Source: Brumimicrobium oceani (GTDB lineage: Bacteria; Bacteroidota; Bacteroidia; Flavobacteriales_D; Crocinitomicaceae). From it: a stretch of 64,000 nt of DNA. The notes below the pieces were generated by a model. The model did not search any database. It had not been told where the DNA came from and saw only the letters and a list, made by a program, of their open reading frames with translations. Of the stretch, positions 1-64,000 are shown in pieces. The stretch's first letter is position 1, and every line of letters begins with the position of its first letter. A program made the position numbers and the translations under genes. The stretch spans positions 62,001 to 126,000 of the forward strand of contig NZ_QFRJ01000008.1 in assembly GCF_003143775.1 (NCBI RefSeq). Direction: 5' to 3'.

Positions 1-731
1 AAGTCGTAGAATCTAAACTCAAAGAACTGTTCCAACCATTCTTGAGCGCTTTTAAAATCTATAGGATAATATGGGTTTTCACTCAATTCACCAGGGTAAT
101 CCTCAAAATGCTTTGCTGTATATGCTATTGCTTCTTTCCAATATTCGTTTGTAGAAGGAAATTGAACACTTGGCGGAGTTTTGCCTTTGGGATATTTTTT
201 TCGATTTTCTGTGTCGTAAGTCCATTTCCCTCCTTCTGGCTCACCTTCTTTATCCACCATGATGTCCAAATTCTTTCTTTGTTGTTTGTAGAAAGTAGTC
301 TGGAAAAATGACTTCTTATCGGGCTTAAAAAAATGAGATAAATCGCCTTTTGTGTTGATAAATTGAGGAGAATCTAGCAACTCCAATTCAACGCTTTTGC
401 AAACGGCTTGCAATCGCTTTTCTAGGTAATTATCTACTGGGTCTATAACTGTAACACTTTCAATCCCTTCCTCTTTTAGGAGTTTCTCTAAATTTCGAAT
501 GTCCGCCAATTCATCATTGGCCTCGATGTATTTTACAGTATGCCCTTTCTCTTCCAAAAAGGCCTGATACATTTTCATGGTCGCCCGATGAAAAGCGATT
601 TTTTGCTTGTGGAATTTGTATTGTTTAAAGAACAAATGTTCCTCAATAATGTAAAAATCATTCTTGTTAGAAAGCAATTCACTTTCTTCAAAAAGTTGAT
701 GTGGGAAAATTATATTTATCGCTTTTTTCAT
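1..731 (-). CDS. Cryptochrome/photolyase-related protein, COG3046 (FeS-BCP) family, C-terminus outside window
   Basis: The minus strand is open from an ATG at 731 to the window edge (243 codons). The protein opens MKKAINIIFPHQLFEES and carries EEHLFFKQYKFHKQKIAFHRA and GGKWTYDTENRKKYPKGK. These are hallmarks of the COG3046 photolyase-related family, whose characterised members are (6-4) photolyases with an iron-sulfur cluster. The visible part is the N-terminal alpha/beta antenna-type domain and the start of the linker. The FAD-binding and Fe-S half lies off the left edge, so catalytic residues cannot be checked. It is the last gene seen of a minus-strand photolyase cluster, about 300 bases after the DUF2256 gene. 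The family call is strong; the lesion specificity is inference. Confidence 0.88.
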   Translation of the reverse strand, partial: MKKAINIIFPHQLFEESELLSNKNDFYIIEEHLFFKQYKFHKQKIAFHRATMKMYQAFLEEKGHTVKYIEANDELADIRNLEKLLKEEGIESVTVIDPVDNYLEKRLQAVCKSVELELLDSPQFINTKGDLSHFFKPDKKSFFQTTFYKQQRKNLDIMVDKEGEPEGGKWTYDTENRKKYPKGKTPPSVQFPSTNEYWKEAIAYTAKHFEDYPGELSENPYYPIDFKSAQEWLEQFFEFRFYD

Positions 732-816
732 TTTTAGTCTTGTTTTTAATGTTTAGTTACAGAAAGAGCTTATCGGGATTTTCGCTATTAAAGTAATATT
801 CTTTCCTCGTGGTTTT

Positions 817-872
817 GCGCTGTATTGGAACGCGGATGACACGGATGCAAGCAACGCGGATTCTCGCAGATT
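817..872 (+). repeat. Dispersed intergenic repeat, copy 1
   Basis: The stretch begins GCGCTGTATTGGAACGCG and continues with GGATGC and AAGCAACGCGGATTCTC. A second copy lies in opposite orientation at 46000-46082, beginning GCGCTGTAATGGCACGCG and ending with AAGCAACGCGGATTTTC. The shared order of blocks outside any gene marks a dispersed repeat. Its function is unknown. The rest of the 732-1030 gap shows nothing else recognisable. Confidence 0.6.
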
Positions 873-1030
873 TCTTGTATTTTAAATAGTCTCAAATCAT
901 AAATTAAATATCTTCAATTCTTCGGTAAGAAAATTTCAAAGACAAGGCTTGTGAAGTTTATTATTGTAGGAGTTTATTTTTATAAATGACTGCAATAATA
1001 AACGAGCATAACGCAGGATTTTACATTTTC

Positions 1031-1168
1031 TTACGAAGAATTTTTGTTTCTTCTGCAACGCTCAGAACAATACTTAACTTCCTCCCAATTCTTCTCCCAT
1101 TTCTTCCGCCAAGTGAAAGGAAGTCCGCAAAGTGGGCAGGTTTTCGTGGGTAAATGTTGTTTTTTCAT
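1031..1168 (-). CDS. DUF2256 small zinc-ribbon protein
   Basis: This 45-residue gene has ATG at 1168 and TAA at 1031. The sequence contains [19 protein letters not shown], a [11 protein letters not shown] segment and a basic tail. Two cysteine pairs (CPLC and C-x3-C) could bind one zinc ion. The pattern matches the DUF2256 family, which is commonly found beside cryptochrome and photolyase genes. The start codon overlaps the stop of the upstream flavin reductase gene (TGA at 1165-1167) in an ATGA arrangement, so translation is probably coupled. No biochemical role is established for the family. Confidence 0.88.
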
Positions 1169-1794
1169 TCAAAATCTGGAATTTCGTTCGTTTTTACATG
1201 CGGATAAGAGGTAATCTTATTCAAATGATAATAAGTCCCCAATCCCGATAAAGCTGCGCATTCGTATTTCTCCAAATCTATTTGACCAATATCATCAATA
1301 CTTTCTTCGGGAACTTCAATCAATACTACTTCTCCAATAACCAAGGTACACCCATTGGGAAGAAGAATGTTATCGACATGTTTTAACCCTATTTTCACTG
1401 CGCTTTCTTTTACAAAAGGAGCATGAAAATCTGCAATCATTTCCTGGGCTATATTCATTCGCTCAAATTCAGATTCTGCTATGTCCAAATTGGCAGAAGT
1501 GTAGTGTGCTTTTTGAATAAAAGATGCCGAAATATGATTTATCGTGTAATACCCTGTTTCATTGATATTTTGTAAGGTGTCTCTCGGGTTTTCGCCTGCC
1601 GGACGAACGATAAATCCAATTTGTGCAGGTTGAGAACCCAAATGCACAACGGAGGAGAAAATCGCTACATTATCTTCTCCCTTTTTTGAGCGTGTTCCAA
1701 TAAGATTAGCCGGTTTCACTCCTGTAATGGAATTGATCAAGTTCAAACGATAAACACGGTCTAGTATCTTAATTGTTTTTTCTTCTAAAAGCAT
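1165..1794 (-). CDS. Flavin reductase-like protein (FMN-binding split barrel)
   Basis: A 209-aa protein of the flavin reductase-like family. Visible features are the N-terminal [20 protein letters not shown] segment, the [23 protein letters not shown] core that resembles the FMN-binding region, and [12 protein letters not shown]. These proteins bind FMN and often supply reduced flavin. Its place inside a photolyase/cryptochrome cluster suggests a role in supplying or reducing flavin for the light-dependent enzymes, but that is inference. The start overlaps the end of the upstream cryptochrome gene by 26 bases, and its stop overlaps the DUF2256 start, which points to one tightly packed transcript. 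Confidence 0.82.
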
Positions 1795-3241
1795 TGTCTC
1801 GTGTATGTTTTTTAATTATTCTTTTACTTTCATGCTGCACCATCGGGTCTTTTCGGTGTCCCCAAATCTTGTCTCTTGCCACTCTTGCAGATTCTGAAAT
1901 GTCTACCACAGGTTCCGGATAACTCAAATCTATATCGTTAAACACCTTATCCATTTGTGTCATTTTCCATGGCTCATGAACGAATTCTGTAGGGACATTT
2001 TGAAGTTCTGGAATCCACTTTTTAATAAAAACTCCATCTGGATCGTGGGAAATGGAGTTCTTTATTGGATTGTACATTCTCACGGTGTTTATTCCCGTTG
2101 TGCCAGCCTGCATTTGAAACTGCGGATAATGAATGCCTGGGTCATAATCCAGAAATAAGTTGGCCAAATGATAGACTCCCTTTCGCCAATCTTGGTCGAG
2201 ATTAAAACACAAAACAGAAACCAACATAGCACGCATTCTGAAATTTACCCAACCGGTTTCGTGTAAACATCTCATGCAAGCGTCCACTAGTGGAATTCCT
2301 GTGTTGCCCGATTTCCAAGCTTCCAATAGTTTTTCGTTATTGTCGTATTCTAGATTTTCGTAACCCCGATTAATGCAGCGGGTTTCATATTCACATTCGT
2401 TTTCAAATTTTTGTACGAAGTGACAATGCCATTTCAGTCGGGTGAGCATTCCGCTAAATGCTTTTTTGTATCTGTCGTAATTTGGATGTTCGTTTACATA
2501 ATGAAAGGCTTGTTTCACACTCAAGTTTCCCCAAGCCAAATAGGGAGAAATTCTTCCGCATGAAGTTCTGGCTTCATGAGGTTTCGAAATGTGATTATTA
2601 TAATTTTTTCCGCGGTCTTTACAAAATGACCTCAAATATTTCCAAGCGTAAACTTCTCCTGGCTTCTGAAACTCGGCTGGATATTCTTTAAGTTGATCTT
2701 CTAACTCTTTGACTATAGCAAAAGGATGCTCAATTTCAATTGGAGATTGAAAAGTATAATGGTTCGGAATAGAGCTGATTTTCATGTTTTTTAACCATTC
2801 TTGGTCCCAATTCTTACGGTTTTTTATTCCTCGAATGACATTGTCCTTTTGAAATTCCATTCCGCGAATATCTTCCTGTTGAAAATATCTATCTACCGCT
2901 TTGTCTCTATCCCAAGTTTGTTTTATTCCACTTTCCTGATAAGCGAAAACCTTATTTATACTATAATGATTGTTCAAAAACTCAAAAACTTCCACGGTTT
3001 CCGCATGAAAAACCCAGACTTTTCTTCCGTATTCAGCGAGCTTTTCATTCATTACTTTTATGGAATGATAAATAAACTGCAAGTGCCTCAGTGAACAGTC
3101 AGGGTAAGCAATGGCCGAAGGTTCAAAAATATAAATTGGAATGTAAGGTGCATTCGATTTTTCAGCGGCGTAAAAAGGAAGATGATCTTGCGTTCTTAAA
3201 TCTCTTTTTAACCAAACGATATTTAAACCTTGATTTTCCAT
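1769..3241 (-). CDS. Cryptochrome / deoxyribodipyrimidine photolyase family protein
   Basis: A full-length 490-aa member of the photolyase/cryptochrome superfamily. Residues of roughly 8-165 form the Rossmann-like antenna domain, opening IVWLKRDLRTQDHLPFY. The C-terminal half is the helical FAD-binding domain, with TSCGRISPYLAWGNLS, WVNFRMRAMLVSVLCF and the strongly conserved NTVRMYNPIKNS region. Such proteins repair UV dimers with blue light or act as photoreceptors, and sequence inspection alone does not decide which. It lies 6 bases after the FAD-domain protein gene and overlaps the flavin reductase gene by 26 bases, so the three are probably cotranscribed. Confidence 0.92.
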   Translation of the reverse strand: MENQGLNIVWLKRDLRTQDHLPFYAAEKSNAPYIPIYIFEPSAIAYPDCSLRHLQFIYHSIKVMNEKLAEYGRKVWVFHAETVEVFEFLNNHYSINKVFAYQESGIKQTWDRDKAVDRYFQQEDIRGMEFQKDNVIRGIKNRKNWDQEWLKNMKISSIPNHYTFQSPIEIEHPFAIVKELEDQLKEYPAEFQKPGEVYAWKYLRSFCKDRGKNYNNHISKPHEARTSCGRISPYLAWGNLSVKQAFHYVNEHPNYDRYKKAFSGMLTRLKWHCHFVQKFENECEYETRCINRGYENLEYDNNEKLLEAWKSGNTGIPLVDACMRCLHETGWVNFRMRAMLVSVLCFNLDQDWRKGVYHLANLFLDYDPGIHYPQFQMQAGTTGINTVRMYNPIKNSISHDPDGVFIKKWIPELQNVPTEFVHEPWKMTQMDKVFNDIDLSYPEPVVDISESARVARDKIWGHRKDPMVQHESKRIIKKHTRDNAFRRKNN

Positions 3242-3247
3242 TCAAGA

Positions 3248-4339
3248 CTACCATTTAATTTCTTTCTGTACTTTCTTCCAAAATTTAAAGAAAGAAGAAT
3301 GATATCCTTTTACATCGCTCATCCAATCTCTATCTTCAGATTTCCCAACATAATGATTGTTTGTAGGATGTTCTTTAAAAATGATGTTGTCAGAAGAAAT
3401 TTCCTTGTTTAATTCTGAAAACTCTCCAACATAAATCTGAATCTCTTCGATATTTTCGGTCAGTTCGAGGGCAAAATCCAATGATTTTTGGGAAACAGGA
3501 TATTTTTGAAAAAAGGAAGGTTCGATGAGAAAAATACGTTGCGCCTTTTCTTCTGAATGCCAGTTTGGGTCAATGTTGTAATAGTTATAAATCAATGTTT
3601 TTTGATCGCTTTTGATTCCAGCTTTAGAAGTTTCAGGGAAACATAAATTAAATCCGGGCTTTTCAGTGCGAAGTAGGATCTTAGGAATTTTCAAGTGTTC
3701 AAAAGCACTGTATGGAATGTCCAGAAATGTTCCTGTTTGGTCGCTGTCAAAATACTTATTGATGTTCTCTTGATTGGCCACGTATTTTTTATTCGAGAAT
3801 GCTCCAGCCGTCCATTGCCAACTCAGATGATTGCTCGCCAAATCTCCATCTTTTAAATGCGCATACAACCATTTTGCAGGAACTAACCAATGAGATTTGG
3901 CAATATTACAGCAAATAGCAGCTACGTACATTCGCATGTGATTGTGCATGTAGCCTGTTTCATACAGTTTTTCAATGGCTTCATCCACTGCGATGATTCC
4001 TGTGTCTGCTGCTACAATTGCACTTGGTATTTCGTGATTGGTAACGTCGGATTGTTCGTTTTTTAAATCCGTTAAAATAGCTTCTTTTTTATCGATGTGA
4101 ACTTGCTGCCAATAATCTCTCCACGCCAATTCTTGTACAAATTTCTCTGTTTTGTACCAGGGTAAGTCGAGACTTTGAACGTAGTTCATGACTTGTTGGG
4201 TCGAAATTACACCGCGTGAAATATAAGGGCTGAGGTAAGTCACAGCACCGTTTTCAAAATTTCGAGTTGAAGCATATTTCACCGGATCGATTTGTTTAAT
4301 CCGAGCTTCTATTGCTGATATTTGAGTTGGAAAGTCTAT
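3248..4339 (-). CDS. Stand-alone photolyase FAD-binding domain protein, probable ATA start
   Basis: The protein corresponds to the C-terminal FAD-binding half of photolyases without an antenna domain. Motifs include TRNFENGAVTYLSPYISRG, QELAWRDYWQQVH, GYMHNHMRMYVAAICCNIA and ASNHLSWQWTAGAFSNKKY. The first conventional start is GTG at 4282, which gives 344 aa. However, the frame continues upstream with family-like sequence DFPTQISAIEARIKQIDPV. The only start that fits is ATA at 4337-4339, which overlaps the TAG stop of the upstream gene as ATAG and gives about 363 aa. That start is inferred from homology and the four-base overlap. A true ATA start, an ATG-to-ATA mutation or a sequence error are all possible. 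Confidence 0.85.
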   Translation of the reverse strand: MDFPTQISAIEARIKQIDPVKYASTRNFENGAVTYLSPYISRGVISTQQVMNYVQSLDLPWYKTEKFVQELAWRDYWQQVHIDKKEAILTDLKNEQSDVTNHEIPSAIVAADTGIIAVDEAIEKLYETGYMHNHMRMYVAAICCNIAKSHWLVPAKWLYAHLKDGDLASNHLSWQWTAGAFSNKKYVANQENINKYFDSDQTGTFLDIPYSAFEHLKIPKILLRTEKPGFNLCFPETSKAGIKSDQKTLIYNYYNIDPNWHSEEKAQRIFLIEPSFFQKYPVSQKSLDFALELTENIEEIQIYVGEFSELNKEISSDNIIFKEHPTNNHYVGKSEDRDWMSDVKGYHSSFFKFWKKVQKEIKW

Positions 4340-4605
4340 CGTTTTGAGATTTTATTGTTAGAAATTTGTCTTTGTCTGCTGCACTTAAATCGCTCTATAT
4401 CGCCACTGCGCTTTTTTCTGTGTTTTTGACTCACTTTGCTATTTACGCGTTTTCTCCAGAGGTTAAATGAACTTCTTTTCAATGTTTTTCGCATCAGTTC
4501 AATCACATCCGCTTCCGTTTTTCCAAATTGAAATTCGATAGCCTCGAAAGGCGTTCTGTCTTCCCAAGCCATTTCGATGATTCTGTCCTTTTCTCGTTCT
4601 GTCAT
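4336..4605 (-). CDS. TIGR03643 (DUF2805) family protein
   Basis: An 89-aa basic protein with RIIEMAWEDRTPFEAIEFQF, ELMRKTLKRSSFNLWRKRV and a tail with RFKCSRQRQ. This is the signature of the TIGR03643 family, short proteins often encoded in photolyase clusters. The N-terminal half resembles a helix-turn-helix, but function is unproven. It is the first gene of the minus-strand cluster; its TAG stop at 4336-4338 overlaps the proposed start of the FAD-domain gene. The roughly 200 bases to the divergent gene at 4810 must hold the promoters for both directions, but I could not define one confidently. Confidence 0.85.
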   Translation of the reverse strand: MTEREKDRIIEMAWEDRTPFEAIEFQFGKTEADVIELMRKTLKRSSFNLWRKRVNSKVSQKHRKKRSGDIERFKCSRQRQISNNKISKR

Positions 4606-4809
4606 ATTTCGTATTGGTGTTATTCTTGTGACAAATTAAAAACACAAAATCAGAGATAAAGTTCATATTTTTTAGATAAATTCTCAAAAACAAATCTCTT
4701 TTTGAAGCTTGACTTTTACGTCGCTACAGAAGCGATTTCTGAATTAATTTTTGCTATCTTTACCTAGTTTCCGCAAGAAAACTACGCTCATGATCTCAAA
4801 TTTAGAACT

Positions 4810-5478
4810 ATGAAAAAAACTGCAACTATACTTGGCGCAACAGGATTAATCGGTGGACATCTATTGGAAATCCTTAAAAAAGAAACTTTTTATGATGAGG
4901 TGAGAGTAATTTCTAGAAGACCCTTGGAGATAAATCACCCGAAAGTAAGTGTTGTGGTCATTAATTTTGACGACGAGCCACAATTCAAGGCGGCAATTGA
5001 TGGAAGTTCAGTTGTTTTTTGTGCCATCGGAACAACTCAAAAGAAAGTAAAAGGGGACAAAAAATTATATCGTAAAATAGATTTTGATATTCCTGTCAAC
5101 GCAGCAAAACATTGCGTAAAATACGAATGCAAACAGTTTTTAATCGTTTCTTCCTTAGGAGCAGACAGCATAAAAAGTGGTTTCTATTTAAAATTGAAAG
5201 GAGAAGTAGAAGATGCCCTAAAAGCAAAAGTTCAATCACCCGTTGGACTAGATTCCTTGTCGATTTTCAGACCTTCATTGTTATTGGGAGAACGTTCAGA
5301 AAGCAGATTCGCAGAAGGAATAGGTCAGTTTTTTGGGAAAGCGCTAAAATTCCTCATGCCCGGAAATTCAAAACCCATTGAAGGAGAAAATGTGGCGAAA
5401 GCCATGGTTGAAGTAGCGAAGTTGAATAAAAAAGGGGTAGAGGTTTATCATTATAAGGAAATGAAGGCGTTTTTCTAA
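4810..5478 (+). CDS. NAD(P)-binding Rossmann-fold protein (atypical SDR, HTATIP2-like)
   Basis: A 222-aa protein that opens with a dinucleotide-binding motif, ATILGATGLIGGHLLEILKK. It continues with VVFCAIGTTQKKVKGDK and FLIVSSLGADSIKSGFYLKL, in which a Y-x3-K pair is visible, and IFRPSLLLGER. These are typical of the atypical short-chain dehydrogenases related to HTATIP2/TIP30 and the NAD(P)H-binding family. The substrate is unknown. It is divergent from the photolyase cluster, so shared light or stress regulation is possible but not shown. Confidence 0.82.
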   Translation: MKKTATILGATGLIGGHLLEILKKETFYDEVRVISRRPLEINHPKVSVVVINFDDEPQFKAAIDGSSVVFCAIGTTQKKVKGDKKLYRKIDFDIPVNAAKHCVKYECKQFLIVSSLGADSIKSGFYLKLKGEVEDALKAKVQSPVGLDSLSIFRPSLLLGERSESRFAEGIGQFFGKALKFLMPGNSKPIEGENVAKAMVEVAKLNKKGVEVYHYKEMKAFF

Positions 5479-5499
5479 TGGTTAGAAAATTATAACTAA

Positions 5500-5656
5500 A
5501 ATATCCTCCCCCTTTATCCCCCTCCAAAGGGGGAAACTCAGAGACTCACTTTTATGCATGCGATTGATGATTTTGAATATAAATCATAGTCTTAAATAGG
5601 CAGGATTTGGTGCTAAGTATTTCCCCCCTTTGGAGGCGGGGGCAGGGAGGGATATT
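5500..5656. repeat. Intergenic imperfect palindrome of C-rich/G-rich arms
   Basis: The left arm (about 5500-5535) begins AATATCCTCCCCCTTTATCC and includes CCTCCAAAGGGGGAAA. The right arm (about 5620-5656) contains its near reverse complement, with CCCCCCTTTGGAGGCGGGGG and ending GGGAGGGATATT. About 85 AT-rich bases lie between them. The whole forms a long imperfect palindrome between convergent genes. I recall similar CCTCCAAAGGGGG palindromes as dispersed repeats in Bacteroidota. It fills most of the 5479-5876 gap. Confidence 0.7.
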
Positions 5657-5680
5657 CAAGGAGTAAAACTTTTGTCAAAA

Positions 5681-5710
5681 AAAAAGAGCTCAATTTCTTG
5701 AACTCTTTTT
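5681..5710. terminator. Bidirectional terminator-like hairpin
   Basis: The arms AAAAAGAGCTCAA (5681-5693) and TTGAACTCTTTTT (5698-5710) pair with one mismatch around a TTTC loop. A-tracts and T-tracts at the ends give a U-run in either direction. It lies between the plus-strand NAD(P)-binding gene (end 5478) and the minus-strand tyrS (end 5877), so it can serve both. The remaining 5711-5876 stretch has no gene I can support. Confidence 0.6.
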
Positions 5711-5876
5711 AAGCCTTTTAAATTTTTAGCAAATCAAGTTTTGTAATAATGTGTTCAATAGCAAGCGATGCACTGAGTTTATCGAATGTGACGCGATTAA
5801 TTTTGAAATCCAAGGAGTTGACATTTGTCAATGACTGCTTTCCAAATTGATTGCAACGAAGATAATGGACGTGTTA

Positions 5877-7172
5877 TTACGAAACTATTATTAAGTAGTT
5901 GGTCTTCTTCCCTTTACCCAACAAAATAAACTGATCGCTAATCAAATGTTCTTCGGATAAAGTCAAATCTTCTTTTACTTTTGATTTGTTTACGCTGATG
6001 GCATTTGCTTTCAGTTCTCGTCTGGCCTGACCATTTGAGTCTAAAAATCCTGTTTTAGCAGAAAGTGCGTCGATTATTCCAACACCTTCTTTCAATTCAG
6101 CTCTAGTTAACGGTGCTTGTGGAATTCCTTCAAAAACCTTCAAGAAATCCTTTACAGAAAGTGATTTTAAATCCTCTTCTGTAGATTTTCCAAATAAAAT
6201 GTTTGATGCAGCAATTGCAGTTTTTAAATCTGCTTCTGAGTGAACAGTAATCGTGATGATTTCAGCTAATTTCTTTTGTAACTGACGTTGATGAGGCGCC
6301 TCATTGTGCTCTGCAACCAAAGTGTCAATTTCTTCTTTCGATAAAAACGTAAAAATTTTGATGAATTTTTCCGCGTCTTCATCTGAGGTGTTTAACCAGT
6401 ATTGGTAGAATTCGTAAGGAGAAGTACGCTCTGCATCCAACCAGATATTTCCACCTTCCGTCTTACCGAATTTTGTTCCGTCTGCTTTTGTAATGAGTGG
6501 ACAAGTCACCGCAAAAGCTTTTCCGCTTTCCACACGACGAATCATTTCTGTTCCCGTTGTGATATTCCCCCACTGATCAGAACCACCCATTTGAATGGTT
6601 ACTTCATTGTTTTTGTATAGATGTAAGAAATCATAACCTTGTACCAATTGGTATGAAAATTCAGTAAATGACATTCCTTCTGCATTTTCACCCGTCAATC
6701 TTTTCTTTACAGAATCTTTCGACATCATGTAATTTACGGTAATATGTTTTCCCACATCACGAATAAATTCAAGGAATGAAAAATCTTTCATCCAGTCGTA
6801 ATTATTCACCAAAACGGCTTTATTTTCTTCATTAGAATCAAAATCTAAAAAACGACTCAATTGTGCTTTAATAGCATTCTGATTGTGTTGCAATTCTTCT
6901 TCATTCAATAAATTACGTTCTTGAGATTTCATAGAAGGATCTCCAATCATTCCGGTAGCTCCACCCAATAAAGCGATAGGTTGGTGTCCAGCTTTTTGAA
7001 AATGACGCAACATCATCACTCCCACCAAGTGTCCGATGTGTAAAGAATCTGCAGTAGGATCGATTCCCACATAAGCCGAGCGCATTTTTTCCAACAAATG
7101 TTCTTCTACTCCAGGCATACTGTCATGAATCATGCCTCTCCAAGTCAATTCTTCTATGAAATTTTTCGTCAT
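5877..7172 (-). CDS. tyrS: Tyrosyl-tRNA synthetase
   Basis: A 431-aa class I aminoacyl-tRNA synthetase that attaches tyrosine to tRNA-Tyr in the cytoplasm. The HIGH signature is at residues 45-48, within [11 protein letters not shown]. The KMSKS-loop equivalent is [12 protein letters not shown] near residue 230. The tyrosine-specific [20 protein letters not shown] and SDQWGNI segments are present, and a C-terminal S4-like RNA-binding domain ends the protein. The length is normal for a bacterial TyrRS. It is a single gene with no partner; on the minus strand a TATTTTTG sequence at 7189-7196, 17 bases before the start, could be a -7 box. Confidence 0.97.
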
Positions 7173-7475
7173 TTTTTTAAATTTTCCTCAAAAATACTAT
7201 TGATATCTTAGATAAGGTCTGTTTTGACGGTTTTTTAATAAGAATTGGGTTTTTGATGTTGATTCAAAATATGAATTCGCCACGCATTGAGTGACCAATT
7301 CAGTTTATAATAAAATACACGAGAATTAAATCCGATGAAAAATCACTTCATAATTTTTTCAGAATTATATTTGTTAAATCTAAACTTTCACACTATCTTA
7401 ATTTAGAAGAATTATCTTTTGTATAAACTAAATCACAAAAGTTAAATTCTAAAACCACCACTTAAACCAATGATT
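7173..7475. other. Intergenic region between tyrS and the YhcG remnant
   Basis: About 300 AT-rich bases separate two divergent genes. Apart from the TATTTTTG box facing tyrS at 7189-7196, I see no convincing promoter, repeat, hairpin or open frame. Confidence 0.5.
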
Positions 7476-8018
7476 ATGAATGATAACACGCCTAATAAAT
7501 CAATCGAAAAGCTTTATACTGAAATAAGTTCAATTATTACAGAAGCAAGAAATAAGGTCTATAAGTCTGCCAATTCAGAAATGGTTAACGCTTACTGGAA
7601 AATTGGAAAACGAATAGTTGAAGAAGACCAAAACGGTGAAAATAGAGCGGAGTATGGAATAGCAATTGTTAAAGAATTGTCGAAGAGGCTGACAAAAGTT
7701 TTTGGAAAGAGTTTTGGTGAAAGGAATTTACGTCATATTAGACAATTTTATATAGCTTTTGAGAATTGGAACGCACTGCGTTCCGAATTGAGTTGGACGC
7801 ACTATCGCCTACTACTAAAGGTGAGTGACGCAAAAGCCAGAGCTTTTTATGTTGAAGAAACCATCTTATGCAATTGGAGTGCGAGAACACTGGATAAACA
7901 AATAGGGAACTTGTATTATCAAAGAATGATAATGAGCAAGGACAAGGTTGAGGTAAAAAATGAATCTCACCAATTCTATTTTCCAACCCTTTTATTAGAT
8001 TATTCGTGTATGAATTGA
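7476..8018 (+). pseudogene. Truncated YhcG-type (DUF1016) PDDEXK nuclease remnant
   Basis: The 180-aa product matches the N-terminal DUF1016_N domain of YhcG family proteins, with VNAYWKIGKRIVEEDQNG, YGIAIVKELSKRLTKVFGK, FGERNLRHIRQFY, LSWTHYRLLLKVSD and WSARTLDKQIGNLYYQRM. Complete family members are about 340-370 aa and carry a C-terminal PDDEXK nuclease domain, which is absent here. After SKDKVE the sequence departs from the family and stops within about 20 codons. An ATG at 7470 is also possible. It is probably a 3'-truncated remnant; a functional N-terminal-only protein is less likely. Confidence 0.75.
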
Positions 8019-8051
8019 TTACTATTATTTGAACAACTAAAAAATTATATC

Positions 8052-9659
8052 ATGAAACTACTAAAATTAAGTTTACTCGCTTTTTCGACATTTATTTGTC
8101 AAACCATAATTAGTCAAAACGCTTCTACTTTTTTGGATTATAACAATGTAAGGTTATTAATAAATGAAAGAGGCTCTCTTTTTAATAATTCACAGGTTAA
8201 TTCTCCAGGCTATGAAACGCCAATTAATGGTGGAAACCATTTGATTTATCAAGGAGCTTTCTGGTTCGGAGGAACTAATCAAAATGGAGATTTGAAGCTA
8301 GCAGCTCATTTGTACGGAAGCGATTATGATTATTATGCTGGACCATATTCAACTACAGGTGATTATATGACCTCTGCATATGTCAACACCTACACTAACG
8401 GACCAAGTTTTTGGACGATCTCAAGAGTCGAGATAATTAATCATATTAATAATGTTGGTCAATCAGGATACACCATACCTCAGAACATATTAAATTGGCC
8501 AGGTAATGGAGATACAACGGTTGGTGTAGCTCAGCAATTGGCACCTTATGTCGATGTGGATAGCAACGGTGTTTATGAGCCGCAATTGGGAGATTACCCT
8601 TGTTTAAAGGGGGATGTTGCAGTTTACCAAATATTTCATGAAGACATGACTCACGCAGAAAGTGGGGGAGGAAAAATTGGTGCTGAAATTCATTTAATGG
8701 CTTATCAATATGCTGACAATACTTATTTGAACAATACTACTTTTATTGAAACAACAGTTTATAATCGAGGTCAGAACTCTTTTTCTGATTTCAAGGCATC
8801 CTTCTTTCTAGATACTGATATTGGTTTTTCAGAAGATGACTATATTGGTTCTGCACCATCATCGAATTTAGTGTATTCCTACAATGGAGATGACTTTGAT
8901 GAAGGAGGAGGTGGTGCTCCTGGTTACGGAACCAATCCGCCCGCTGTTGGAGTGGTAAGCCTGAACAGAGATATTGAATACTCAGGCACCTTTAATAGAG
9001 CAGACTTGGGAATACCACAAACTACTGAGCCATCCTCAGCAATGGATTTCTGGAATTACATGAATGGAAAATGGAAGGATAACAGCTCCTGGACTTATGG
9101 AGGGACTGCCTACGGTGGAACAACGCCCGTACAACATTTATTTGATGGAAATCCTAATACAGGAGTGGGTTGGTCGGAAGTAAACACTGATGGAAATGGA
9201 AGTGTAAATCAGCCAAAGGATAGAAAAATAGTGATGACCTCTATCGAGGAAAGCTTTCAAACAGGCGATAAATTAGTATACAATTATGCAATTATCACTA
9301 ACAGAGATGGCGACAATTTGCAAAATGTTGATGGACTTATTGCTACTGCCAATTCTGTTCAGCAGTTTTTTGACACAACAAATACATATTGCTTGCCAAA
9401 TGGAACTCTAGGATTGTCGGACGAATTAGAAATAGGAAAGCTTGAAATCTATCCAAATCCAGCGGCAAATCAAATTCAGTTAGTTTGGGAAGATATGAAT
9501 GTAGATAAAATCGAAATCAATTCTTACAACGGGAAATTGGCTAAAACCATTTATGTTGAGGATGTAAATGGAGAAAAAGCCATCGATATCAGCGAACTTT
9601 CTTCGGGTGTTTATTTTGTGAATATTGGACGCTATACCCGTAAGTTAATTGTGAAATGA
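8052..9659 (+). CDS. T9SS type A secreted protein, paralog 1
   Basis: A 535-aa secreted protein with a signal peptide of about 22 residues ending SQ. The body shares long motifs with the products at 9895 and 13091, such as GAFWFGGTNQNGDLKLAAHL, ILNWPGNGDTTVGVAQQLAP, YIGSAPSSNLVYSYN and YGGTTPVQHLFDGNP. About the last 75 residues are a T9SS type A sorting domain, with LEIYPNPAANQIQLVWED and LSSGVYFVNIGRYTRKLIVK. It should cross the outer membrane through the type IX system and be attached or released. I do not recognise the body domain or a catalytic motif. Hairpin 9687-9716 probably ends the transcript. Confidence 0.85.
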   Translation: MKLLKLSLLAFSTFICQTIISQNASTFLDYNNVRLLINERGSLFNNSQVNSPGYETPINGGNHLIYQGAFWFGGTNQNGDLKLAAHLYGSDYDYYAGPYSTTGDYMTSAYVNTYTNGPSFWTISRVEIINHINNVGQSGYTIPQNILNWPGNGDTTVGVAQQLAPYVDVDSNGVYEPQLGDYPCLKGDVAVYQIFHEDMTHAESGGGKIGAEIHLMAYQYADNTYLNNTTFIETTVYNRGQNSFSDFKASFFLDTDIGFSEDDYIGSAPSSNLVYSYNGDDFDEGGGGAPGYGTNPPAVGVVSLNRDIEYSGTFNRADLGIPQTTEPSSAMDFWNYMNGKWKDNSSWTYGGTAYGGTTPVQHLFDGNPNTGVGWSEVNTDGNGSVNQPKDRKIVMTSIEESFQTGDKLVYNYAIITNRDGDNLQNVDGLIATANSVQQFFDTTNTYCLPNGTLGLSDELEIGKLEIYPNPAANQIQLVWEDMNVDKIEINSYNGKLAKTIYVEDVNGEKAIDISELSSGVYFVNIGRYTRKLIVK

Positions 9660-9686
9660 TTTTTTAGAATTTTGAATATTATAATG

Positions 9687-9716
9687 GAAAGCGAAGTGGG
9701 AACATTTCGCTTTTTT
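9687..9716 (+). terminator. Hairpin terminator after paralog 1
   Basis: AAAGCGAA (9688-9695) pairs with TTCGCTTT (9706-9713) around GTGGGAACAT and is followed by more Ts. A very similar hairpin with a near-identical loop follows the second paralog at 11481, which indicates that the terminator was copied together with the gene. Confidence 0.7.
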
Positions 9717-9894
9717 GAGTTTTACAGTATATTGAATTATCCTTTTGAAAATGGAGCGTAAATATTGTATTTTTCAGTAAAAATGCAGGAAACAGGTGGT
9801 TTTATAGAATGCTTCACCAGCCATTTGATTCAAAAATCCGTAATTATAAGTAAGAGTTATTTTATTATTGACTCATAACTTTAAAACTACGATC

Positions 9895-11455
9895 ATGAAA
9901 AAATCGATACTTATTTTAGGAACTTTTTTAGTTTTTATTTCTCATTTTATAAATGCGCAACAATCAATGGATACGCTCAACGGAAATAGTGTTTCGGCAT
10001 TGATTAATGACAGAGGAAGACTTTTTAATAATCCAAATATAGGCGCCGCTGGTTATGAAGTTCCAACAGGAAGTGGAAATCACCTTATTTTTTCGGGAGG
10101 ATTTTGGTTTGGAGGGACTAATCAGAATGTAGATTTGAAATTAGCTGCTATTGGATATAGTGGTTATGATTTTTATTCTGGCCCTTATTCTTCTACGAAT
10201 AGTTATAGCGACATCAATTATTCAAATACTTATTTGTCAGCTATTTGGAGTGTGAAGAAGTCAGATATTCTTTATCATATCTCTAATTACAATCAACAAG
10301 GTTATATTGCTCCCAATGGAATATTGAATTGGCCTGGAAATGGAGATCCATCAATAGGAGTTGCAGAACAATTAGCACCTTATATTGATCAGAATAATAA
10401 TGGTATTTACGAGCCTCATTTGGGTGAATACCCTTGTATTAAAGGAGACGAAGCGTCTTATCAAATAATGCATGAAGATCTAACAAATGGACAAAGTGGT
10501 GGAGAGAAAATTGGGGCAGAGATTCACATTATGGTATACCAGTATCAATCTTTAAACTTTATTGACTCTACAACATTTATGGAAGTGAAAGTATTCAACA
10601 GAGGACAAAATTCATTCAATGATTTTAAAGCTTCTATTTATATGGATCTTGATGTCGGTTTTTCAGAAGATGATTATATTGGAACTGCACCTACAAAGAA
10701 TTTAGTTTATGCATATAATGCTGATAATTTTGACGAGGGTGGATATGGCGCCATAGGATATGGTACTAATCCACCTTCTGTTGGAATTGTGAGCTTGAAT
10801 AAAGATTTTGAGTATATGGTATATTCAAAGATCAACCATATCATTATTATCAGATTATTGGAATTCTATGAATGGGAGAAATCCAGATGGTAGTTTTTGG
10901 ACGCATGGGATTACTGGTGCAACTGCGCAATATCTATACGATGGAGTTCCTGGCCTAGGAACTGACTGGACAGAAATGAATATTGATGGAAATGGTACAG
11001 CAAATCCTATGGGTGACCGAAGGTTTATCGCAACTTCAATTGAAGAAACTTTTAACCCTGGAGACACTTTAGTTTATAACTACGCCATAATTGTAAATCG
11101 TCAAGGTGATCATCTTGAAAATGTTCAAGGTCTAATTGAATATGCCGATTCAGTTCAAAACTATTTTGATGCAAACAATACTGATTGTTCATCAAATATA
11201 AACGTGGGTTTAACGCAAGAATTGGAAATTGGAAATCTAAATCTCTTTCCTAATCCTGCAACAAATCAAGTGCAAATAACTTGGGAAGACATGAATTTCA
11301 AGGAAATCATTATAACTTCATACCAAGGAAAACTCATTAAAAAAGTTCTGGTAAATAACACAAAAGGAAAAAAGACTGTTGATTTAAATCAGCTTTCGTC
11401 AGGTGTTTATTTTGTGAGAATGGGGAATTATGCGCAGAAATTGATTGTGAAATAA
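9895..11455 (+). pseudogene. T9SS type A secreted protein, paralog 2, disrupted by a frameshifting deletion
   Basis: The frame from ATG 9895 (MKKSILILGTFLVF signal peptide) matches paralogs 1 and 3 until SLNKDFEY near 10815. It then runs into unrelated residues and stops at 10893. The homologous continuation, SDYWNSMNGRNPDGSFW through to a type A sorting domain ending YAQKLIVK, is in another frame up to 11455. Only about 40 bases lie between the EY and YWN codons, where paralogs 1 and 3 have about 63-66. A net deletion of about 23-26 bases is therefore likely. The gene is probably inactive, or the sequence has an error. An upstream TTG at 9868 is an unlikely start. Confidence 0.8.
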
Positions 11456-11480
11456 TACTTTTGGAACTATATTTTTTGAC

Positions 11481-11510
11481 AAAAAGCGAGGTGGAAACAT
11501 CTCGCTTTTT
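11481..11510 (+). terminator. Hairpin terminator after paralog 2
   Basis: AAAAAGCGAG (11481-11490) and CTCGCTTTTT (11501-11510) form a perfect 10-bp stem around GTGGAAACAT. Compared with 9687-9716 the loop is nearly the same, and the stem differs by a paired change (A-T to G-C), so base pairing has been kept since duplication. Confidence 0.75.
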
Positions 11511-11608
11511 AATTTTAAGAAAAACAACTTTCAATACTTAAAACAATCACTAACTTTAGAACTTTAAACCATTCAAATAAAAACAAAGATTATCCATAAT
11601 TTTAAACC

Positions 11609-12712
11609 ATGAAACAGTTCATTTTTCTCCTTATTTTATCGCTTTCTGTGGCTTGTGAAACAAAGGAAAAGCCCTCTTTTACTTTGCAAGGTCAAATTGA
11701 AAATCCAGAACATGAATATCTTTTACTTTTGGAGGAAAGTAACATAGAGAAAAAGGAGACAACATTCATTGATACCCTTTTCTTGGATGAAATGGGGAGG
11801 TTTAAGGCTGAATTTCATATTGAGCCACATTTCTATAGGCTAATTGTAAACGAAAAACTAAGTATCCCATTGGTTATAGATCATGGACAAAATGTGCAGG
11901 TCAGGATCAATTCTACCGATACAAAAATTGAGGGTTCTAAAGACACCGATTTACTTTTGAACTACGAAAAATTCAGGGCTTCCTCTTTGGAGCGATTGGT
12001 GAAAACAATTCGAAGAAAAATCACCGAAGAAAATCAAAAGCCAAACCCAAATGCTAAGCTTATTGATTCTCTGGGCAAATTAGAGATTCATAATTACGAT
12101 TTACATTTAGAGGAGCTGAATGCCTTTATTAACAGTAATATGAGAAATAGTTTGGCGCTTTATCCAAGCTCCATTCGATGGAAAGGAGAAAACAATTTAG
12201 CGTTTTACGATAGTTTAGTTCTTGAACTAGAAAACGCTAATCAGAATTACAAAATCATTGAGCGCCTAAGAGAAAAAGTAACACGTTTGCAGCAGACTTC
12301 AATTGGTGGAACAGCTCCTGATATAAAAATGAACACAACCGAAGGAAACGAAAAAAGTTTATATGCCCTTCACGACCAATATACTTTAATAGAATTTTGG
12401 GCGAGTTGGTGCGGCCCTTGCAGAAGAGAAAGTCCAGTGCTAAATGAGTTGTATTTGACTTACAAAGATCAAGGCTTTAATATTTACGCTGTTTCTTTAG
12501 ACGATCGAGAAAGAAACTGGCTTCATGCTATTCAAAAAGACCAGAGGACCTACACTAATGTGTCGTCGCTAGAAGGATTCAAAACGCCTGCAGCCTATAA
12601 CTATGCGGTTACAGCACTTCCTATGAATTTCCTTATCGATAAAGAAGGTAAAATCATAGCCAAAGACATCCATGGTGAAGAGCTGATAAGTTTGGTGAAA
12701 GAACTGTTTTAA
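11609..12712 (+). CDS. Thioredoxin-like lipoprotein (TlpA family, DUF4369-type N-terminus)
   Basis: A 367-aa lipoprotein with signal sequence FIFLLILSLSVAC, so Cys16 is the likely lipidated residue. The N-terminal half (FTLQGQIENPEHEYLLLLEE and following) resembles the DUF4369 domain. The C-terminal half is a TlpA/AhpC-TSA thioredoxin fold with EFWASWCGPCRRESPVLNEL, so a CGPC active site sits near residue 268. A cis-proline-like ALPMNFLID segment follows. It should act in the periplasm as a thiol-disulfide reductase. It lies between two of the T9SS paralogs; a role in their disulfide chemistry is speculation. Confidence 0.88.
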   Translation: MKQFIFLLILSLSVACETKEKPSFTLQGQIENPEHEYLLLLEESNIEKKETTFIDTLFLDEMGRFKAEFHIEPHFYRLIVNEKLSIPLVIDHGQNVQVRINSTDTKIEGSKDTDLLLNYEKFRASSLERLVKTIRRKITEENQKPNPNAKLIDSLGKLEIHNYDLHLEELNAFINSNMRNSLALYPSSIRWKGENNLAFYDSLVLELENANQNYKIIERLREKVTRLQQTSIGGTAPDIKMNTTEGNEKSLYALHDQYTLIEFWASWCGPCRRESPVLNELYLTYKDQGFNIYAVSLDDRERNWLHAIQKDQRTYTNVSSLEGFKTPAAYNYAVTALPMNFLIDKEGKIIAKDIHGEELISLVKELF

Positions 12713-13090
12713 TGTTGATGTGTTCCCAACCAGAAACTAAACAATTTAAAAAATATTACGAAGGAGTCCAACGACTGAGTAGTTCTCAGGCTTCGGACTG
12801 AATCTCTTTTTGATTATCTCTAAATATTAATTTGGCTTTAAAGACATGAATTTAGCTAGTTGTTTTCATCATAAAGAACTGTTAGAATAGCGGTTATCAA
12901 CAATGAATTTAAAAGCGGTTGTAAACTGTCTATAAGTTATTTATATTTGTTGTAATTGGGTTATTACTACGATGGAATGCCCTTTGAATAAATCAGTTTT
13001 CAAAGTATTTCACCAACCCATTATCCTTAAAACCCGTTTTTATAGTTAGTGGCTATACTGTTTATAGCTTTCAAATTTAAAACTAAGCTT
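12713..13090. other. Intergenic region upstream of paralog 3
   Basis: There is no gene. The last 100 bases before ATG 13091 resemble the leader of paralog 2 before ATG 9895: both contain a CACCA(A/G)CC block, a TTATAGTTA/TTATAAGTA-like block and an AAAACTA segment just before the start. This suggests that the leader was duplicated with the gene. No terminator or RNA gene was recognised. Confidence 0.45.
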
Positions 13091-16000
13091 ATGAAAAATT
13101 CTATACTTTTATTAGGGACTTTTTTAGTTTTTATTCTACAGTTGGTTAACGCTCAGCAACATAGAAGCACGCTTGACGGAAATAGTGTTTCCGCAACAAT
13201 TTTTGATGAAGGTAGACTGTTTCATAGTCCGAATACTGCGATGCCAGGCTACGAATTTCCCAAAGGAAGTGGGAAACACCTTATTTTTTCGGGAGGGTTT
13301 TGGTTTGGCGGCACGAATCAAAACGGAGAGTTGAAGTTGGCTGCGCAGTTATATGGAGACCAAAGAGAATTCTACCGTGGATCACTTTCTTCGACCGGAC
13401 AATATATGGATACGGCTTACATATACAATTATGAAAGTGGGATTTGGACAATCAAAAAATCTGAAGTGATTTACCATATCGATAATTTTGATCAAAACGG
13501 ATATGAAATGCCAGAAGCTATATTGAATTGGCCGGGCAACGGAAATCTGTCAATTGGAGTAGCGAGTCAATTGGCTCCTTATATTGATCTCAACAACAAC
13601 GAAATTTATGAGCCTCACCTAGGAGACTATCCTTGCATAAAAGGCGATATGGCCTCCTATCAAATTATGCATGATGATGGTGAACATTTCAGTAGTGGAG
13701 GTGAAAGAATAGGAGCAGAAATTCACATGATGATTTATCAAATACAATCGAATAATTTACTCGACTCTACAACTTTCATTGATTTGAAATTAATCAATCG
13801 CGGGCAGAATTCGTTTGATGATTTTAGAGCAGCTATTTTTATTGATGCGGATGTTGGTTCCTATGGAGACGATTATATAGGTTCTGATCCTAGCAGAAAT
13901 CTAATGTATGCATACAACAGTAATAATAATGATGTAGGATTTGGATCGCCAAATAGCTATGGAGTTAACCCGCCAGCAGTGGGGTTTGTATGTTTGAATA
14001 GAGATATTGAATATTCTGGGACAATCTTTAGGCAAGATTTATCACCTATTCCTAATGTGCTAGATATGCCTGCCGAATATTGGCTTTTAATGAATGGAAG
14101 ATGGATTAATGGAGACGAGTGGACTTATGGTGGAAATGGTTTTGGAGGAACAACTCCAACTCAACATTTGTTTGATGGAAACCCTTATCTGGGAACGGGT
14201 TGGACAGAGCTAGACAATGATGGAAGTGGAACTCCAAATCCACCAGGGGACAAAAGAATGCTAATGACCACCGTTGAAGAATTTTTCAATCCTGGCGATA
14301 CTTTGGTTTATAATTACGCAGTTATTGCCAATCGTCAAGGAAATTATTTAGAAAACGTGCAAGGTGTAATGAATTATACCGATTCTGTTCAGCTTTATTT
14401 TGATAATAATTCTGCTTCGTGCATCCAACAAGGAACTGGAATTGCAGATATTTTTGAGGAAGTAGAGGAAAACTTAAAACTGAATTTTGAAATTACACGT
14501 CTAGATGGAGAAGGGAATATGTCAAGAGCAGTAACTCTTCATGAGTGGACGGAATACGAAATTGTAACTCAAAATGCTGTTGATAAAATTAGATATAAAA
14601 GAGGAAAAGGCCCAATTGAAGCTCGTTTGACGGACACAATTAATCATGCTTTAGGTCATTTTGTAATTAAATTTCATGAATATGATGATATTGATACCGC
14701 CAATTGGACGATTTATCATTATGATACAATAGGAGGGATTTTATTAGATTCTGCAAATTCTAATTCAGGTATAAACCTCGGAAATGAACAGTTCTTTCCT
14801 CAGTGGGGAATGGCCATTCGAATTGAGCAGATAAATTATTATTGTGGTAATTTAAATTCGAATTGTCTTGAAAGAGAAATGCATGCCAAGCCTTTGGAGG
14901 CAAGCTTGCATTTTGAGGATGCAAATTTAAAGTGGTTGACAGGGGTAAAAAACACTAATGTGAACAGTCCACTAAATTGGATAAGATCGGGATCCATTTT
15001 TCCACAAGTAAATCCACCAATAATTGATAGTGTTTTTAGTCCAAATTGTTATTCATCAAATGGGAGTGATCCTTTTAACACTTATAGCAAGCTTGCCGAT
15101 GGAATAGTTTCTCCGAGTATGTTAACTAGAAATAACGACTGCTATTTTGCGCCCTTGGTGGTTCCAAGTAGCGTGGTTAATGACATCAATATTATCTCTA
15201 TTCAGAAATTACAGCAACCAACCGTTTACCAACCAAGCATTGATCTGGTTTTCACAGATGATACTTCAAAATGGACAAGAAGTCCTGTTATTGAGCTCAA
15301 CTCATTTGATGTTGGCTCGGTGAATGGAGGAATAGCAGGTTTTTTACGCAAAAGCAATTCTGTTGATAAACAAGGAAATCCTGATGGCTCAGGAACAGGA
15401 ATGGGATGGTTTCCGGGTTATGCAATCGATGTGGAAACAGGAAGAAGGTTGAACATTGCGTTTGGCGAAAATTCTACTTTAACAAATGACAATGGAGATG
15501 ACATGATTTGGAATCCAACAGAACGACTTTTCGACAATAATGGAAATTATGTTCTAGGAGGTCAGCACGTGATATATGTTTTTGGTAGAGAAGAATTGGG
15601 AATGCCTATTTATGATCAAGGTGCATTTATTCATCAAAAACTTTCAGCAGAAACAGTGGTTGGATTTAGCGATGTGTTTTCAAACTTATCTTGGGTAATG
15701 CAACCGCTTTTAGCACCTGGGACACAATTGAATTCTACCGATGTTAGATTGAGAATTAGAATTAACAAAGAGTTCAAGACAAAAATCCTTTCGAATCAAA
15801 ATGAAGGTCGTCCAATGTTTTCTTGGAATGCAGTTCCTTATGATGAGATTTGGATGTCAAATAAGAACGAAACAAATGAAGGAAACGTGAGTGTTTTTCC
15901 AAATCCAGCGGCAAACCAAATCACAATTGCTTGGGATGAGGTAAAAGTAGATGAAATTGAAATCACTTCTTATCAAGGAAGAGTAGTGCGAAAGATTTTA

Positions 16001-16105
16001 GTTGAAGGAGTCCAAGGAGAAAAAACCATAGACATTAGCGGATTTTCTTCGGGTGTCTACTTTGTGAATATTGGAAGTGTGACGAAGAAGTTGGTGGTTC
16101 AGTAA
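13091..16105 (+). CDS. T9SS type A secreted protein, paralog 3, large fusion
   Basis: A secreted protein of about 1004 aa from ATG 13091; an in-frame start at 13049 would only add residues before the signal peptide. Residues 1 to about 455 match paralogs 1 and 2 (GGFWFGGTNQNGELKLAAQL, ILNWPGNGNLSIGVASQLAP). A central region of about 470 residues is absent from the paralogs. It includes RLNIAFGENSTLTNDNGDDM and YVLGGQHVIYVFG, motifs I associate with other large secreted Bacteroidota proteins. The last 75 or so residues are a type A sorting domain (VFPNPAANQITIAWDEV, SSGVYFVNIG). The function is unknown. It looks like a paralog that acquired or retained a second module before the sorting signal. 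Confidence 0.82.
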   Translation: MKNSILLLGTFLVFILQLVNAQQHRSTLDGNSVSATIFDEGRLFHSPNTAMPGYEFPKGSGKHLIFSGGFWFGGTNQNGELKLAAQLYGDQREFYRGSLSSTGQYMDTAYIYNYESGIWTIKKSEVIYHIDNFDQNGYEMPEAILNWPGNGNLSIGVASQLAPYIDLNNNEIYEPHLGDYPCIKGDMASYQIMHDDGEHFSSGGERIGAEIHMMIYQIQSNNLLDSTTFIDLKLINRGQNSFDDFRAAIFIDADVGSYGDDYIGSDPSRNLMYAYNSNNNDVGFGSPNSYGVNPPAVGFVCLNRDIEYSGTIFRQDLSPIPNVLDMPAEYWLLMNGRWINGDEWTYGGNGFGGTTPTQHLFDGNPYLGTGWTELDNDGSGTPNPPGDKRMLMTTVEEFFNPGDTLVYNYAVIANRQGNYLENVQGVMNYTDSVQLYFDNNSASCIQQGTGIADIFEEVEENLKLNFEITRLDGEGNMSRAVTLHEWTEYEIVTQNAVDKIRYKRGKGPIEARLTDTINHALGHFVIKFHEYDDIDTANWTIYHYDTIGGILLDSANSNSGINLGNEQFFPQWGMAIRIEQINYYCGNLNSNCLEREMHAKPLEASLHFEDANLKWLTGVKNTNVNSPLNWIRSGSIFPQVNPPIIDSVFSPNCYSSNGSDPFNTYSKLADGIVSPSMLTRNNDCYFAPLVVPSSVVNDINIISIQKLQQPTVYQPSIDLVFTDDTSKWTRSPVIELNSFDVGSVNGGIAGFLRKSNSVDKQGNPDGSGTGMGWFPGYAIDVETGRRLNIAFGENSTLTNDNGDDMIWNPTERLFDNNGNYVLGGQHVIYVFGREELGMPIYDQGAFIHQKLSAETVVGFSDVFSNLSWVMQPLLAPGTQLNSTDVRLRIRINKEFKTKILSNQNEGRPMFSWNAVPYDEIWMSNKNETNEGNVSVFPNPAANQITIAWDEVKVDEIEITSYQGRVVRKILVEGVQGEKTIDISGFSSGVYFVNIGSVTKKLVVQ

Positions 16106-16165
16106 AGAATTATTGCTAATAAAAAAAGTATATTTGTTTGCAAAGCAACAACTTTCTAGAGTAAT

Positions 16166-16366
16166 ATGAGAATTTTAAATAAAACACTACTTATTCTTTT
16201 GGTTTATTTGTCAATGGTCGGTTTAAATTCGATTGACCGAATATTGATCAAAAATGAAACTATTCAAGTTAGCGATTTCTCTAATTTAATGTTGGAAAGT
16301 TTAATCTATGCTTCTCCTTTGATTCTTTTCTATTTATATCAGATTGTTAAGGAAATTAGCCGATAA
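16166..16366 (+). CDS. Small hypothetical membrane protein
   Basis: A 66-aa frame with two hydrophobic segments, TLLILLVYLSMVGL near residues 7-20 and LIYASPLILFYLYQIV near 46-61. The ends are charged. It starts 60 bases after paralog 3 and could be cotranscribed with it. No family is recognised. The support is length, composition and position only. Confidence 0.45.
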   Translation: MRILNKTLLILLVYLSMVGLNSIDRILIKNETIQVSDFSNLMLESLIYASPLILFYLYQIVKEISR

Positions 16367-16377
16367 AAGTAAATTGT

Positions 16378-16460
16378 ATAGGGTGGTTTGCGTAGGGGTG
16401 ATTTGCAAATCACCCTTACGCAAATCACCCCTACACTGCACAAATCACCCCTACACAATC
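16378..16460. repeat. Palindromic repeat of GTAGGGGTGATTTG units
   Basis: GTAGGGGTGATTTG-like units on the left arm are followed by CAAATCACCCTTACG and two CAAATCACCCCTACAC units. The first two inverted arms can form a long stem. It lies between the small membrane gene and the convergent thiolase gene, so it may end transcription from both sides. It has the look of a dispersed intergenic repeat. Confidence 0.6.
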
Positions 16461-16463
16461 TCC

Positions 16464-17648
16464 CTACAATCTTTCTATAACTCCCGCTGCTCCTTGACCT
16501 GTACCAACACACATCGTTACAACACCGTAGCGTTCATTACGTTTCTTTAATTCATTCATCATTTGAACAGTCAATTTCGCTCCTGTACATCCAAGAGGGT
16601 GACCCATTGAAATTGCTCCACCATTTACGTTTACGATGTCTGGATCCAATCCAACTTCGCGAATTACTGCTAATGATTGTGAAGCAAATGCTTCGTTCAA
16701 TTCGAATAAATTAATGTCGTTTAATTTCAATCCTGCAGATTTAATGGCTAATGGAATAGCATCAACTGGTCCAATTCCCATAATTCTTGGTTCAACACCT
16801 ACAACATTGTAAGAAGCCAATCTAGCAACTGGTTCTAAACCGAGTTCTTTTACCATTTTCTCTGACATTACCAAAGTAAATGCTGCTCCGTCACTGGTCT
16901 GTGAAGAGTTTCCTGCAGTTACAGAACCTTTAGCGTCAAATACTGGTCGTAATCTCGCCAAAGCCTCATAAGTTGAACCTTTTCTTGGTCCTTCATCAGT
17001 ATCCACAGTGTATTTATGTACTTGGCGTTTTTCATTTTCGTCAAGGTAAATGTGTTCTACATCAATAGGAACAATGTCATCAACAAATCGCCCTTCAGCA
17101 ATTGCTCTTAACGCTCTGTTGTGAGATTCTAAAGCAAATTTATCTTGGTCTTCACGAGAAACCTTGAATTGTTGCGCAACTGCCTCAGCGGTTAATCCCA
17201 TTCCCCAATACCAAGTTGGATTTTCCTTCCCTACTTTGGGATTAGGAACAATTCTCCAACCTCCCATTGGAATTGCAGACATTGATTCAACACCACCAGC
17301 GATAATACAATCTGCCATTCCGTTGTTGATTTTTGCCGTTGCAATTGCAATAGTTTCTAATCCTGATGCGCAGTAACGATTTACCGTCATTCCTGGAGCT
17401 TTATCGGTGTCCAATCCCATTAAAGAGATCAATCGACCTACATTTAATCCTTGTTCTGCCTCTGGATTTGCATTTCCCACAATCACATCATCGATGCGTT
17501 TTGGGTCTAAATTCGGAACATCTTCCATGATGCGTTTGATAACATTTGCTGCCAAATCATCAGGACGATAAAAACGGAAACCACCACGACCAGATTTTGC
17601 AACTGCGGTACGGTATCCTGTAACTATATATGCGTTGTTATTTTTCAT
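16464..17648 (-). CDS. fadA: Acetyl-CoA C-acyltransferase (thiolase)
   Basis: A 394-aa thiolase that cleaves 3-ketoacyl-CoA with CoA in the last step of beta-oxidation. The acylated cysteine lies in NRYCASGLETIAIA near residue 90. The C-terminal catalytic motifs are NVNGGAISMGHPLGCTGA and VVTMCVGTGQGAAGV, which carry the catalytic His and second Cys. FELNEAFASQSLAV supplies the conserved NEAF. The length is normal. It follows the multifunctional dehydrogenase/hydratase gene by 113 bases in the same direction, as expected for a fadBA-like pair. A biosynthetic thiolase is less likely given that partner. Confidence 0.93.
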   Translation of the reverse strand: MKNNNAYIVTGYRTAVAKSGRGGFRFYRPDDLAANVIKRIMEDVPNLDPKRIDDVIVGNANPEAEQGLNVGRLISLMGLDTDKAPGMTVNRYCASGLETIAIATAKINNGMADCIIAGGVESMSAIPMGGWRIVPNPKVGKENPTWYWGMGLTAEAVAQQFKVSREDQDKFALESHNRALRAIAEGRFVDDIVPIDVEHIYLDENEKRQVHKYTVDTDEGPRKGSTYEALARLRPVFDAKGSVTAGNSSQTSDGAAFTLVMSEKMVKELGLEPVARLASYNVVGVEPRIMGIGPVDAIPLAIKSAGLKLNDINLFELNEAFASQSLAVIREVGLDPDIVNVNGGAISMGHPLGCTGAKLTVQMMNELKKRNERYGVVTMCVGTGQGAAGVIERL

Positions 17649-17761
17649 TTTTTTTAAGATTATTAAGATGTTAGATTTTTAGACATTAGACACGATACTT
17701 CTCATCTTATGTCAAAATCCGTATCTATGGTTTTAAATTCATTGTATCCTCTAAACTCTCC

Positions 17762-20167
17762 TTAGTTTCTTAGAACTTTTCCTTTCTTCACCATGCTTTC
17801 CAAACGCTCTAATGTTTTACGTTCAGCACATAATTCTAGGAAAGCTTTTCGTTCTAAGTCCAATAAGTATTGTTCAGAAACTTGAACGCGCTCTGAAATA
17901 TCTCCACCGCAAAGTACATATCCTAATTTTTCTGAAATCACTTTGTCGTGCTCTGACATATAGTTTCCTGACATCATTGAATTTGCTCCAACATATACGA
18001 TTCCTAAGCCTTCTTGACCAGAAATTGTAATGTTTTTCTCTCTCAATGGTGCAGAATATCCTTTGTTTGAAAGTTCGAGACAAGCTGCTTTTGCTCTTGT
18101 CAATTGACGTTCGCGACTCACAATCACTTCATCTGTTCCTTCACGCAAGTATCCTAAATCGAACCCTTCATAAGCGGATGTAGCAACTTTGGCCTGACCA
18201 ATAGTTAAGAAACGATCTCTTAAACGATTGATTCTAATATCTCCAGATTTTAAGTCATCAGAAAAACGTTTAGCGAATTCTTTTGAACCTCCTCCGCCAG
18301 GGATAAGTCCAACTCCAAATTCAACTAATCCGATGTAAGTTTCAGCGTGGGCTACCACTTTATCGGCGTGCATTGAAAGTTCACAACCTCCTCCGATGGC
18401 CATGTTATGTGGCGCAACAATTACTGGTGTGTTGGAATAACGCACGCGCATCATGGTGTCTTGGAAGGTTTTTACTGCGAAATTCAATTCATCGAAATCT
18501 TGCTCGGCTGCCATCATGAAAATCATTCCCACGTTGGCACCTGCACTAAAGTTTTGACCAGTGTTTGAAATAACCAAACCTTTGTACTTTGTTTCTGCTA
18601 AATCTATTGCTTTTTGAATTCCTGCAATAACTCCACTTCCAATTGTGTTCATTTTAGTGTGGAATTCTAGGTTCAAGATTCCATCTCCTAAATCTACAAT
18701 TGTAGTGTCTGTATTTTTCCAAACAGTATTGTCATCTCGCAAGGCGTCTAATAAAACCAAGTCTTCCGTTCCAGGAATAACTTTGTATTCTTTGCTTGTT
18801 AGATCGTAATATAATTTCTGACCGTTTTCTTTTTTGTAGAATGAAGTAGCTCCACTTTCTTTCATGTCAAGAATCCATTGAGCAGCTTTTTTACCTTGCT
18901 TTTCAATCAATTCCAGACCTTTTTCAAATCCTAGAATATCCCATGATTCGAATGGACCTAAGGCCCAACCAAAACCAGCTTTAATGGCATCATCGATTTT
19001 AAATAAATCTTCTGCAATTTCTGGAACGCGATTCGTTGCATACGCAAATAATCCACCAAACATCATTTTGTAGAATTCAGCAGCTTTATCTTGGCCTTGA
19101 ATTAGCATTGCTGTTCTTTTCTCTAAATCGTCTATTGGCTTTGCCATGTCTAGAGTAGGGAACTTCACACGTTTTTGAGATTTGTATTCTAAAGTTTCTA
19201 AATCCAATGAAAGAATTTCTGTCTTTCCATTTTCATCTTTTGTTTTCTTGTAGAATCCTTGTCCAGTTTTTGAACCTAGCCATTTACTGTCCACCATTTT
19301 ACTGATGAATTCTGGCAATTCGAATAATTTATTTTCTTCATCATCAGGGCAGTTGTCTTTTACTCCATTGGCTACTAAAACCAAAGTGTCAAGTCCAACA
19401 ACATCTGCTGTTCTAAAAGTGGCAGATTTCTGACGACCCAAAACTGTTCCAGTTAATTTATCGATTTCTTCAACTGTTAAGCCCAATTCTTTCACACTGT
19501 GAAAAAGAGACATGATAGAGTAGACACCAATTCTATTGGCAATAAATGCAGGGGTGTCTTTGGCCAAAACAGTTTTCTTTCCTAGATATTGACTACCATA
19601 TTCCATAAAGAAGTCAACAATTTCTTGGTCTGTTTCCTTCGTAGGAATAATTTCTAATAATTGAAGATATCTTGGTGGGTTAAAAAAGTGAGTTCCACAG
19701 AAATGCTTCTTGAAATCTTCAGAGCGTCCATCTAACATCATGTTAATTGGAATTCCGGAAGTGTTAGAAGTAATTAAAGTTCCTGGTTTTCTATGTTTTT
19801 CCACATTGTCAAAAACAGTTTTCTTGATGTCCAATCTTTCAATTACCACCTCAATGATCCAATCTGCTTCGCTGATCTTCTTCATGTCATCTTCCATATT
19901 CCCTGTCGTAATTCGACTGGCGAACTCTTTCTTGTATATTGGAGATGGTTTCATTTTTAGAGCTGCAACAAGAGCTGAATCAACAATTCTATTGCGCACA
20001 ACTTTATCGCTTAGTTTTAAGCCTTTTTTCTCTTCTTTTTCATCCAATTCTCTCGGAACGATGTCCAAAAGAAGGACTTCAACACCGATATTAGCGAAGT
20101 GACATGCAATCTGAGATCCCATTACACCTGAACCTAAAACGGCTACTTTATTTATTTTTCTTTCCAT
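17762..20167 (-). CDS. 3-hydroxyacyl-CoA dehydrogenase / enoyl-CoA hydratase fusion
   Basis: An 801-aa bifunctional beta-oxidation enzyme. The N-terminal NAD-binding domain (VAVLGSGVMGSQIACHFANI) and dehydrogenase helical domains (FNPPRYLQLLEIIPT, ANRIGVYSIM) come first. The enoyl-CoA hydratase domain is at about residues 490-700, with SAGANVGM, MAIGGGCELSMHADK and GLVEFGVGLIPGGGG; both likely catalytic Glu positions are present. This order is the reverse of E. coli FadB and common in Bacteroidota. It hydrates trans-enoyl-CoA and oxidises the 3-hydroxyacyl-CoA formed. It is flanked by the thiolase and MarR genes in one direction. Confidence 0.94.
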   Translation of the reverse strand: MERKINKVAVLGSGVMGSQIACHFANIGVEVLLLDIVPRELDEKEEKKGLKLSDKVVRNRIVDSALVAALKMKPSPIYKKEFASRITTGNMEDDMKKISEADWIIEVVIERLDIKKTVFDNVEKHRKPGTLITSNTSGIPINMMLDGRSEDFKKHFCGTHFFNPPRYLQLLEIIPTKETDQEIVDFFMEYGSQYLGKKTVLAKDTPAFIANRIGVYSIMSLFHSVKELGLTVEEIDKLTGTVLGRQKSATFRTADVVGLDTLVLVANGVKDNCPDDEENKLFELPEFISKMVDSKWLGSKTGQGFYKKTKDENGKTEILSLDLETLEYKSQKRVKFPTLDMAKPIDDLEKRTAMLIQGQDKAAEFYKMMFGGLFAYATNRVPEIAEDLFKIDDAIKAGFGWALGPFESWDILGFEKGLELIEKQGKKAAQWILDMKESGATSFYKKENGQKLYYDLTSKEYKVIPGTEDLVLLDALRDDNTVWKNTDTTIVDLGDGILNLEFHTKMNTIGSGVIAGIQKAIDLAETKYKGLVISNTGQNFSAGANVGMIFMMAAEQDFDELNFAVKTFQDTMMRVRYSNTPVIVAPHNMAIGGGCELSMHADKVVAHAETYIGLVEFGVGLIPGGGGSKEFAKRFSDDLKSGDIRINRLRDRFLTIGQAKVATSAYEGFDLGYLREGTDEVIVSRERQLTRAKAACLELSNKGYSAPLREKNITISGQEGLGIVYVGANSMMSGNYMSEHDKVISEKLGYVLCGGDISERVQVSEQYLLDLERKAFLELCAERKTLERLESMVKKGKVLRN

Positions 20168-20183
20168 TTAATTGAGATTTAAA

Positions 20184-20633
20184 TTATATTGTTAATGATT
20201 TTAATTCGTCTTCTACATGTTCGTCTACGATTTCCATAACTTCAAAAAAGGCTTGTAGTTTTTTATCAGGAATAGATTTCAAAAGTTTTTCATTAAAGTG
20301 CATTACTTTTGACTTCACTTCCTTGCGCAATTCAACGCCTTGTGGAGTTAAAAAAATGAGTACTTTTCTTTTGTCTTCGCTGTCTATTTCACGGTAAATA
20401 TAGCCTCGGGTTTCCATCGTTTTTAAGGTTCGAGAGAGGCTCGTGGGTTCCATTCCCATTCTTGGCCCTAATTGAGTGCTTGGGGTTCCTTCCTTATCGA
20501 CAATTAACAAGATAAACCCAATGGACATCGTTAGTCCGTGGGCCTTTGCCTTTTGATTGTACATACGTGAAACCTTATGCCATGCGTGGCGTAGATGGAA
20601 ATCTACGTAATCTTCTGCTTTCGTGTAATTCAT
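20184..20633 (-). CDS. MarR family transcriptional regulator
   Basis: A 149-aa winged-helix regulator with MSIGFILLIVDKEGTPSTQL, MEPTSLSRTLKTMETRGYI and YREIDSEDKRKVLIFLTPQG, the MarR recognition-helix and wing pattern. It is the first gene of the group and lies 16 bases before the hydroxyacyl-CoA dehydrogenase gene. It probably controls this beta-oxidation operon, possibly with an acyl-CoA or other lipid ligand; the ligand is inference. No clear operator palindrome was picked out upstream. Confidence 0.92.
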   Translation of the reverse strand: MNYTKAEDYVDFHLRHAWHKVSRMYNQKAKAHGLTMSIGFILLIVDKEGTPSTQLGPRMGMEPTSLSRTLKTMETRGYIYREIDSEDKRKVLIFLTPQGVELRKEVKSKVMHFNEKLLKSIPDKKLQAFFEVMEIVDEHVEDELKSLTI

Positions 20634-20739
20634 GGGTGTTAAAGCTACGAAAAATATTACGCACGCACAATAAAAATGTGAGAAATTTGAATTTTAATTT
20701 CTAAATATTATTGGAATCTGAATAGAATATCCACATGAT

Positions 20740-20781
20740 CCACAATGAAGAGATGCACGGCCGTGCGTCTCTGCATTGTGG
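20740..20781. repeat. Palindrome with AGAGACGCACGG-type core
   Basis: CCACAATGAAGAGATGCACGG (20740-20760) is followed directly by CCGTGCGTCTCTGCATTGTGG (20761-20781). The two halves are reverse complements except for two positions. I recall similar palindromes as intergenic repeats in Bacteroidota. It lies between the end of the TPR gene and the start of marR on the minus strand, where it could also terminate transcription. Confidence 0.7.
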
Positions 20782-20816
20782 GGAATAACGCCGATATTAG
20801 ACATTCAAAACAAAAA

Positions 20817-22619
20817 TCAATTGATTTTTCGGTATGCTTTTCGAGCCTCGGTAACAAACAAACTTCCTGGATAATCTCGCATCAGTTGAAAGTAATATTC
20901 ACCAGCTTTTTTGTTGTCAAAAAGGTGGTTTTCATAAATCTGAGCTATTTGGTATAGGGCATCATCGGCCAAAATGTCTTCACCATGTTTTTCCACTATT
21001 TCTTGCAAGAGTCCAATTGCAGTTTCCCATTCTCCTTTAAATTGATGTGCTTCAGCTTTACGCATTAAAATATCATCTTTTAATTTATGATCGGGAAAAA
21101 TGTCTGTGATAGATTCGTAAAGTTGAAATGCTTCTTCGTATTTGTGCTGCTCTAAGAGTAAATCGGCTTTAGCAAATTGTCCCATTGAAACAAAATTTGA
21201 ATCAATTCCGAGGTTATCGGTAATTAGAATAGATAAGTTCATAGCGTCATTTGCAATCAATCGGGTAGTGGCTTCTTTTAGAACATCAAGCTGTGATTGG
21301 GCGAAAATGAAATCTCCATCATAGTAAAAAATTCTGGCGTTTTTAAATTTCGCTTCTTGGCCAATGGGCTCATATTTGAATTGCTTTTCGACTTGCATAT
21401 AAAGTAAAGAAGCATCCCAAACGTTGTTTCTTAAAACCATAACGTCTGCCATCAATAGTTTGATTTTTGCTTCTTCAACATCATTGTATTTTGGCAGTTT
21501 TAAGGCGTTTTCTAAGGTGATTATCGCAGAATCTGGCTGATTTCCGTAGTAAGCTTGAATATAGGCTAATTCTCTAATAATAGGTAAAGCTTTTCCGTTT
21601 TTTGGCATTCTGGCTAAAGCGCTTAAATACTCCTTAATTGTTTCCTCGACTTGGGCTGAAGAATAGTTTCTTAAAGTGGTGATTTCTTTGTATCGGGTGT
21701 TCAACAATAATTGTTCGGCAGAATAATAGTAAGGATTTTCTCTACCCAAATCTATGATGTACTTAAACGCTGATCTGGCAGTAGAATAATCCTTATTCAT
21801 TGAAGCTTGATTTCCTATCTTGTAGACCTCTCTACCGTCATTGGTTGTTCTTTTATCTAAGGCTTTGGATTGAATTAACGCAGCTGGAAAGTTACCTTTC
21901 TGAACCAGTGCCCAAATAAGTAGTTCTGAATAAATCGCTTCATTGGGATTATTTTGAATTTTACGAATTAATTCATTTTGAAACATCTTAAATCTGGAAT
22001 TGTCTTCTTCTTCAAAGTCAATCATTCTGGGAATTAGAATTTTTAAAGAGGAAATCATGCCTGGGTTATAATCTAATAGGTTGATGTACTCTTTAATCAT
22101 CTTTTCGTCTTCATTCATTGCGCCGTAGACTTCAGCGAATTGTATGTTTAAGGGGTAATTTCCATTTAAGACTTGATTTCCTTTCTCCAGGGTTTGCAGC
22201 GCCAACTCGTGTTTTCCAAGCTTAGAGAAAGCTTTTTGTAAATCAATAATCCCTCTTGGGTTTGGAGTAAGGTTTTCTATAAGGTCGAGATAGGTTTTGT
22301 CGGCCTTTTTTTGATTGCCTTGTAACTCGTATTCACTTCCCAATGCAACTTTGTATTCTGTGTTGTAGGGGTGATTAGCGATTTGGGTTTCAATCAAACG
22401 AATCGTTTCTTTGTCTTGATTTAATTCTCTAAGACAAGAAAGATAGCGCGTGAAAATGAATTCACTGGGGTTGGTGTCGAAGACTTTTTCGAAATAAGGA
22501 ACTGCTTTTTCACAATCTCCTTCATTAAAATAATAATTGGCCAACTGTTCATCAGTGCTTTGGGCATATACAAAGCTGGTGAAAAATATAATGGCGATAT
22601 GTAAAAATATTTTACTCAT
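20817..22619 (-). CDS. Secreted tetratricopeptide-repeat protein
   Basis: A 600-aa exported protein from ATG 22619, chosen because MSKIFLHIAIIFFTSFVYAQ is a complete signal peptide; the longer in-frame start at 22643 would add residues before it. The body is a run of TPR-like helices, such as LANYYFNEGDCEKAVPYFEK, YKVALGSEYELQGNQKKAD and ALYQIAQIYENHLFDNKKAG. TPR solenoids mediate protein interactions, often in envelope complexes. It overlaps the stop of the upstream lipoprotein gene by 8 bases, so the two are probably cotranslated and may work together. The specific function is unknown. Confidence 0.85.
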   Translation of the reverse strand: MSKIFLHIAIIFFTSFVYAQSTDEQLANYYFNEGDCEKAVPYFEKVFDTNPSEFIFTRYLSCLRELNQDKETIRLIETQIANHPYNTEYKVALGSEYELQGNQKKADKTYLDLIENLTPNPRGIIDLQKAFSKLGKHELALQTLEKGNQVLNGNYPLNIQFAEVYGAMNEDEKMIKEYINLLDYNPGMISSLKILIPRMIDFEEEDNSRFKMFQNELIRKIQNNPNEAIYSELLIWALVQKGNFPAALIQSKALDKRTTNDGREVYKIGNQASMNKDYSTARSAFKYIIDLGRENPYYYSAEQLLLNTRYKEITTLRNYSSAQVEETIKEYLSALARMPKNGKALPIIRELAYIQAYYGNQPDSAIITLENALKLPKYNDVEEAKIKLLMADVMVLRNNVWDASLLYMQVEKQFKYEPIGQEAKFKNARIFYYDGDFIFAQSQLDVLKEATTRLIANDAMNLSILITDNLGIDSNFVSMGQFAKADLLLEQHKYEEAFQLYESITDIFPDHKLKDDILMRKAEAHQFKGEWETAIGLLQEIVEKHGEDILADDALYQIAQIYENHLFDNKKAGEYYFQLMRDYPGSLFVTEARKAYRKIN

Positions 22620-23163
22620 TTTTAGCATTAACCAATGAGTCACCGAGTTGTTTTATAATTGGATGAAGCTCATCATATGTGTTGTGGTATTTCTCATTTG
22701 TTTCCACATAGTATCTCAAAACTTCTTCGATTTCATGAACTTTAGATTGCTCAAAATTGATAAATTCCTGATACTTATCTCTATCATTTACGCCATTCTC
22801 TATGTCGTGTCTTAAGTCACTAAGTTTTTGCTGAACTTCGGGAATTGTTTGTTTCGCCTTTGCTAGGTTACCAGAATTTTTTGAAATTCCTTTGCGAATA
22901 TCTTTATAGGAATTCATTTGTTCCGCGAGATCATAATCTATGGTGTCGGCAACATAATTGGTTTTCACTTTTAATATTGTAGCACGAACGGATGCAATCA
23001 TTTCTGCAGAGCTATATCCTGCGGTGTCTTTGACTATTGTCTCTAGGCTATCAAGCGTGTTTTCCATTTGATCAATCTGTGATAGAAGTTCTGTTTTGTT
23101 ATCATTTTCACAACTTGTAATAGACAGAGTAAGCACTGCAATCGCAACAAAAAACCATTTCAT
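22612..23163 (-). CDS. Coiled-coil lipoprotein
   Basis: A 183-aa protein from ATG 23163 (an ATG at 23172 is also in frame). The signal peptide ends in the lipobox ITSC, so it should be anchored to a membrane by Cys. The rest is highly charged and helical, with heptad-like stretches such as IDQMENTLDSLETIVKD and VQQKLSDLRHDIENGV that suggest coiled coils. No named family is recognised. It is translationally coupled to the TPR gene downstream. Confidence 0.72.
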   Translation of the reverse strand: MKWFFVAIAVLTLSITSCENDNKTELLSQIDQMENTLDSLETIVKDTAGYSSAEMIASVRATILKVKTNYVADTIDYDLAEQMNSYKDIRKGISKNSGNLAKAKQTIPEVQQKLSDLRHDIENGVNDRDKYQEFINFEQSKVHEIEEVLRYYVETNEKYHNTYDELHPIIKQLGDSLVNAKNE

Positions 23164-23224
23164 AAATGTCATTTTATAATTTATCCAAACTTACAAAAAA
23201 ACATTGCTTTAGACAAGAAGAAAG

Positions 23225-23290
23225 TTTTAACCGCAATGGCGCAAAGAAGGCGCTGAGTTCTCAAAGAAAAAGAAAAGAAAAAAAGAACAC
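23225..23290. repeat. Dispersed 'accgcaatggcgcaaag' type repeat
   Basis: TTTTAACCGCAATGGCGCAAAG followed by an A/G-rich stretch resembles, in inverted orientation, 24135-24188, which reads towards GCGCCTCAGCGGTAAAA. Both are intergenic. This looks like a dispersed repeat pair around the GxxExxY gene and the palindromic element. Confidence 0.4.
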
Positions 23291-23371
23291 GTAGAATTAT
23301 ATTATTTGAGATGGTTTTTTGTAACATTCAATGAATGTTTGAAAGATATACCACCCTTAAACCTATATATC

Positions 23372-23750
23372 ATGACTGAAAATCAAATATCAAAAAAAAA
23401 CAATTGGATGTGCAATAGAAGTGCATAAAGCACTTGGGCCAGGCTTGTTAGATAGTGCTTATCAAGAATGTTTATTTTATAAGCTTGACGTGGAAGGTTT
23501 AAATATCGTTAAGGAGAAGCCAATGCCGTTGATTTATGAAGGTGTAAAACTTGATTGCGGTTACAGAATGGATTTGGTTGTTGAAAATAAAGTCGTAATT
23601 GAAATAAAAAGCGTTGAGGCATTAAACGATGTGCATTTAGCACAAACATTGACCTATTTAAAATCTGGGGAATTTAAACTGGGTTTACTAATCAATTTTA
23701 ATGTTGCGCTTTTAAAACATGGTTTAAAAAGTGTTGTGAATGGATTGTGA
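23372..23750 (+). pseudogene. GxxExxY family protein, frameshifted in an A9 run
   Basis: The intact frame from 23421 gives VHKALGPGLLDSAYQECLFY, YRMDLVVENKVVIEIKSVE and HLAQTLTYLKSGEFKLGLLI. This matches the GxxExxY family, which has a PD-(D/E)xK nuclease-like fold (D...E-x-K visible as DLVV...EIK). The family's usual start lies upstream: ATG 23372 gives MTENQISKK, and TIGCAIEVHKALG follows only if one A is removed from the nine-A run 23392-23400. The gene is therefore frameshifted by one base, or read by slippage, or miscalled. The family often sits near repeats; its function is unproven. Confidence 0.75.
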
Positions 23751-23759
23751 TTTTAAGAT

Positions 23760-24107
23760 AAAATGCTTGTCGGGAACTTTACCAGCAGTTTAATAAATTA
23801 CAGTAGAAAACGGTTTTCTCTTAAAATTGACAAGATCCTTCCATTGTTGAAAATCATAATTTTCAACAATGATCAGGATGACAGTTTTGGGGATTGGTGG
23901 GGCAAAGTAGAGGAAAAAACAAAAGCGCTATGGCGCTTTTGTTTTTTCCTCTACTTTGAGATATGCCCCTAGCCTAATGTCATCCTGAAGAAAATTTATT
24001 TTTCAATTTGTTGAAAATAGAAATTTGCGAAGGATCTTGTCGGTTCACCGCTTAATCACATAATTGATTAGATGTATTTACTGGTAAAGTATCGGATAGG
24101 CATTTAA
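23760..24107. mobile_element. Nested palindromic MITE-like element, copy 1 (complete)
   Basis: A 348-bp element. The ends are imperfect inverted repeats of about 25 bp (AAATGCTTGTCGGGAACTTT inward from 23761; the right end reads AAATGCCTATCCGATACTTT on the other strand), both continuing ACCAG. Nested inside are GACAAGATCCTTC with its exact inverse GAAGGATCTTGTC, then TCAGGATGACA with TGTCATCCTGA, and at the centre a perfect 25-bp stem (23904-23928 with 23933-23957, loop TATG). It carries no credible gene. Copies lie at 42184 and 29124. It resembles a non-autonomous transposable or foldback element; no transposase is in the window. Confidence 0.75.
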
Positions 24108-24192
24108 GTTAATACAGCACAAACTCATACTTCTTTTTTTTCTTCTGTGCGACCTATGCGTAAACCTCCGCGCCTCAGCGGTAAAATTCCCA

Positions 24193-24227
24193 GCAAAAAA
24201 AAGCTGCTCCAAAAATTGGAACAGCTT
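24193..24227 (-). terminator. Rho-independent terminator of rimP-nusA-infB
   Basis: On the minus strand AAGCTGTTCCAA and TTGGAGCAGCTT form a stem (24201-24226) followed by eight Ts (24194-24201). It lies about 25 bases after the infB stop, so it ends the operon. Confidence 0.85.
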
Positions 24228-24249
24228 GTAATATTTTGAGCTTGAACTC

Positions 24250-27162
24250 TTATTTTAATTTTCTTGCAACCTCTTTTTCTTCGTAAGCTTCAATGATATC
24301 GCCTACTTTAATGTCGTTGAACTTGTCAATGTTCAGTCCACATTCGTAGTTGTTTTTCACTTCTTTTACGTCGTCTTTGAATCGTTTCAATGAACCTAGT
24401 TTTCCTTCGTGAACTACAATTCCGTCTCTAATTAAACGGATGTTAGAGCTACGTTGGATATAACCAGAAGTTACATAACAACCTGCGATTGTACCTACTT
24501 TCGTAATATCGAATGTTTCTCTTACTTCGGCAGTACCCACGATTTCTTCCTTAATGTCTGGAGATAGCATCCCTTCCATTGCAGATTTCAATTCGTCGAT
24601 TGCTTTGTAGATTACAGAGTACAATCTGATGTCGATTTGTTCATCATCTGCCAATTTCTTAGCGGTAACGGTTGGCCTAACTTGGAAACCAATGATAATC
24701 GCATCAGAAGCAGAGGCTAAATTCACATCGGCTTCGGTAATTGCACCTACAGCTTTGTGAACAATATTCACTTGAATTTCTTCAGTTGACAATTTCAACA
24801 ATGAATCAGATAAGGCCTCAATAGAACCATCCACATCACCTTTCACAATAACATTTAATTCCTTAAAATCTCCAATCGCTAAACGACGACCAATTTCATC
24901 CAGGGTAATGTGTTTTTGTGTACGAAGACCTTGTTCTCTATATAATTGCTCTCTTCTTGTTGCAATATTTCGTGCTTCACGTTCATCATTCATAATGTAG
25001 AACTTGTCTCCCGCACTTGGTGCACCATTAATACCTAAAATAGATATAGGTGTAGACGGAGGAGCAACATCAAGGTTTTTACCTTTTTCATTCAACATTG
25101 CACGAACTCTTCCTGTGTGTTTACCGGCTAAGATAATGTCTCCAATCCTCAATGTACCTGCTTCTACAAGCATGTTAGTTACATAACCTTTTCCTTTATC
25201 AAGAGAAGATTCTAGTACAGTTCCCACTGCATTTTTGTTCGGATTAGCTTTTAATTCAAGTAAATCTGCTTCTAAGATTACTTTTTCAAGTAATTCATCT
25301 ATGTTCTTACCATGTTTGGCAGAGATTTCTTGACATTGATATTTTCCACCCCATTCTTCAACAAGAATGTTCATTGTAGAAAGTTGTTCTTTAATTTTAT
25401 CTGGATTTGCTCCTGGCTTATCGATCTTATTGATTGCGAATACCATAGGAACTTCCGCTGCTTGGGCGTGAGAAATCGCCTCTTTTGTTTGTGGCATCAC
25501 ATCATCATCAGCTGCTACAATAATAATGGCAACGTCTGTAACTTGCGCACCACGTGCTCTCATCGCAGTAAAGGCTTCGTGACCTGGAGTATCAAGGAAA
25601 GTTAATTGTTTTCCATCTAGTTTTACAGAGTATGCACCAATGTGCTGTGTAATTCCTCCTGCCTCACCGTCGGCAATTTTAGCTTTACGAATGTAATCCA
25701 GTAAAGAAGTTTTACCGTGGTCAACGTGACCCATCACCGTAATAATTGGTGGACGATCTACTAAATCTTCTGGACTATCTTCTTCAACTTTAATTGCATC
25801 TTGAACGTCAGCAGAAACGAATTCTGCCTCAAATCCAAATTCTTCAGCTACAATTTGTATTGTTTCCGCATCCAAACGTTGATTGATAGAAGCAAAAATA
25901 CCTAAGGACATACATGCTGAAATTACTTCAGTAGGTCCAACATTCATCATTGAAGCTAATTCTGAAACTGAAACGAATTCAGTAAGCTTTAATATTGATT
26001 GTTCTTTTTCTTCTTGTTCTAATTCTTTTTCACGCTTTTCTGCATAAGAATCTCTCTTCGCTCGTCTGTTTTTTGCTCCTTTGGATTTCCCTCCTCCAGA
26101 TAAACGTGCTAAAGTATCCTTGATTTCTTTTTCAATATCTTTTGCTGTAACCTCTTTTCTTGGTTCAGGTTTTTTCTTCCCTCGACCTTTGGCACGCACC
26201 ACATCTGTTCTTGGTCCTTTGGTAGCAGGAGCGTTTCCGCCTGATTTCTTAGGATCAACTTTTTTGATGCGTTTACGTTTTCTTTTGTTGTCGTGCTCTT
26301 TTTTCTTAGGCTCTTTCTTTTCTGGTAAAACAATTTTACCAACTACAGTAGGGCCTGCAAGTTTTTTTCTAGATACAGAAATCAGCTCAACTTTCTGTTC
26401 CTCTTTTTTAGGAGCAGGTGTTTCTGCTACTGGCTTCGTTTCTTCTTTCTTTTCAGGAGCTGGAGCTGGTGTAGGTTTTGGTGCGTGCTTCTTTACATTT
26501 TCATGTTTCTTAGCAGCTGGTTTCTCCTCTTTTTTCTTCTCCTTCTTCTTTTTGTCAGGACGTGTTCGTGTATCAATATTCGAAAGATCGATTTTTCCGA
26601 TAACATTCAGTCCACCGCTTTTCTCGTCTTTCGACTTAGGCTCTTCCTTGATTAATTTCGGAGCTTTATCCTCTTTTTCAACAGGTTTCTCAATCTCTTT
26701 TTCAACTTTAGGGGACTCGACTTTTTCCTCGGATTTCTCCACTTTCACCTCTTCAGGTACAACTTCTTGAGCCGGTTCTTCTTTCTTCTCTTCTTTCACC
26801 TCCACTTTTGGAGTTTCAGCTACCTCAGGTTTTTTCGCAGGTTCTTCTGGAGGAGCAGTTTCCTTCACAGGAACAACGATGTCTTCTTCATCATCTTCTT
26901 CCTTGGAAATTTCTTCCTCTTTAGTTTTCAGAGAAACAGTTTTTCTCTTCTCGCGTTTTACCGCTTTTTTCTCCGCTTCTTCCTTCAGCGTTTGATCATC
27001 AGCAAATTTTACACTCAAGATTTCGTAGTGTTCAGGGTCTAACTTTGTGTTAGGACTTGAGTCTATCTCAATCTCTTTTGTTTTCAAGAACTCTACTAAC
27101 GTGGCAATACCTACGTTTAATTCTCGTGCAACTTTGCTTAATCTTTTTACTTTACCGGCCAT
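24250..27162 (-). CDS. infB: Translation initiation factor IF-2
   Basis: A 970-aa GTPase that delivers initiator tRNA to the ribosome. The N-terminus ([20 protein letters not shown]) is the usual IF2-N fold, followed by about 300 residues of Lys/Glu/Pro-rich low-complexity linker. The G domain has [14 protein letters not shown] near residue 476, [15 protein letters not shown] and the [10 protein letters not shown] motif. Domains II-IV and the C-terminal tRNA-binding domain follow. The length is typical for Bacteroidota. It is the last gene of rimP-nusA-infB, 67 bases after nusA. Confidence 0.98.
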
Positions 27163-27229
27163 ATATTACGTCCTTCCTATTAATCTATAATTCTTTATTA
27201 AATGCCCTAAGTTAAGGTTTGTATTGAAT

Positions 27230-28465
27230 CTATTCAAACTCTGACTCTAAAATCTTAAAGACTTCTCGAATAGTTTCCTCTTCAAGGTCAGTTCTTTTTA
27301 TTAATTCAGACACCTCTAACTCAAGTACTGATTTAGCTGAATCGCAACCAATGGCTTTCAATTCATCTATAATCCAGCTGTCGATTTCATCTGCAAACTC
27401 TTCCAAGTCAACATCTTCAACATCCTCTGCACCTTCTCTGTATACATCTATTTCATATCCTGTTAAGCGACTTGCCAACTTGATATTGAATCCTCCTTTA
27501 CCAATCGCCAAAGAAACTTGATCATTTTTAAGGTATACGTTTGCACGCTCTTCTTCTTCAAGTAATTCAACTGAAGTGATTTTGGCTGGTGAAAGTGCAC
27601 GTTGAATATACAACTGCATGTTGTTTGTGTAATTAATTACATCAATATTTTCATTGCGCAATTCACGAACAATTCCGTGAATACGAGATCCTTTCATCCC
27701 TACGCAAGCTCCAACTGGGTCAATTCTGTCATCGTAAGATTCTACCGCAACTTTAGCACGCTCTCCTGGAACACGAACAATTTTCTTAATTGTTATTAAA
27801 CCGTCGAATACCTCTGGTACTTCCAATTCAAATAAACGCTCTAAGAATTCTGGAGCAGAACGAGAAAGGATAATCACAGGAGTACTGTTTCTCATATCTA
27901 CTTTCGCCACAACCGCACGAACAGGTTCTCCTTTTTTGAAGTAATCTGATGGGATTTGCTCTGATTTTGGTAAAATCAATTCATTTCCATCGTCATCCAA
28001 AATAAGGATTTCTTTTTTCCATACTTGGTAAACCTCACCAGTGATGATATCTCCAATACGGTCTTTGTATATTTTGTATAGTTGATCTTTCTCTAATTCT
28101 AAAATTCGAGAAATCAAGTTTTGGCGCAATGAAAGAATATTTCTTCTTCCAAAATCTTCAAATTTAATTTCTTCAGAAACATCTTCCCCAACTTCAAAAT
28201 CTGGTTCGATTTTTACTGCTTGAGAATATGCGATTTCTATATTTGGGTCTTCAACCTCTCCATCTGGAACAATTTCTTTGTTTACCCAAATCTCGAAGTC
28301 ACCCTTGTCAATATTAATAATAACATCACAGTGCTCGTCTGTTCCGTATTTTTTCTTCAAGATAGAACGAAATACGTCTTCTAAAACACGCATCATTGTC
28401 TGTCTATCAATACTTTTAAATTCTTTGAATTCAGTGAAAACTTCTATTAAGTTCATACTATTCAT
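27230..28465 (-). CDS. nusA: Transcription termination/antitermination factor NusA
   Basis: A 411-aa RNA polymerase-binding factor that modulates pausing, termination and antitermination. The N-terminal polymerase-binding domain is followed by an S1 domain (GDIITGEVYQVWKKEILIL) and two KH domains, with DPVGACVGMKGSRIHGIVRE and VSLAIGKGGFNIKLASRL. It lacks E. coli's long C-terminal repeats but ends with a short helical segment. It follows rimP by 4 bases. In E. coli NusA regulates its own operon through leader termination; see the leader hairpin at 28964. Confidence 0.97.
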   Translation of the reverse strand: MNSMNLIEVFTEFKEFKSIDRQTMMRVLEDVFRSILKKKYGTDEHCDVIINIDKGDFEIWVNKEIVPDGEVEDPNIEIAYSQAVKIEPDFEVGEDVSEEIKFEDFGRRNILSLRQNLISRILELEKDQLYKIYKDRIGDIITGEVYQVWKKEILILDDDGNELILPKSEQIPSDYFKKGEPVRAVVAKVDMRNSTPVIILSRSAPEFLERLFELEVPEVFDGLITIKKIVRVPGERAKVAVESYDDRIDPVGACVGMKGSRIHGIVRELRNENIDVINYTNNMQLYIQRALSPAKITSVELLEEEERANVYLKNDQVSLAIGKGGFNIKLASRLTGYEIDVYREGAEDVEDVDLEEFADEIDSWIIDELKAIGCDSAKSVLELEVSELIKRTDLEEETIREVFKILESEFE

Positions 28466-28469
28466 TATT

Positions 28470-28952
28470 TCATTTTTTAAATGATATTACAATTTTTGTT
28501 TCTTTTATCTCATCGAAAGTAAATTCATGCTCTCGAACAATAATTTCTTTTTTCTTTTTCCCTTCAACACGCTCTTTTGTAGTGGTTTCCAGTTTTATTC
28601 CCTTTTCGTCAGCGTGTGTTAAAACTCCTTCAATCGTATTGTTTTTTTCTTTCAGCTGCACCTTTACTTCGTTACCGATGTTTTTAGTGTACTGTTGTAA
28701 AACACGAAATGGTTTATCCAGCCCAGCTGAGGAAACAGAAAGTTCGAAGTCCTGTTCCTCTCTATCTAAGTTGTGTTCAATATTTCGGGAAACAGAAACA
28801 CAGTCGTTAATGGCAACATTTCCGTTTTCTACGTCTAACTCTACTTGAATAACGTTGCTTGAGGAGATGGTTATCTCTACAATAAACAAGCCTTTATCTA
28901 GCTCATTTATTCTCTCAAGTGCGAGTTCTTCTATGATTTTCTTCTTCAGCAT
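28470..28952 (-). CDS. rimP: Ribosome maturation factor RimP
   Basis: A 160-aa protein needed for 30S subunit maturation. It contains VELDVENGNVAINDCVSVSR, LDREEQDFELSVSSAGLDKP and a C-terminal SH3-like domain. I chose ATG 28952 (MLKKKIIEELALERI) because the longer frame to 28973 begins inside a terminator-like hairpin and family members start near this point. It heads the rimP-nusA-infB operon. Confidence 0.92.
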   Translation of the reverse strand: MLKKKIIEELALERINELDKGLFIVEITISSSNVIQVELDVENGNVAINDCVSVSRNIEHNLDREEQDFELSVSSAGLDKPFRVLQQYTKNIGNEVKVQLKEKNNTIEGVLTHADEKGIKLETTTKERVEGKKKKEIIVREHEFTFDEIKETKIVISFKK

Positions 28953-28957
28953 ACTTA

Positions 28958-28984
28958 CAAAAAGAGGGGACAAATTGTCCCCTC
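28958..28984 (-). promoter_or_regulatory. Terminator-like leader hairpin before rimP (candidate attenuator)
   Basis: GAGGGGACAA (28964-28973) and TTGTCCCCTC (28975-28984) are exact inverted repeats separated by one base. On the minus strand the stem is followed by CTTTTTG and then, within about 12 bases, by the rimP ATG. It has the form of an intrinsic terminator inside the leader. It could either end read-through from the upstream M48 operon or attenuate rimP-nusA-infB. Confidence 0.65.
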
Positions 28985-29123
28985 GTTCTATTAAATTTCT
29001 ATATAAAACAGTGCAAATGTAATTAAAATATTCTGAAAAACAATATTATTTTTTTATTGGGTTAGATGTCAGTAGGATAAGCTTCAAGTAGACGTCTTAA
29101 TTTGCCTCTCTTTTATTAAAATT

Positions 29124-29330
29124 AATGCCTATCCGATACTTTACCATTAAATATATCTAACCCAACCATAATGTGATTCAGCGGTAAACTAACAAGATCC
29201 TTCGCAAATTTCTATTTCCAACCAGTTGAAAATCAATGTTTTCAACTCTGTAATGATCTGACCTGGTTAAAGAGAGTACTTTTTATTGTAGTATATTAAA
29301 CAACTGGTAAAGTTCCCGATAAGCATTTTA
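29124..29330. mobile_element. Nested palindromic element, copy 3 (internally deleted, inverted)
   Basis: About 207 bp with the same ends as copies 1 and 2 in reverse orientation: ATGCCTATCCGATACTTTACC at the left and GGTAAAGTTCCCGATAAGCAT at the right. The outer shell is present (CGGTAAAC, AAGATCCTTCGCAAATTTCT), but the central TCAGGATGACA arms and the long hairpin are missing. It ends 3 bases from the stop codon of the M48 gene. The rest of the 28985-29333 gap is plain AT-rich sequence. Confidence 0.7.
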
Positions 29331-29333
29331 AGA

Positions 29334-31448
29334 TTAATCAAAATAAGAGAAAACTAAATGAGCTAAGCCCTCTACAGATAATTTACCCAGTTTATGTCTG
29401 GAATCATAGGCGCGCGAACTAAAGATTTCTCCCGTTGAAATATGGATATATCTTGCTGAACCAGTTACGGCTTTATCGGTGGATTTGTTGTAGTAATAAT
29501 TCCCATAAATTATCATTAGGTAGGGATCGTTGTAGGTGTTCAGTAATTCCTTCATTTGCTCGTAATCTACCCACAGGGTTTTTAAGTCTTTATGGTGATT
29601 ATTAATGCTTTGAATTAGAAATGAATTTATTAGTGCCGATTCATTATATTTTTCTGTAGAAAAGTCCTCGCTGATTGCAATTCCTGTGTTTTTGAGTCTT
29701 CCCTTTGGTGCATGCTTATTTATTCCTTCACCTAAATAGTCAGTAAATTGAAGAGTGGCTTCTAGGTCAAATTTTTCTTTGTATTCTGCTGTTAGGACTG
29801 GGGCTAAAAGAATAATGTCGCTTTGCCTTACGTTTTCGATGGATTCTAAGGAGGATTCGTTATTGTATCGGACTACTTTTCTCTTGCTGTGTTTTTGTTT
29901 TTCGTCATTATATACCTCATGAAATTCACCGTTTTTCACTAAGTCATATAAGAGAAACTTTGCATAGTTTTCTTGAGTGAGTTCTGATTTGGAGCTCCCT
30001 ACACTTTGTTGCTCACGCATTCTTCTTATTCTGTCATATTTCGTTTCGGTCGTTTTCTCTTCATTTTCTGTTTTCGTTGAGCTTGAGTCGCTCTGTTGAT
30101 TTATTTGTTCTAGCGCATCATAGAAACTGATGTTTTCTAATTCGTCAATTCTGAAATTTCGAGAGCGGGCTAAAGTGGAAATGGTTTCCGTTCTTATCTC
30201 TTCAAGTCTTTTAGAGTTGGGATATTGTTTATAAATGTCTTCAATTTGTCTTAAACTTAATAGTGTCAAATCATCTTGACTTATGTTTTTGAAAAATCCG
30301 TACAATAGGGAAATGGAACCTTCTTTATTTTCATAATCTTGTGTAATTCTGTTCAATTTTCGGCTTACAGAAATCTGGTTAAGGGAAGCCCAAGCTAGGG
30401 CTTTACTCATCTGTAGATATTTATTGCCGGGAAATTGTTTTTCTAAAATGTAAATTTCATAAAGTGCTTTTATGAATTCTGACTTGAGTAAATTCTCGCG
30501 AACAGACTCAAATCTGGCGATGTTTTGGATGGTTTTAAACTCTTCATCGTTTATGAAGTTAATGTTGTTTTTCCAGTCTTTGTAATTTTTTATTTCCTTT
30601 TCAATGGCAGCTCTTCTTTTACGAATGTTGGGGTGAGTACTTTTTGAATCATCATAATCTTCAAATGCTAAAATTGGATTGGGATTTTCTGGAAACAAAG
30701 ACAGAGGAATGTAAATTTTAGGATTACCAAAAAAGGAGCTGTCTATGATTATTTCATCAAAAGGGAGGTAAGAATACATTAAGACATCAAAAACAGTATT
30801 TACTTCTTCGGCAGCGTATCCTGCGGCATGATAAAGTTTTAAAGCATCTTTATCTGCTTCAAATTCATGGTCTTTTGAAAGCGTTACAAGGTCCTCATAG
30901 CTACTTGTTGGATCTATTTCGCCTGCTTTGGACTGCGAATAAGATTTTTGAAGATGTTTTTTCTGATAATGTACAATTTCGTGAGACAATACATAAGCCA
31001 ATTGAGCCTCGTTTTCAATTTGAGAGAGCAGACCTGTGGTTATGAATATCACACCGGGATCTGTGCACAAGGCGTTAGTTATATTCGTTGTAATGACGTA
31101 GAACTGTAAATCACGTCTTAGTCGGGCTTCATTTTTTAGTAAGTTAGCGGCTACCTTTTCAACGTATTTTGTCATTGGGTCGCCATACAAGACCAATCCT
31201 GTTTTTAGTAGATTGTTTAGCGCATAATTGGTGTACTTGGCATATTCTTCTTTACTTTCCTTATCAATGAATCTGGCGTTTTCAATTCCAAGGGCAACTT
31301 TATCACTAAAGGAAGTGGTGAAAAGAGTAGGTGCTTTTCCTTCTGCTTGGGTGGTGTTGAAATCTGTAAAAAAATCATCCTGCGCCAAAACAAGCGCAGG
31401 ATTGATAAAGAGTAAGGTGATGAATATTTTAAAATGTTGAAGTTTCAT
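29334..31448 (-). CDS. Secreted M48 family metalloprotease, paralog B
   Basis: A 704-aa exported protein with signal peptide FITLLFINPALVLAQ. The catalytic domain lies in the first 270 residues: NALCTDPGVIFITTGLLSQI, then HEIVH (the HExxH zinc motif, near residue 154) and HEFEADKDALKLYHAAGY with the third ligand Glu. The remaining 430 or so residues are helical, with TPR-like segments, and lack a recognised domain. It is a close paralog of the 35988-33865 product and the last gene of a four-gene minus-strand operon. It should act in the periplasm or at the outer membrane on envelope proteins, as BepA-like M48 proteases do; substrates are unknown. Confidence 0.86.
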   Translation of the reverse strand: MKLQHFKIFITLLFINPALVLAQDDFFTDFNTTQAEGKAPTLFTTSFSDKVALGIENARFIDKESKEEYAKYTNYALNNLLKTGLVLYGDPMTKYVEKVAANLLKNEARLRRDLQFYVITTNITNALCTDPGVIFITTGLLSQIENEAQLAYVLSHEIVHYQKKHLQKSYSQSKAGEIDPTSSYEDLVTLSKDHEFEADKDALKLYHAAGYAAEEVNTVFDVLMYSYLPFDEIIIDSSFFGNPKIYIPLSLFPENPNPILAFEDYDDSKSTHPNIRKRRAAIEKEIKNYKDWKNNINFINDEEFKTIQNIARFESVRENLLKSEFIKALYEIYILEKQFPGNKYLQMSKALAWASLNQISVSRKLNRITQDYENKEGSISLLYGFFKNISQDDLTLLSLRQIEDIYKQYPNSKRLEEIRTETISTLARSRNFRIDELENISFYDALEQINQQSDSSSTKTENEEKTTETKYDRIRRMREQQSVGSSKSELTQENYAKFLLYDLVKNGEFHEVYNDEKQKHSKRKVVRYNNESSLESIENVRQSDIILLAPVLTAEYKEKFDLEATLQFTDYLGEGINKHAPKGRLKNTGIAISEDFSTEKYNESALINSFLIQSINNHHKDLKTLWVDYEQMKELLNTYNDPYLMIIYGNYYYNKSTDKAVTGSARYIHISTGEIFSSRAYDSRHKLGKLSVEGLAHLVFSYFD

Positions 31449-31457
31449 TCGGGGTAT

Positions 31458-32927
31458 TTATTTTCTTTTGAAATCGATTAAAGATACAAAAGTTTTTCCT
31501 CCTATATTATGAATCGCATAATAAACGCCAGATTCATTGGTTTCAATTGCATTTTTATAACTAATTGAATTCACATTTTCTTTCTCAAAGATTCTCTTGA
31601 TCTCTAATTCCCCCGTTTCAGAATGGAATGTGGCTTTGATAGGGATGATTTTTTTACCTACATCCATTTTATGAAAAAACCATATTCCATTGCTGTCTTT
31701 GGGTTTATATTCTCCTTTTTTAAATACATTTTTCTTGCTGTTGAAAATAAGCTCTAAGTCATTTTGATCATTAACATATATGAATTGTCCACTAAGGTTA
31801 TATTTTGTACCAGAAACATCTTTTCTTAGTAAATGGCTTCCCCATAGATATTTACCATCGGCATCCATTTTTATTATATTGGCTCCATAATCTATCCTGT
31901 TGGCAGTTGTTGTATGCGTAAATATGAAATAGCTTGAACCATTTTTGTCGAAAATGATTTGTCTGATTGAGCCAAGTCCTCTTCGGGCTTTTTCAACTTC
32001 AGCATCTAAAGAGTAAGACTTCCTGGTTAATTCGGAGGTTTTAAAATTGTAAGTGTAAGCACCCAGTACGTTTTTTGCAATTTCATCGTTTTGTTCTTCA
32101 TCGTCTTTTTTGACATATATAGATTGAACGGCAATCAAAACTTTATCATCTGCAATGTTTTCGCTAATTGTGTAATTAATAATTCTGCTGTGATCTGGAA
32201 GAATCTGATTGATTGTAGGCTCTGCGTCTTGACTAAAAGTAATCATGTTTGAAGCGAAAATATTTTTTGTTATCGTGTATCCTGAGGCTGATTGTTCATA
32301 CTCCCTTACTAAAAACACTCCTTTATCGTCGCTGAGAACTTTAGATGCGATAATCTCGAATTGACTAAAGTTTGTTGATGCAGTAGCATTTACAGCATTT
32401 AACTCTTGATAATCTTCATCGAAAAGAAAAAGTTTTAATTGGCTAGGTGCATTTCGATATCTTAGATGAATGGAGATTAATGTGTTTCCTGTTTGCTTGC
32501 TGTTGTCAGCATAGTATTCCGTACTGGAGAAATTGGCTGCATCTATTTCAATATCAGCAAACCTTATCGGATTACCAATCGGATTATAGTCTAAAGTGTA
32601 TTTTTGAGTGTAGAGTTCAATGGATTTGTCGTTTTCTATACTGTAAATTCTCGTTAGTTCTTGTTTACCATAAATGGTTTCGACTGTTTTTGTGCGTTCA
32701 CCTCCAATTTTCTTGTTGAAGTTATGATTTCCAACTTTTTGTCCGTCTTTAAAAATGTTGACTTTACCACTTTTTGGTTTTTGCAAGTAGATATTATCAT
32801 TTGCATAAATTAAACCCTCTCCTTTGTGGGCTTTTACTCTTTTTGCTTTTTGTGATGAAATTATTTCTTGAGCATTCATTGAAAATGCAAGAAATGTAAC
32901 CGTTAGAATTGTGATAATTTTTTTCAT
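31458..32927 (-). CDS. Uncharacterised secreted protein of the M48 operon
   Basis: A 489-aa protein with signal peptide IITILTVTFLAFSMNAQ. The mature part is rich in predicted beta strands with recurring motifs such as IYSIENDKSIELYTQKYTLD, GKYLWGSHLL and GVYYAIHNIGGKTFVSLID, which suggest a beta-propeller-like fold. No family or catalytic motif is recognised. It lies 9 bases before the M48 paralog B gene and 38 bases after the barrel gene, so cotranscription is very likely. Confidence 0.72.
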   Translation of the reverse strand: MKKIITILTVTFLAFSMNAQEIISSQKAKRVKAHKGEGLIYANDNIYLQKPKSGKVNIFKDGQKVGNHNFNKKIGGERTKTVETIYGKQELTRIYSIENDKSIELYTQKYTLDYNPIGNPIRFADIEIDAANFSSTEYYADNSKQTGNTLISIHLRYRNAPSQLKLFLFDEDYQELNAVNATASTNFSQFEIIASKVLSDDKGVFLVREYEQSASGYTITKNIFASNMITFSQDAEPTINQILPDHSRIINYTISENIADDKVLIAVQSIYVKKDDEEQNDEIAKNVLGAYTYNFKTSELTRKSYSLDAEVEKARRGLGSIRQIIFDKNGSSYFIFTHTTTANRIDYGANIIKMDADGKYLWGSHLLRKDVSGTKYNLSGQFIYVNDQNDLELIFNSKKNVFKKGEYKPKDSNGIWFFHKMDVGKKIIPIKATFHSETGELEIKRIFEKENVNSISYKNAIETNESGVYYAIHNIGGKTFVSLIDFKRK

Positions 32928-32965
32928 AATGTATTCGTGTTTCTAAATTGTATTATTTGTTCAGA

Positions 32966-33865
32966 TTATAGTGCGAAAGAAAGTCCTGACCTAAAATAGA
33001 TCATATTGTAAAACGTTTCGTGACCGAGTTTGTTTTTAACGAAATACCGAGCATAAGCGGGAGATTCTATAGGATTTTCTTCAGAGTAATATCCCGATTG
33101 CATAGGTAAGCCTCCATCAGCTTCCATATCTTGGTAGAGGCCTATGTTCAAATTAACGCCTAAATCAAAACTTAGATTTTTGGTGATTAAAATGCGATAG
33201 GTGTAATTCATAGAAAAACGGGTGAAAATGTACATTTTGTCGTAGTCTTCCATGTAATTTTCTAAATCGGTATAAGGAGTTGCTTCGTCAAATCGATAAT
33301 TTTGCTTTTGGTCCAATGAAAACATTCTTACTCCTAAACCGCAAGTAAATAAATGTTTGTTAGGAGAAATTGTGGCGTCCGAAAAAACTCCCCAAAGAAA
33401 TTGTACGTCATAAACATTGAAAACAGGTGTTGAAATTTCAAAGGGAACTTCAATATCCTTATCTGCATCGAAAGGATCGTACTTGTATTCCAATACAGCA
33501 TTTTCATTCATGGTGAGGTTGTGTTTCTGATAATTAAACTCAACTCCAACAATTCTGTTGGCATTGTAGAGTCTCATGTATGATGTATTTAACATCAGAT
33601 TAAAGTTCTGAAAATCAGAAACCAGCTCGTTGTTTTCGTTATAACCTTGGAAGTAAGTTCCTCGTCCAATTCCAGCGTTAGAAGCGCCCATTTCATCATT
33701 GAAACTCCCATTTTGATTCATAGGAATTAAGCGGGGATTAAAACTGGCATTCACAGAAAAAATATTACGTTGATTAAAGAAGTAATTGTCTTGTCCTAAT
33801 GCAATAGGAAAAAAGCCCAGCATTAGGAAGGAGAATAGAGATATATGTAATTTGTTCATTGTCAT
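32966..33865 (-). CDS. Putative outer-membrane beta-barrel protein
   Basis: A 299-aa exported protein with signal peptide LFSFLMLGFFPIALGQ. Alternating polar and aromatic or hydrophobic stretches (FNLMLNTSYMRLYNANRIVG, HLFTCGLGVRMFSLD, LSFDLGVNLNIGLYQ) and a C-terminus ending in a hydrophobic strand (FRSGLSFAL) fit a small barrel. No named family is recognised. The start ATG overlaps the stop of the upstream M48 gene as TAATG, so the two are translationally coupled. Confidence 0.68.
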   Translation of the reverse strand: MTMNKLHISLFSFLMLGFFPIALGQDNYFFNQRNIFSVNASFNPRLIPMNQNGSFNDEMGASNAGIGRGTYFQGYNENNELVSDFQNFNLMLNTSYMRLYNANRIVGVEFNYQKHNLTMNENAVLEYKYDPFDADKDIEVPFEISTPVFNVYDVQFLWGVFSDATISPNKHLFTCGLGVRMFSLDQKQNYRFDEATPYTDLENYMEDYDKMYIFTRFSMNYTYRILITKNLSFDLGVNLNIGLYQDMEADGGLPMQSGYYSEENPIESPAYARYFVKNKLGHETFYNMIYFRSGLSFAL

Positions 33866-35988
33866 TAAAATTTTGAGAATATTTCGAATGCTAAACCACC
33901 AACTGAGGCCCTTCTCACCTTCAAAGCCACGGAATAGTAATCGGACCTTAAAACTTCGCCTGTTGAAATATTAATGTAAAGCGCTTTTCCTGATAAATTA
34001 CTTCTGAAAATCGATGATTTATTTGCTTCGCCAGAAATGATCACGAGGTAGGGATTGTTGAATTCTGATAGCAATTCTTGAGTCTCCTCATGATCTATAA
34101 ATTGATCTTTGAAATCGCCATTGTTAAGATTCAGTTTTTGAATTAAGTAGGAAGTAAATAAACAGGCATCATTGTATTTTTGCGTAGTGAAATCTTTTGT
34201 AAATGCTATGTTTTTATTGTGGGTTCTGTTTGTTGGACTGTATTTGGTGAGTTCGTCCGACATTAATTCATAAAACAACATGGTGTTTTTAAGACTGAAT
34301 TCGCCTTTCACTTCTGCAATGAGTTGTGGTGCAACTAAAATAACATCGCCGTCTAGTTTTTGGTGTTTTGCCTTTCTCTGTTGCCTTCTTTCTTTCCTAG
34401 ATAGTATTGGGTGTATTTTGTCGTTCTTGATTTTCTCAACTTCTTTTTCAAAGATTTCGTTGAATTCGCGTTCTGCTACTAAATCATACAGAAGAAAAGA
34501 AGAAAAGTTTTCATCTACTAATTCTTGCGTGCTTTCTGTAGAACTTTGTTCTGCCCTAATTCTTTTAATTTTGTCATATTTCGATTCCTCTGTTAGGTCG
34601 TTATTTTCAGTTTTCGCTGTATCCAAAAGATATTCCTCTCTGAGTTGTACTGCATCGAAATAACTAATTTTTTCTAATTCGTTAATTTCAAATCTTCTTA
34701 AATGGGCCAAGGTTGAAATCGCTTCATTTCTAAATTCTTTAATTCTTGTCGAACTTGGATTTTTTTTGTGAATATCTTGAATTTGCCTTACTGCTAATAG
34801 TGCAATTTCCTCCTTAGAAAGTTTTGAGATAAAACCATATAGTACCGAAATAGCGCCTTCTTTTTCGTCTACTTTATTGATGAAAGATCGCTTCTTGCCT
34901 GAAATAGTGGTTTGACTCATGAGTAGCCATGCGAGTGCTTTATTGCTTTCTAAAAACTGGTTATTTGGAAAAGCTTTTTCGAGTATGTAGATTTCGTATA
35001 GCGCTTTTACATAATCTGAACGCAGCAAACTTCCTCTTACAGATTCAAATCGTGCGATGTTTTGGATTTTTGAAAATTCTTCTGTTCCAAAAAATTGACT
35101 ATTGGATTTCCAGTTGTCGTATTTTCTGATTTCCTTTTCTATGGCGTCTCTTCTTTTTCTGATATTGGGATGTGTACTTTTACTATCGTCATAGTCCTCA
35201 GAAGCTAAAATTGGATTTGCTTTTTCTGGAAAGTAAGACTGCGGAATATAAATGTCGGGATTACCGAAAAAACTGCTATCAATAGGTACTTCATCGAAAG
35301 TGAGATAAGAATACATGAGAACATCAAAAACCGTGTTGATTTCTTTCTCTGAATATCCTGCGGCATGATAGAGTTTAAGAGCTTTGGCATCGGCCTCGAA
35401 TTCATGGTCTTTCGATAAGAGTACCAAATCCTCATAAGATGTTGAAAATTCTAATTCCGATTCCTTACTTTTATTGAAAGATTCTTCTAAGTGTTTCTCT
35501 TGATAATGAACGATTTCATGTGCAATAACATAAGCCAGTTGCGCTTCGTTTTCGATTTGTGAAAGTAGTCCTGTTGTGATAAATATGACTCCGGGATCGG
35601 TGCAAAGAGCATTAGTTATATTTGATTTTATGACATAAAACTGTAGTTCATTTGCTAATTTTTCATCGTTCTTTAATAGATTGCTGGCTATTTTATCTAC
35701 GAATATAGTCATCGGGTCACCGTAAAGGACAAGTCCAGATTGCAAAAGGCTATTCAGCGCATAATTGGTGTAATTGGCATATTGCTTTTTATCCTTATCA
35801 CTGATATTGGTGGTGGTTTTAACTTTTTCCGCTACTTTATCTTCAAAGGTGGTTGTGAAAATGCTTGGTGCTCCTCCCGCAGATTGTGTAGTTTTAAAAT
35901 TTGAAAAAGTGTTTTCCTGAGAATAAACAAAAACTGAAAAAAATAACGCAGCTGCAGAAAGTAGAGGTTTAATGATAGGATAATTCAT
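33865..35988 (-). CDS. Secreted M48 family metalloprotease, paralog A
   Basis: A 707-aa protein with signal peptide LLSAAALFFSVFVYSQ. The zinc motif IAHEIVHYQEKH is near residue 154 and the third ligand lies in HEFEADAKALKLYHAAGY, with NALCTDPGVIFITTGLLSQI before them. It aligns along nearly its whole length with the paralog at 29334-31448, including the C-terminal helical region (SKYDKIKRIRAEQSS against TKYDRIRRMREQQS). It is the first gene of the operon. A function in outer-membrane protein quality control is inferred from the family; the long C-terminal region is not assigned. Confidence 0.86.
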   Translation of the reverse strand: MNYPIIKPLLSAAALFFSVFVYSQENTFSNFKTTQSAGGAPSIFTTTFEDKVAEKVKTTTNISDKDKKQYANYTNYALNSLLQSGLVLYGDPMTIFVDKIASNLLKNDEKLANELQFYVIKSNITNALCTDPGVIFITTGLLSQIENEAQLAYVIAHEIVHYQEKHLEESFNKSKESELEFSTSYEDLVLLSKDHEFEADAKALKLYHAAGYSEKEINTVFDVLMYSYLTFDEVPIDSSFFGNPDIYIPQSYFPEKANPILASEDYDDSKSTHPNIRKRRDAIEKEIRKYDNWKSNSQFFGTEEFSKIQNIARFESVRGSLLRSDYVKALYEIYILEKAFPNNQFLESNKALAWLLMSQTTISGKKRSFINKVDEKEGAISVLYGFISKLSKEEIALLAVRQIQDIHKKNPSSTRIKEFRNEAISTLAHLRRFEINELEKISYFDAVQLREEYLLDTAKTENNDLTEESKYDKIKRIRAEQSSTESTQELVDENFSSFLLYDLVAEREFNEIFEKEVEKIKNDKIHPILSRKERRQQRKAKHQKLDGDVILVAPQLIAEVKGEFSLKNTMLFYELMSDELTKYSPTNRTHNKNIAFTKDFTTQKYNDACLFTSYLIQKLNLNNGDFKDQFIDHEETQELLSEFNNPYLVIISGEANKSSIFRSNLSGKALYINISTGEVLRSDYYSVALKVRRASVGGLAFEIFSKF

Positions 35989-36118
35989 AGTAGAACTTTG
36001 TGTTTTCCGCTGAAATTAACAAAAGTTTATGAATCTATCGGTGTTTTTATCTATTTAAATAACTTTTTGAGGGTGTTTATGAAAAATAGAGTGGCTTAAG
36101 TTAAAGATGGGCTTTCTA

Positions 36119-36841
36119 TCAAATCGCTCCCATCAATTGCAGGGTCTCTTTTGATGCTGCTTGTTCCGCAACTTTTTTCGAATTTCCTGTGCCTCTGCCA
36201 TAAGGGTTTGAATTGATGTAAACTTCTACTTCGTAATGCCATTTTCCATCGGCAAATTTTTCAGTAATAAGCTTAAATTCAATATCTAGCCTACTTTTCT
36301 GAGACCAAATATAGAGTTTGCTTTTAAAGTCAATTTCTTTCTCTAATAATGTAGGTAAATCTAGGTGTGTTCTCAGCACTGAGTGAAAAATAGATTTCTT
36401 GGCAGCTTCATATCCTCCGTCAAGATATATTGCACCTATTAATGCCTCGAATGCATTTCCTTCTAGCGTAGCTAGTCTTATGCTTCTGCCTGTTTGGTAA
36501 ACAATGTGTTCAGAAACACCCATAGATTGTGCAATGGCTGTAAGAGTTTTCCTGCTTACCATTTTCGATTTCACTTTTGTTAAATAACCTTCATCTTCAT
36601 TCGGAAATTTGTGAAAAAGAAAGTCGGCTATAATTGCATCAAGAATGGTATCTCCAAGAAATTCTAAACGTTCGTTAGAGATAAGTTTATCCGAAGTGTT
36701 CGAAATAGACTTGTGCGTTAATGCGATTTTAAAAAGTACTAGCTTTTTAGGTCTATAGCCAAATTTCTTAATGACAAACCTAATTAACTTGAGGTCATTT
36801 TTGCTTTTGGGACTAGAACGGAATGAAAATAGTCGCCTCAA
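36119..36841 (-). CDS. rnc: Ribonuclease III
   Basis: A 240-aa double-strand-specific endoribonuclease. The signature NERLEFLGDTILDAIIADFL carries the catalytic acidic residues, and GNAFEALIGAIYLDGGYEAA the second acidic set. A C-terminal dsRNA-binding domain follows (DFKSKLYIWSQ and GTGNSKKVAEQAASKETLQL). It lies 5 bases after fabF and in the same direction, the common acpP-fabF-rnc arrangement. Confidence 0.96.
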   Translation of the reverse strand: MRRLFSFRSSPKSKNDLKLIRFVIKKFGYRPKKLVLFKIALTHKSISNTSDKLISNERLEFLGDTILDAIIADFLFHKFPNEDEGYLTKVKSKMVSRKTLTAIAQSMGVSEHIVYQTGRSIRLATLEGNAFEALIGAIYLDGGYEAAKKSIFHSVLRTHLDLPTLLEKEIDFKSKLYIWSQKSRLDIEFKLITEKFADGKWHYEVEVYINSNPYGRGTGNSKKVAEQAASKETLQLMGAI

Positions 36842-36846
36842 AACCT

Positions 36847-38097
36847 TTATTTTAACTTTTTAAATATTGCGGAAGTGTTGTGTCCTCCAAAACCAAATGT
36901 ATTTGATAATGCTACATCGACTTTACGTTTTTGAGCGACATTAAATGTGAAATTCATTTTATTATCAATCTCAGGATCATCGGTGAAGTGATTAATCGTT
37001 GGCGGAACAATATCATGTTTCACAGCAAGAATACAAGCAATTGCTTCGATAGCACCTGCTGCACCTAGTAAGTGACCGGTCATTGATTTGGTAGAAGAGA
37101 TGTTAAGCTTGTAAGAATGGTCACCAAAAACTTGTTTTATTGCTTTTGGTTCAGCAATATCTCCCAATGGAGTAGAGGTACCATGAACATTTACATAATC
37201 TACATCTTCTGGTTGAAGTTCGGCATCTTTTAGTGCTTCAATCATTACATTTCTTGCGCCAATCCCATCAGGATGTGGTGCGGTAATATGGTAGGCATCA
37301 CTTGACATTCCACCACCTGCAACTTCAGCATAAATTTTAGCTCCACGCTTAATGGCGTGGTCATAATCTTCTAGGATAAGCGCACCTGCACCTTCACCTA
37401 AAACAAATCCATCTCTGTCTTTGTCGAATGGACGAGAAGCGGTTGTTGGATCATCGTTACGCATTGAAAGCGCACGTAAACCATTGAAACCACCAACGCC
37501 CATAATGTTTACAGCGGCTTCTGATCCACCAGTAACAATTGCATCCGCTTTTCCTAAACGAATTAGGTTGAAAGCATCAATAATTGCGTTTGTGGAAGAG
37601 GCACATGCTGAGACTGTTACATAGTTTGGGCCACGCAAACCATATTTAATTGAGATGTGCCCTGCAGCGATATCAGCAATCATTTTTGGAATAAAGAAAG
37701 GGTTGAACTTAGGTGTTCCATCGCCATTCAAGAAGTTTTCATGTTCATCTTGAAGTGTTTTTAATCCACCAATCCCAGAACCCCAAATTACTCCAATACG
37801 GTCGGTATTTGGTTCAGACTCCATTAACTTAGAATCAACCATGGCTTCCGTTGCGGAAACCATGGCATATTGAGAAAATTGATCTAATTTTCTAGCTTCT
37901 TTTCTGTCAATGAAGTTATTAACATCGAAATTTTTAATCTCGCAAGCAAACTGTGTCTTGAATTTAGATGCATCAAATTGTTGGATAGGTGCAGCACCAC
38001 TTTTACCAGATATAAGTCCGTCCCAATACTCTTCTAAAGTATTGCCAATAGGCGTCAAAGCTCCTAATCCTGTTACTACAACTCGTTTAAGTTCCAT
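36847..38097 (-). CDS. fabF: 3-oxoacyl-ACP synthase II
   Basis: A 416-aa ketoacyl synthase that condenses malonyl-ACP with acyl-ACP in fatty acid elongation. The catalytic triad is visible: Cys in TVSACASSTNAI, His in VNVHGTSTPLGD and His in KSMTGHLLGAAGAIEA. The C-terminus NTFGFGGHNTSAIF is characteristic. The length is normal. It is preceded by acpP and followed closely by rnc. Confidence 0.97.
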   Translation of the reverse strand: MELKRVVVTGLGALTPIGNTLEEYWDGLISGKSGAAPIQQFDASKFKTQFACEIKNFDVNNFIDRKEARKLDQFSQYAMVSATEAMVDSKLMESEPNTDRIGVIWGSGIGGLKTLQDEHENFLNGDGTPKFNPFFIPKMIADIAAGHISIKYGLRGPNYVTVSACASSTNAIIDAFNLIRLGKADAIVTGGSEAAVNIMGVGGFNGLRALSMRNDDPTTASRPFDKDRDGFVLGEGAGALILEDYDHAIKRGAKIYAEVAGGGMSSDAYHITAPHPDGIGARNVMIEALKDAELQPEDVDYVNVHGTSTPLGDIAEPKAIKQVFGDHSYKLNISSTKSMTGHLLGAAGAIEAIACILAVKHDIVPPTINHFTDDPEIDNKMNFTFNVAQKRKVDVALSNTFGFGGHNTSAIFKKLK

Positions 38098-38146
38098 GAA
38101 TTTAATCTAAATTAAAAATTACAGTTTGTTACCAAATTCTAAACGC

Positions 38147-38383
38147 TTATTTTGCGTGTTCTTCGATGTAAGATACTGCTTGACCTACAGTTTGAATGTT
38201 CTCTGCTTGGTCGTCAGGAATAGCAATGTTAAATTCTTTTTCGAATTCCATAATTAGCTCAACTGTGTCTAGAGAATCTGCTCCTAGATCATTTGTGAAT
38301 GAAGCTTCTGTTGTTACTTCTGCTTCTTCTACACCCAACTTATCAATAATAATTGATACAACTCTTGATTTAATATCAGACAT
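38147..38383 (-). CDS. acpP: Acyl carrier protein
   Basis: A 78-aa acidic protein that carries growing acyl chains on 4'-phosphopantetheine. The attachment site is Ser37 in [14 protein letters not shown]. The length and composition are typical. It heads the acpP-fabF-rnc group and is 49 bases from fabF. Confidence 0.98.
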
Positions 38384-38613
38384 TTTTCCTATTTTTAAAG
38401 GGTTAATTCAGCCTGCAAAGAAATAATTTATGTTTTGAAATTCAAAATTTAAACATAAATTTATGCTTTCCAATGCTTCTTTAGCCCAAAGATTACTTGT
38501 TATTACTGCTCTGTAGAGCTTTTTTATTATTACTAATTCGTTTAGTAACGGGTTAAAGATAGAAAAAAAAATGATTTTGCACGCCAATTTTATGATTGCT
38601 GATTTTAAAAAAA

Positions 38614-38621
38614 TAACTTTG
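38614..38621 (+). promoter_or_regulatory. Candidate -7 box before engB
   Basis: TAACTTTG fits the Bacteroidota TAnnTTTG consensus and lies 15 bases before the ATG at 38637. No clear TTTG -33 partner is at ideal spacing, so support is modest. Confidence 0.35.
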
Positions 38622-38636
38622 TGAAAAATTGATGTT

Positions 38637-39242
38637 ATGGTGATTCATTCGGCAGAGTTTGTGATTAGTAATACAGAGATAGAAAAGTGCCCTAAGCCTG
38701 ATCTGCCCGAGTATGCTTTTATTGGTCGTTCTAATGTGGGGAAATCTTCACTGATTAATATGTTGACGAATCACAAAAAATTGGCCAAGACCTCTGGTAG
38801 GCCAGGGAAAACACAATTAATTAATCATTTTATCATTAATAAAGAATGGTTTCTCGTGGATTTACCGGGCTATGGTTACGCAAAAACTTCCAAAACCAAT
38901 AGGAAGAAGTGGGAAAAATTCATTGAAGAATATTTGTTGACCAGAGAAAATCTTTTGAACACTTTCGTTTTAATTGATAGCAGGCTTGAACCACAAAAAA
39001 TTGACTTGGAGTTTATGGAGTGGTGTGCGACTGAAGGCTTACCTTTTTCAATGGTTTTTACGAAAAGTGATAAAATGTCGGCTGTTGAATTAGATAAAAA
39101 AATCGCGAAGTATAAACGAGAGATGTTAAAACAGTGGGAAGTGATGCCGCCTTATTTTGTTACATCCAGTGTCTCTGCAAAAGGTAGGGATGATGTGATG
39201 GATTATATTTCTGAAATAAATGAAGTGTTTGATCCGGAGTAG
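38637..39242 (+). CDS. engB: Ribosome biogenesis GTP-binding protein EngB (YihA/YsxC)
   Basis: A 201-aa TRAFAC-class GTPase needed for 50S subunit assembly. The G motifs are in order: [16 protein letters not shown] (G1, near residue 29), [13 protein letters not shown] (G3) and VFTKSDKMS (G4). [14 protein letters not shown] carries the switch I Thr region. The length is standard. It stands alone on the plus strand and ends 5 bases before a strong bidirectional hairpin. Confidence 0.96.
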
Positions 39243-39246
39243 AATA

Positions 39247-39300
39247 TTTTTTTCACATTGTAGAGGCGCAATGCATTGCGCTCTACAATGTGAAAAAAAA
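39247..39300. terminator. Long bidirectional hairpin with palindromic core
   Basis: TTTTTTTCACATTGTAGAG and the inverse CTCTACAATGTGAAAAAAA flank GCGCAATGCATTGCG. The stem is about 26 bp with one bulged G. It lies between engB (end 39242) and the convergent gene at 39301, with T-runs in both directions. The core resembles dispersed palindromes I recall from Bacteroidota. Confidence 0.75.
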
Positions 39301-39915
39301 TTATTTAAACCATCTGCTCTTATAGATTGAATTTCTATAATCGTCTAAAATTTCGTTTCCGTTTCTACCTCTAAATTTCTTAATCCATTTTGGGTAGCCT
39401 GTATGTACCTTTTGTTCGTATTCTTTATGAAAAATGGGAATAATGGCTAAGAAATGCACTTCCTTTCCATTGATGATTATCGGATTAAAAATATCTTCTA
39501 ATTCAATTGGGTCAGATAAAAGGAAATTGTCCTGCTTCATCGTTTCTGAAATTTGATGTGAAGGGTTTCCGTTGGCAATCGTGTGTCCTGGACCATACCA
39601 AGTTTCACTTTCTACAACATTTTTGGTCAATTTTTGAATAACTTTTAAAGGCCACATCATGTTTTCGTTTTCTGTGTCATTTAAGTCCCAATATCCCGGT
39701 AAGCAGAAAAATATTTCGGTATGTTTTCTATCTTGATACCTTTCATTTACTGGCATTTCGTATAATGACAAACCGTTTGTGCAAATGATGGTCAAAGGAA
39801 ACTTCTTTTCTATGTCAATTTTTAATAAATCGATATAGTCTTCTTCCCCAATCGGATAGTCATTTACCCGATGTTCACCAAACCTTTTTTCTAATGCTGA
39901 TTTTAAATCGCTCAT
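39301..39915 (-). CDS. Suppressor of fused (SUFU) domain protein
   Basis: A 204-aa protein matching the bacterial SUFU domain, with PLTIICTNGLSLYEMPVNE, TEIFFCLPGYWDLND, ESETWYGPGHTIANGNP and VHFLAIIPIFHKEYEQKVH. Bacterial members are often immunity proteins or parts of polymorphic-toxin loci, but no toxin is next to it here. It is a single gene between engB and menB, and its function is not known. Confidence 0.82.
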   Translation of the reverse strand: MSDLKSALEKRFGEHRVNDYPIGEEDYIDLLKIDIEKKFPLTIICTNGLSLYEMPVNERYQDRKHTEIFFCLPGYWDLNDTENENMMWPLKVIQKLTKNVVESETWYGPGHTIANGNPSHQISETMKQDNFLLSDPIELEDIFNPIIINGKEVHFLAIIPIFHKEYEQKVHTGYPKWIKKFRGRNGNEILDDYRNSIYKSRWFK

Positions 39916-40002
39916 TGTATTTTGTTATCGTTCATCCTTAATTGGAATTGATTTAATTCCTAAATGATCAAGATTTTGCGTAAGTAAATGTGGTTTTCTA
40001 GA

Positions 40003-40851
40003 CTAAGGAATCCATTTGGTGTCAGAGAAGTCTGGTTTACGTTTCTCCAAAAATGCATTTCGACCTTCTTTTGCTTCGTCTGTCATGTAGGCCAAACGTG
40101 TGGCCTCTCCAGCAAAAACTTGTTGCCCAACCATTCCATCATCGGTTAAATTCATCGCGAATTTCAACATTTTGATTGAAGTAGGAGATTTAGCTAATAT
40201 TTCCTGGGCCCATTCATAAGCAGTGTCTTCTAATTCATCATGTGGAATTGCAGCATTTACCATTCCCATATCTACAGCGTCTTGTGCCGAATAATTGCGA
40301 CCTAAAAAGAAGATTTCACGTGCTTTTTTCTGTCCTACCATTTTTGCAAGATAAGCAGAACCATAACCACCATCAAAACTCGTTACATCAGCGTCAGTTT
40401 GTTTGAAAATTGCGTGTTCTTTACTCGCTAAAGTCATGTCGCAAACCACGTGAAGCGAGTGTCCACCACCAACTGCCCATCCTGGAACTACTGCAATAAC
40501 TACTTTTGGCATAAAACGAATTAAACGTTGAACTTCAAGAATATTTAAGCGGTGCATTCCGTCTTCTCCAACATATCCTTTGTGTCCTCTTGCTTTTTGA
40601 TCGCCTCCAGAACAGAATGAGTAAACCCCATCTTTGCTACTTGGACCTTCAGCAGACAATAAAACCACTCCAATGGAAGTGTCTTCTTGTGCGTCATAAA
40701 ACGCTTCGTATAATTCAGATGTAGTTTTAGGTCTGAATGCATTTCTAACATCAGGTCTATTAAATGCTATTCTCGCTACACCATTTGATTTTTTATATGT
40801 TATATCTTCAAATTCTTTTACTGTTTTCCAATCTGCTTTTGCCATAATCAA
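40003..40851 (-). CDS. menB: 1,4-dihydroxy-2-naphthoyl-CoA synthase
   Basis: A 282-aa crotonase-fold enzyme that cyclises o-succinylbenzoyl-CoA in menaquinone synthesis. VYSFCSGGDQKARGHKGYVG is a MenB hallmark, followed by VVPGWAVGGGHSLHVVCD and TDADVTSFDGGYGSAYLAKM. The length fits. No other men gene is adjacent. Menaquinone is the usual quinone of this phylum. Confidence 0.95.
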   Translation of the reverse strand: MIMAKADWKTVKEFEDITYKKSNGVARIAFNRPDVRNAFRPKTTSELYEAFYDAQEDTSIGVVLLSAEGPSSKDGVYSFCSGGDQKARGHKGYVGEDGMHRLNILEVQRLIRFMPKVVIAVVPGWAVGGGHSLHVVCDMTLASKEHAIFKQTDADVTSFDGGYGSAYLAKMVGQKKAREIFFLGRNYSAQDAVDMGMVNAAIPHDELEDTAYEWAQEILAKSPTSIKMLKFAMNLTDDGMVGQQVFAGEATRLAYMTDEAKEGRNAFLEKRKPDFSDTKWIP

Positions 40852-40954
40852 AATTTTGGGTGAAGTTAAGGAAAATTAGAAGAATTGTGGAGTAGTGAAT
40901 GTCGGAAAATGAAGGAATCTAATATATCTAAAATTTAAGCGGAATTTTCTAAAC

Positions 40955-41407
40955 TTAGAAGTTTTTTATTCTCAAATCGTAATTGAAATTTTTAATTTCT
41001 ATCAATTGAAAAGCCTTTTCTATCAATGATGGATTTAGAATGAAATTGTATTCTTCCGGAATTACAATAGAAGGAGCTTTTATAATTCCAATATTGTTTT
41101 TAAATAATTCTGTTCCCATCGTTTTTGTAGAATAGGGTGAGGGAGTTGCGTTCCAGTTGGTCGGGATTTCATTTGGCGTAATTTCGTGCAAATATTTATC
41201 GTCGATTTCAAAAACACAAAGACTTAAATCTTTTGGTATGTATTCTATATTTATGTTCACGGAATATTCTAAAACCGCTAAGGCACGACTTTCAGAAGTG
41301 TAAATACATGGCGTGTCAATGTGATTCCATCTCCCACCATACAATTTTGCACCGGTTCCTCCCAGGTCTTTGGCGTATTCTGTTTTACTTATTCTGTAGA
41401 CCTTCAT
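40955..41407 (-). CDS. RES domain toxin
   Basis: A 150-aa protein with the RES family pattern: MKVYRISKTEYAKDLGGTGA, LYGGRWNH, YTSESRALAVLEYSV and a late IVIPEEYNFILNP. The conserved Arg, Glu and Ser that name the family are visible. Characterised RES toxins degrade NAD+ (ADP-ribosyltransferase-like fold). It follows a Xre-type antitoxin gene by 64 bases on the same strand, forming a RES-Xre toxin-antitoxin module. Confidence 0.9.
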   Translation of the reverse strand: MKVYRISKTEYAKDLGGTGAKLYGGRWNHIDTPCIYTSESRALAVLEYSVNINIEYIPKDLSLCVFEIDDKYLHEITPNEIPTNWNATPSPYSTKTMGTELFKNNIGIIKAPSIVIPEEYNFILNPSLIEKAFQLIEIKNFNYDLRIKNF

Positions 41408-41471
41408 TCTTTATTTAAATCTTTTAAGCGCGATTTATAATCTTAATTTTTGCTCTACTATCAAAAAGAGC

Positions 41472-41945
41472 CTAAGAATATACACCATAAGCAATTCTGC
41501 CAATTAAATTGTGAATTTCTTCTCTTCCATATTGATTAGTGGTAAAATCGAAAGGCACTTTACCTCCTAAAGCTTGATTTGGAGAAAACATCCATTCATT
41601 AAATTTGGTGTTTTCATCGAATACAGAATAGCCAAAAGAATATAAATCAGCTAAAGCAAGAATTTTTTCGCTGATGGTATCGTTGAATTTTTCACTTCCT
41701 TTTTTGTTGATTAAAGTGGAACGCGTAACGGATAATGCTAAAGCCAATGCGTCGTAATCTAAATTGGCCATTTTCTTGAAAAGCACCAGGTAAGACTTTG
41801 AAATTCTATTTTCAATAATATCCATTTTTTGTGTGCTTGTAAGACTGTGAATGGGGACCTGAGTGTTCACTCCCGAGTAATATTGGGTGGGCGCTTCTTT
41901 TACAAAGCTGAGGTTTTCTTCGGTATATAAATATTTTTTTGACAT
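41472..41945 (-). CDS. Xre/MbcA/ParS-type antitoxin (DUF2384)
   Basis: A 157-aa protein with a helix-turn-helix-like region (DYDALALALSVTRSTLINK) and a C-terminal toxin-binding domain (ILALADLYSFGYSVFDE, FNEWMFSPNQALGGKVPFDF, TNQYGREEIHNLIGRIAYGV). This is the usual cognate antitoxin of RES toxins. It lies upstream of the toxin gene. The promoter region 41946-41986 has repeated AGTAT/ATACT half-sites and suggests autorepression. Confidence 0.9.
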   Translation of the reverse strand: MSKKYLYTEENLSFVKEAPTQYYSGVNTQVPIHSLTSTQKMDIIENRISKSYLVLFKKMANLDYDALALALSVTRSTLINKKGSEKFNDTISEKILALADLYSFGYSVFDENTKFNEWMFSPNQALGGKVPFDFTTNQYGREEIHNLIGRIAYGVYS

Positions 41946-41986
41946 GGGAGTATGTTTTTATACTTTCTATAGTACAAATATACTCC
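41946..41986 (-). promoter_or_regulatory. Promoter and operator candidate of the RES-Xre module
   Basis: On the minus strand TATATTTG (41975-41982) fits the -7 consensus 30 bases from the antitoxin ATG. Around it GGAGTAT (41947-41953) and ATACTCC (41980-41986) are inverse copies, and AGTAT at 41949 and ATACT at 41960 form a further inverted pair. Overlap of the half-sites with the promoter suggests binding by the antitoxin complex. The rest of 41987-42183 is plain AT-rich sequence without features. Confidence 0.5.
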
Positions 41987-42183
41987 TTTTTTTTCGATTT
42001 TACAATTATTAAAATAATTTATCCTCAATTAGTTTCTGATTATCAGTGGTTAGGGTTCTCATACCTTTCTTTTTGATCAGTAGAATATTGAGCTACTATT
42101 TTCTACTGTAGTGTTTAGTTGATGATAAGCAACCACAAAAAGATAGGATTTGTTATAATAGGAAACCAATCCTAATAAAATTA

Positions 42184-42533
42184 AGATGCTTACAGGGAAA
42201 TTTACCAGCTGTTTAATGTGCTAAAATAAAAAGTAATCTCTTTAACTTGGTCAAATCCTTCCATAGTTGAAAATATTAATTTTCAACTATGATCAGGATG
42301 ACAGTTGTGGATGTTGGGAGGCAAGCGAGAGGGGAAAAGCAAAAGCGTTAGAGCACTTTTGCTTTTCCCCTCTCGCATGAAGTATGACCCTAGCCTTATG
42401 TCATCCTGAAGTGATTTTCTTTTTTCAACTGGTTGGAAATAGAAACTTGCGAAGGATCATGTCAGTTAATTGACTATTCACATTATTGATGGATTAGATA
42501 TATTTACTGGTAAAGTAAAATACAGGTATCAAA
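42184..42533. mobile_element. Nested palindromic MITE-like element, copy 2 (complete)
   Basis: About 350 bp, in the same orientation as copy 1. The left end reads ATGCTTACAGGGAAATTTACC and the right TTTACTGGTAAAGTAAAATA. Inside are ATCCTTCCATAGTTGAAAAT, GATCAGGATGACAG with TGTCATCCTGAAG, and a central 23-bp stem (42325-42347 with 42354-42376) with one mismatch. AAAATTAA stands at both 42177-42184 and 42531-42538 and may be a target-site duplication, though such AT-rich words arise by chance. Confidence 0.75.
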
Positions 42534-42563
42534 ATTAAAGGAAGACCTATTTCGCATTACAGC

Positions 42564-44423
42564 CTATCCTTTTCTCCAAACGTATCTCACACCTAGTGTA
42601 AACCATCTTGGAGGCATTGGAACAGCTCCGGCTTCTACGTATTTTGCATCAAGAATATTACTTACATCTGCATAAATTGAAAAGTCTTTGATGTCATAAT
42701 TTGCTCTTACACTCAATAAATTATATGGCGTATTTAATTCTCTTTCGATGAATCTATTGTTGATTTGAATAGAAAAATCAGCGTAAGCATAATTCAATCC
42801 GATAATCAATTGATTTCTTAATGATTCCAAAACGTATTTCGATTGAATATTTTCTTCTGATTTATAACTGGGTTGAAGGAAGGTGTAATTGACATTATAT
42901 CCAATACTGTGCTTATTTTTAATTCTGAATTGTTGTGAAACATTCGCATGAATTCCGTGTACTAAATTTTCTCCAATATTGATAGGTGAATAAGGTAAGG
43001 CCGGCGTTTCTCTCACCCAATCGATATAATTGCTGATTGAACGGTAGAAGTAACCACCTTTAATTTTGAGTGTTTTTCTCTTGTATTGAAAATTGGCTTC
43101 ATAGGCCCAAGCATCTTCAGGTTGAATATTTGGGTTTCCAACATTGGCCGGAGCTTGATTCAAGTATAAATCCGTAAATGATGGAATTCTTTGTCCTGAA
43201 CCCGCACTAGCATAGATTTTCCAATTTGGAGAAAAACGATAAGCGAAATCTATTCCTGGATAGACTTGCCAGTCATAGTCTGTATTATAATTCACATAAG
43301 TTCCTGCAGTTAAAATTAGCTTTCGCCAAAATACTTTTCTGTATTCTAGTGAAATTCCGTGATTATCTCTTGTGTGTTGACCAATATTTGAACTGTTGAT
43401 TTCATCAAAACGAGATTCCCAACCCAATCCGAAATCACCAATTTTTGTTTCAACACTTGTGTTTAATTCTGCCATAAAAGCATTGGCATAATGTTTTGAA
43501 CGTGCGATATCAATGTCTTTTCCTAAATAACGATAATCATCTTCATTGTATCGATTACTGATTCTTGGAGAAATTTTAAATCTGCCCAATTGATGGGTTG
43601 AAGAAAGGCTAAATAAAGTGGTTTCCACAGTTTCATGAGAATTGAAATCTCCAGGAGCTGCATAAAATCCATTCGCACCAAAGTCGCTATAAGTGTAACC
43701 GCCCATCCATTCTATGCCGTTTTTGACGTTTACTTTGTGTTTTCCTGCATAAAAAAGTCGTGTGTTATTTTGAGCGGTGTTGTAACGTTGACCATTATAA
43801 GAATCTTGACTCATTGTGATTAAATGATTCTGTTTTTTGGTGTTGAAATTTCCTGTCAATTGAAGGCCGCCACCTCCATAAATACCTTCTCCATCTCCCT
43901 TTTCTTTTTCTTCAAAAGAGGAACCTGCATAAGTATTTACCGCCACAAAAGATTGCTCATCGCTTTTGGTTACTATGTTTATCGTGCCAGTTAGTGCATT
44001 AATTCCATAAACTCTAGCAGCTGGACCGCGCAAAACTTCAATGCGCTCAATTGCATCTAATGGGATGGGAATATTCATCATATTATGCGCTGTTTGGGCG
44101 TCTAATAATTTTACACCGTTCAGCAAGACAAGCGTTTGTTCAAATGAACCTCCGTCAATGCTAATGTCTGCTTGGTTTCCGAAAGGACCTCGTTGACGCA
44201 CATCAACACCACCAACATAGGCCAGCAACTCGTTTACAGTTCTTGCAGGAAGCTTTTTAATTTCTTCTGCCGTAAGCACATCTATATTTCTTGTGGCTTG
44301 ATTAAATGGAGTTTCTAATCTGTTCCCTTGAATAATTACCTCTTCATAAGTTGTTGTTTCTTTTTGTGAAAAGACGGTAAGTGTTGAAATTATGAATACG
44401 GATAAAGCTATTGTTTTCTTCAT
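42564..44423 (-). CDS. TonB-dependent outer-membrane receptor
   Basis: A 619-aa receptor with signal peptide IALSVFIISTLTVFSQ. A plug domain (TRNIDVLTAEEIKKLPARTV, GGVDVRQRGPFGNQADISID, DAIERIEVLRGPAARVYGIN, TGTINIVTKS) is followed by a 22-strand-type barrel ending in AKYVEAGAVPMPPRWFTLGV and an aromatic C-terminus. The size fits a small BtuB-like vitamin or siderophore receptor rather than SusC. It is divergent from a MocR/PdxR-like regulator with 103 bases between. A substrate related to that regulator (an amine or vitamin B6) is a hypothesis only. Confidence 0.9.
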   Translation of the reverse strand: MKKTIALSVFIISTLTVFSQKETTTYEEVIIQGNRLETPFNQATRNIDVLTAEEIKKLPARTVNELLAYVGGVDVRQRGPFGNQADISIDGGSFEQTLVLLNGVKLLDAQTAHNMMNIPIPLDAIERIEVLRGPAARVYGINALTGTINIVTKSDEQSFVAVNTYAGSSFEEKEKGDGEGIYGGGGLQLTGNFNTKKQNHLITMSQDSYNGQRYNTAQNNTRLFYAGKHKVNVKNGIEWMGGYTYSDFGANGFYAAPGDFNSHETVETTLFSLSSTHQLGRFKISPRISNRYNEDDYRYLGKDIDIARSKHYANAFMAELNTSVETKIGDFGLGWESRFDEINSSNIGQHTRDNHGISLEYRKVFWRKLILTAGTYVNYNTDYDWQVYPGIDFAYRFSPNWKIYASAGSGQRIPSFTDLYLNQAPANVGNPNIQPEDAWAYEANFQYKRKTLKIKGGYFYRSISNYIDWVRETPALPYSPINIGENLVHGIHANVSQQFRIKNKHSIGYNVNYTFLQPSYKSEENIQSKYVLESLRNQLIIGLNYAYADFSIQINNRFIERELNTPYNLLSVRANYDIKDFSIYADVSNILDAKYVEAGAVPMPPRWFTLGVRYVWRKG

Positions 44424-44472
44424 TTTAAATAAATTCTAAAATACTATTTCTTATTATTTTCGGCAAAGGTGC

Positions 44473-44529
44473 TATATTTGAAATTCTTAGCTGTAGTCCA
44501 GTTTTGTAAACCAATGTAGTCCAGATTTG
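44473..44529 (+). promoter_or_regulatory. Direct-repeat operator candidate and promoter of the MocR-type gene
   Basis: TGTAGTCCAGTTTTG (44492-44506) is repeated as TGTAGTCCAGATTTG (44515-44529), 23 bases apart, about two helical turns. MocR/PdxR/GabR regulators bind direct repeats of this sort. TATATTTG (44473-44480) fits a -7 box for the plus-strand gene. The repeats lie downstream of it and upstream of the divergent TonB receptor gene, which would allow autoregulation and control of the receptor. Confidence 0.55.
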
Positions 44530-45993
44530 ATTTCAATAACTCAATTTATTCGCATAGACAGAAGAAAGTCTGATTCGCTTTATCTTCAAATTGCTTATCA
44601 GCTCATCAACGCTGTTCAACGAGGTTTGATTCCAGTAGGTGTGAAACTGCCGGGAACACGTGTATGGAGCGAGGAATTGGGAGTCCATCGGAAAACAATT
44701 GTAACCGCTTTTGAAGAATTGGAAGCACAAAATTGGATAGTAATAAAGCCTAAAGTGGGCGCTTTTGTTCAAAATCCTGAGTTAAAATCTGTAAAAAGTA
44801 CCCAATTGGCTTCAAATCTTCGTGATTCCACGAAAAATGCAAAGTTTTCATTTAATAAGTCATTTATACTTTCTTCGCCATTCGAAAATGAGAAGAGTAA
44901 AATGGTGTGCAATGACGGTCAGCCAGATTATAGAATTATAAAAACCCAAGAGTTATCTCGTTTTTATAGTGGAGCTTTGAAACGCAGGAATATTCAGAGT
45001 AATATTGGGAATTATGCCATTCAGGAGAATGATTTTTTTAAGGAACAGCTCAGTTTCTATTTGAATCTTTCCCGAGGTTTTCACATTTCGAAAGCACATT
45101 TGCTTGTTGCGAAAAGTAGAGAAATGCTTTTTTACACTTTAGCAAAAATGTTGTTCAAAGAAAATGATGTTGTTTTGGTTGGGGAATTAAGTTTTTTCTC
45201 CATGAATATGGTTTTCGCACAAGAAAAAGTAAAGATTAAAACAGTTCCTTTGGAGAAGGATGGGATAGACGTTTCTTACATCACAGAAAATTTTAAGAAG
45301 GGAGAATTGCGCTGTGTTTATTTGAATCCGCAGCAAAGTTATCCTAGTACTTCTGTTTTGTCAATGGAGAAAAGGAAAGCCTTGATTGAATTGGCGGAGG
45401 AATATGATTTTGTCATAATTGAGGACAGCGAAGATTTTGAATTCAACTACGAAAAACAGGTTGATTTACCAATGGCTGCTAGCAATTCCAACGGACGAAT
45501 CATTCATTTGGGTTCACTTGGAAAACATTTACATCCCACATTTCAGTTGAATTTTATGATGGCTCCACCCGATTTTGTGGAAGAAGCCAAAAAGCATGTT
45601 TCTGTTTTAAATCCACAAGGGAATTTTGTGTTGGAACAAGCCTTAGGAGAAATGATTGCAGAAGGAGATTTTTTTCGTTATCAAAAGAAAGCGTTGAAAA
45701 TCTATAAAGAAAGAATGATGCATTTTGAATCCTTGTTAAAGCACTATTTTGGAGACTTAATTCAATTGGAAAGACCGAAAAATGGTTTTGCTTTTTGGAT
45801 AGAATTTAAAAAGCAAATTTCATTAACCCAACTTGCACAAGAATTGAAAAAACGTGATGTTTTCCTCCCAAGATTATGTATGTACCAAAACAAGAATCAA
45901 ACAGCACTTCGATTGGGATTTGCTCATTGGAATTTGGAGGAAATGGAAGAGTTTGTGGAGTTGTTTTGGGAAGGGTACAAGGAAATAACATAA
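44527..45993 (+). CDS. MocR/PdxR-type regulator (GntR HTH plus aminotransferase domain)
   Basis: A 488-aa regulator. Residues 1-80 form a GntR winged helix (LYLQIAYQLINAVQRGLIPV, LGVHRKTIVTAFEELEAQNW). The rest is a type I PLP-dependent aminotransferase-like domain (CVYLNPQQSYPSTSVLSMEK, FVIIEDSEDFEFN). The likely PLP-binding lysine is in HLGSLGKHLHP near residue 332. The start is a TTG at 44527 with no in-frame ATG nearby. Such proteins sense PLP or an amino compound and often activate a neighbour; here the neighbour is the TonB receptor. Confidence 0.88.
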   Translation: MISITQFIRIDRRKSDSLYLQIAYQLINAVQRGLIPVGVKLPGTRVWSEELGVHRKTIVTAFEELEAQNWIVIKPKVGAFVQNPELKSVKSTQLASNLRDSTKNAKFSFNKSFILSSPFENEKSKMVCNDGQPDYRIIKTQELSRFYSGALKRRNIQSNIGNYAIQENDFFKEQLSFYLNLSRGFHISKAHLLVAKSREMLFYTLAKMLFKENDVVLVGELSFFSMNMVFAQEKVKIKTVPLEKDGIDVSYITENFKKGELRCVYLNPQQSYPSTSVLSMEKRKALIELAEEYDFVIIEDSEDFEFNYEKQVDLPMAASNSNGRIIHLGSLGKHLHPTFQLNFMMAPPDFVEEAKKHVSVLNPQGNFVLEQALGEMIAEGDFFRYQKKALKIYKERMMHFESLLKHYFGDLIQLERPKNGFAFWIEFKKQISLTQLAQELKKRDVFLPRLCMYQNKNQTALRLGFAHWNLEEMEEFVELFWEGYKEIT

Positions 45994-45999
45994 AAAAAA

Positions 46000-46082
46000 C
46001 CGTGAAAATCCGCGTTGCTTCTTGAAGCATCCGCGTCAGCGCTCTGTTGAGCAACGTCGAAACACGCGTGCCATTACAGCGC
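46000..46082 (-). repeat. Dispersed intergenic repeat, copy 2
   Basis: On the minus strand this begins GCGCTGTAATGGCACGCG and ends AAGCAACGCGGATTTTCACG, matching the copy at 817-872 with an additional internal segment of about 25 bases (GACGTTGCTCAACAGAGCGC). The core GACGCGGATGCTTCAAGAAG includes a short inverted repeat. It separates two convergent genes and could terminate both. Confidence 0.6.
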
Positions 46083-46086
46083 AACT

Positions 46087-49000
46087 TCACACCTCAAGCT
46101 CTAAACCCCAACCTCTCCCCACCGATGTCCGATAAAAATCAACCAACTCAAATCCACTTCTAAAACTCGAAGCAACATCTTTTATCAACAAAGCATCTTC
46201 TTTACGCTCAATTCCCTCTTCAAAACTAGTTTCCATCTCAGAATTCTCAACTTTCTCCAAAAACAACATTAATTTCCTTAAACTTTCCACTCCTTCATTT
46301 ACCGAAATTGAAAAATCGGCAGAAGTAACGCTTCTCACAAAGGTAATTTTGGAAATCGCCCTCGACATCAAAACATTCAATCTGCGGTGACCTTGCTCTT
46401 GATTCAAAGGACCAAAACGCTTGTGGAAATCTCCGTTTTCATTTTTGGCATAACCCAAACTGATAATTAAATGTTCACATTGGTCTCCTTGCACATTTTC
46501 TAAGGATTGAATAAAAACCGATTCCTTATCTTCCAATTGATCCAAATAATTAGTTGGAATTTTGTCGAGAATCGCTTTCAATTGGGTTTGACTAAAAGCC
46601 ACCAATCCAAAATTGAATTCTTTGTTTTTTACTTTTTCAATGATGATTTTAGAAACAATTTCCGCTTCTTTTTCATTGCTTCGTTCATCAAAAACTCCAT
46701 CTGTCGTAATCAACTCAATTGGCTTTTGAGGATGAGGTGTTGGGAAAGTTTTTAATTGATTTTCGTAAAAGTACTGATTACTAAAAGCAATTAAATTGGG
46801 ATGAACAGAGCGATAATGGTGCGTTAAAATCACATTTTCCCAATAAAAGCTGACATGGTGCAAGGCATCCGACTGGTGAAGCGTTTTCTTTTGGAAATAA
46901 AATTGCGGAGCCATTTGTTGTTGATCCCCGGAAATAACAACTCGTTTTGAACGCTGCACAGCGCCCACAATATGACTTAATGGAATTTGACTGGCTTCAT
47001 CAAACACGGCTAAATCAAATGCATAATTTATGGGTAAACTTTTGGCCACACTGTATGGACTGCATAAAAATACGGGATGTAAAAGTTGAATCCACAATCG
47101 GGCTTCGCTTTCCAATAATTCTCTAACACTTGGAAAAACACGTTTCTTCTCAAATGATTTGACTAAAATTGATTTTCCTTTCCGCAAGTCTTTTTTAAGC
47201 TGCTTTTCTTCTGTTGTTAATTTAGAAGCTGGCGTTTGTAGAAGCGTATGGTATTCTTCAAACTTTTGCTTTATATTTTGCGTAATTGACTCACCAAATT
47301 CAGTTGATTCTTGATCAAAAGCTTGAATAATATTCTCAATTTTACTTTTTAAGATTTCTCCAGTCGTTTCGGCTAGAGTTGGAAATTGACCTTTAAAATC
47401 TTTCCAATGTGAATTGTAAATCGCTGTATTGGCCTTTTCCAGTGAATTTACCTCTATTAAAACGCTTTTGCTTTCCTCTGAAATTTCATTTAATCGAGAA
47501 ATATTTTCAATCATTAAAGGAGTTTCTTTTTTGATTGCTTCCAATTGTTCCAAAATTGGAGAGTCATCCAAGGAGAAATACTGACGGACTTGTTGTTGAA
47601 TTTCGTTAAGAATTATGCCAGATTTCTTTAATTCCAAACGTTCATTTTCTGATAATTCAAACAATAATTGAATGTCATTTTTATCTGTAGAATTAATCTT
47701 GTTTATAGCATAGTTTATATGATTTAAAACAGCAATCTCATCTGGTAATTGGAGTTTACGCAACTTCTCTTTTGTGAAAATTATATCGCGTTTTACTGTG
47801 TTCAATTCAACGAGATTCTCCAAAGCTTTTTTGGTGTCCAACATGCTCAAATGCGTAAACTTTGAAAGTTTATTTCGCATCATCCAAGATTTGAAACTGT
47901 ATTTTTTGTTTTCGGAAAGTGCTAAAATGTATTCGTTGAGTTCTGTCAGACTAAAACTTTTATCCCACAACCCTTCCTCGGCTTTTAAAACTTTTTCTTT
48001 TTCAATTAAGACAATAAAAGCACTGTAAAGTTTCAAGAACTTTTTTTGAAGTTTACTTTCCTTCTCAAAAACAGCAATTGGCAATGCTTGGTCGTCATGA
48101 TAAAACAAGGAAACCAATCCATTCAATTTGATTTTCTTGTTCAATTCAGCAATAGAAATGGATTTGTCTTTTAACTTATTCAAATGTCCAATGATTTGAT
48201 TGGTCGCATTTTTAATTTCTTGAATTGAATAATGCGATAGCCGAATATTTCGCCAAGCCCCAAAAACGGGAAAGTTATTTTTTTCTAAAGTTTCAAGAAT
48301 AGTTCTGTCCCTTTCCCAAATTGGAATTGAAGGTTTTTTAGATAGATAAATCGAATCTTTTTCAATATTAAATTTCGATTTGAACTCGCTAAATGATATT
48401 CCACCAATTAAATCTTTTTGTCGTAATCGCGCTAAAGTTAAATCTAAACCTTGCACTAATAATTCGTATTGCTGACCAACCCGAATTTGATTTGAATCTC
48501 TACTTTCAAGAAAATTCCATGTGCTTTGTAAAGAGCGTACAAATTGTTTTGCTTTTAATTCATGGTGATATAAAACGCAGAAATGATGAAGATTTTTCTC
48601 CTTCAATTTATCATAAATCACTTGTAAGGCGACCGCTTTTTCGGCAACCAACAAAGTACTTTTATTCTCCCCTAAAGCTTTTCCAATCAAATTCGCAATC
48701 ACCTGAGATTTTCCTGTTCCCGGTGGACCTTGAATGACTGTGTTGTTGGTTTTCACTTTTTCAATTGCCGCTTGCTGACTCACATCCGCAGGAAATAAAT
48801 AATGATTAGACAAAGAAAATTCTTCGTCTGTGGAACTCTCCCCAAATAAACTTTTTAGCGATTCATTGATTTTCGGAGCTTCTAAAATGGCATCAAATTC
48901 TTTTTGAAGCACAAAACGATGTGGATGAAAATTGGCGATCCAAACTCCATTTTCAAATTCCGACTTTAAACCTAATTCATTTAAGACTTGGATTGCTTCT

Positions 49001-49410
49001 TCAGCGTCAACCGGCAAGTGTTCAAGAGAAAGCGTAATCAATAACAATGGATTAATGTAAAAGTCTTCCAGTTGCTTAATTTCAAACTTGCCATTGAATC
49101 TATTGCGATGAATGGCTGCATCCGCCAATAAGAATGGCATTTCATAACGCTGATTTTCAAATTCAAAAGCTATTTTCCCTTTCGCAATTCCAAAAATAGG
49201 AGAAGCACTTTCTTTTATACTGTCCCGATGTTGTTTGAATATTTTCTTGAGAAATGTATTGGATTCAACAACGAAAGTTTTCTCCTCCTGATAAACATCA
49301 TCAATTGCGAAAGCATTTACATCAGGAAGTAGGTTCAGCAAAACGTCGTTTTTATTGGGCATCAAAAGACCATTTCTCCATTCTTCTATTTGCTTTCGTA
49401 TTGTTGTCAT
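46087..49410 (-). CDS. Large superfamily 1 helicase/ATPase (Upf1/DNA2-like)
   Basis: An 1107-aa protein with SF1 helicase motifs: Walker A VIQGPPGTGKSQVIANLIG (near residue 230), motif II AVFDEASQIPLSHIVGAV, motif III VISGDQQQMAPQFYF, HHYRSVHPNLIAFSNQYFY, motif V ENVQGDQCEHLIISLGYA and motif VI RRLNVLMSRAISKITFV. About 350 residues of helical or coiled-coil sequence lie between motif I and motif II. The N-terminal 200 residues resemble the NPLL-containing region of DUF4011-type helicases. The nuclease-like C-terminal domain that many relatives have is absent or very short. The role is unknown, possibly in DNA repair or defence. Confidence 0.85.
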   Translation of the reverse strand: MTTIRKQIEEWRNGLLMPNKNDVLLNLLPDVNAFAIDDVYQEEKTFVVESNTFLKKIFKQHRDSIKESASPIFGIAKGKIAFEFENQRYEMPFLLADAAIHRNRFNGKFEIKQLEDFYINPLLLITLSLEHLPVDAEEAIQVLNELGLKSEFENGVWIANFHPHRFVLQKEFDAILEAPKINESLKSLFGESSTDEEFSLSNHYLFPADVSQQAAIEKVKTNNTVIQGPPGTGKSQVIANLIGKALGENKSTLLVAEKAVALQVIYDKLKEKNLHHFCVLYHHELKAKQFVRSLQSTWNFLESRDSNQIRVGQQYELLVQGLDLTLARLRQKDLIGGISFSEFKSKFNIEKDSIYLSKKPSIPIWERDRTILETLEKNNFPVFGAWRNIRLSHYSIQEIKNATNQIIGHLNKLKDKSISIAELNKKIKLNGLVSLFYHDDQALPIAVFEKESKLQKKFLKLYSAFIVLIEKEKVLKAEEGLWDKSFSLTELNEYILALSENKKYSFKSWMMRNKLSKFTHLSMLDTKKALENLVELNTVKRDIIFTKEKLRKLQLPDEIAVLNHINYAINKINSTDKNDIQLLFELSENERLELKKSGIILNEIQQQVRQYFSLDDSPILEQLEAIKKETPLMIENISRLNEISEESKSVLIEVNSLEKANTAIYNSHWKDFKGQFPTLAETTGEILKSKIENIIQAFDQESTEFGESITQNIKQKFEEYHTLLQTPASKLTTEEKQLKKDLRKGKSILVKSFEKKRVFPSVRELLESEARLWIQLLHPVFLCSPYSVAKSLPINYAFDLAVFDEASQIPLSHIVGAVQRSKRVVISGDQQQMAPQFYFQKKTLHQSDALHHVSFYWENVILTHHYRSVHPNLIAFSNQYFYENQLKTFPTPHPQKPIELITTDGVFDERSNEKEAEIVSKIIIEKVKNKEFNFGLVAFSQTQLKAILDKIPTNYLDQLEDKESVFIQSLENVQGDQCEHLIISLGYAKNENGDFHKRFGPLNQEQGHRRLNVLMSRAISKITFVRSVTSADFSISVNEGVESLRKLMLFLEKVENSEMETSFEEGIERKEDALLIKDVASSFRSGFELVDFYRTSVGRGWGLELEV

Positions 49411-49702
49411 TTCGTAAAGCGAAAATAGGGTTATTTTAGGAATGTTAGATGAGAAGAAGTGTTTTATGACTAGATGATTAAAAAATATTACAATCTACAA
49501 GCTGTTATAAATCTATACTCGAGAAAATTAGAGAACTAACTTAACCATTGATTAGTTATAAAGCCATACTCGTATAAGGGTTAAGAAAATTAATCTTAGA
49601 TTTGTAGATACAGGGCGTTTAAATTGGTCAGTTTTATAATCCTGATTTTGCTACTTTTGAAAAGTATATTTGATTGAATAGATAATTATAAGGTTTACTG
49701 TA
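49411..49702. other. Divergent intergenic region with candidate promoter for the kinase gene
   Basis: Of the 292 bases, TATATTTG at 49665-49672 fits a -7 box 30 bases before the ATG at 49703, with TTTTG at 49646 upstream at a slightly short spacing. TAGATTTG at 49597 is another match. No repeat or RNA gene was recognised. Confidence 0.35.
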
Positions 49703-51736
49703 ATGAAAAATATTGTTTTAATTCTCTTTGTATTATTTGTAACAATTTGTAGCGGACAAAGTAAGTTAGATTCGTTATTTGAGAGATTAAATCAAACAAC
49801 AACCGATTCTGTAAAACAACAATTATGTTACAGAATTATTTTGGAGTCTTCCTCAATTAGTGTTGACTCAGGATATAACCAGGCTAAAAGATTTATCCAT
49901 TTAAATATTGAAGAAAATAACCTGAAATTATTAGCGAGTAATGTGAGGGCTTTGTTTGATCTATATTATCAGAATGGTGATCGAGATAATATACTAAAAT
50001 TATGTCGAAAATATGCAGCTTATTTTAAAGAAAGAGACTATACCATAGGTTTTTTTCAAATGAATTTTTTGCTTGCTGCTCATTTTCAGTCATTGGCTGA
50101 TTATAAAACATCTTCAAAATATTATACAGAAATTATTAATGCTGCCGACGATCAGGTGAGTAGTGAGCGTGCTGCAAAATCTTCCTGTTACAACAAAAGA
50201 GCAGTATCTCATATTATGGGAGGTCGATATTTGAAAGCTACTTCGGATTTGGATTCTTCGTTGTTTTTGGTCGACACAACAGATTTATCTTCTGTAATAG
50301 GGATTTATGGAGGATATAGTCAATTGTACATGGAATTAGGAGAGAAAGAAAAAGCACTCGAATATTTAAAAAAAGGAATTGAAGCATCAGATAGATATGA
50401 ATATAATATGTTTAAGATTAAGACCAGACATTCAATGTCTAATTTTTATTTAAAATATGAAAACTATTCTAAGTCTGAAAAATATGCATTAGAAGGGATG
50501 ACTTTTATTAATGAAGGAGAGGAGTATCTGAAGGTCATTTTTTCAAGACTACTTTGTGATATTTATATAAAAAGCAATCAAATAGGAAAGGCTGAAATAC
50601 AATATGGGGAGTTTTTGAAGATGGCAAAAAAGCTAAACATGGAAGAGCAAATTGCTTATGCACAATATATTTCCGGTAAAATTTTCATTAATAGAAAGGA
50701 CTTTAAAAATGCTTTAAATGAATGTAAAAAATCATGGGGCTATTATAAAGATAAGAGCACCCCAAAACCAAATGTTTTTGTTTGCGAATGTTTGGTTGAT
50801 TCTTACGAAGGTGTAGGAGAGTATGAATTAGCTCTGACCTATTACAAAAAACAATCAAGCTACCAAGAAGAGATTTCTAATGCTGATAAGGTTCAGGAGG
50901 CGCTTCGGCAAAACTACCTATTAGATCTTAAGCAGAAAGAGGAAGTGTTTAAAACTAAAAGACTAAATAGCGAACGGCTAAATAAGCAAAAACTGAAATT
51001 AAAGAACCAGTTAATTCTGGGTATAAGTGTATTTTCAATTCTATTAATAGCTTTAATATTTGTTATCGCTAAAAATAGACAACGAAAAAGAGAGATAATT
51101 AATTCCACTGAAAAAACGAAGGCTCAAGAAAAGTTTTCTCAGCAATTATTAAAGTCTCAAGAAGATGAAAAAGTTCGGATCTCTAGAGAGTTACACGATT
51201 CTGTAGGTCAAGACTTAATACTTATTAAGAGTAAAGCACAAATAGATAATCATAAGGAGTTAGAAGTAAACATTTCTACAGTTTTAAACAGGGTGAGAGA
51301 AATTACACAAGGTCTGCATCCTTTTGTTTTAGAACAATTTGGCTTAACCACAGCATTGAAAAAACTGATCAATTTAATAGATGTTAATACCGATATTTTT
51401 ATAACTGAAGAAATTGAAGATATAGATAATTTATTATCAAAACAGCAAGAATTAGATGTTTATCGGATAGTACAAGAGCTTACAAATAATATTATTAAAC
51501 ACTCAGATTCTCCTTCCGCTGTTATTTTTGCTAAAAAAGAAGCTGACTTCATTTTAATAAGTGTCAAAGATTATGGTAAAGGATTTGATTGGAACGGAAA
51601 ATCTACTGCAGACAATAGTTTAGGAATGAAAACAATGCAGGAACGTGCTAAAATTTTGAAAGCTGACTTAAATATTGATTCTAAGTTAGGAAAGGGAACT
51701 ACTATTTATTTGAAAATACCAATTAACAATGCCTAG
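49703..51736 (+). CDS. TPR sensor histidine kinase (HisKA_3 type)
   Basis: A 677-aa membrane kinase. A signal peptide (IVLILFVLFVTICSGQ) leads to a periplasmic TPR region (EKEKALEYLKKGIEASDRY, YSKSEKYALEGMTFI, YELALTYYKKQSSYQ). One transmembrane helix, LILGISVFSILLIALIFVIA, is near residue 440. The phospho-acceptor His is in RISRELHDSVGQDLILIKS near residue 497, and the ATPase domain has QELTNNIIKHSDSPSA and VKDYGKGFDWNGKS with GMKTMQERAKIL. It overlaps the response regulator by 8 bases. The signal is unknown; TPR sensors usually bind a partner protein. Confidence 0.93.
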   Translation: MKNIVLILFVLFVTICSGQSKLDSLFERLNQTTTDSVKQQLCYRIILESSSISVDSGYNQAKRFIHLNIEENNLKLLASNVRALFDLYYQNGDRDNILKLCRKYAAYFKERDYTIGFFQMNFLLAAHFQSLADYKTSSKYYTEIINAADDQVSSERAAKSSCYNKRAVSHIMGGRYLKATSDLDSSLFLVDTTDLSSVIGIYGGYSQLYMELGEKEKALEYLKKGIEASDRYEYNMFKIKTRHSMSNFYLKYENYSKSEKYALEGMTFINEGEEYLKVIFSRLLCDIYIKSNQIGKAEIQYGEFLKMAKKLNMEEQIAYAQYISGKIFINRKDFKNALNECKKSWGYYKDKSTPKPNVFVCECLVDSYEGVGEYELALTYYKKQSSYQEEISNADKVQEALRQNYLLDLKQKEEVFKTKRLNSERLNKQKLKLKNQLILGISVFSILLIALIFVIAKNRQRKREIINSTEKTKAQEKFSQQLLKSQEDEKVRISRELHDSVGQDLILIKSKAQIDNHKELEVNISTVLNRVREITQGLHPFVLEQFGLTTALKKLINLIDVNTDIFITEEIEDIDNLLSKQQELDVYRIVQELTNNIIKHSDSPSAVIFAKKEADFILISVKDYGKGFDWNGKSTADNSLGMKTMQERAKILKADLNIDSKLGKGTTIYLKIPINNA

Positions 51737-52355
51737 AATAGTTATAGCAGACGATCACCCATTATTATTAGAAGGTTTATACAACCACCTAATCAAATTA
51801 GGGTATACCAATTTAAGTAAAGCTGTTGATGGTAGTGAAGCATTGCGATTAATCCAAGAAGAACAGGCTGATATTGCTATTTTAGATATTGAGATGCCGT
51901 TTATGGATGGATTATCTGTTGCTAAGCATTGCCAAGAACAAGATTCAACAACTAAATTTATTATTTTATCTTACCATAAAGAGCCAGAATTTATTGTTCA
52001 AGCAAAATCTTTGAATATTGCTGGATATATTTTAAAAGAAGATGTATTAAGTGAAATAGCAAATTGTATTAGAACGATTATAGATGGTGAGCAGTATTAT
52101 AGTAAAGTTTTTAAAATTCTTGAAGAGGGAAAAGTTAAAACATCCCTTAATCTGCTCGAAAATCTTTCTCCCTCTGAATTGAAAATACTAAAACTAATTG
52201 CTCAGAGTTACTCTACTCGAGACATTTCAAAACAGCTTTTTATTTCTGAAAGAACTGTTGAAAAACACAGAAGTAACATTATTATCAAGCTTAACTTAAA
52301 AGGAAAAACCAATAGTTTGTTTGCATGGGCCATTAAAAATAAAGGAGTTATATAA
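51729..52355 (+). CDS. NarL/LuxR-type response regulator
   Basis: A 208-aa regulator. The receiver domain has acidic Asp8-Asp9 and phospho-acceptor Asp53 in AILDIEMPFMDG, with the KEDVL lysine region later. The C-terminal LuxR helix-turn-helix reads LSPSELKILKLIAQSYSTRD and LFISERTVEKHRSNII. Its ATG lies inside the last codons of the kinase gene. The next gene on the same strand is the giant adhesin, 115 bases away across a palindrome, so the adhesin is a natural candidate target. Confidence 0.95.
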   Translation: MPRIVIADDHPLLLEGLYNHLIKLGYTNLSKAVDGSEALRLIQEEQADIAILDIEMPFMDGLSVAKHCQEQDSTTKFIILSYHKEPEFIVQAKSLNIAGYILKEDVLSEIANCIRTIIDGEQYYSKVFKILEEGKVKTSLNLLENLSPSELKILKLIAQSYSTRDISKQLFISERTVEKHRSNIIIKLNLKGKTNSLFAWAIKNKGVI

Positions 52356-52393
52356 TTTATTCTACCTTTCAAAAAATCAGAATTTACTTCAAA

Positions 52394-52463
52394 ATACGTA
52401 GTAGTAAGTAGCTATTTCCGTAGTGCTACGTATATTAATAAAGTAACTACCGTCCTATTTTTG
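52394..52463 (+). promoter_or_regulatory. Palindrome and promoter candidate upstream of the adhesin
   Basis: ATACGTAG (52394-52401) and CTACGTAT (52426-52433) are exact inverses 24 bases apart, with further GTAG words between. TATTTTTG (52456-52463) fits a -7 box but lies only 7 bases before the ATG at 52471, so the transcript would be almost leaderless. A site for the neighbouring response regulator is possible; an alternative is an RNA hairpin. Confidence 0.4.
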
Positions 52464-52470
52464 TAGGATC

Positions 52471-55400
52471 ATGAAAAGGACATTATTTACACTCTTATTT
52501 TTACTTGCTCTCTACTCGAATGCGCAAGTAACTGCATCATTTTCAGCATTGCCTAGCGGTGGAACTTCTATTCCACATACAGTGTTTTTTACTGACCAAT
52601 CGACATTTCCAGACACTTGGTTGTGGAACTTTGGTGATGGAAGTACATCTACAGCTCAAAACCCAATCCACACATATACCAGTTATGGTGAATATGCCGT
52701 CAGTCTTTCCATTCAAGATACGATGACAGGAGCTTCTGATGTTGAGAATAAAATTGCTTATATAAAAATATCAGCCCCAGAAGCAGACATTGGAGGACCA
52801 ACATTTGGATATTTTGGTTGTGGGCCTCTAACAGTCAATTTTCTTGATGCATCTGTAGCGAACGGTTCACCTATTGTGGGTTGGTTATGGGATTTCGGAG
52901 ATGGTACTACGTCAACAAATCAAAATCCTTCACATACTTACAATACTTCTGGGGTTTATACTGTTTCCTTAACCATTACAGATAGTTTCGGTAATACCGA
53001 CTCGGAGTTATTTACGAATATGGTACAAACTATTGGACCTAATTCAAATTTTCAAGTCAGTAAGAGGCTTATACAGCCCAATACGAGTGTTACTTTTACA
53101 GATTTAACCACTTTCGGATCTCCAGCTGTTGGTTGGAGCTGGAATTTTGGAGATGGTAGTCCTAATTCCAATTTGCAAAACCCATCTCATACATATACTA
53201 CTTCTGGTGATTATACAGTTAGCTTAACAGTTACTGATCTTGATGGTTGCTCCAGAACACTTACAAGAACAGCGTATATTAAGGTTCTAGATTGCCCAAT
53301 AAATGTAACAGAAAATAATGACACTGGTGAATGCGAAGCAAGTGTAGTACTTCCAGATTTTCAAGGCATAACTAATGGAAATGCTGTAAATTTAGATGGG
53401 GTAAATGATTATATTAATGCGCCTCTTCCTGCTATATTCAATAATATTGGGACAAATGATTTCACTATTGAAATGTGGGTGAATAGAGCAGCTGGTTCTT
53501 CTACAAGGAGAATGTTTTTTGCACAATTAGATTTGAATAATTTTACAAGTATAATGTTATCCTCGTCAGGTGAACTTTTTGTATATGTAATAGATAACGG
53601 CAATGTCTATAGCGTAAATTCTCAAAATAATATCCCGATAAATCAATGGACACATTTGGCTTTTAGGTGGAACGCAAGTTTAAATAAAATTACTGTTCTA
53701 ATCAATGGTATTGAATTATTAAGTACGATTTCTGGAGGAACAAGTAGTTTTGGAAATGATAATACTATGACTATTGGTGCTAAAACGGATGGTTCACAGG
53801 TTTTTAAGGGTGCAATAGATGAGGTGCGTATCTGGAATGAAGAAAGAAGTACGGCGGCTATTGTCGCTTCTATGAATTCATGCGTTTCTGAAACAGTTCC
53901 AAATTTGGTTGCGTATTATCGTTTGGATGAAATTCCTGGAAGCACAACAGTAAATGATGAAACAGGAAACGGTTATTCAGGTGATTTAATGAATAGTAAT
54001 ACAAGTACTGCTTGGAATGAAGGAACTATTTCTTGTGATGGATATGCAACTAACGATTTCACAAATACAAATAATGCTTCTGGAGTTTATCCAATCGGAA
54101 ATACTACAGTAACATGGACAGCAACTAATGCTTTAGGAGATTCAGTTACGTGTACACAAGATGTAACAGTGGTAGATAATGAGAATCCAACCATTACATG
54201 TCCTGCTGACATTACTATCAATACAGATGCAGGATTATGTACTTCTACATCTCCAATTGGAACAGCAACTGGAACAGATAATTGCGCAACGCCTACAATT
54301 ACAAACAATGCGCCTGCGAGTTTCCCTATTGGAAACACAACTGTCACTTGGACTTCAACTGATGCAGCGGGAAACTTTGTAACGTGTGATCAAATTGTAA
54401 CAGTGGTAGATAATGAAAACCCAACAATTACGTGTCCCGCAGATATTACAATAAATACAGATGCAGGATTATGTACTTCATCGTCTCCAATCGGCACAGC
54501 AACAGGAACGGATAATTGCGCAACACCTACAATTACCAATAATGCACCTGCAAGTTTCCCTATTGGTAACACAACTGTCACTTGGACTTCAACAGATGCA
54601 GCTGGTAACTTTGTAATCTGTGATCAAATCGTAACGGTGGAAGATAATGAAAACCCAACGATTACGTGTCCTGCAGATCTTACCATTAATACAGACGCTG
54701 GTTTATGTACTTCAACTTCTCCAATTGGAACAGCAACAGGAACGGATAATTGCGCAACACCTACAATTACCAATAATGCACCTGCGAGTTTCCCTATTGG
54801 AAACACAACCGTCACTTGGACTTCAACAGATGCATCGGGGAACTTTGTAACCTGTGATCAAATCGTAATGGTGGTGGATAATGAAAATCCAACGATTAGT
54901 TGTCCTGCAGATATTACAATAAATACAGATGCTGGTCTATGTACTTCTACATCTCCAATTGGCACAGCAACAGGAATGGATAATTGCGCAACACCTACAA
55001 TTACCAATAATGCACCTGCAAGTTTCCCTATTGGTAACACAACTGTCACTTGGACTTCAACAGATGCAGCTGGTAACTTTGTAATCTGTGATCAAATCGT
55101 AACGGTGGAAGATAATGAAAACCCAACGATTACGTGTCCTTCAGATATTACTATCAATACAGATACGGGTTTATGTACTTCTACAACTTCTATCGGCACA
55201 GCAACAGGAACAGACAATTGCGGAACGCCTACAATTACCAACAATGCGCCTGTAAGTTTCCCAATCGGAAACACGACGGTGACTTGGACTTCAACAGATG
55301 CAGCGGGTAACTTTGTAACGTGTGATCAAATTGTAACAGTGGTAGATAATGAGAATCCAACAATCAGCTGCCCTGCTGACATCACTATTAACACAGATGC

Positions 55401-57780
55401 TGGTTTATGTACTTCTACATCTCCAATTGGGACAGCAACAGGAACGGATAATTGCGCAACACCTACAATTACCAATAATGCACCTGCGAGTTTCCCTATT
55501 GGAAACACAACCGTCACTTGGACTTCAACAGATGCAGCGGGTAACTTTGTAACTTGTGATCAAATCGTAACAGTTGTAGATAATGAAAATCCAACGATTA
55601 CGTGTCCTTCAGATATTACTATCAATTCAGATGCAGGATTATGTACTTCTACATCTCCAATCGGCACAGCAACAGGAACCGATAATTGCGCAGCGCCTGC
55701 CATTACCAACAATGCGCCTGCAAGTTTTCCTATCGGAAATACAACTGTAACATGGACATCAACAGATGCTGCTGGTAACTTTGTAACGTGTGATCAAATC
55801 GTAACAGTTGTAGATAATGAAGATCCAACCATTACATGTCCTGCTAACATCACTATTAACACAGACGCTGGTTTATGTACTTCAACTTCTCCAATTGGAA
55901 CAGCAACAGGGACGGATAATTGCGCAACACCTACAATTACCAACAATGCACCTGCAAGTTTCCCTATTGGTAACACAACTGTAACTTGGACATCAACAGA
56001 CGCAGCGGGTAACTTTGTAACGTGTGATCAAATTGTAACAGTGGTAGATAATGAAAATCCAACCATTACATGTCCTGCTAACATCACTATTAACACAGAC
56101 GCTGGTTTATGTACTTCTACATCTCCAATTGGGACAGCAACAGGAACGGATAATTGCGCAACACCTACAATTACCAATAATGCACCTGCGAGTTTCCCTA
56201 TTGGAAACACAACCGTCACTTGGACATCAACAGATGCATCGGGTAACTTTGTAACGTGTGATCAAATCGTAACAGTTGTGGATAATGAAAATCCAACAAT
56301 TAGTTGTCCTTCAGATATTACTATCAATACAGACGCTGGTTTATGTACTTCAACTTCTTCAATCGGCACAGCAACAGGAACAGATAATTGCGCAACACCT
56401 ACAATTACCAACAATGCACCTGCAAGTTTCCCTATTGGTAACACAACTGTAACTTGGACATCAACAGACGCAGCGGGTAACTTTGTAACGTGTGATCAAA
56501 TTGTAACAGTGGTAGATAATGAAAATCCAACCATTACATGTCCTGCTAACATCACTATTAACACAGACGCTGGTTTATGTACTTCTACATCTCCAATTGG
56601 GACAGCAACAGGAACGGATAATTGCGCAACACCTACAATTACCAATAATGCACCTGCGAGTTTCCCTATTGGAAACACAACCGTCACTTGGACATCAACA
56701 GATGCATCGGGTAACTTTGTAACGTGTGATCAAATCGTAACAGTTGTGGATAATGAAAATCCAACAATTAGTTGTCCTTCAGATATTACTATCAATACAG
56801 ACGCTGGTTTATGTACTTCAACTTCTTCAATCGGCACAGCAACAGGAACAGATAATTGCGCAGCCCCTACAATTACCAACAATGCTCCTGCAAGTTTTCC
56901 TATTGGAAATACAACTGTAACATGGACATCAACAGATGGAGTTGGGAATTTTGTTACATGCACACAAGTAGTAACAGTTGTAGATAATGAAGATCCAACG
57001 ATTAGTTGTCCGGGAAACATCATCGCTTATGCGGATGACAATTGCGATTTCATATTGGCAGATTACACGGCACTAGCTACTTCTAGCGATAATTGCACCT
57101 CCTTACCAATAATCACACAAAGTCCAATTGCAGGAAGTGTTTTGAATGGAGCAGGAATTCATGTTATCACATTAACTGCTACGGATGATTATGGAAATAC
57201 TAGCGATTGTACATTTGAAGTAAATCTTATCGATACTATTTCTCCAATTGTAAACTGTCTTTCAAATCAAACGGAAATTTTAGATGAATTCTGTCAGTTT
57301 ATTATGCCCGATTACAGTTTAATGACTGATTTATCAGATAATTGTTCAGATGAAATTTACGTTACCCAATTCCCAGAAGCAGGAACTGTTTACGATGGAG
57401 TTCAAAACTTACCTATCACTTTAACATTTGAGGATATTTCAGGAAATATCACAACATGCAATTTCGAAATAGAAGTAATTACAGATGGGATAAATCCTGG
57501 GTGTTTAGAGGATATATTTATTACAACTCTATTGACTCCAAATGGAGACGGAAGAAATGACACATGGATTGTTCGAGAATTGGATTTCATAAAAGATTGT
57601 ACAGTCCAGATTTTTAACAGATGGGGTCAAAAAGTATATGAAACAGTTAATTATCAGAATGATTGGGGCGGTGAATATAAAGGTGAACAGTTGCCAGATG
57701 GGGCATATGTTTATGTGATTATCTGTAATGACGAAATCAAATATTCAGGTCCATTAACGATAATGAGTTCATCAAATTAA
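52471..57780 (+). CDS. Giant PKD/LamG/HYR repeat adhesin with type B gliding-type C-terminal domain
   Basis: A 1769-aa surface protein with signal peptide LFTLLFLLALYSNAQ. Three PKD domains occupy about residues 25-280 (LWNFGDGSTSTAQNPIHTY, WLWDFGDGTTSTNQNPSHTY, WSWNFGDGSPNSNLQNPSHT). A LamG/laminin-like domain follows at about 300-490 (VNLDGVNDYINAPLPAIFNN, FKGAIDEVRIWNEERST). From about 570 come twelve nearly identical 78-residue HYR repeats (NPTITCPADITINTDAGLC and a second Cys), then two divergent ones. The last 100 residues form the type B sorting domain (LLTPNGDGRNDTW, FNRWGQKVYE, LPDGAYVYVI). It should be exported by T9SS and held at the cell surface with the PorP-like protein encoded 2 bases downstream. 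Confidence 0.93.
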   Translation: MKRTLFTLLFLLALYSNAQVTASFSALPSGGTSIPHTVFFTDQSTFPDTWLWNFGDGSTSTAQNPIHTYTSYGEYAVSLSIQDTMTGASDVENKIAYIKISAPEADIGGPTFGYFGCGPLTVNFLDASVANGSPIVGWLWDFGDGTTSTNQNPSHTYNTSGVYTVSLTITDSFGNTDSELFTNMVQTIGPNSNFQVSKRLIQPNTSVTFTDLTTFGSPAVGWSWNFGDGSPNSNLQNPSHTYTTSGDYTVSLTVTDLDGCSRTLTRTAYIKVLDCPINVTENNDTGECEASVVLPDFQGITNGNAVNLDGVNDYINAPLPAIFNNIGTNDFTIEMWVNRAAGSSTRRMFFAQLDLNNFTSIMLSSSGELFVYVIDNGNVYSVNSQNNIPINQWTHLAFRWNASLNKITVLINGIELLSTISGGTSSFGNDNTMTIGAKTDGSQVFKGAIDEVRIWNEERSTAAIVASMNSCVSETVPNLVAYYRLDEIPGSTTVNDETGNGYSGDLMNSNTSTAWNEGTISCDGYATNDFTNTNNASGVYPIGNTTVTWTATNALGDSVTCTQDVTVVDNENPTITCPADITINTDAGLCTSTSPIGTATGTDNCATPTITNNAPASFPIGNTTVTWTSTDAAGNFVTCDQIVTVVDNENPTITCPADITINTDAGLCTSSSPIGTATGTDNCATPTITNNAPASFPIGNTTVTWTSTDAAGNFVICDQIVTVEDNENPTITCPADLTINTDAGLCTSTSPIGTATGTDNCATPTITNNAPASFPIGNTTVTWTSTDASGNFVTCDQIVMVVDNENPTISCPADITINTDAGLCTSTSPIGTATGMDNCATPTITNNAPASFPIGNTTVTWTSTDAAGNFVICDQIVTVEDNENPTITCPSDITINTDTGLCTSTTSIGTATGTDNCGTPTITNNAPVSFPIGNTTVTWTSTDAAGNFVTCDQIVTVVDNENPTISCPADITINTDAGLCTSTSPIGTATGTDNCATPTITNNAPASFPIGNTTVTWTSTDAAGNFVTCDQIVTVVDNENPTITCPSDITINSDAGLCTSTSPIGTATGTDNCAAPAITNNAPASFPIGNTTVTWTSTDAAGNFVTCDQIVTVVDNEDPTITCPANITINTDAGLCTSTSPIGTATGTDNCATPTITNNAPASFPIGNTTVTWTSTDAAGNFVTCDQIVTVVDNENPTITCPANITINTDAGLCTSTSPIGTATGTDNCATPTITNNAPASFPIGNTTVTWTSTDASGNFVTCDQIVTVVDNENPTISCPSDITINTDAGLCTSTSSIGTATGTDNCATPTITNNAPASFPIGNTTVTWTSTDAAGNFVTCDQIVTVVDNENPTITCPANITINTDAGLCTSTSPIGTATGTDNCATPTITNNAPASFPIGNTTVTWTSTDASGNFVTCDQIVTVVDNENPTISCPSDITINTDAGLCTSTSSIGTATGTDNCAAPTITNNAPASFPIGNTTVTWTSTDGVGNFVTCTQVVTVVDNEDPTISCPGNIIAYADDNCDFILADYTALATSSDNCTSLPIITQSPIAGSVLNGAGIHVITLTATDDYGNTSDCTFEVNLIDTISPIVNCLSNQTEILDEFCQFIMPDYSLMTDLSDNCSDEIYVTQFPEAGTVYDGVQNLPITLTFEDISGNITTCNFEIEVITDGINPGCLEDIFITTLLTPNGDGRNDTWIVRELDFIKDCTVQIFNRWGQKVYETVNYQNDWGGEYKGEQLPDGAYVYVIICNDEIKYSGPLTIMSSSN
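54177..56984 (+). repeat. Twelve tandem 234-bp coding repeats (HYR)
   Basis: The unit of 234 bp (78 codons) recurs twelve times with only a few residue changes, for example ADI/SDI/ANI and SPIG/SSIG. Two adjacent double units (beginning near 55915 and 56383) are identical over about 480 bp at an offset of 468 bp, which indicates recent tandem duplication or gene conversion. Confidence 0.95.
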
Positions 57781-57782
57781 TA

Positions 57783-59240
57783 ATGAGTTACAATAGAAAA
57801 AATATGAAAACCATTACACTCACAGTCTTATTTGTACTTATTTCAATGTCATTTGTAAATGCTCAACAAATTTCCTTAAACAGTTTGTACAATATAAACA
57901 GATATCATGTTAACTCAGCCTATGCAGGGTTTGATGATGGAGTTTCCTCTTATTTAAGTCATCGAGCACAATGGGTTGGAATTCAATCTGCACCTTCTAC
58001 AAGTTTTTTAAGTGTACAATCGAGTGTGCTGGAAAACGTTGGAATAGGAGGAATGATCATGTATGATAATACAGATTTAACCAATACTTTTTCAGGAGTT
58101 GGAACTTATGCTTACCGCATAAAATTAGGAGAAGAACATAACCTGAGATTTGGTTTATCTGCTGGTATTTATCAAACCACCCTTACACCAAGTGATGCTA
58201 TTGTAGATGATCAATCGGATGAAGTTTTTGCAAATGGAAATTATTCTCAGCTTTCTTTTAAGAATGATGTTGGATTATATTATAACTATAGAAAATTAGA
58301 ATTTGGATTTTCAATTCCACAGGTTTTTGAAACTGCAAAAATTGGTGAAATGGTTGTTAATCGTGCAAATGTTGAAATGAAAAGGCATATTGTTGCCTAT
58401 TTAGGATATGAATTGCCAATTGGAACGAAATTGGACTTCCAGCCTTCTGTTCTTTATAGAGGTTTTGCAGCGAATAACAATCAATTTGATATTAATGCTC
58501 AAGTAACTTATGATAATCTAATTTCTATTGGAGCGGGATACAGAACAGATGTTGGTTTTATAGGACGATTTGGTTTAGAAATAAATGATTTATTTGAAAT
58601 CGGCTATGCTTATGAATTTGGTGGAGCAAAATTACGTGCTTTCACAAGTGGAACGCATGAAGTTATGTTGGGGATTAAGTTCGGTGCAAAAGGTAAACGA
58701 AAAAGGGTAGAAACTCCATCTCCAAATAAGCAAGAAACAAATGCCATTGAATCAGAAAAGAGTTCAACTATTGAAAAAAAGGATACTGTTCAAGCGCCTG
58801 TTGTAAAAGATGAACCAATTATTGATGAAATAGATGTTGCAGAAGAACCGGTGCTCATTGAGGAGTCGATTGAAAAAGAAAGTTCGATTGATTTAAGTGT
58901 ATTTGACTTTAAATTAAAATTTCCTTTAAATGCTACTGATTTAGATCCTTCCTTTGAAGATGAATTAGATAAAATTGTCGAAGTAATGCTCGAAAATCCT
59001 GAGTTAAACGTTACAGTTATTGGGCACTCATGTGATTTAGGAAGTATTCAAGTGAAAAAGAATATTGCTATTAAAAGAGCTACTATGGTTAAAGCTTACG
59101 TAGTGAAAAAGGGAGTAGAAGAAAATAGAGTTACAACAAAAGGAGAGGGTGATGCTCAACCAATTGTTCCAAACACCTCTGAAGAAAATAGAGCCAAAAA
59201 TAGAAGGGTAGAATTTGTGGTGGATGAAGCACATAAGTAA
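57783..59240 (+). CDS. PorP/SprF-family T9SS membrane protein fused to an OmpA domain
   Basis: A 485-aa protein. After a signal peptide (LFVLISMSFVNAQ) the first 290 or so residues are the PorP/SprF barrel (LYNINRYHVNSAYAGFDDGV, LSHRAQWVGIQSAPSTSFLS, GIGGMIMYDNTD). A charged linker at about 300-370 leads to a C-terminal OmpA-like peptidoglycan-binding domain (LNVTVIGHSCDLGSIQVKKN, RAKNRRVEFVVDE). PorP/SprF proteins are required to export or anchor type B sorting-domain proteins, and the OmpA domain could fix the barrel to the cell wall. The start is 2 bases after the adhesin stop; an ATG at 57804 is also possible. Confidence 0.92.
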   Translation: MSYNRKNMKTITLTVLFVLISMSFVNAQQISLNSLYNINRYHVNSAYAGFDDGVSSYLSHRAQWVGIQSAPSTSFLSVQSSVLENVGIGGMIMYDNTDLTNTFSGVGTYAYRIKLGEEHNLRFGLSAGIYQTTLTPSDAIVDDQSDEVFANGNYSQLSFKNDVGLYYNYRKLEFGFSIPQVFETAKIGEMVVNRANVEMKRHIVAYLGYELPIGTKLDFQPSVLYRGFAANNNQFDINAQVTYDNLISIGAGYRTDVGFIGRFGLEINDLFEIGYAYEFGGAKLRAFTSGTHEVMLGIKFGAKGKRKRVETPSPNKQETNAIESEKSSTIEKKDTVQAPVVKDEPIIDEIDVAEEPVLIEESIEKESSIDLSVFDFKLKFPLNATDLDPSFEDELDKIVEVMLENPELNVTVIGHSCDLGSIQVKKNIAIKRATMVKAYVVKKGVEENRVTTKGEGDAQPIVPNTSEENRAKNRRVEFVVDEAHK

Positions 59241-59431
59241 CTTTAATGTCCTTTTAAATTCAGTTGTTTTTTCAAGTTTCGATTCTATACGAAATTTATG
59301 CAGCAATAAATTTATGCTTTCTCACAAGATTAAATCTGTTTTAACAAAATAAACATCGTTAATTATTCGATAATCTTTCAATAATCTAATTATCGTTTAT
59401 TGCAATTATCATTGTGTTCTAAAGGAATTTT

Positions 59432-60952
59432 ATGGCATTTGTAGGGACGTTTTTGAAGAATACAACACGAGTAGGTTATAACTATGGTGTGAAAAGAAAA
59501 GCGAATAACATTGAACAATCTGTGGTTTTGACTGATCTTTTAAACAAAGCAAAGAAAACTAAATTTGGGGTAGATTACGATTTTAATAGATTGTTACAAG
59601 ATGAAGATATATGTGATGCATTTCGAAAAAATGTTCCAATTTTCACCTATGAAACGTTTTATAACCCTTATATTATTGAGCAGCTTGAAGGAGGGACTAA
59701 TATCGCTTGGCCAAGTAAAATCAATAACTTTGCACTTTCTTCAGGCACAACTACAGGTACTTCGAAAAGAATACCAGTGTCGGATCAAATGCTCAAACAA
59801 TTTCAAAAAACTACCTTGGAACAATTAGTCCAACTTCACGAGTTAGATTTGCCTTCAAGTTTTTTTCAATCGACAGTTTTGACGGTAGGAGGGTCTACTA
59901 AGTTGAAGGAAATAAATAATTACTTTGAGGGAGATTTAAGCGGAATTTTACAAAAGAATAAACGTTTTCTGTATCGCTTGTTTTCAAAACCAGGAAGCAA
60001 AATTTCTCAAATGACCGATTGGAATTCAAAATTGGATGAGATTGTGAAAAACGCTAAAAAATGGGATGTTGGTGTTGTTGCTGGTGCTCCTTCTTGGGTT
60101 TTAATACTATTGGAAAGAATCGTTAAAACCTATAAAGTAGATAATATTCATCAAATATGGCCAAATTTTAGAATATTCCTTCACGGAGGAGTGTTTTTGG
60201 AAACCTATGAACATAGGATTAAGGCACTTTGTTCAAATAGTGTGTTCTTTAAAAATACTTATTTAGCGAGTGAGGGATTCTTCGCATATCAGAAAAGCCC
60301 AGCAAATAGTAGTATGACCCTTTTGACAAGTCATGGGGTTTATTACGAATTTATTGATGAAAAGTACTTTGGGCTTTTAAGAGCAGATGGAGATTTAAGT
60401 CAGTTCCCTACATATATGCTGAATGAGCTAAAGGAAAATGTAAGTTACGGTTTAGTGATTACTACTTCCTCTGGGCTTTGGAGATATTTTATGGGGGATA
60501 TCATCAAATTTACCGATCTCGAAAAATTAGAATTAAAGATAGTTGGTCGTGTTAAACACACATTAAATATTGTTGGTGAACACCTTTCATTGGAAAACAT
60601 GAATAAAGCAGTGCAAAGAACGAATGAAAAATTTAATATCTCATCTGAAGAGTATTGTGTTTTACCTGCAAAAAAAGACGATAGACATTGTTGGTATATA
60701 GGGTCTGATCACACTGTTGATGTTCAAAAATATTCCGTTTATCTCAACCAAATGCTTGAGGAAATAAATGACGATTATAAATCCGTACGAAAGTATTTAT
60801 TGAAGGCACCTAGGGTAAAAATGATTCCGGTAGAAAGGTTTTATGAATATATGCAGTTAAAAGGCAAATTAGGAGCGCAGCATAAATTCCCAAGAGTTTT
60901 GAATAAAGTCCAAGCCTTAGAATGGGAGTCTTTTTTAATTCGAAAAATATAG
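59432..60952 (+). CDS. GH3-like acyl-adenylating protein
   Basis: A 506-aa protein of the GH3 auxin-responsive promoter family, ANL-type enzymes that adenylate carboxylic acids and may join them to amino acids. The ATP-binding motif ALSSGTTTGTSKRIPV is near residue 102. Further family features are LFSKPGSKISQMTDWNSKL, WPNFRIFLHGGV and TTSSGLWRYFMGDIIKFTD. Bacterial members are widespread in Bacteroidota, but their substrates are mostly unknown. The gene stands alone, about 190 bases after the PorP gene. Confidence 0.88.
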   Translation: MAFVGTFLKNTTRVGYNYGVKRKANNIEQSVVLTDLLNKAKKTKFGVDYDFNRLLQDEDICDAFRKNVPIFTYETFYNPYIIEQLEGGTNIAWPSKINNFALSSGTTTGTSKRIPVSDQMLKQFQKTTLEQLVQLHELDLPSSFFQSTVLTVGGSTKLKEINNYFEGDLSGILQKNKRFLYRLFSKPGSKISQMTDWNSKLDEIVKNAKKWDVGVVAGAPSWVLILLERIVKTYKVDNIHQIWPNFRIFLHGGVFLETYEHRIKALCSNSVFFKNTYLASEGFFAYQKSPANSSMTLLTSHGVYYEFIDEKYFGLLRADGDLSQFPTYMLNELKENVSYGLVITTSSGLWRYFMGDIIKFTDLEKLELKIVGRVKHTLNIVGEHLSLENMNKAVQRTNEKFNISSEEYCVLPAKKDDRHCWYIGSDHTVDVQKYSVYLNQMLEEINDDYKSVRKYLLKAPRVKMIPVERFYEYMQLKGKLGAQHKFPRVLNKVQALEWESFLIRKI

Positions 60953-61067
60953 TATTTCTCTATATAGGCACATCTACAATGTAAATGTTACTTTTAGGGT
61001 TGAAAATGATGTGGTCAATTTTAGAGTGAAAATTGAGTTCTAATTGTCTCCAAATTCAGCTGAAAAT

Positions 61068-61565
61068 ATGGTAAATCAACTATTTACATTTCTGTTTGTT
61101 CTAACAACGATTACCTCGATTGCTCAGGATTCTTTAAAATTACAAACTGTTGATCAATTCGGTGAAGCCGTATTTTTATCTTTTCAATCCTCAGATTTGG
61201 AGATGTTTGAATCTCTCTTAATGACTGATTCGAAATTCGAATTTATACTAAAAAAGATAGACGCCTCAGATAGTTTGAAACAGATTTTTAGAGCGCAAAG
61301 TAAAGGTGCTGTTTTGCATTTAAGTAGTCACTCTAAGGAAAACTTTAATGATATTTTATCGAGTGCTGACAAAATCAATTTTGATTGGGGAAAGGCTCAA
61401 ATAGATGAAATTATTGAGGAGTCCAAAGTCAAGAATGGTATAGAACAATCCGACATTACTATTCGAATTAAATCAGGAGGAGATTCTTATGAAATGTTTC
61501 TCAGAGCTTGTCTAAAAAGCGATACTTGGTGTGTTGCAAATAAAGTTCGCCTACTCAAATTATAA
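61068..61565 (+). CDS. Uncharacterised exported protein
   Basis: A 165-aa protein from ATG 61068, chosen because MVNQLFTFLFVLTTITSIAQ is a full signal peptide; the upstream TTG at 61044 would add unhelpful residues. The mature part resembles small DUF4878- or SnoaL-like proteins in size and alternating pattern (FGEAVFLSFQSSDLEMFESL), but no family is firmly recognised. Confidence 0.68.
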   Translation: MVNQLFTFLFVLTTITSIAQDSLKLQTVDQFGEAVFLSFQSSDLEMFESLLMTDSKFEFILKKIDASDSLKQIFRAQSKGAVLHLSSHSKENFNDILSSADKINFDWGKAQIDEIIEESKVKNGIEQSDITIRIKSGGDSYEMFLRACLKSDTWCVANKVRLLKL

Positions 61566-61684
61566 AGCAGAATTCTTCTTTTTTTTCATGATAGAACTTT
61601 TCTTAACTTCGAAAACTATTTTGAGCCTCAGTTCTTAATTGAGCTTTAGAATGTTTTAAGAAAATAATTTCAACCAAGTATATT

Positions 61685-62779
61685 ATGGAATTTAACAACA
61701 AGAAGTTAGAGAAAACATCAAAACTCATTAATTACCTCATTGCAATAGTGCTTTGTGGATTCTTAATTTCACTTTCTGGAAAATTGATTGATGATGTTGA
61801 TGAATGGGAAGAGAGGCCAAATGTCGAAGAATTCCAGAACCATGATTTTTTAGAAGATAAAGAGGCTGAACTTCTAAAAATCGATGCTCAGATAGAAATA
61901 AAAGATCAAAAACGTTCAAGTATTCAAAACACCCTTAGGATCGTTAATGGCAATTATGCGAATGCTAAAAAATCATTTGATAATTGGTTAAAAGCAAGGA
62001 AAACGGTTGGTTCCCCAAATGAAGATAAAGAGGTTTTATCGCGTGCGAAGGAACTTGATGAATTTTACAAGACACAACAAGAATGGAAAATTGAGTTGAA
62101 CAAAATTTCAAGTGAAATACAAACTCTATCCAACCAGAAAAACACGATTTATGAAAAAATAAATAAGGAAGAAAATCGAGCTTATAATGAACAGCAAAAT
62201 GCAATTAGGACTTATGATTTAAAAGTTTTTCTCATCCGTTTATTGTTTATTCTGCCTATCCTTTTATTAGGAATATTATTCATTGTTAAATTCAGAAAAC
62301 ACAAATACTGGCCTTTATTTTTAGGATTTGTGCTCTTTTCGTTCTACGCTTTCTTTTTTGGACTAGTTCCTTACCTACCAAGCTATGGCGGATATATTCG
62401 TTATACCGTAGGAATAATTCTAAGTGTACTTTTTGGGATTTATGTCATAAATAAAATTAGAGCATTCATTGAGAGTAAAAAGAAAGAATTAGAGGTTTCA
62501 ACAACAGAAAGAGCCAAAAAAGTTCAAATAGAAACAGCTGAAAAAGCGCTTGATGACCATATGTGCCCTTCCTGTGGTAAGGATTTTATTATAAAGAAGT
62601 GGGACAAATCTGCAGGGAAAAAAGATAAAACTTCGACGTATGGAATTGTAACTGATTTTTGTCGCTTTTGTGGTCTTGAATTATTCAAAAAATGTAATAA
62701 ATGTGGTGAGGAAAATTTCGCTCATTTGCCATATTGCTCATGTTGTGGTGATAAAATGACTGATAGTAACTCAGAATAG
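61685..62779 (+). CDS. Membrane protein with coiled coil and C-terminal zinc ribbons
   Basis: A 364-aa protein. An N-terminal helix (LINYLIAIVLCGFLISLSGK, near 13-32) precedes a long, charged coiled-coil region at about 50-170. Three further membrane segments follow (IRLLFILPILLLGILFIV, YWPLFLGFVLFSFYAFFFGL, YTVGIILSVLFGIYVI). The last 75 residues hold two pairs of knuckles: CPSCG with CRFCG, and CNKCG with CSCCG, which should bind two zinc ions. No family is recognised. It could sense or scaffold at the membrane; the function is unknown. Confidence 0.75.
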   Translation: MEFNNKKLEKTSKLINYLIAIVLCGFLISLSGKLIDDVDEWEERPNVEEFQNHDFLEDKEAELLKIDAQIEIKDQKRSSIQNTLRIVNGNYANAKKSFDNWLKARKTVGSPNEDKEVLSRAKELDEFYKTQQEWKIELNKISSEIQTLSNQKNTIYEKINKEENRAYNEQQNAIRTYDLKVFLIRLLFILPILLLGILFIVKFRKHKYWPLFLGFVLFSFYAFFFGLVPYLPSYGGYIRYTVGIILSVLFGIYVINKIRAFIESKKKELEVSTTERAKKVQIETAEKALDDHMCPSCGKDFIIKKWDKSAGKKDKTSTYGIVTDFCRFCGLELFKKCNKCGEENFAHLPYCSCCGDKMTDSNSE

Positions 62780-62855
62780 GGTGTGAAGTCAAAACGCACT
62801 TAGCAAATTCAGGATTTCACAATTTAGTGACTAAATATTTTCACAAAAAACAACC

Positions 62856-64000
62856 CTAATACCTCGCCATACTATTAAAAACCACCTCCATTTTCTTTAC
62901 CAATTGATAATTACTCAAGTCGTCATTATTTACTATTATCGCAAAAGCAATTTTTTTCCCACTACTACTGTCAACGTATCCAGCATAAGATTTAATGCGA
63001 TTCATTGTTCCACTTTTTGCTTTTAACTTTCCTTGTGCTGCTTGTCCACGACAAACACTTCTTAATGTTCCGCTTAAACCAGCAACGGGTAAAGTCTCTT
63101 CGTAGGCTGTAAAGTTTTCGGATTTATGCATGTATTTCAATAATTTCACAAAATGCTCTGCACTAAAAGCATTCGTTCGGGACAATCCACTTCCGTCAGT
63201 TTGCATCATTTTTACACCTAATCTCGATTCCCAATAATTATTGACAAATTCAGCGCTTTTGTCCGTACTTTCTATTCCTGCTTTTTCAAAGGCAACTAAG
63301 CTCAAAAGTTGTTCGGCAAAAAAGTTTACACTTCTCATATTAGTCCAATAAGCAATATCAGAAACGGATTTTCCTTCATGCTCAAGTAGAATATCAAAAT
63401 CACTATAGTTTAGTTCAACGTTTTCTTTTTTTTGCATCAAGGACCTCAAACCTTCCGCTGGATTTTCAATTGAAATGTCCTCCAGAATTAACGCCTTTTC
63501 GAATACCTGTGCAAGAAGTAATTCCGGATCAGGAATGCTTGCTTTTACTTCGAAATTTGACTTACTTCTCGGAATACTGCCAACAGCAAATCTTTGATAC
63601 GAAAAGGGCGTTCCATAAATATACGCTTTGTCACTACTGGAGCTATGTGTAGTTACTTGATTTAAAAGTTGATAGTTTTTTATGGTTGGTGTCATCGAAT
63701 CCAATTTGGTTGGACTATTCAAACTGGAAGGAGTGGAAAAATGCAATCTTGTCATATTATCAAACAGAGCGCATGCACTCGCTCCAGCTCCGTAGTAATT
63801 TCCCATGTCAGACCAAGACCAACCATTCGGTGCGCCATCATATCCAAAAGCAGAACCGTCGGCCAAAATTTTCCCATCGATTTTTTTAACTCCTTTTTCT
63901 TTCAATGCATTTATCCAATCTGCTAGGAATTTGCCCTGCTCCTCTTCTTCATAAAAGTACTTGCTTCCCAAGCTGGCGTCTCCAAATCCGCGAATAATTA
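62856..64000 (-). CDS. dacB: D-alanyl-D-alanine carboxypeptidase/endopeptidase (PBP4, DacB-like), N-terminus outside window
   Basis: The frame is open to the right edge (at least 381 codons); residues IIRGFGDASLGSKYFYEEEE are typical of PBP4 and precede the first possible internal start. MQTDGSGLSRTNAFSAEHFV supplies the SxN motif and LKAKSGTMNRIKSYAGYVDS the K-S/T-G motif. The catalytic SxxK lies upstream and outside the window. PBP4-type enzymes trim and cleave peptidoglycan crosslinks in the periplasm. The family identification is firm; the exact symbol is by analogy. Confidence 0.9.
   Translation of the reverse strand, partial: IIRGFGDASLGSKYFYEEEEQGKFLADWINALKEKGVKKIDGKILADGSAFGYDGAPNGWSWSDMGNYYGAGASACALFDNMTRLHFSTPSSLNSPTKLDSMTPTIKNYQLLNQVTTHSSSSDKAYIYGTPFSYQRFAVGSIPRSKSNFEVKASIPDPELLLAQVFEKALILEDISIENPAEGLRSLMQKKENVELNYSDFDILLEHEGKSVSDIAYWTNMRSVNFFAEQLLSLVAFEKAGIESTDKSAEFVNNYWESRLGVKMMQTDGSGLSRTNAFSAEHFVKLLKYMHKSENFTAYEETLPVAGLSGTLRSVCRGQAAQGKLKAKSGTMNRIKSYAGYVDSSSGKKIAFAIIVNNDDLSNYQLVKKMEVVFNSMARY

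Follow-up and report, generated by a model that had tools for sequence, protein, structure and literature searches.

The palindromic elements found in this stretch of Brumimicrobium DNA are best explained as a MITE family moved in trans by an IS1595 transposase, with correction between hairpin arms as an inferred addition; for this explanation as a whole we put the probability at about 0.93. The window (the whole stretch analysed, 64,000 nt, C34:62001-126000) belongs to a 3.85-Mb genome of Brumimicrobium (Flavobacteriales) in 35 contigs, and reading the elements as a MITE accounts for at least 58 palindromic places in that genome and links these places to a named family of transposases. The original prediction left two options, mobility or a cellular role as structured DNA or RNA: the mobile half is supported by the shared ends, the 8-bp duplications, the number of copies, one empty site and a transposase with matching ends in relatives, and the cellular-role half is not supported. 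As a mobile element the family is ordinary; the behaviour of its hairpins is the part that merits a specialist's attention.

Three related palindromic copies had been proposed in the window, and all are present, with borders that we refined using the ends and the 8-bp target duplications. Copy 1 (23762..24104, + strand; 343 bp) is full length, and its terminal inverted repeats lie at 23762..23785 (left, + strand; resembling the ends of an IS1595 element at G009 C8:57451-58501) and 24081..24104 (right, + strand), flanked by the target duplications TAAGATAA (23754..23761) and TAAGTTAA (24105..24112), which match in seven of eight positions. Both inner repeat pairs named earlier are found in its sequence: AAGATCCTTC (23832..23841, + strand) with its partner GAAGGATCTT (24029-24038), and TCAGGATGACA (23873..23883, + strand) with TGTCATCCTGA (23978-23988). 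A left side hairpin with a loop of 4, recognised from sequence and fold, occupies 23841..23871 (+ strand), and the central hairpin (23903..23958, + strand) has two perfect 26-bp arms and the loop TATG. Copy 2 (42185..42530, + strand; 346 bp) is a member of a second subfamily, with identical target duplications (AAAATTAA/AAAATTAA, 42177..42184 and 42531-42538) and central hairpin arms that are three edits apart. Copy 3 (29124..29327, - strand; 204 bp) is oriented opposite to the other two, lacks the central part with its hairpin, and has CTTTACCAT instead of CTTTACCAG at one end; its target duplications TTAAAATT (29116..29123) and TTAAGATT (29328-29335) agree in seven of eight positions, the latter overlapping the stop codon of an M48-peptidase gene (29334-31448, - strand).

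The expectation that nearly the whole element folds on itself is borne out for positions 23755-24110 (356 nt): the predicted free energy is -91.5 kcal/mol as DNA (shuffled sequences -31.3, sd 3.63) and -147.3 kcal/mol as RNA (shuffled -75.05, sd 4.72), that is, 16.6 and 15.3 sd below the shuffles, and none of 100 shuffles was as low in either case. We found no ORF of at least 80 aa inside the three window copies, and the one IS1595-type transposase gene of the genome sits on a different contig, in agreement with the earlier statements that no gene is encoded and no transposase is nearby.

When copies 1 and 3 were used to search the complete genome at the DNA level, the family was found in at least 58 merged places (matches less than 600 bases apart were joined) on at least 16 contigs, so the possibility that only three copies exist can be dropped. 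The number 58 is a lower bound, as scoring covered 40 of 166 first-look candidates in one search and 40 of 127 in the other; at least two more copies (L122 and L126) were found via their ends alone, and the merged place C12:279245-279994 also contains what is left of another copy. Some of the copies share 97% identity. One end has 50 matches at three or fewer mismatches (vs none for the reversed pattern), and when up to seven mismatches out of 23 are allowed per end, both ends can be placed in 35 of the 58 places, a single end in 22 and neither in one. The layout is A-ATGCYTRTCGGGAACTTTACCAG ... CTGGTAAAGTATCGGATAGGCAT-T, with imperfect ends of 24 bp: the first base is A (before ATGC) in 33 of the 35 two-ended copies, and the last is T (after GCAT) in 32. 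The span between end motifs is 177-345 bp in 34 of these copies and 747 bp in one with an insert (L028, G000 C32:185433-186187), where the two halves are separated by about 400 bp of other DNA. Another place, L027 (G000 C12:158399-158750), is rearranged: right-half and left-half pieces are inverted relative to each other, with end-like sequence on both sides.

The 8-bp target duplication, with the consensus TAAAWTTA, is exact in 17 of the 35 two-ended copies and has at most one mismatch in 27 (ten copies have one mismatch); the remaining eight have two to six (two mismatches in one copy, three in two, four in one, five in two and six in two). When left and right flanks are compared at spacings from 6 to 12, spacing 10 alone stands out, with an agreement of 0.760 vs 0.500 in shuffles (sd 0.022; highest value in 1000 shuffles 0.571). 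In its eight inner columns, left and right are the same in 80-89% of copies; in the two outer columns this falls to 37% and 49%. The outer columns are thus not duplicated, and the duplication is 8 rather than 10 bp.

Comparison with five relatives gave one clean empty site. At the site of copy 3, the same gene pair stands in Brumimicrobium glaciale (G004) with no element between the genes, and the sequence there is AATCTAAA, in place of the AATCTTAA that is duplicated in the window; the other four relatives differ upstream. For the sites of copies 1 and 2, about 390 nt of each of the five relatives were aligned and show no element, but the intergenic parts of these sites align poorly, so that the clean empty site applies to one of three window sites and one of five relatives. 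The same element is carried by G005, where eight of 12 fetched places gave paired ends, with 0, 0, 1, 1, 1, 1, 5 and 5 differences between the 8-bp flanks (at most one in six of eight). In G003 paired ends were obtained in one of four fetched places, with five mismatches in the duplication.

A transposase with matching ends, which the original prediction had suggested looking for, is found in a relative. Two facing ends lie across 1051 bp in a congeneric genome (G009 C8:57451-58501), forming a 1.05-kb insertion sequence with an intact frame of 315-321 aa (depending on the start) that matches PF12762 (DDE_Tnp_IS1595; 9.9e-17) and the NCBIfam IS1595 model NF033547 (1.7e-48). Compared with the nearer of two MITE end patterns, its left end is off at two and its right end at three of 23 positions; its target duplication matches in six of eight. 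The frame has two visible CxxC pairs and no Pfam hit at 1e-3 for Zn_Tnp_IS1595, an N-terminal zinc-binding domain that is a feature of IS1595 and is absent in the IS1016 group. By eye, the MITE interior has no likeness to this insertion sequence beyond the ends. Since similar ends flank an IS1595 element, an IS1595 transposase is most likely what moves the MITE in trans, judging from the sequences. Members of IS1595 are usually flanked by 8-bp duplications (PMC8101967).

The host genome has a single IS1595 gene (C35:117792), whose element has an exact 8-bp duplication (AAACTTAA) and an end, ATGCTTCCCCGCAATGTTACCAC, laid out as in the MITE, but its two ends are off at seven and eight of 23 positions; we therefore rejected it as a close partner, and the host genome gave no insertion sequence whose ends match closely. 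Elsewhere, one MITE end is matched at three or fewer mismatches in seven of ten genomes of the genus, with none for the reversed pattern. A separate scan of named genomes gave three stretches with the end, in Brumimicrobium glaciale, B. aurantiacum and an uncultured Flavobacteriales bin; the window's own genome is possibly excluded from that scan. At two or fewer mismatches, the end is found in 11 of 240 genomes of the taxonomic family, seven in the genus and four outside it; the reversed control had one match (G158). Three of the four genomes outside the genus have IS1595-related frames beside an end-like stretch: in G105 the frame appears as two tblastn pieces between two ends, in G139 it is cut by the contig end, and in G017 it was found by a separate search at a further place (on C66), also cut by the contig end. 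No transposase frame was seen in the DNA fetched for the G164 place and for two other end places in G017.

Taken together, the proposed course of events is as follows. An IS1595 transposase would bind the MITE ends in trans and insert the element into intergenic sites resembling TAAAWTTA, often shortly after the stop codon of a gene. The source of the transposase may have been lost from this strain, may never have been there, or may be the one remaining divergent IS1595 copy. The interior would be dispensable for movement and would decay via internal deletion. The tight central hairpin is probably held near-perfect by correction between its arms at the DNA level, not by the transposase, and such correction could be template switching at the replication fork.

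In G001, G002, G003 and G004, ends of this kind enclose another interior, GCGGATGACACGGATG...AACGCGGATAATCACGG with variants; in the host genome that interior has both ends at L120, L123 and L124 and one recognised end at L119 and L121. The same ends thus surround unlike interiors, and they serve as a shell for at least two interior types. Pieces of the second interior also occur in the window (about 816-875, and 45995-46035), where the end search gave no match. At these two window positions lies a second dispersed repeat, GCGCTGTATTGGAACGCGGATGACACGGATGCAAGCAACGCGGAT with variants, that is without matched ends in the window and elsewhere forms the interior of elements with this kind of ends; repeats of this type are also located at L119-L121, L123, L124, L072-L074, L086 and L098.

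The copies are dispersed, mostly intergenic and nearer to gene 3' ends: according to a simple frame caller, the 35 two-ended copies have convergent neighbours in 12 cases, tandem in 17 and divergent in four, and one side was not called in two. For example, the neighbours of copy 1, a PDDEXK_3 frame and infB, both have their 3' ends towards it; copy 2 follows a TonB-dependent receptor gene, and copy 3 is situated between the M48-peptidase gene and rimP (infB and rimP are named after their IF-2 and RimP domains). This 3'-end bias may be a consequence of the TAA-containing target. Two other features of the window are repetitive. The sequence CTGTGCGACCTATGCGTAAACCTCCGCGCCTCAGCGG (about 24140-24186) presumably resembles dispersed repeats of other Bacteroidota, and a gene at 52471-57780 contains 13 tandem units of 234 nt (54061-57020) and encodes a 1769-aa product with 13 HYR-domain stretches, PKD domains and a type IX secretion signal domain.

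Central hairpins (26-28 bp) vary between copies and match between the arms within a copy. We saw 19 of them in the 58 places, many copies having lost theirs: 16 came from a symmetric hairpin finder (whose 22 hairpins included six others), and three with unequal tracts or a lost base were added (C12_480390, C12_279245 and C12_158399). Of 431 pairs in the 16 hairpins, 423 are Watson-Crick, four are G-T and four are mismatched, and 11 hairpins are wholly Watson-Crick, although these figures flatter the hairpins because the finder cuts each stem back to its best-scoring part and overlooks unequal arms. Among 14 aligned full-length copies, unequal ones included, there are ten distinct left arms and ten distinct right arms; the arm pairs are perfect in nine copies and one to three edits apart in five. 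The edit distance of an arm to its own partner is 0.64, compared with 2.30 after shuffling of right arms inside each of the two subfamilies (none of 5000 shuffles as low), a test that controls for the two subfamilies and retains finer relatedness inside them. In the same test, shuffles were as low as the observed value in 566 of 5000 cases for the outer ends (own 6.29 vs shuffled 6.53), in 869 for the left side hairpin, which varies little, in 1015 for the TCAGGATGACA pair and in all 5000 for the AAGATCCTTC pair, so that none of these has significant paired change. A-tracts with lengths of 6, 7 and 8 face T-tracts of matching length, and in two further copies the tracts are unequal (5 vs 7, and 7 vs 8). 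The sister copies C1_184598 and C1_546637 (support 0.85 when the tree leaves the hairpin out) are distinguished by a paired change, GAGAGAGG/CCTCTCTC vs GAGAGGGG/CCCCTCTC, and also by one change in a single arm.

The loops of the 19 hairpins (16 caught by pattern, with one unrelated match set aside, and three from the hairpin finder) are CAGA (3), TCTG (4), TAGA (3), TCTA (2), TAAA (2), TCTC (2), CAAA (2) and TATG (1). Two of these eight types are reverse complements of two others, which is expected in 0.25-0.6% of random draws; the two pairs look alike and may therefore stem from one event. In the left hairpin, TGRTCAGGAT is changed to TGGAAGGAT, completing a palindrome, in five of 37 pattern-caught hairpins (38 rows minus one false match), and these conversions occur in five different stem backgrounds and two species; the right hairpin has a comparable multi-base change in C1_546637, C12_327638 and C31_152534. 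The MITE hairpins change on both arms jointly, as though one arm were copied from the other during replication. Known products of template switching are arm homogenisation and spacer inversion, and spacers are shorter where switching occurs (PMC8604942), and the reverse-complement loops and converted arm segments are compatible with template switching during replication. We lean towards regarding the family as a natural record of hairpin evolution by this route, in which copies would independently rewrite their tight hairpins (paired substitutions, paired tract lengths, converted arms, inverted loops) while the long-range repeats drift, so that compensatory change would arise from mutation alone.

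The arms might instead match simply because the copies are young, perfect arms having been inherited from a few masters with no correction needed. Some arm types are common to the two subfamilies, several are shared by two or three related copies, some pairs of copies are 97% identical, and five of the 14 aligned copies have arm differences of one to three edits, all of which suits this explanation. But shuffling within subfamilies raises the edit distance well above the observed value, ten distinct left arms are found in only 14 copies, the outer ends of the very same copies remain mismatched, and tract lengths of 6, 7 and 8 are matched across the stem (two further copies being unequal). We consider youth an unlikely reason for the match, if one with a real claim to attention. 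It is less probable still that the element is a host-selected structured RNA or bidirectional terminator that was repeated by chance, with the paired hairpin changes reflecting selection on an RNA stem. The fold is very stable, the central stem has paired changes, the A-tract, GC-rich stem and T-tract resemble a two-way terminator by eye, and the copies lie closer to gene 3' ends with the neighbour orientations given above; however, mobility is shown by the ends, the target duplications and the transposase partner, the central hairpin is gone from many copies, G-U pairs are scarce (the four of 431), stem selection would not predict whole-loop inversions, and the 3'-end bias has a possible source in the target. 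Rfam gave no match at gathering score in the window; between 23700 and 24150 there were 20 sub-threshold matches, mostly to microRNA precursors and all below the cut-offs. The central hairpin was not called by a terminator scan of 23700-24300; this counts little, since the scan's rule requires T following the stem, and in this hairpin the T-tract is part of the stem.

In another reading, the inner GATCCTTC/GGATGACA hairpins would be repeats of the REP type, with a Y1 (RAYT) transposase to move them, and the outer ends would be incidental. These hairpins are palindromic, intergenic and paired in opposite orientation, and the motif recalls what we take to be REP-like repeats of other Bacteroidota. 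Against this, the element is bounded by two definite ends and flanked by an 8-bp duplication, and we know of no REPs with these features; nor was a MITE copy seen near the one Y1_Tnp gene found in the genome (no match of the two genome searches lies on its contig, C30). With the sole Y1_Tnp gene found in the genome lacking these repeats, we rejected this reading, which we regard as very improbable. The gene itself (L061, G000 C30:117312-117647) is a frame of 150 aa that stands alone and matches Y1_Tnp; it may be an IS200-type domain that was domesticated.

If the DNA-level correction of arms is true, the MITE family offers many parallel, mostly non-coding test cases. Template switching has been proposed for RNA stems, but its role in maintaining short stems is described as less clear and the evidence as circumstantial (PMC8794818), and the question that these cases could test, whether compensatory changes in short stems come about via template switching, is left open there. 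The MITE hairpins also call for caution: compensatory change is usually taken to prove an RNA function, and covariation in bacterial repeats should not be taken as evidence of one.

The original prediction knew of no described counterpart, which no longer holds: the element is a MITE, and an IS1595-type MITE with 8-bp repeats has been published (PMC3852290). For the family itself, no description was seen in the titles and abstract openings of the matches listed for IS1595 MITEs, Brumimicrobium insertion sequences, flavobacterial MITEs, template-switch palindromes and the inner motif. The published element, from Haloquadratum walsbyi (partner ISHwa6, IR 25, DR 8), is likewise assigned to IS1595 and has 8-bp repeats, but it is archaeal, 165 bp long and present in seven copies (PMC3852290). 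The IS1595 insertion sequences discussed above (in G009 and at host C35:117792) have a common end layout and 8-bp duplication with the MITE; they differ in their length of about 1.0 kb, their transposase gene and their unlike interior. MITEPye1 of Paracoccus yeei and QMITE2 of Coxiella are also short and gene-free, with terminal inverted and direct repeats and a strong predicted fold, but the IS partner of MITEPye1 is IS1182, and nested covarying hairpins go unmentioned for both in the available portions of these papers (PMC11578231, PMC10969869). The quasipalindromes in which template-switch mutations have been described are in yeast genes and RNA genes, whereas here the changes are inferred for a mobile element that is scattered through a bacterial genome and has no dated ancestors; the mutations are nevertheless alike in arm homogenisation, multi-base conversion, spacer inversion and preference for short spacers (PMC8604942, PMC8794818).
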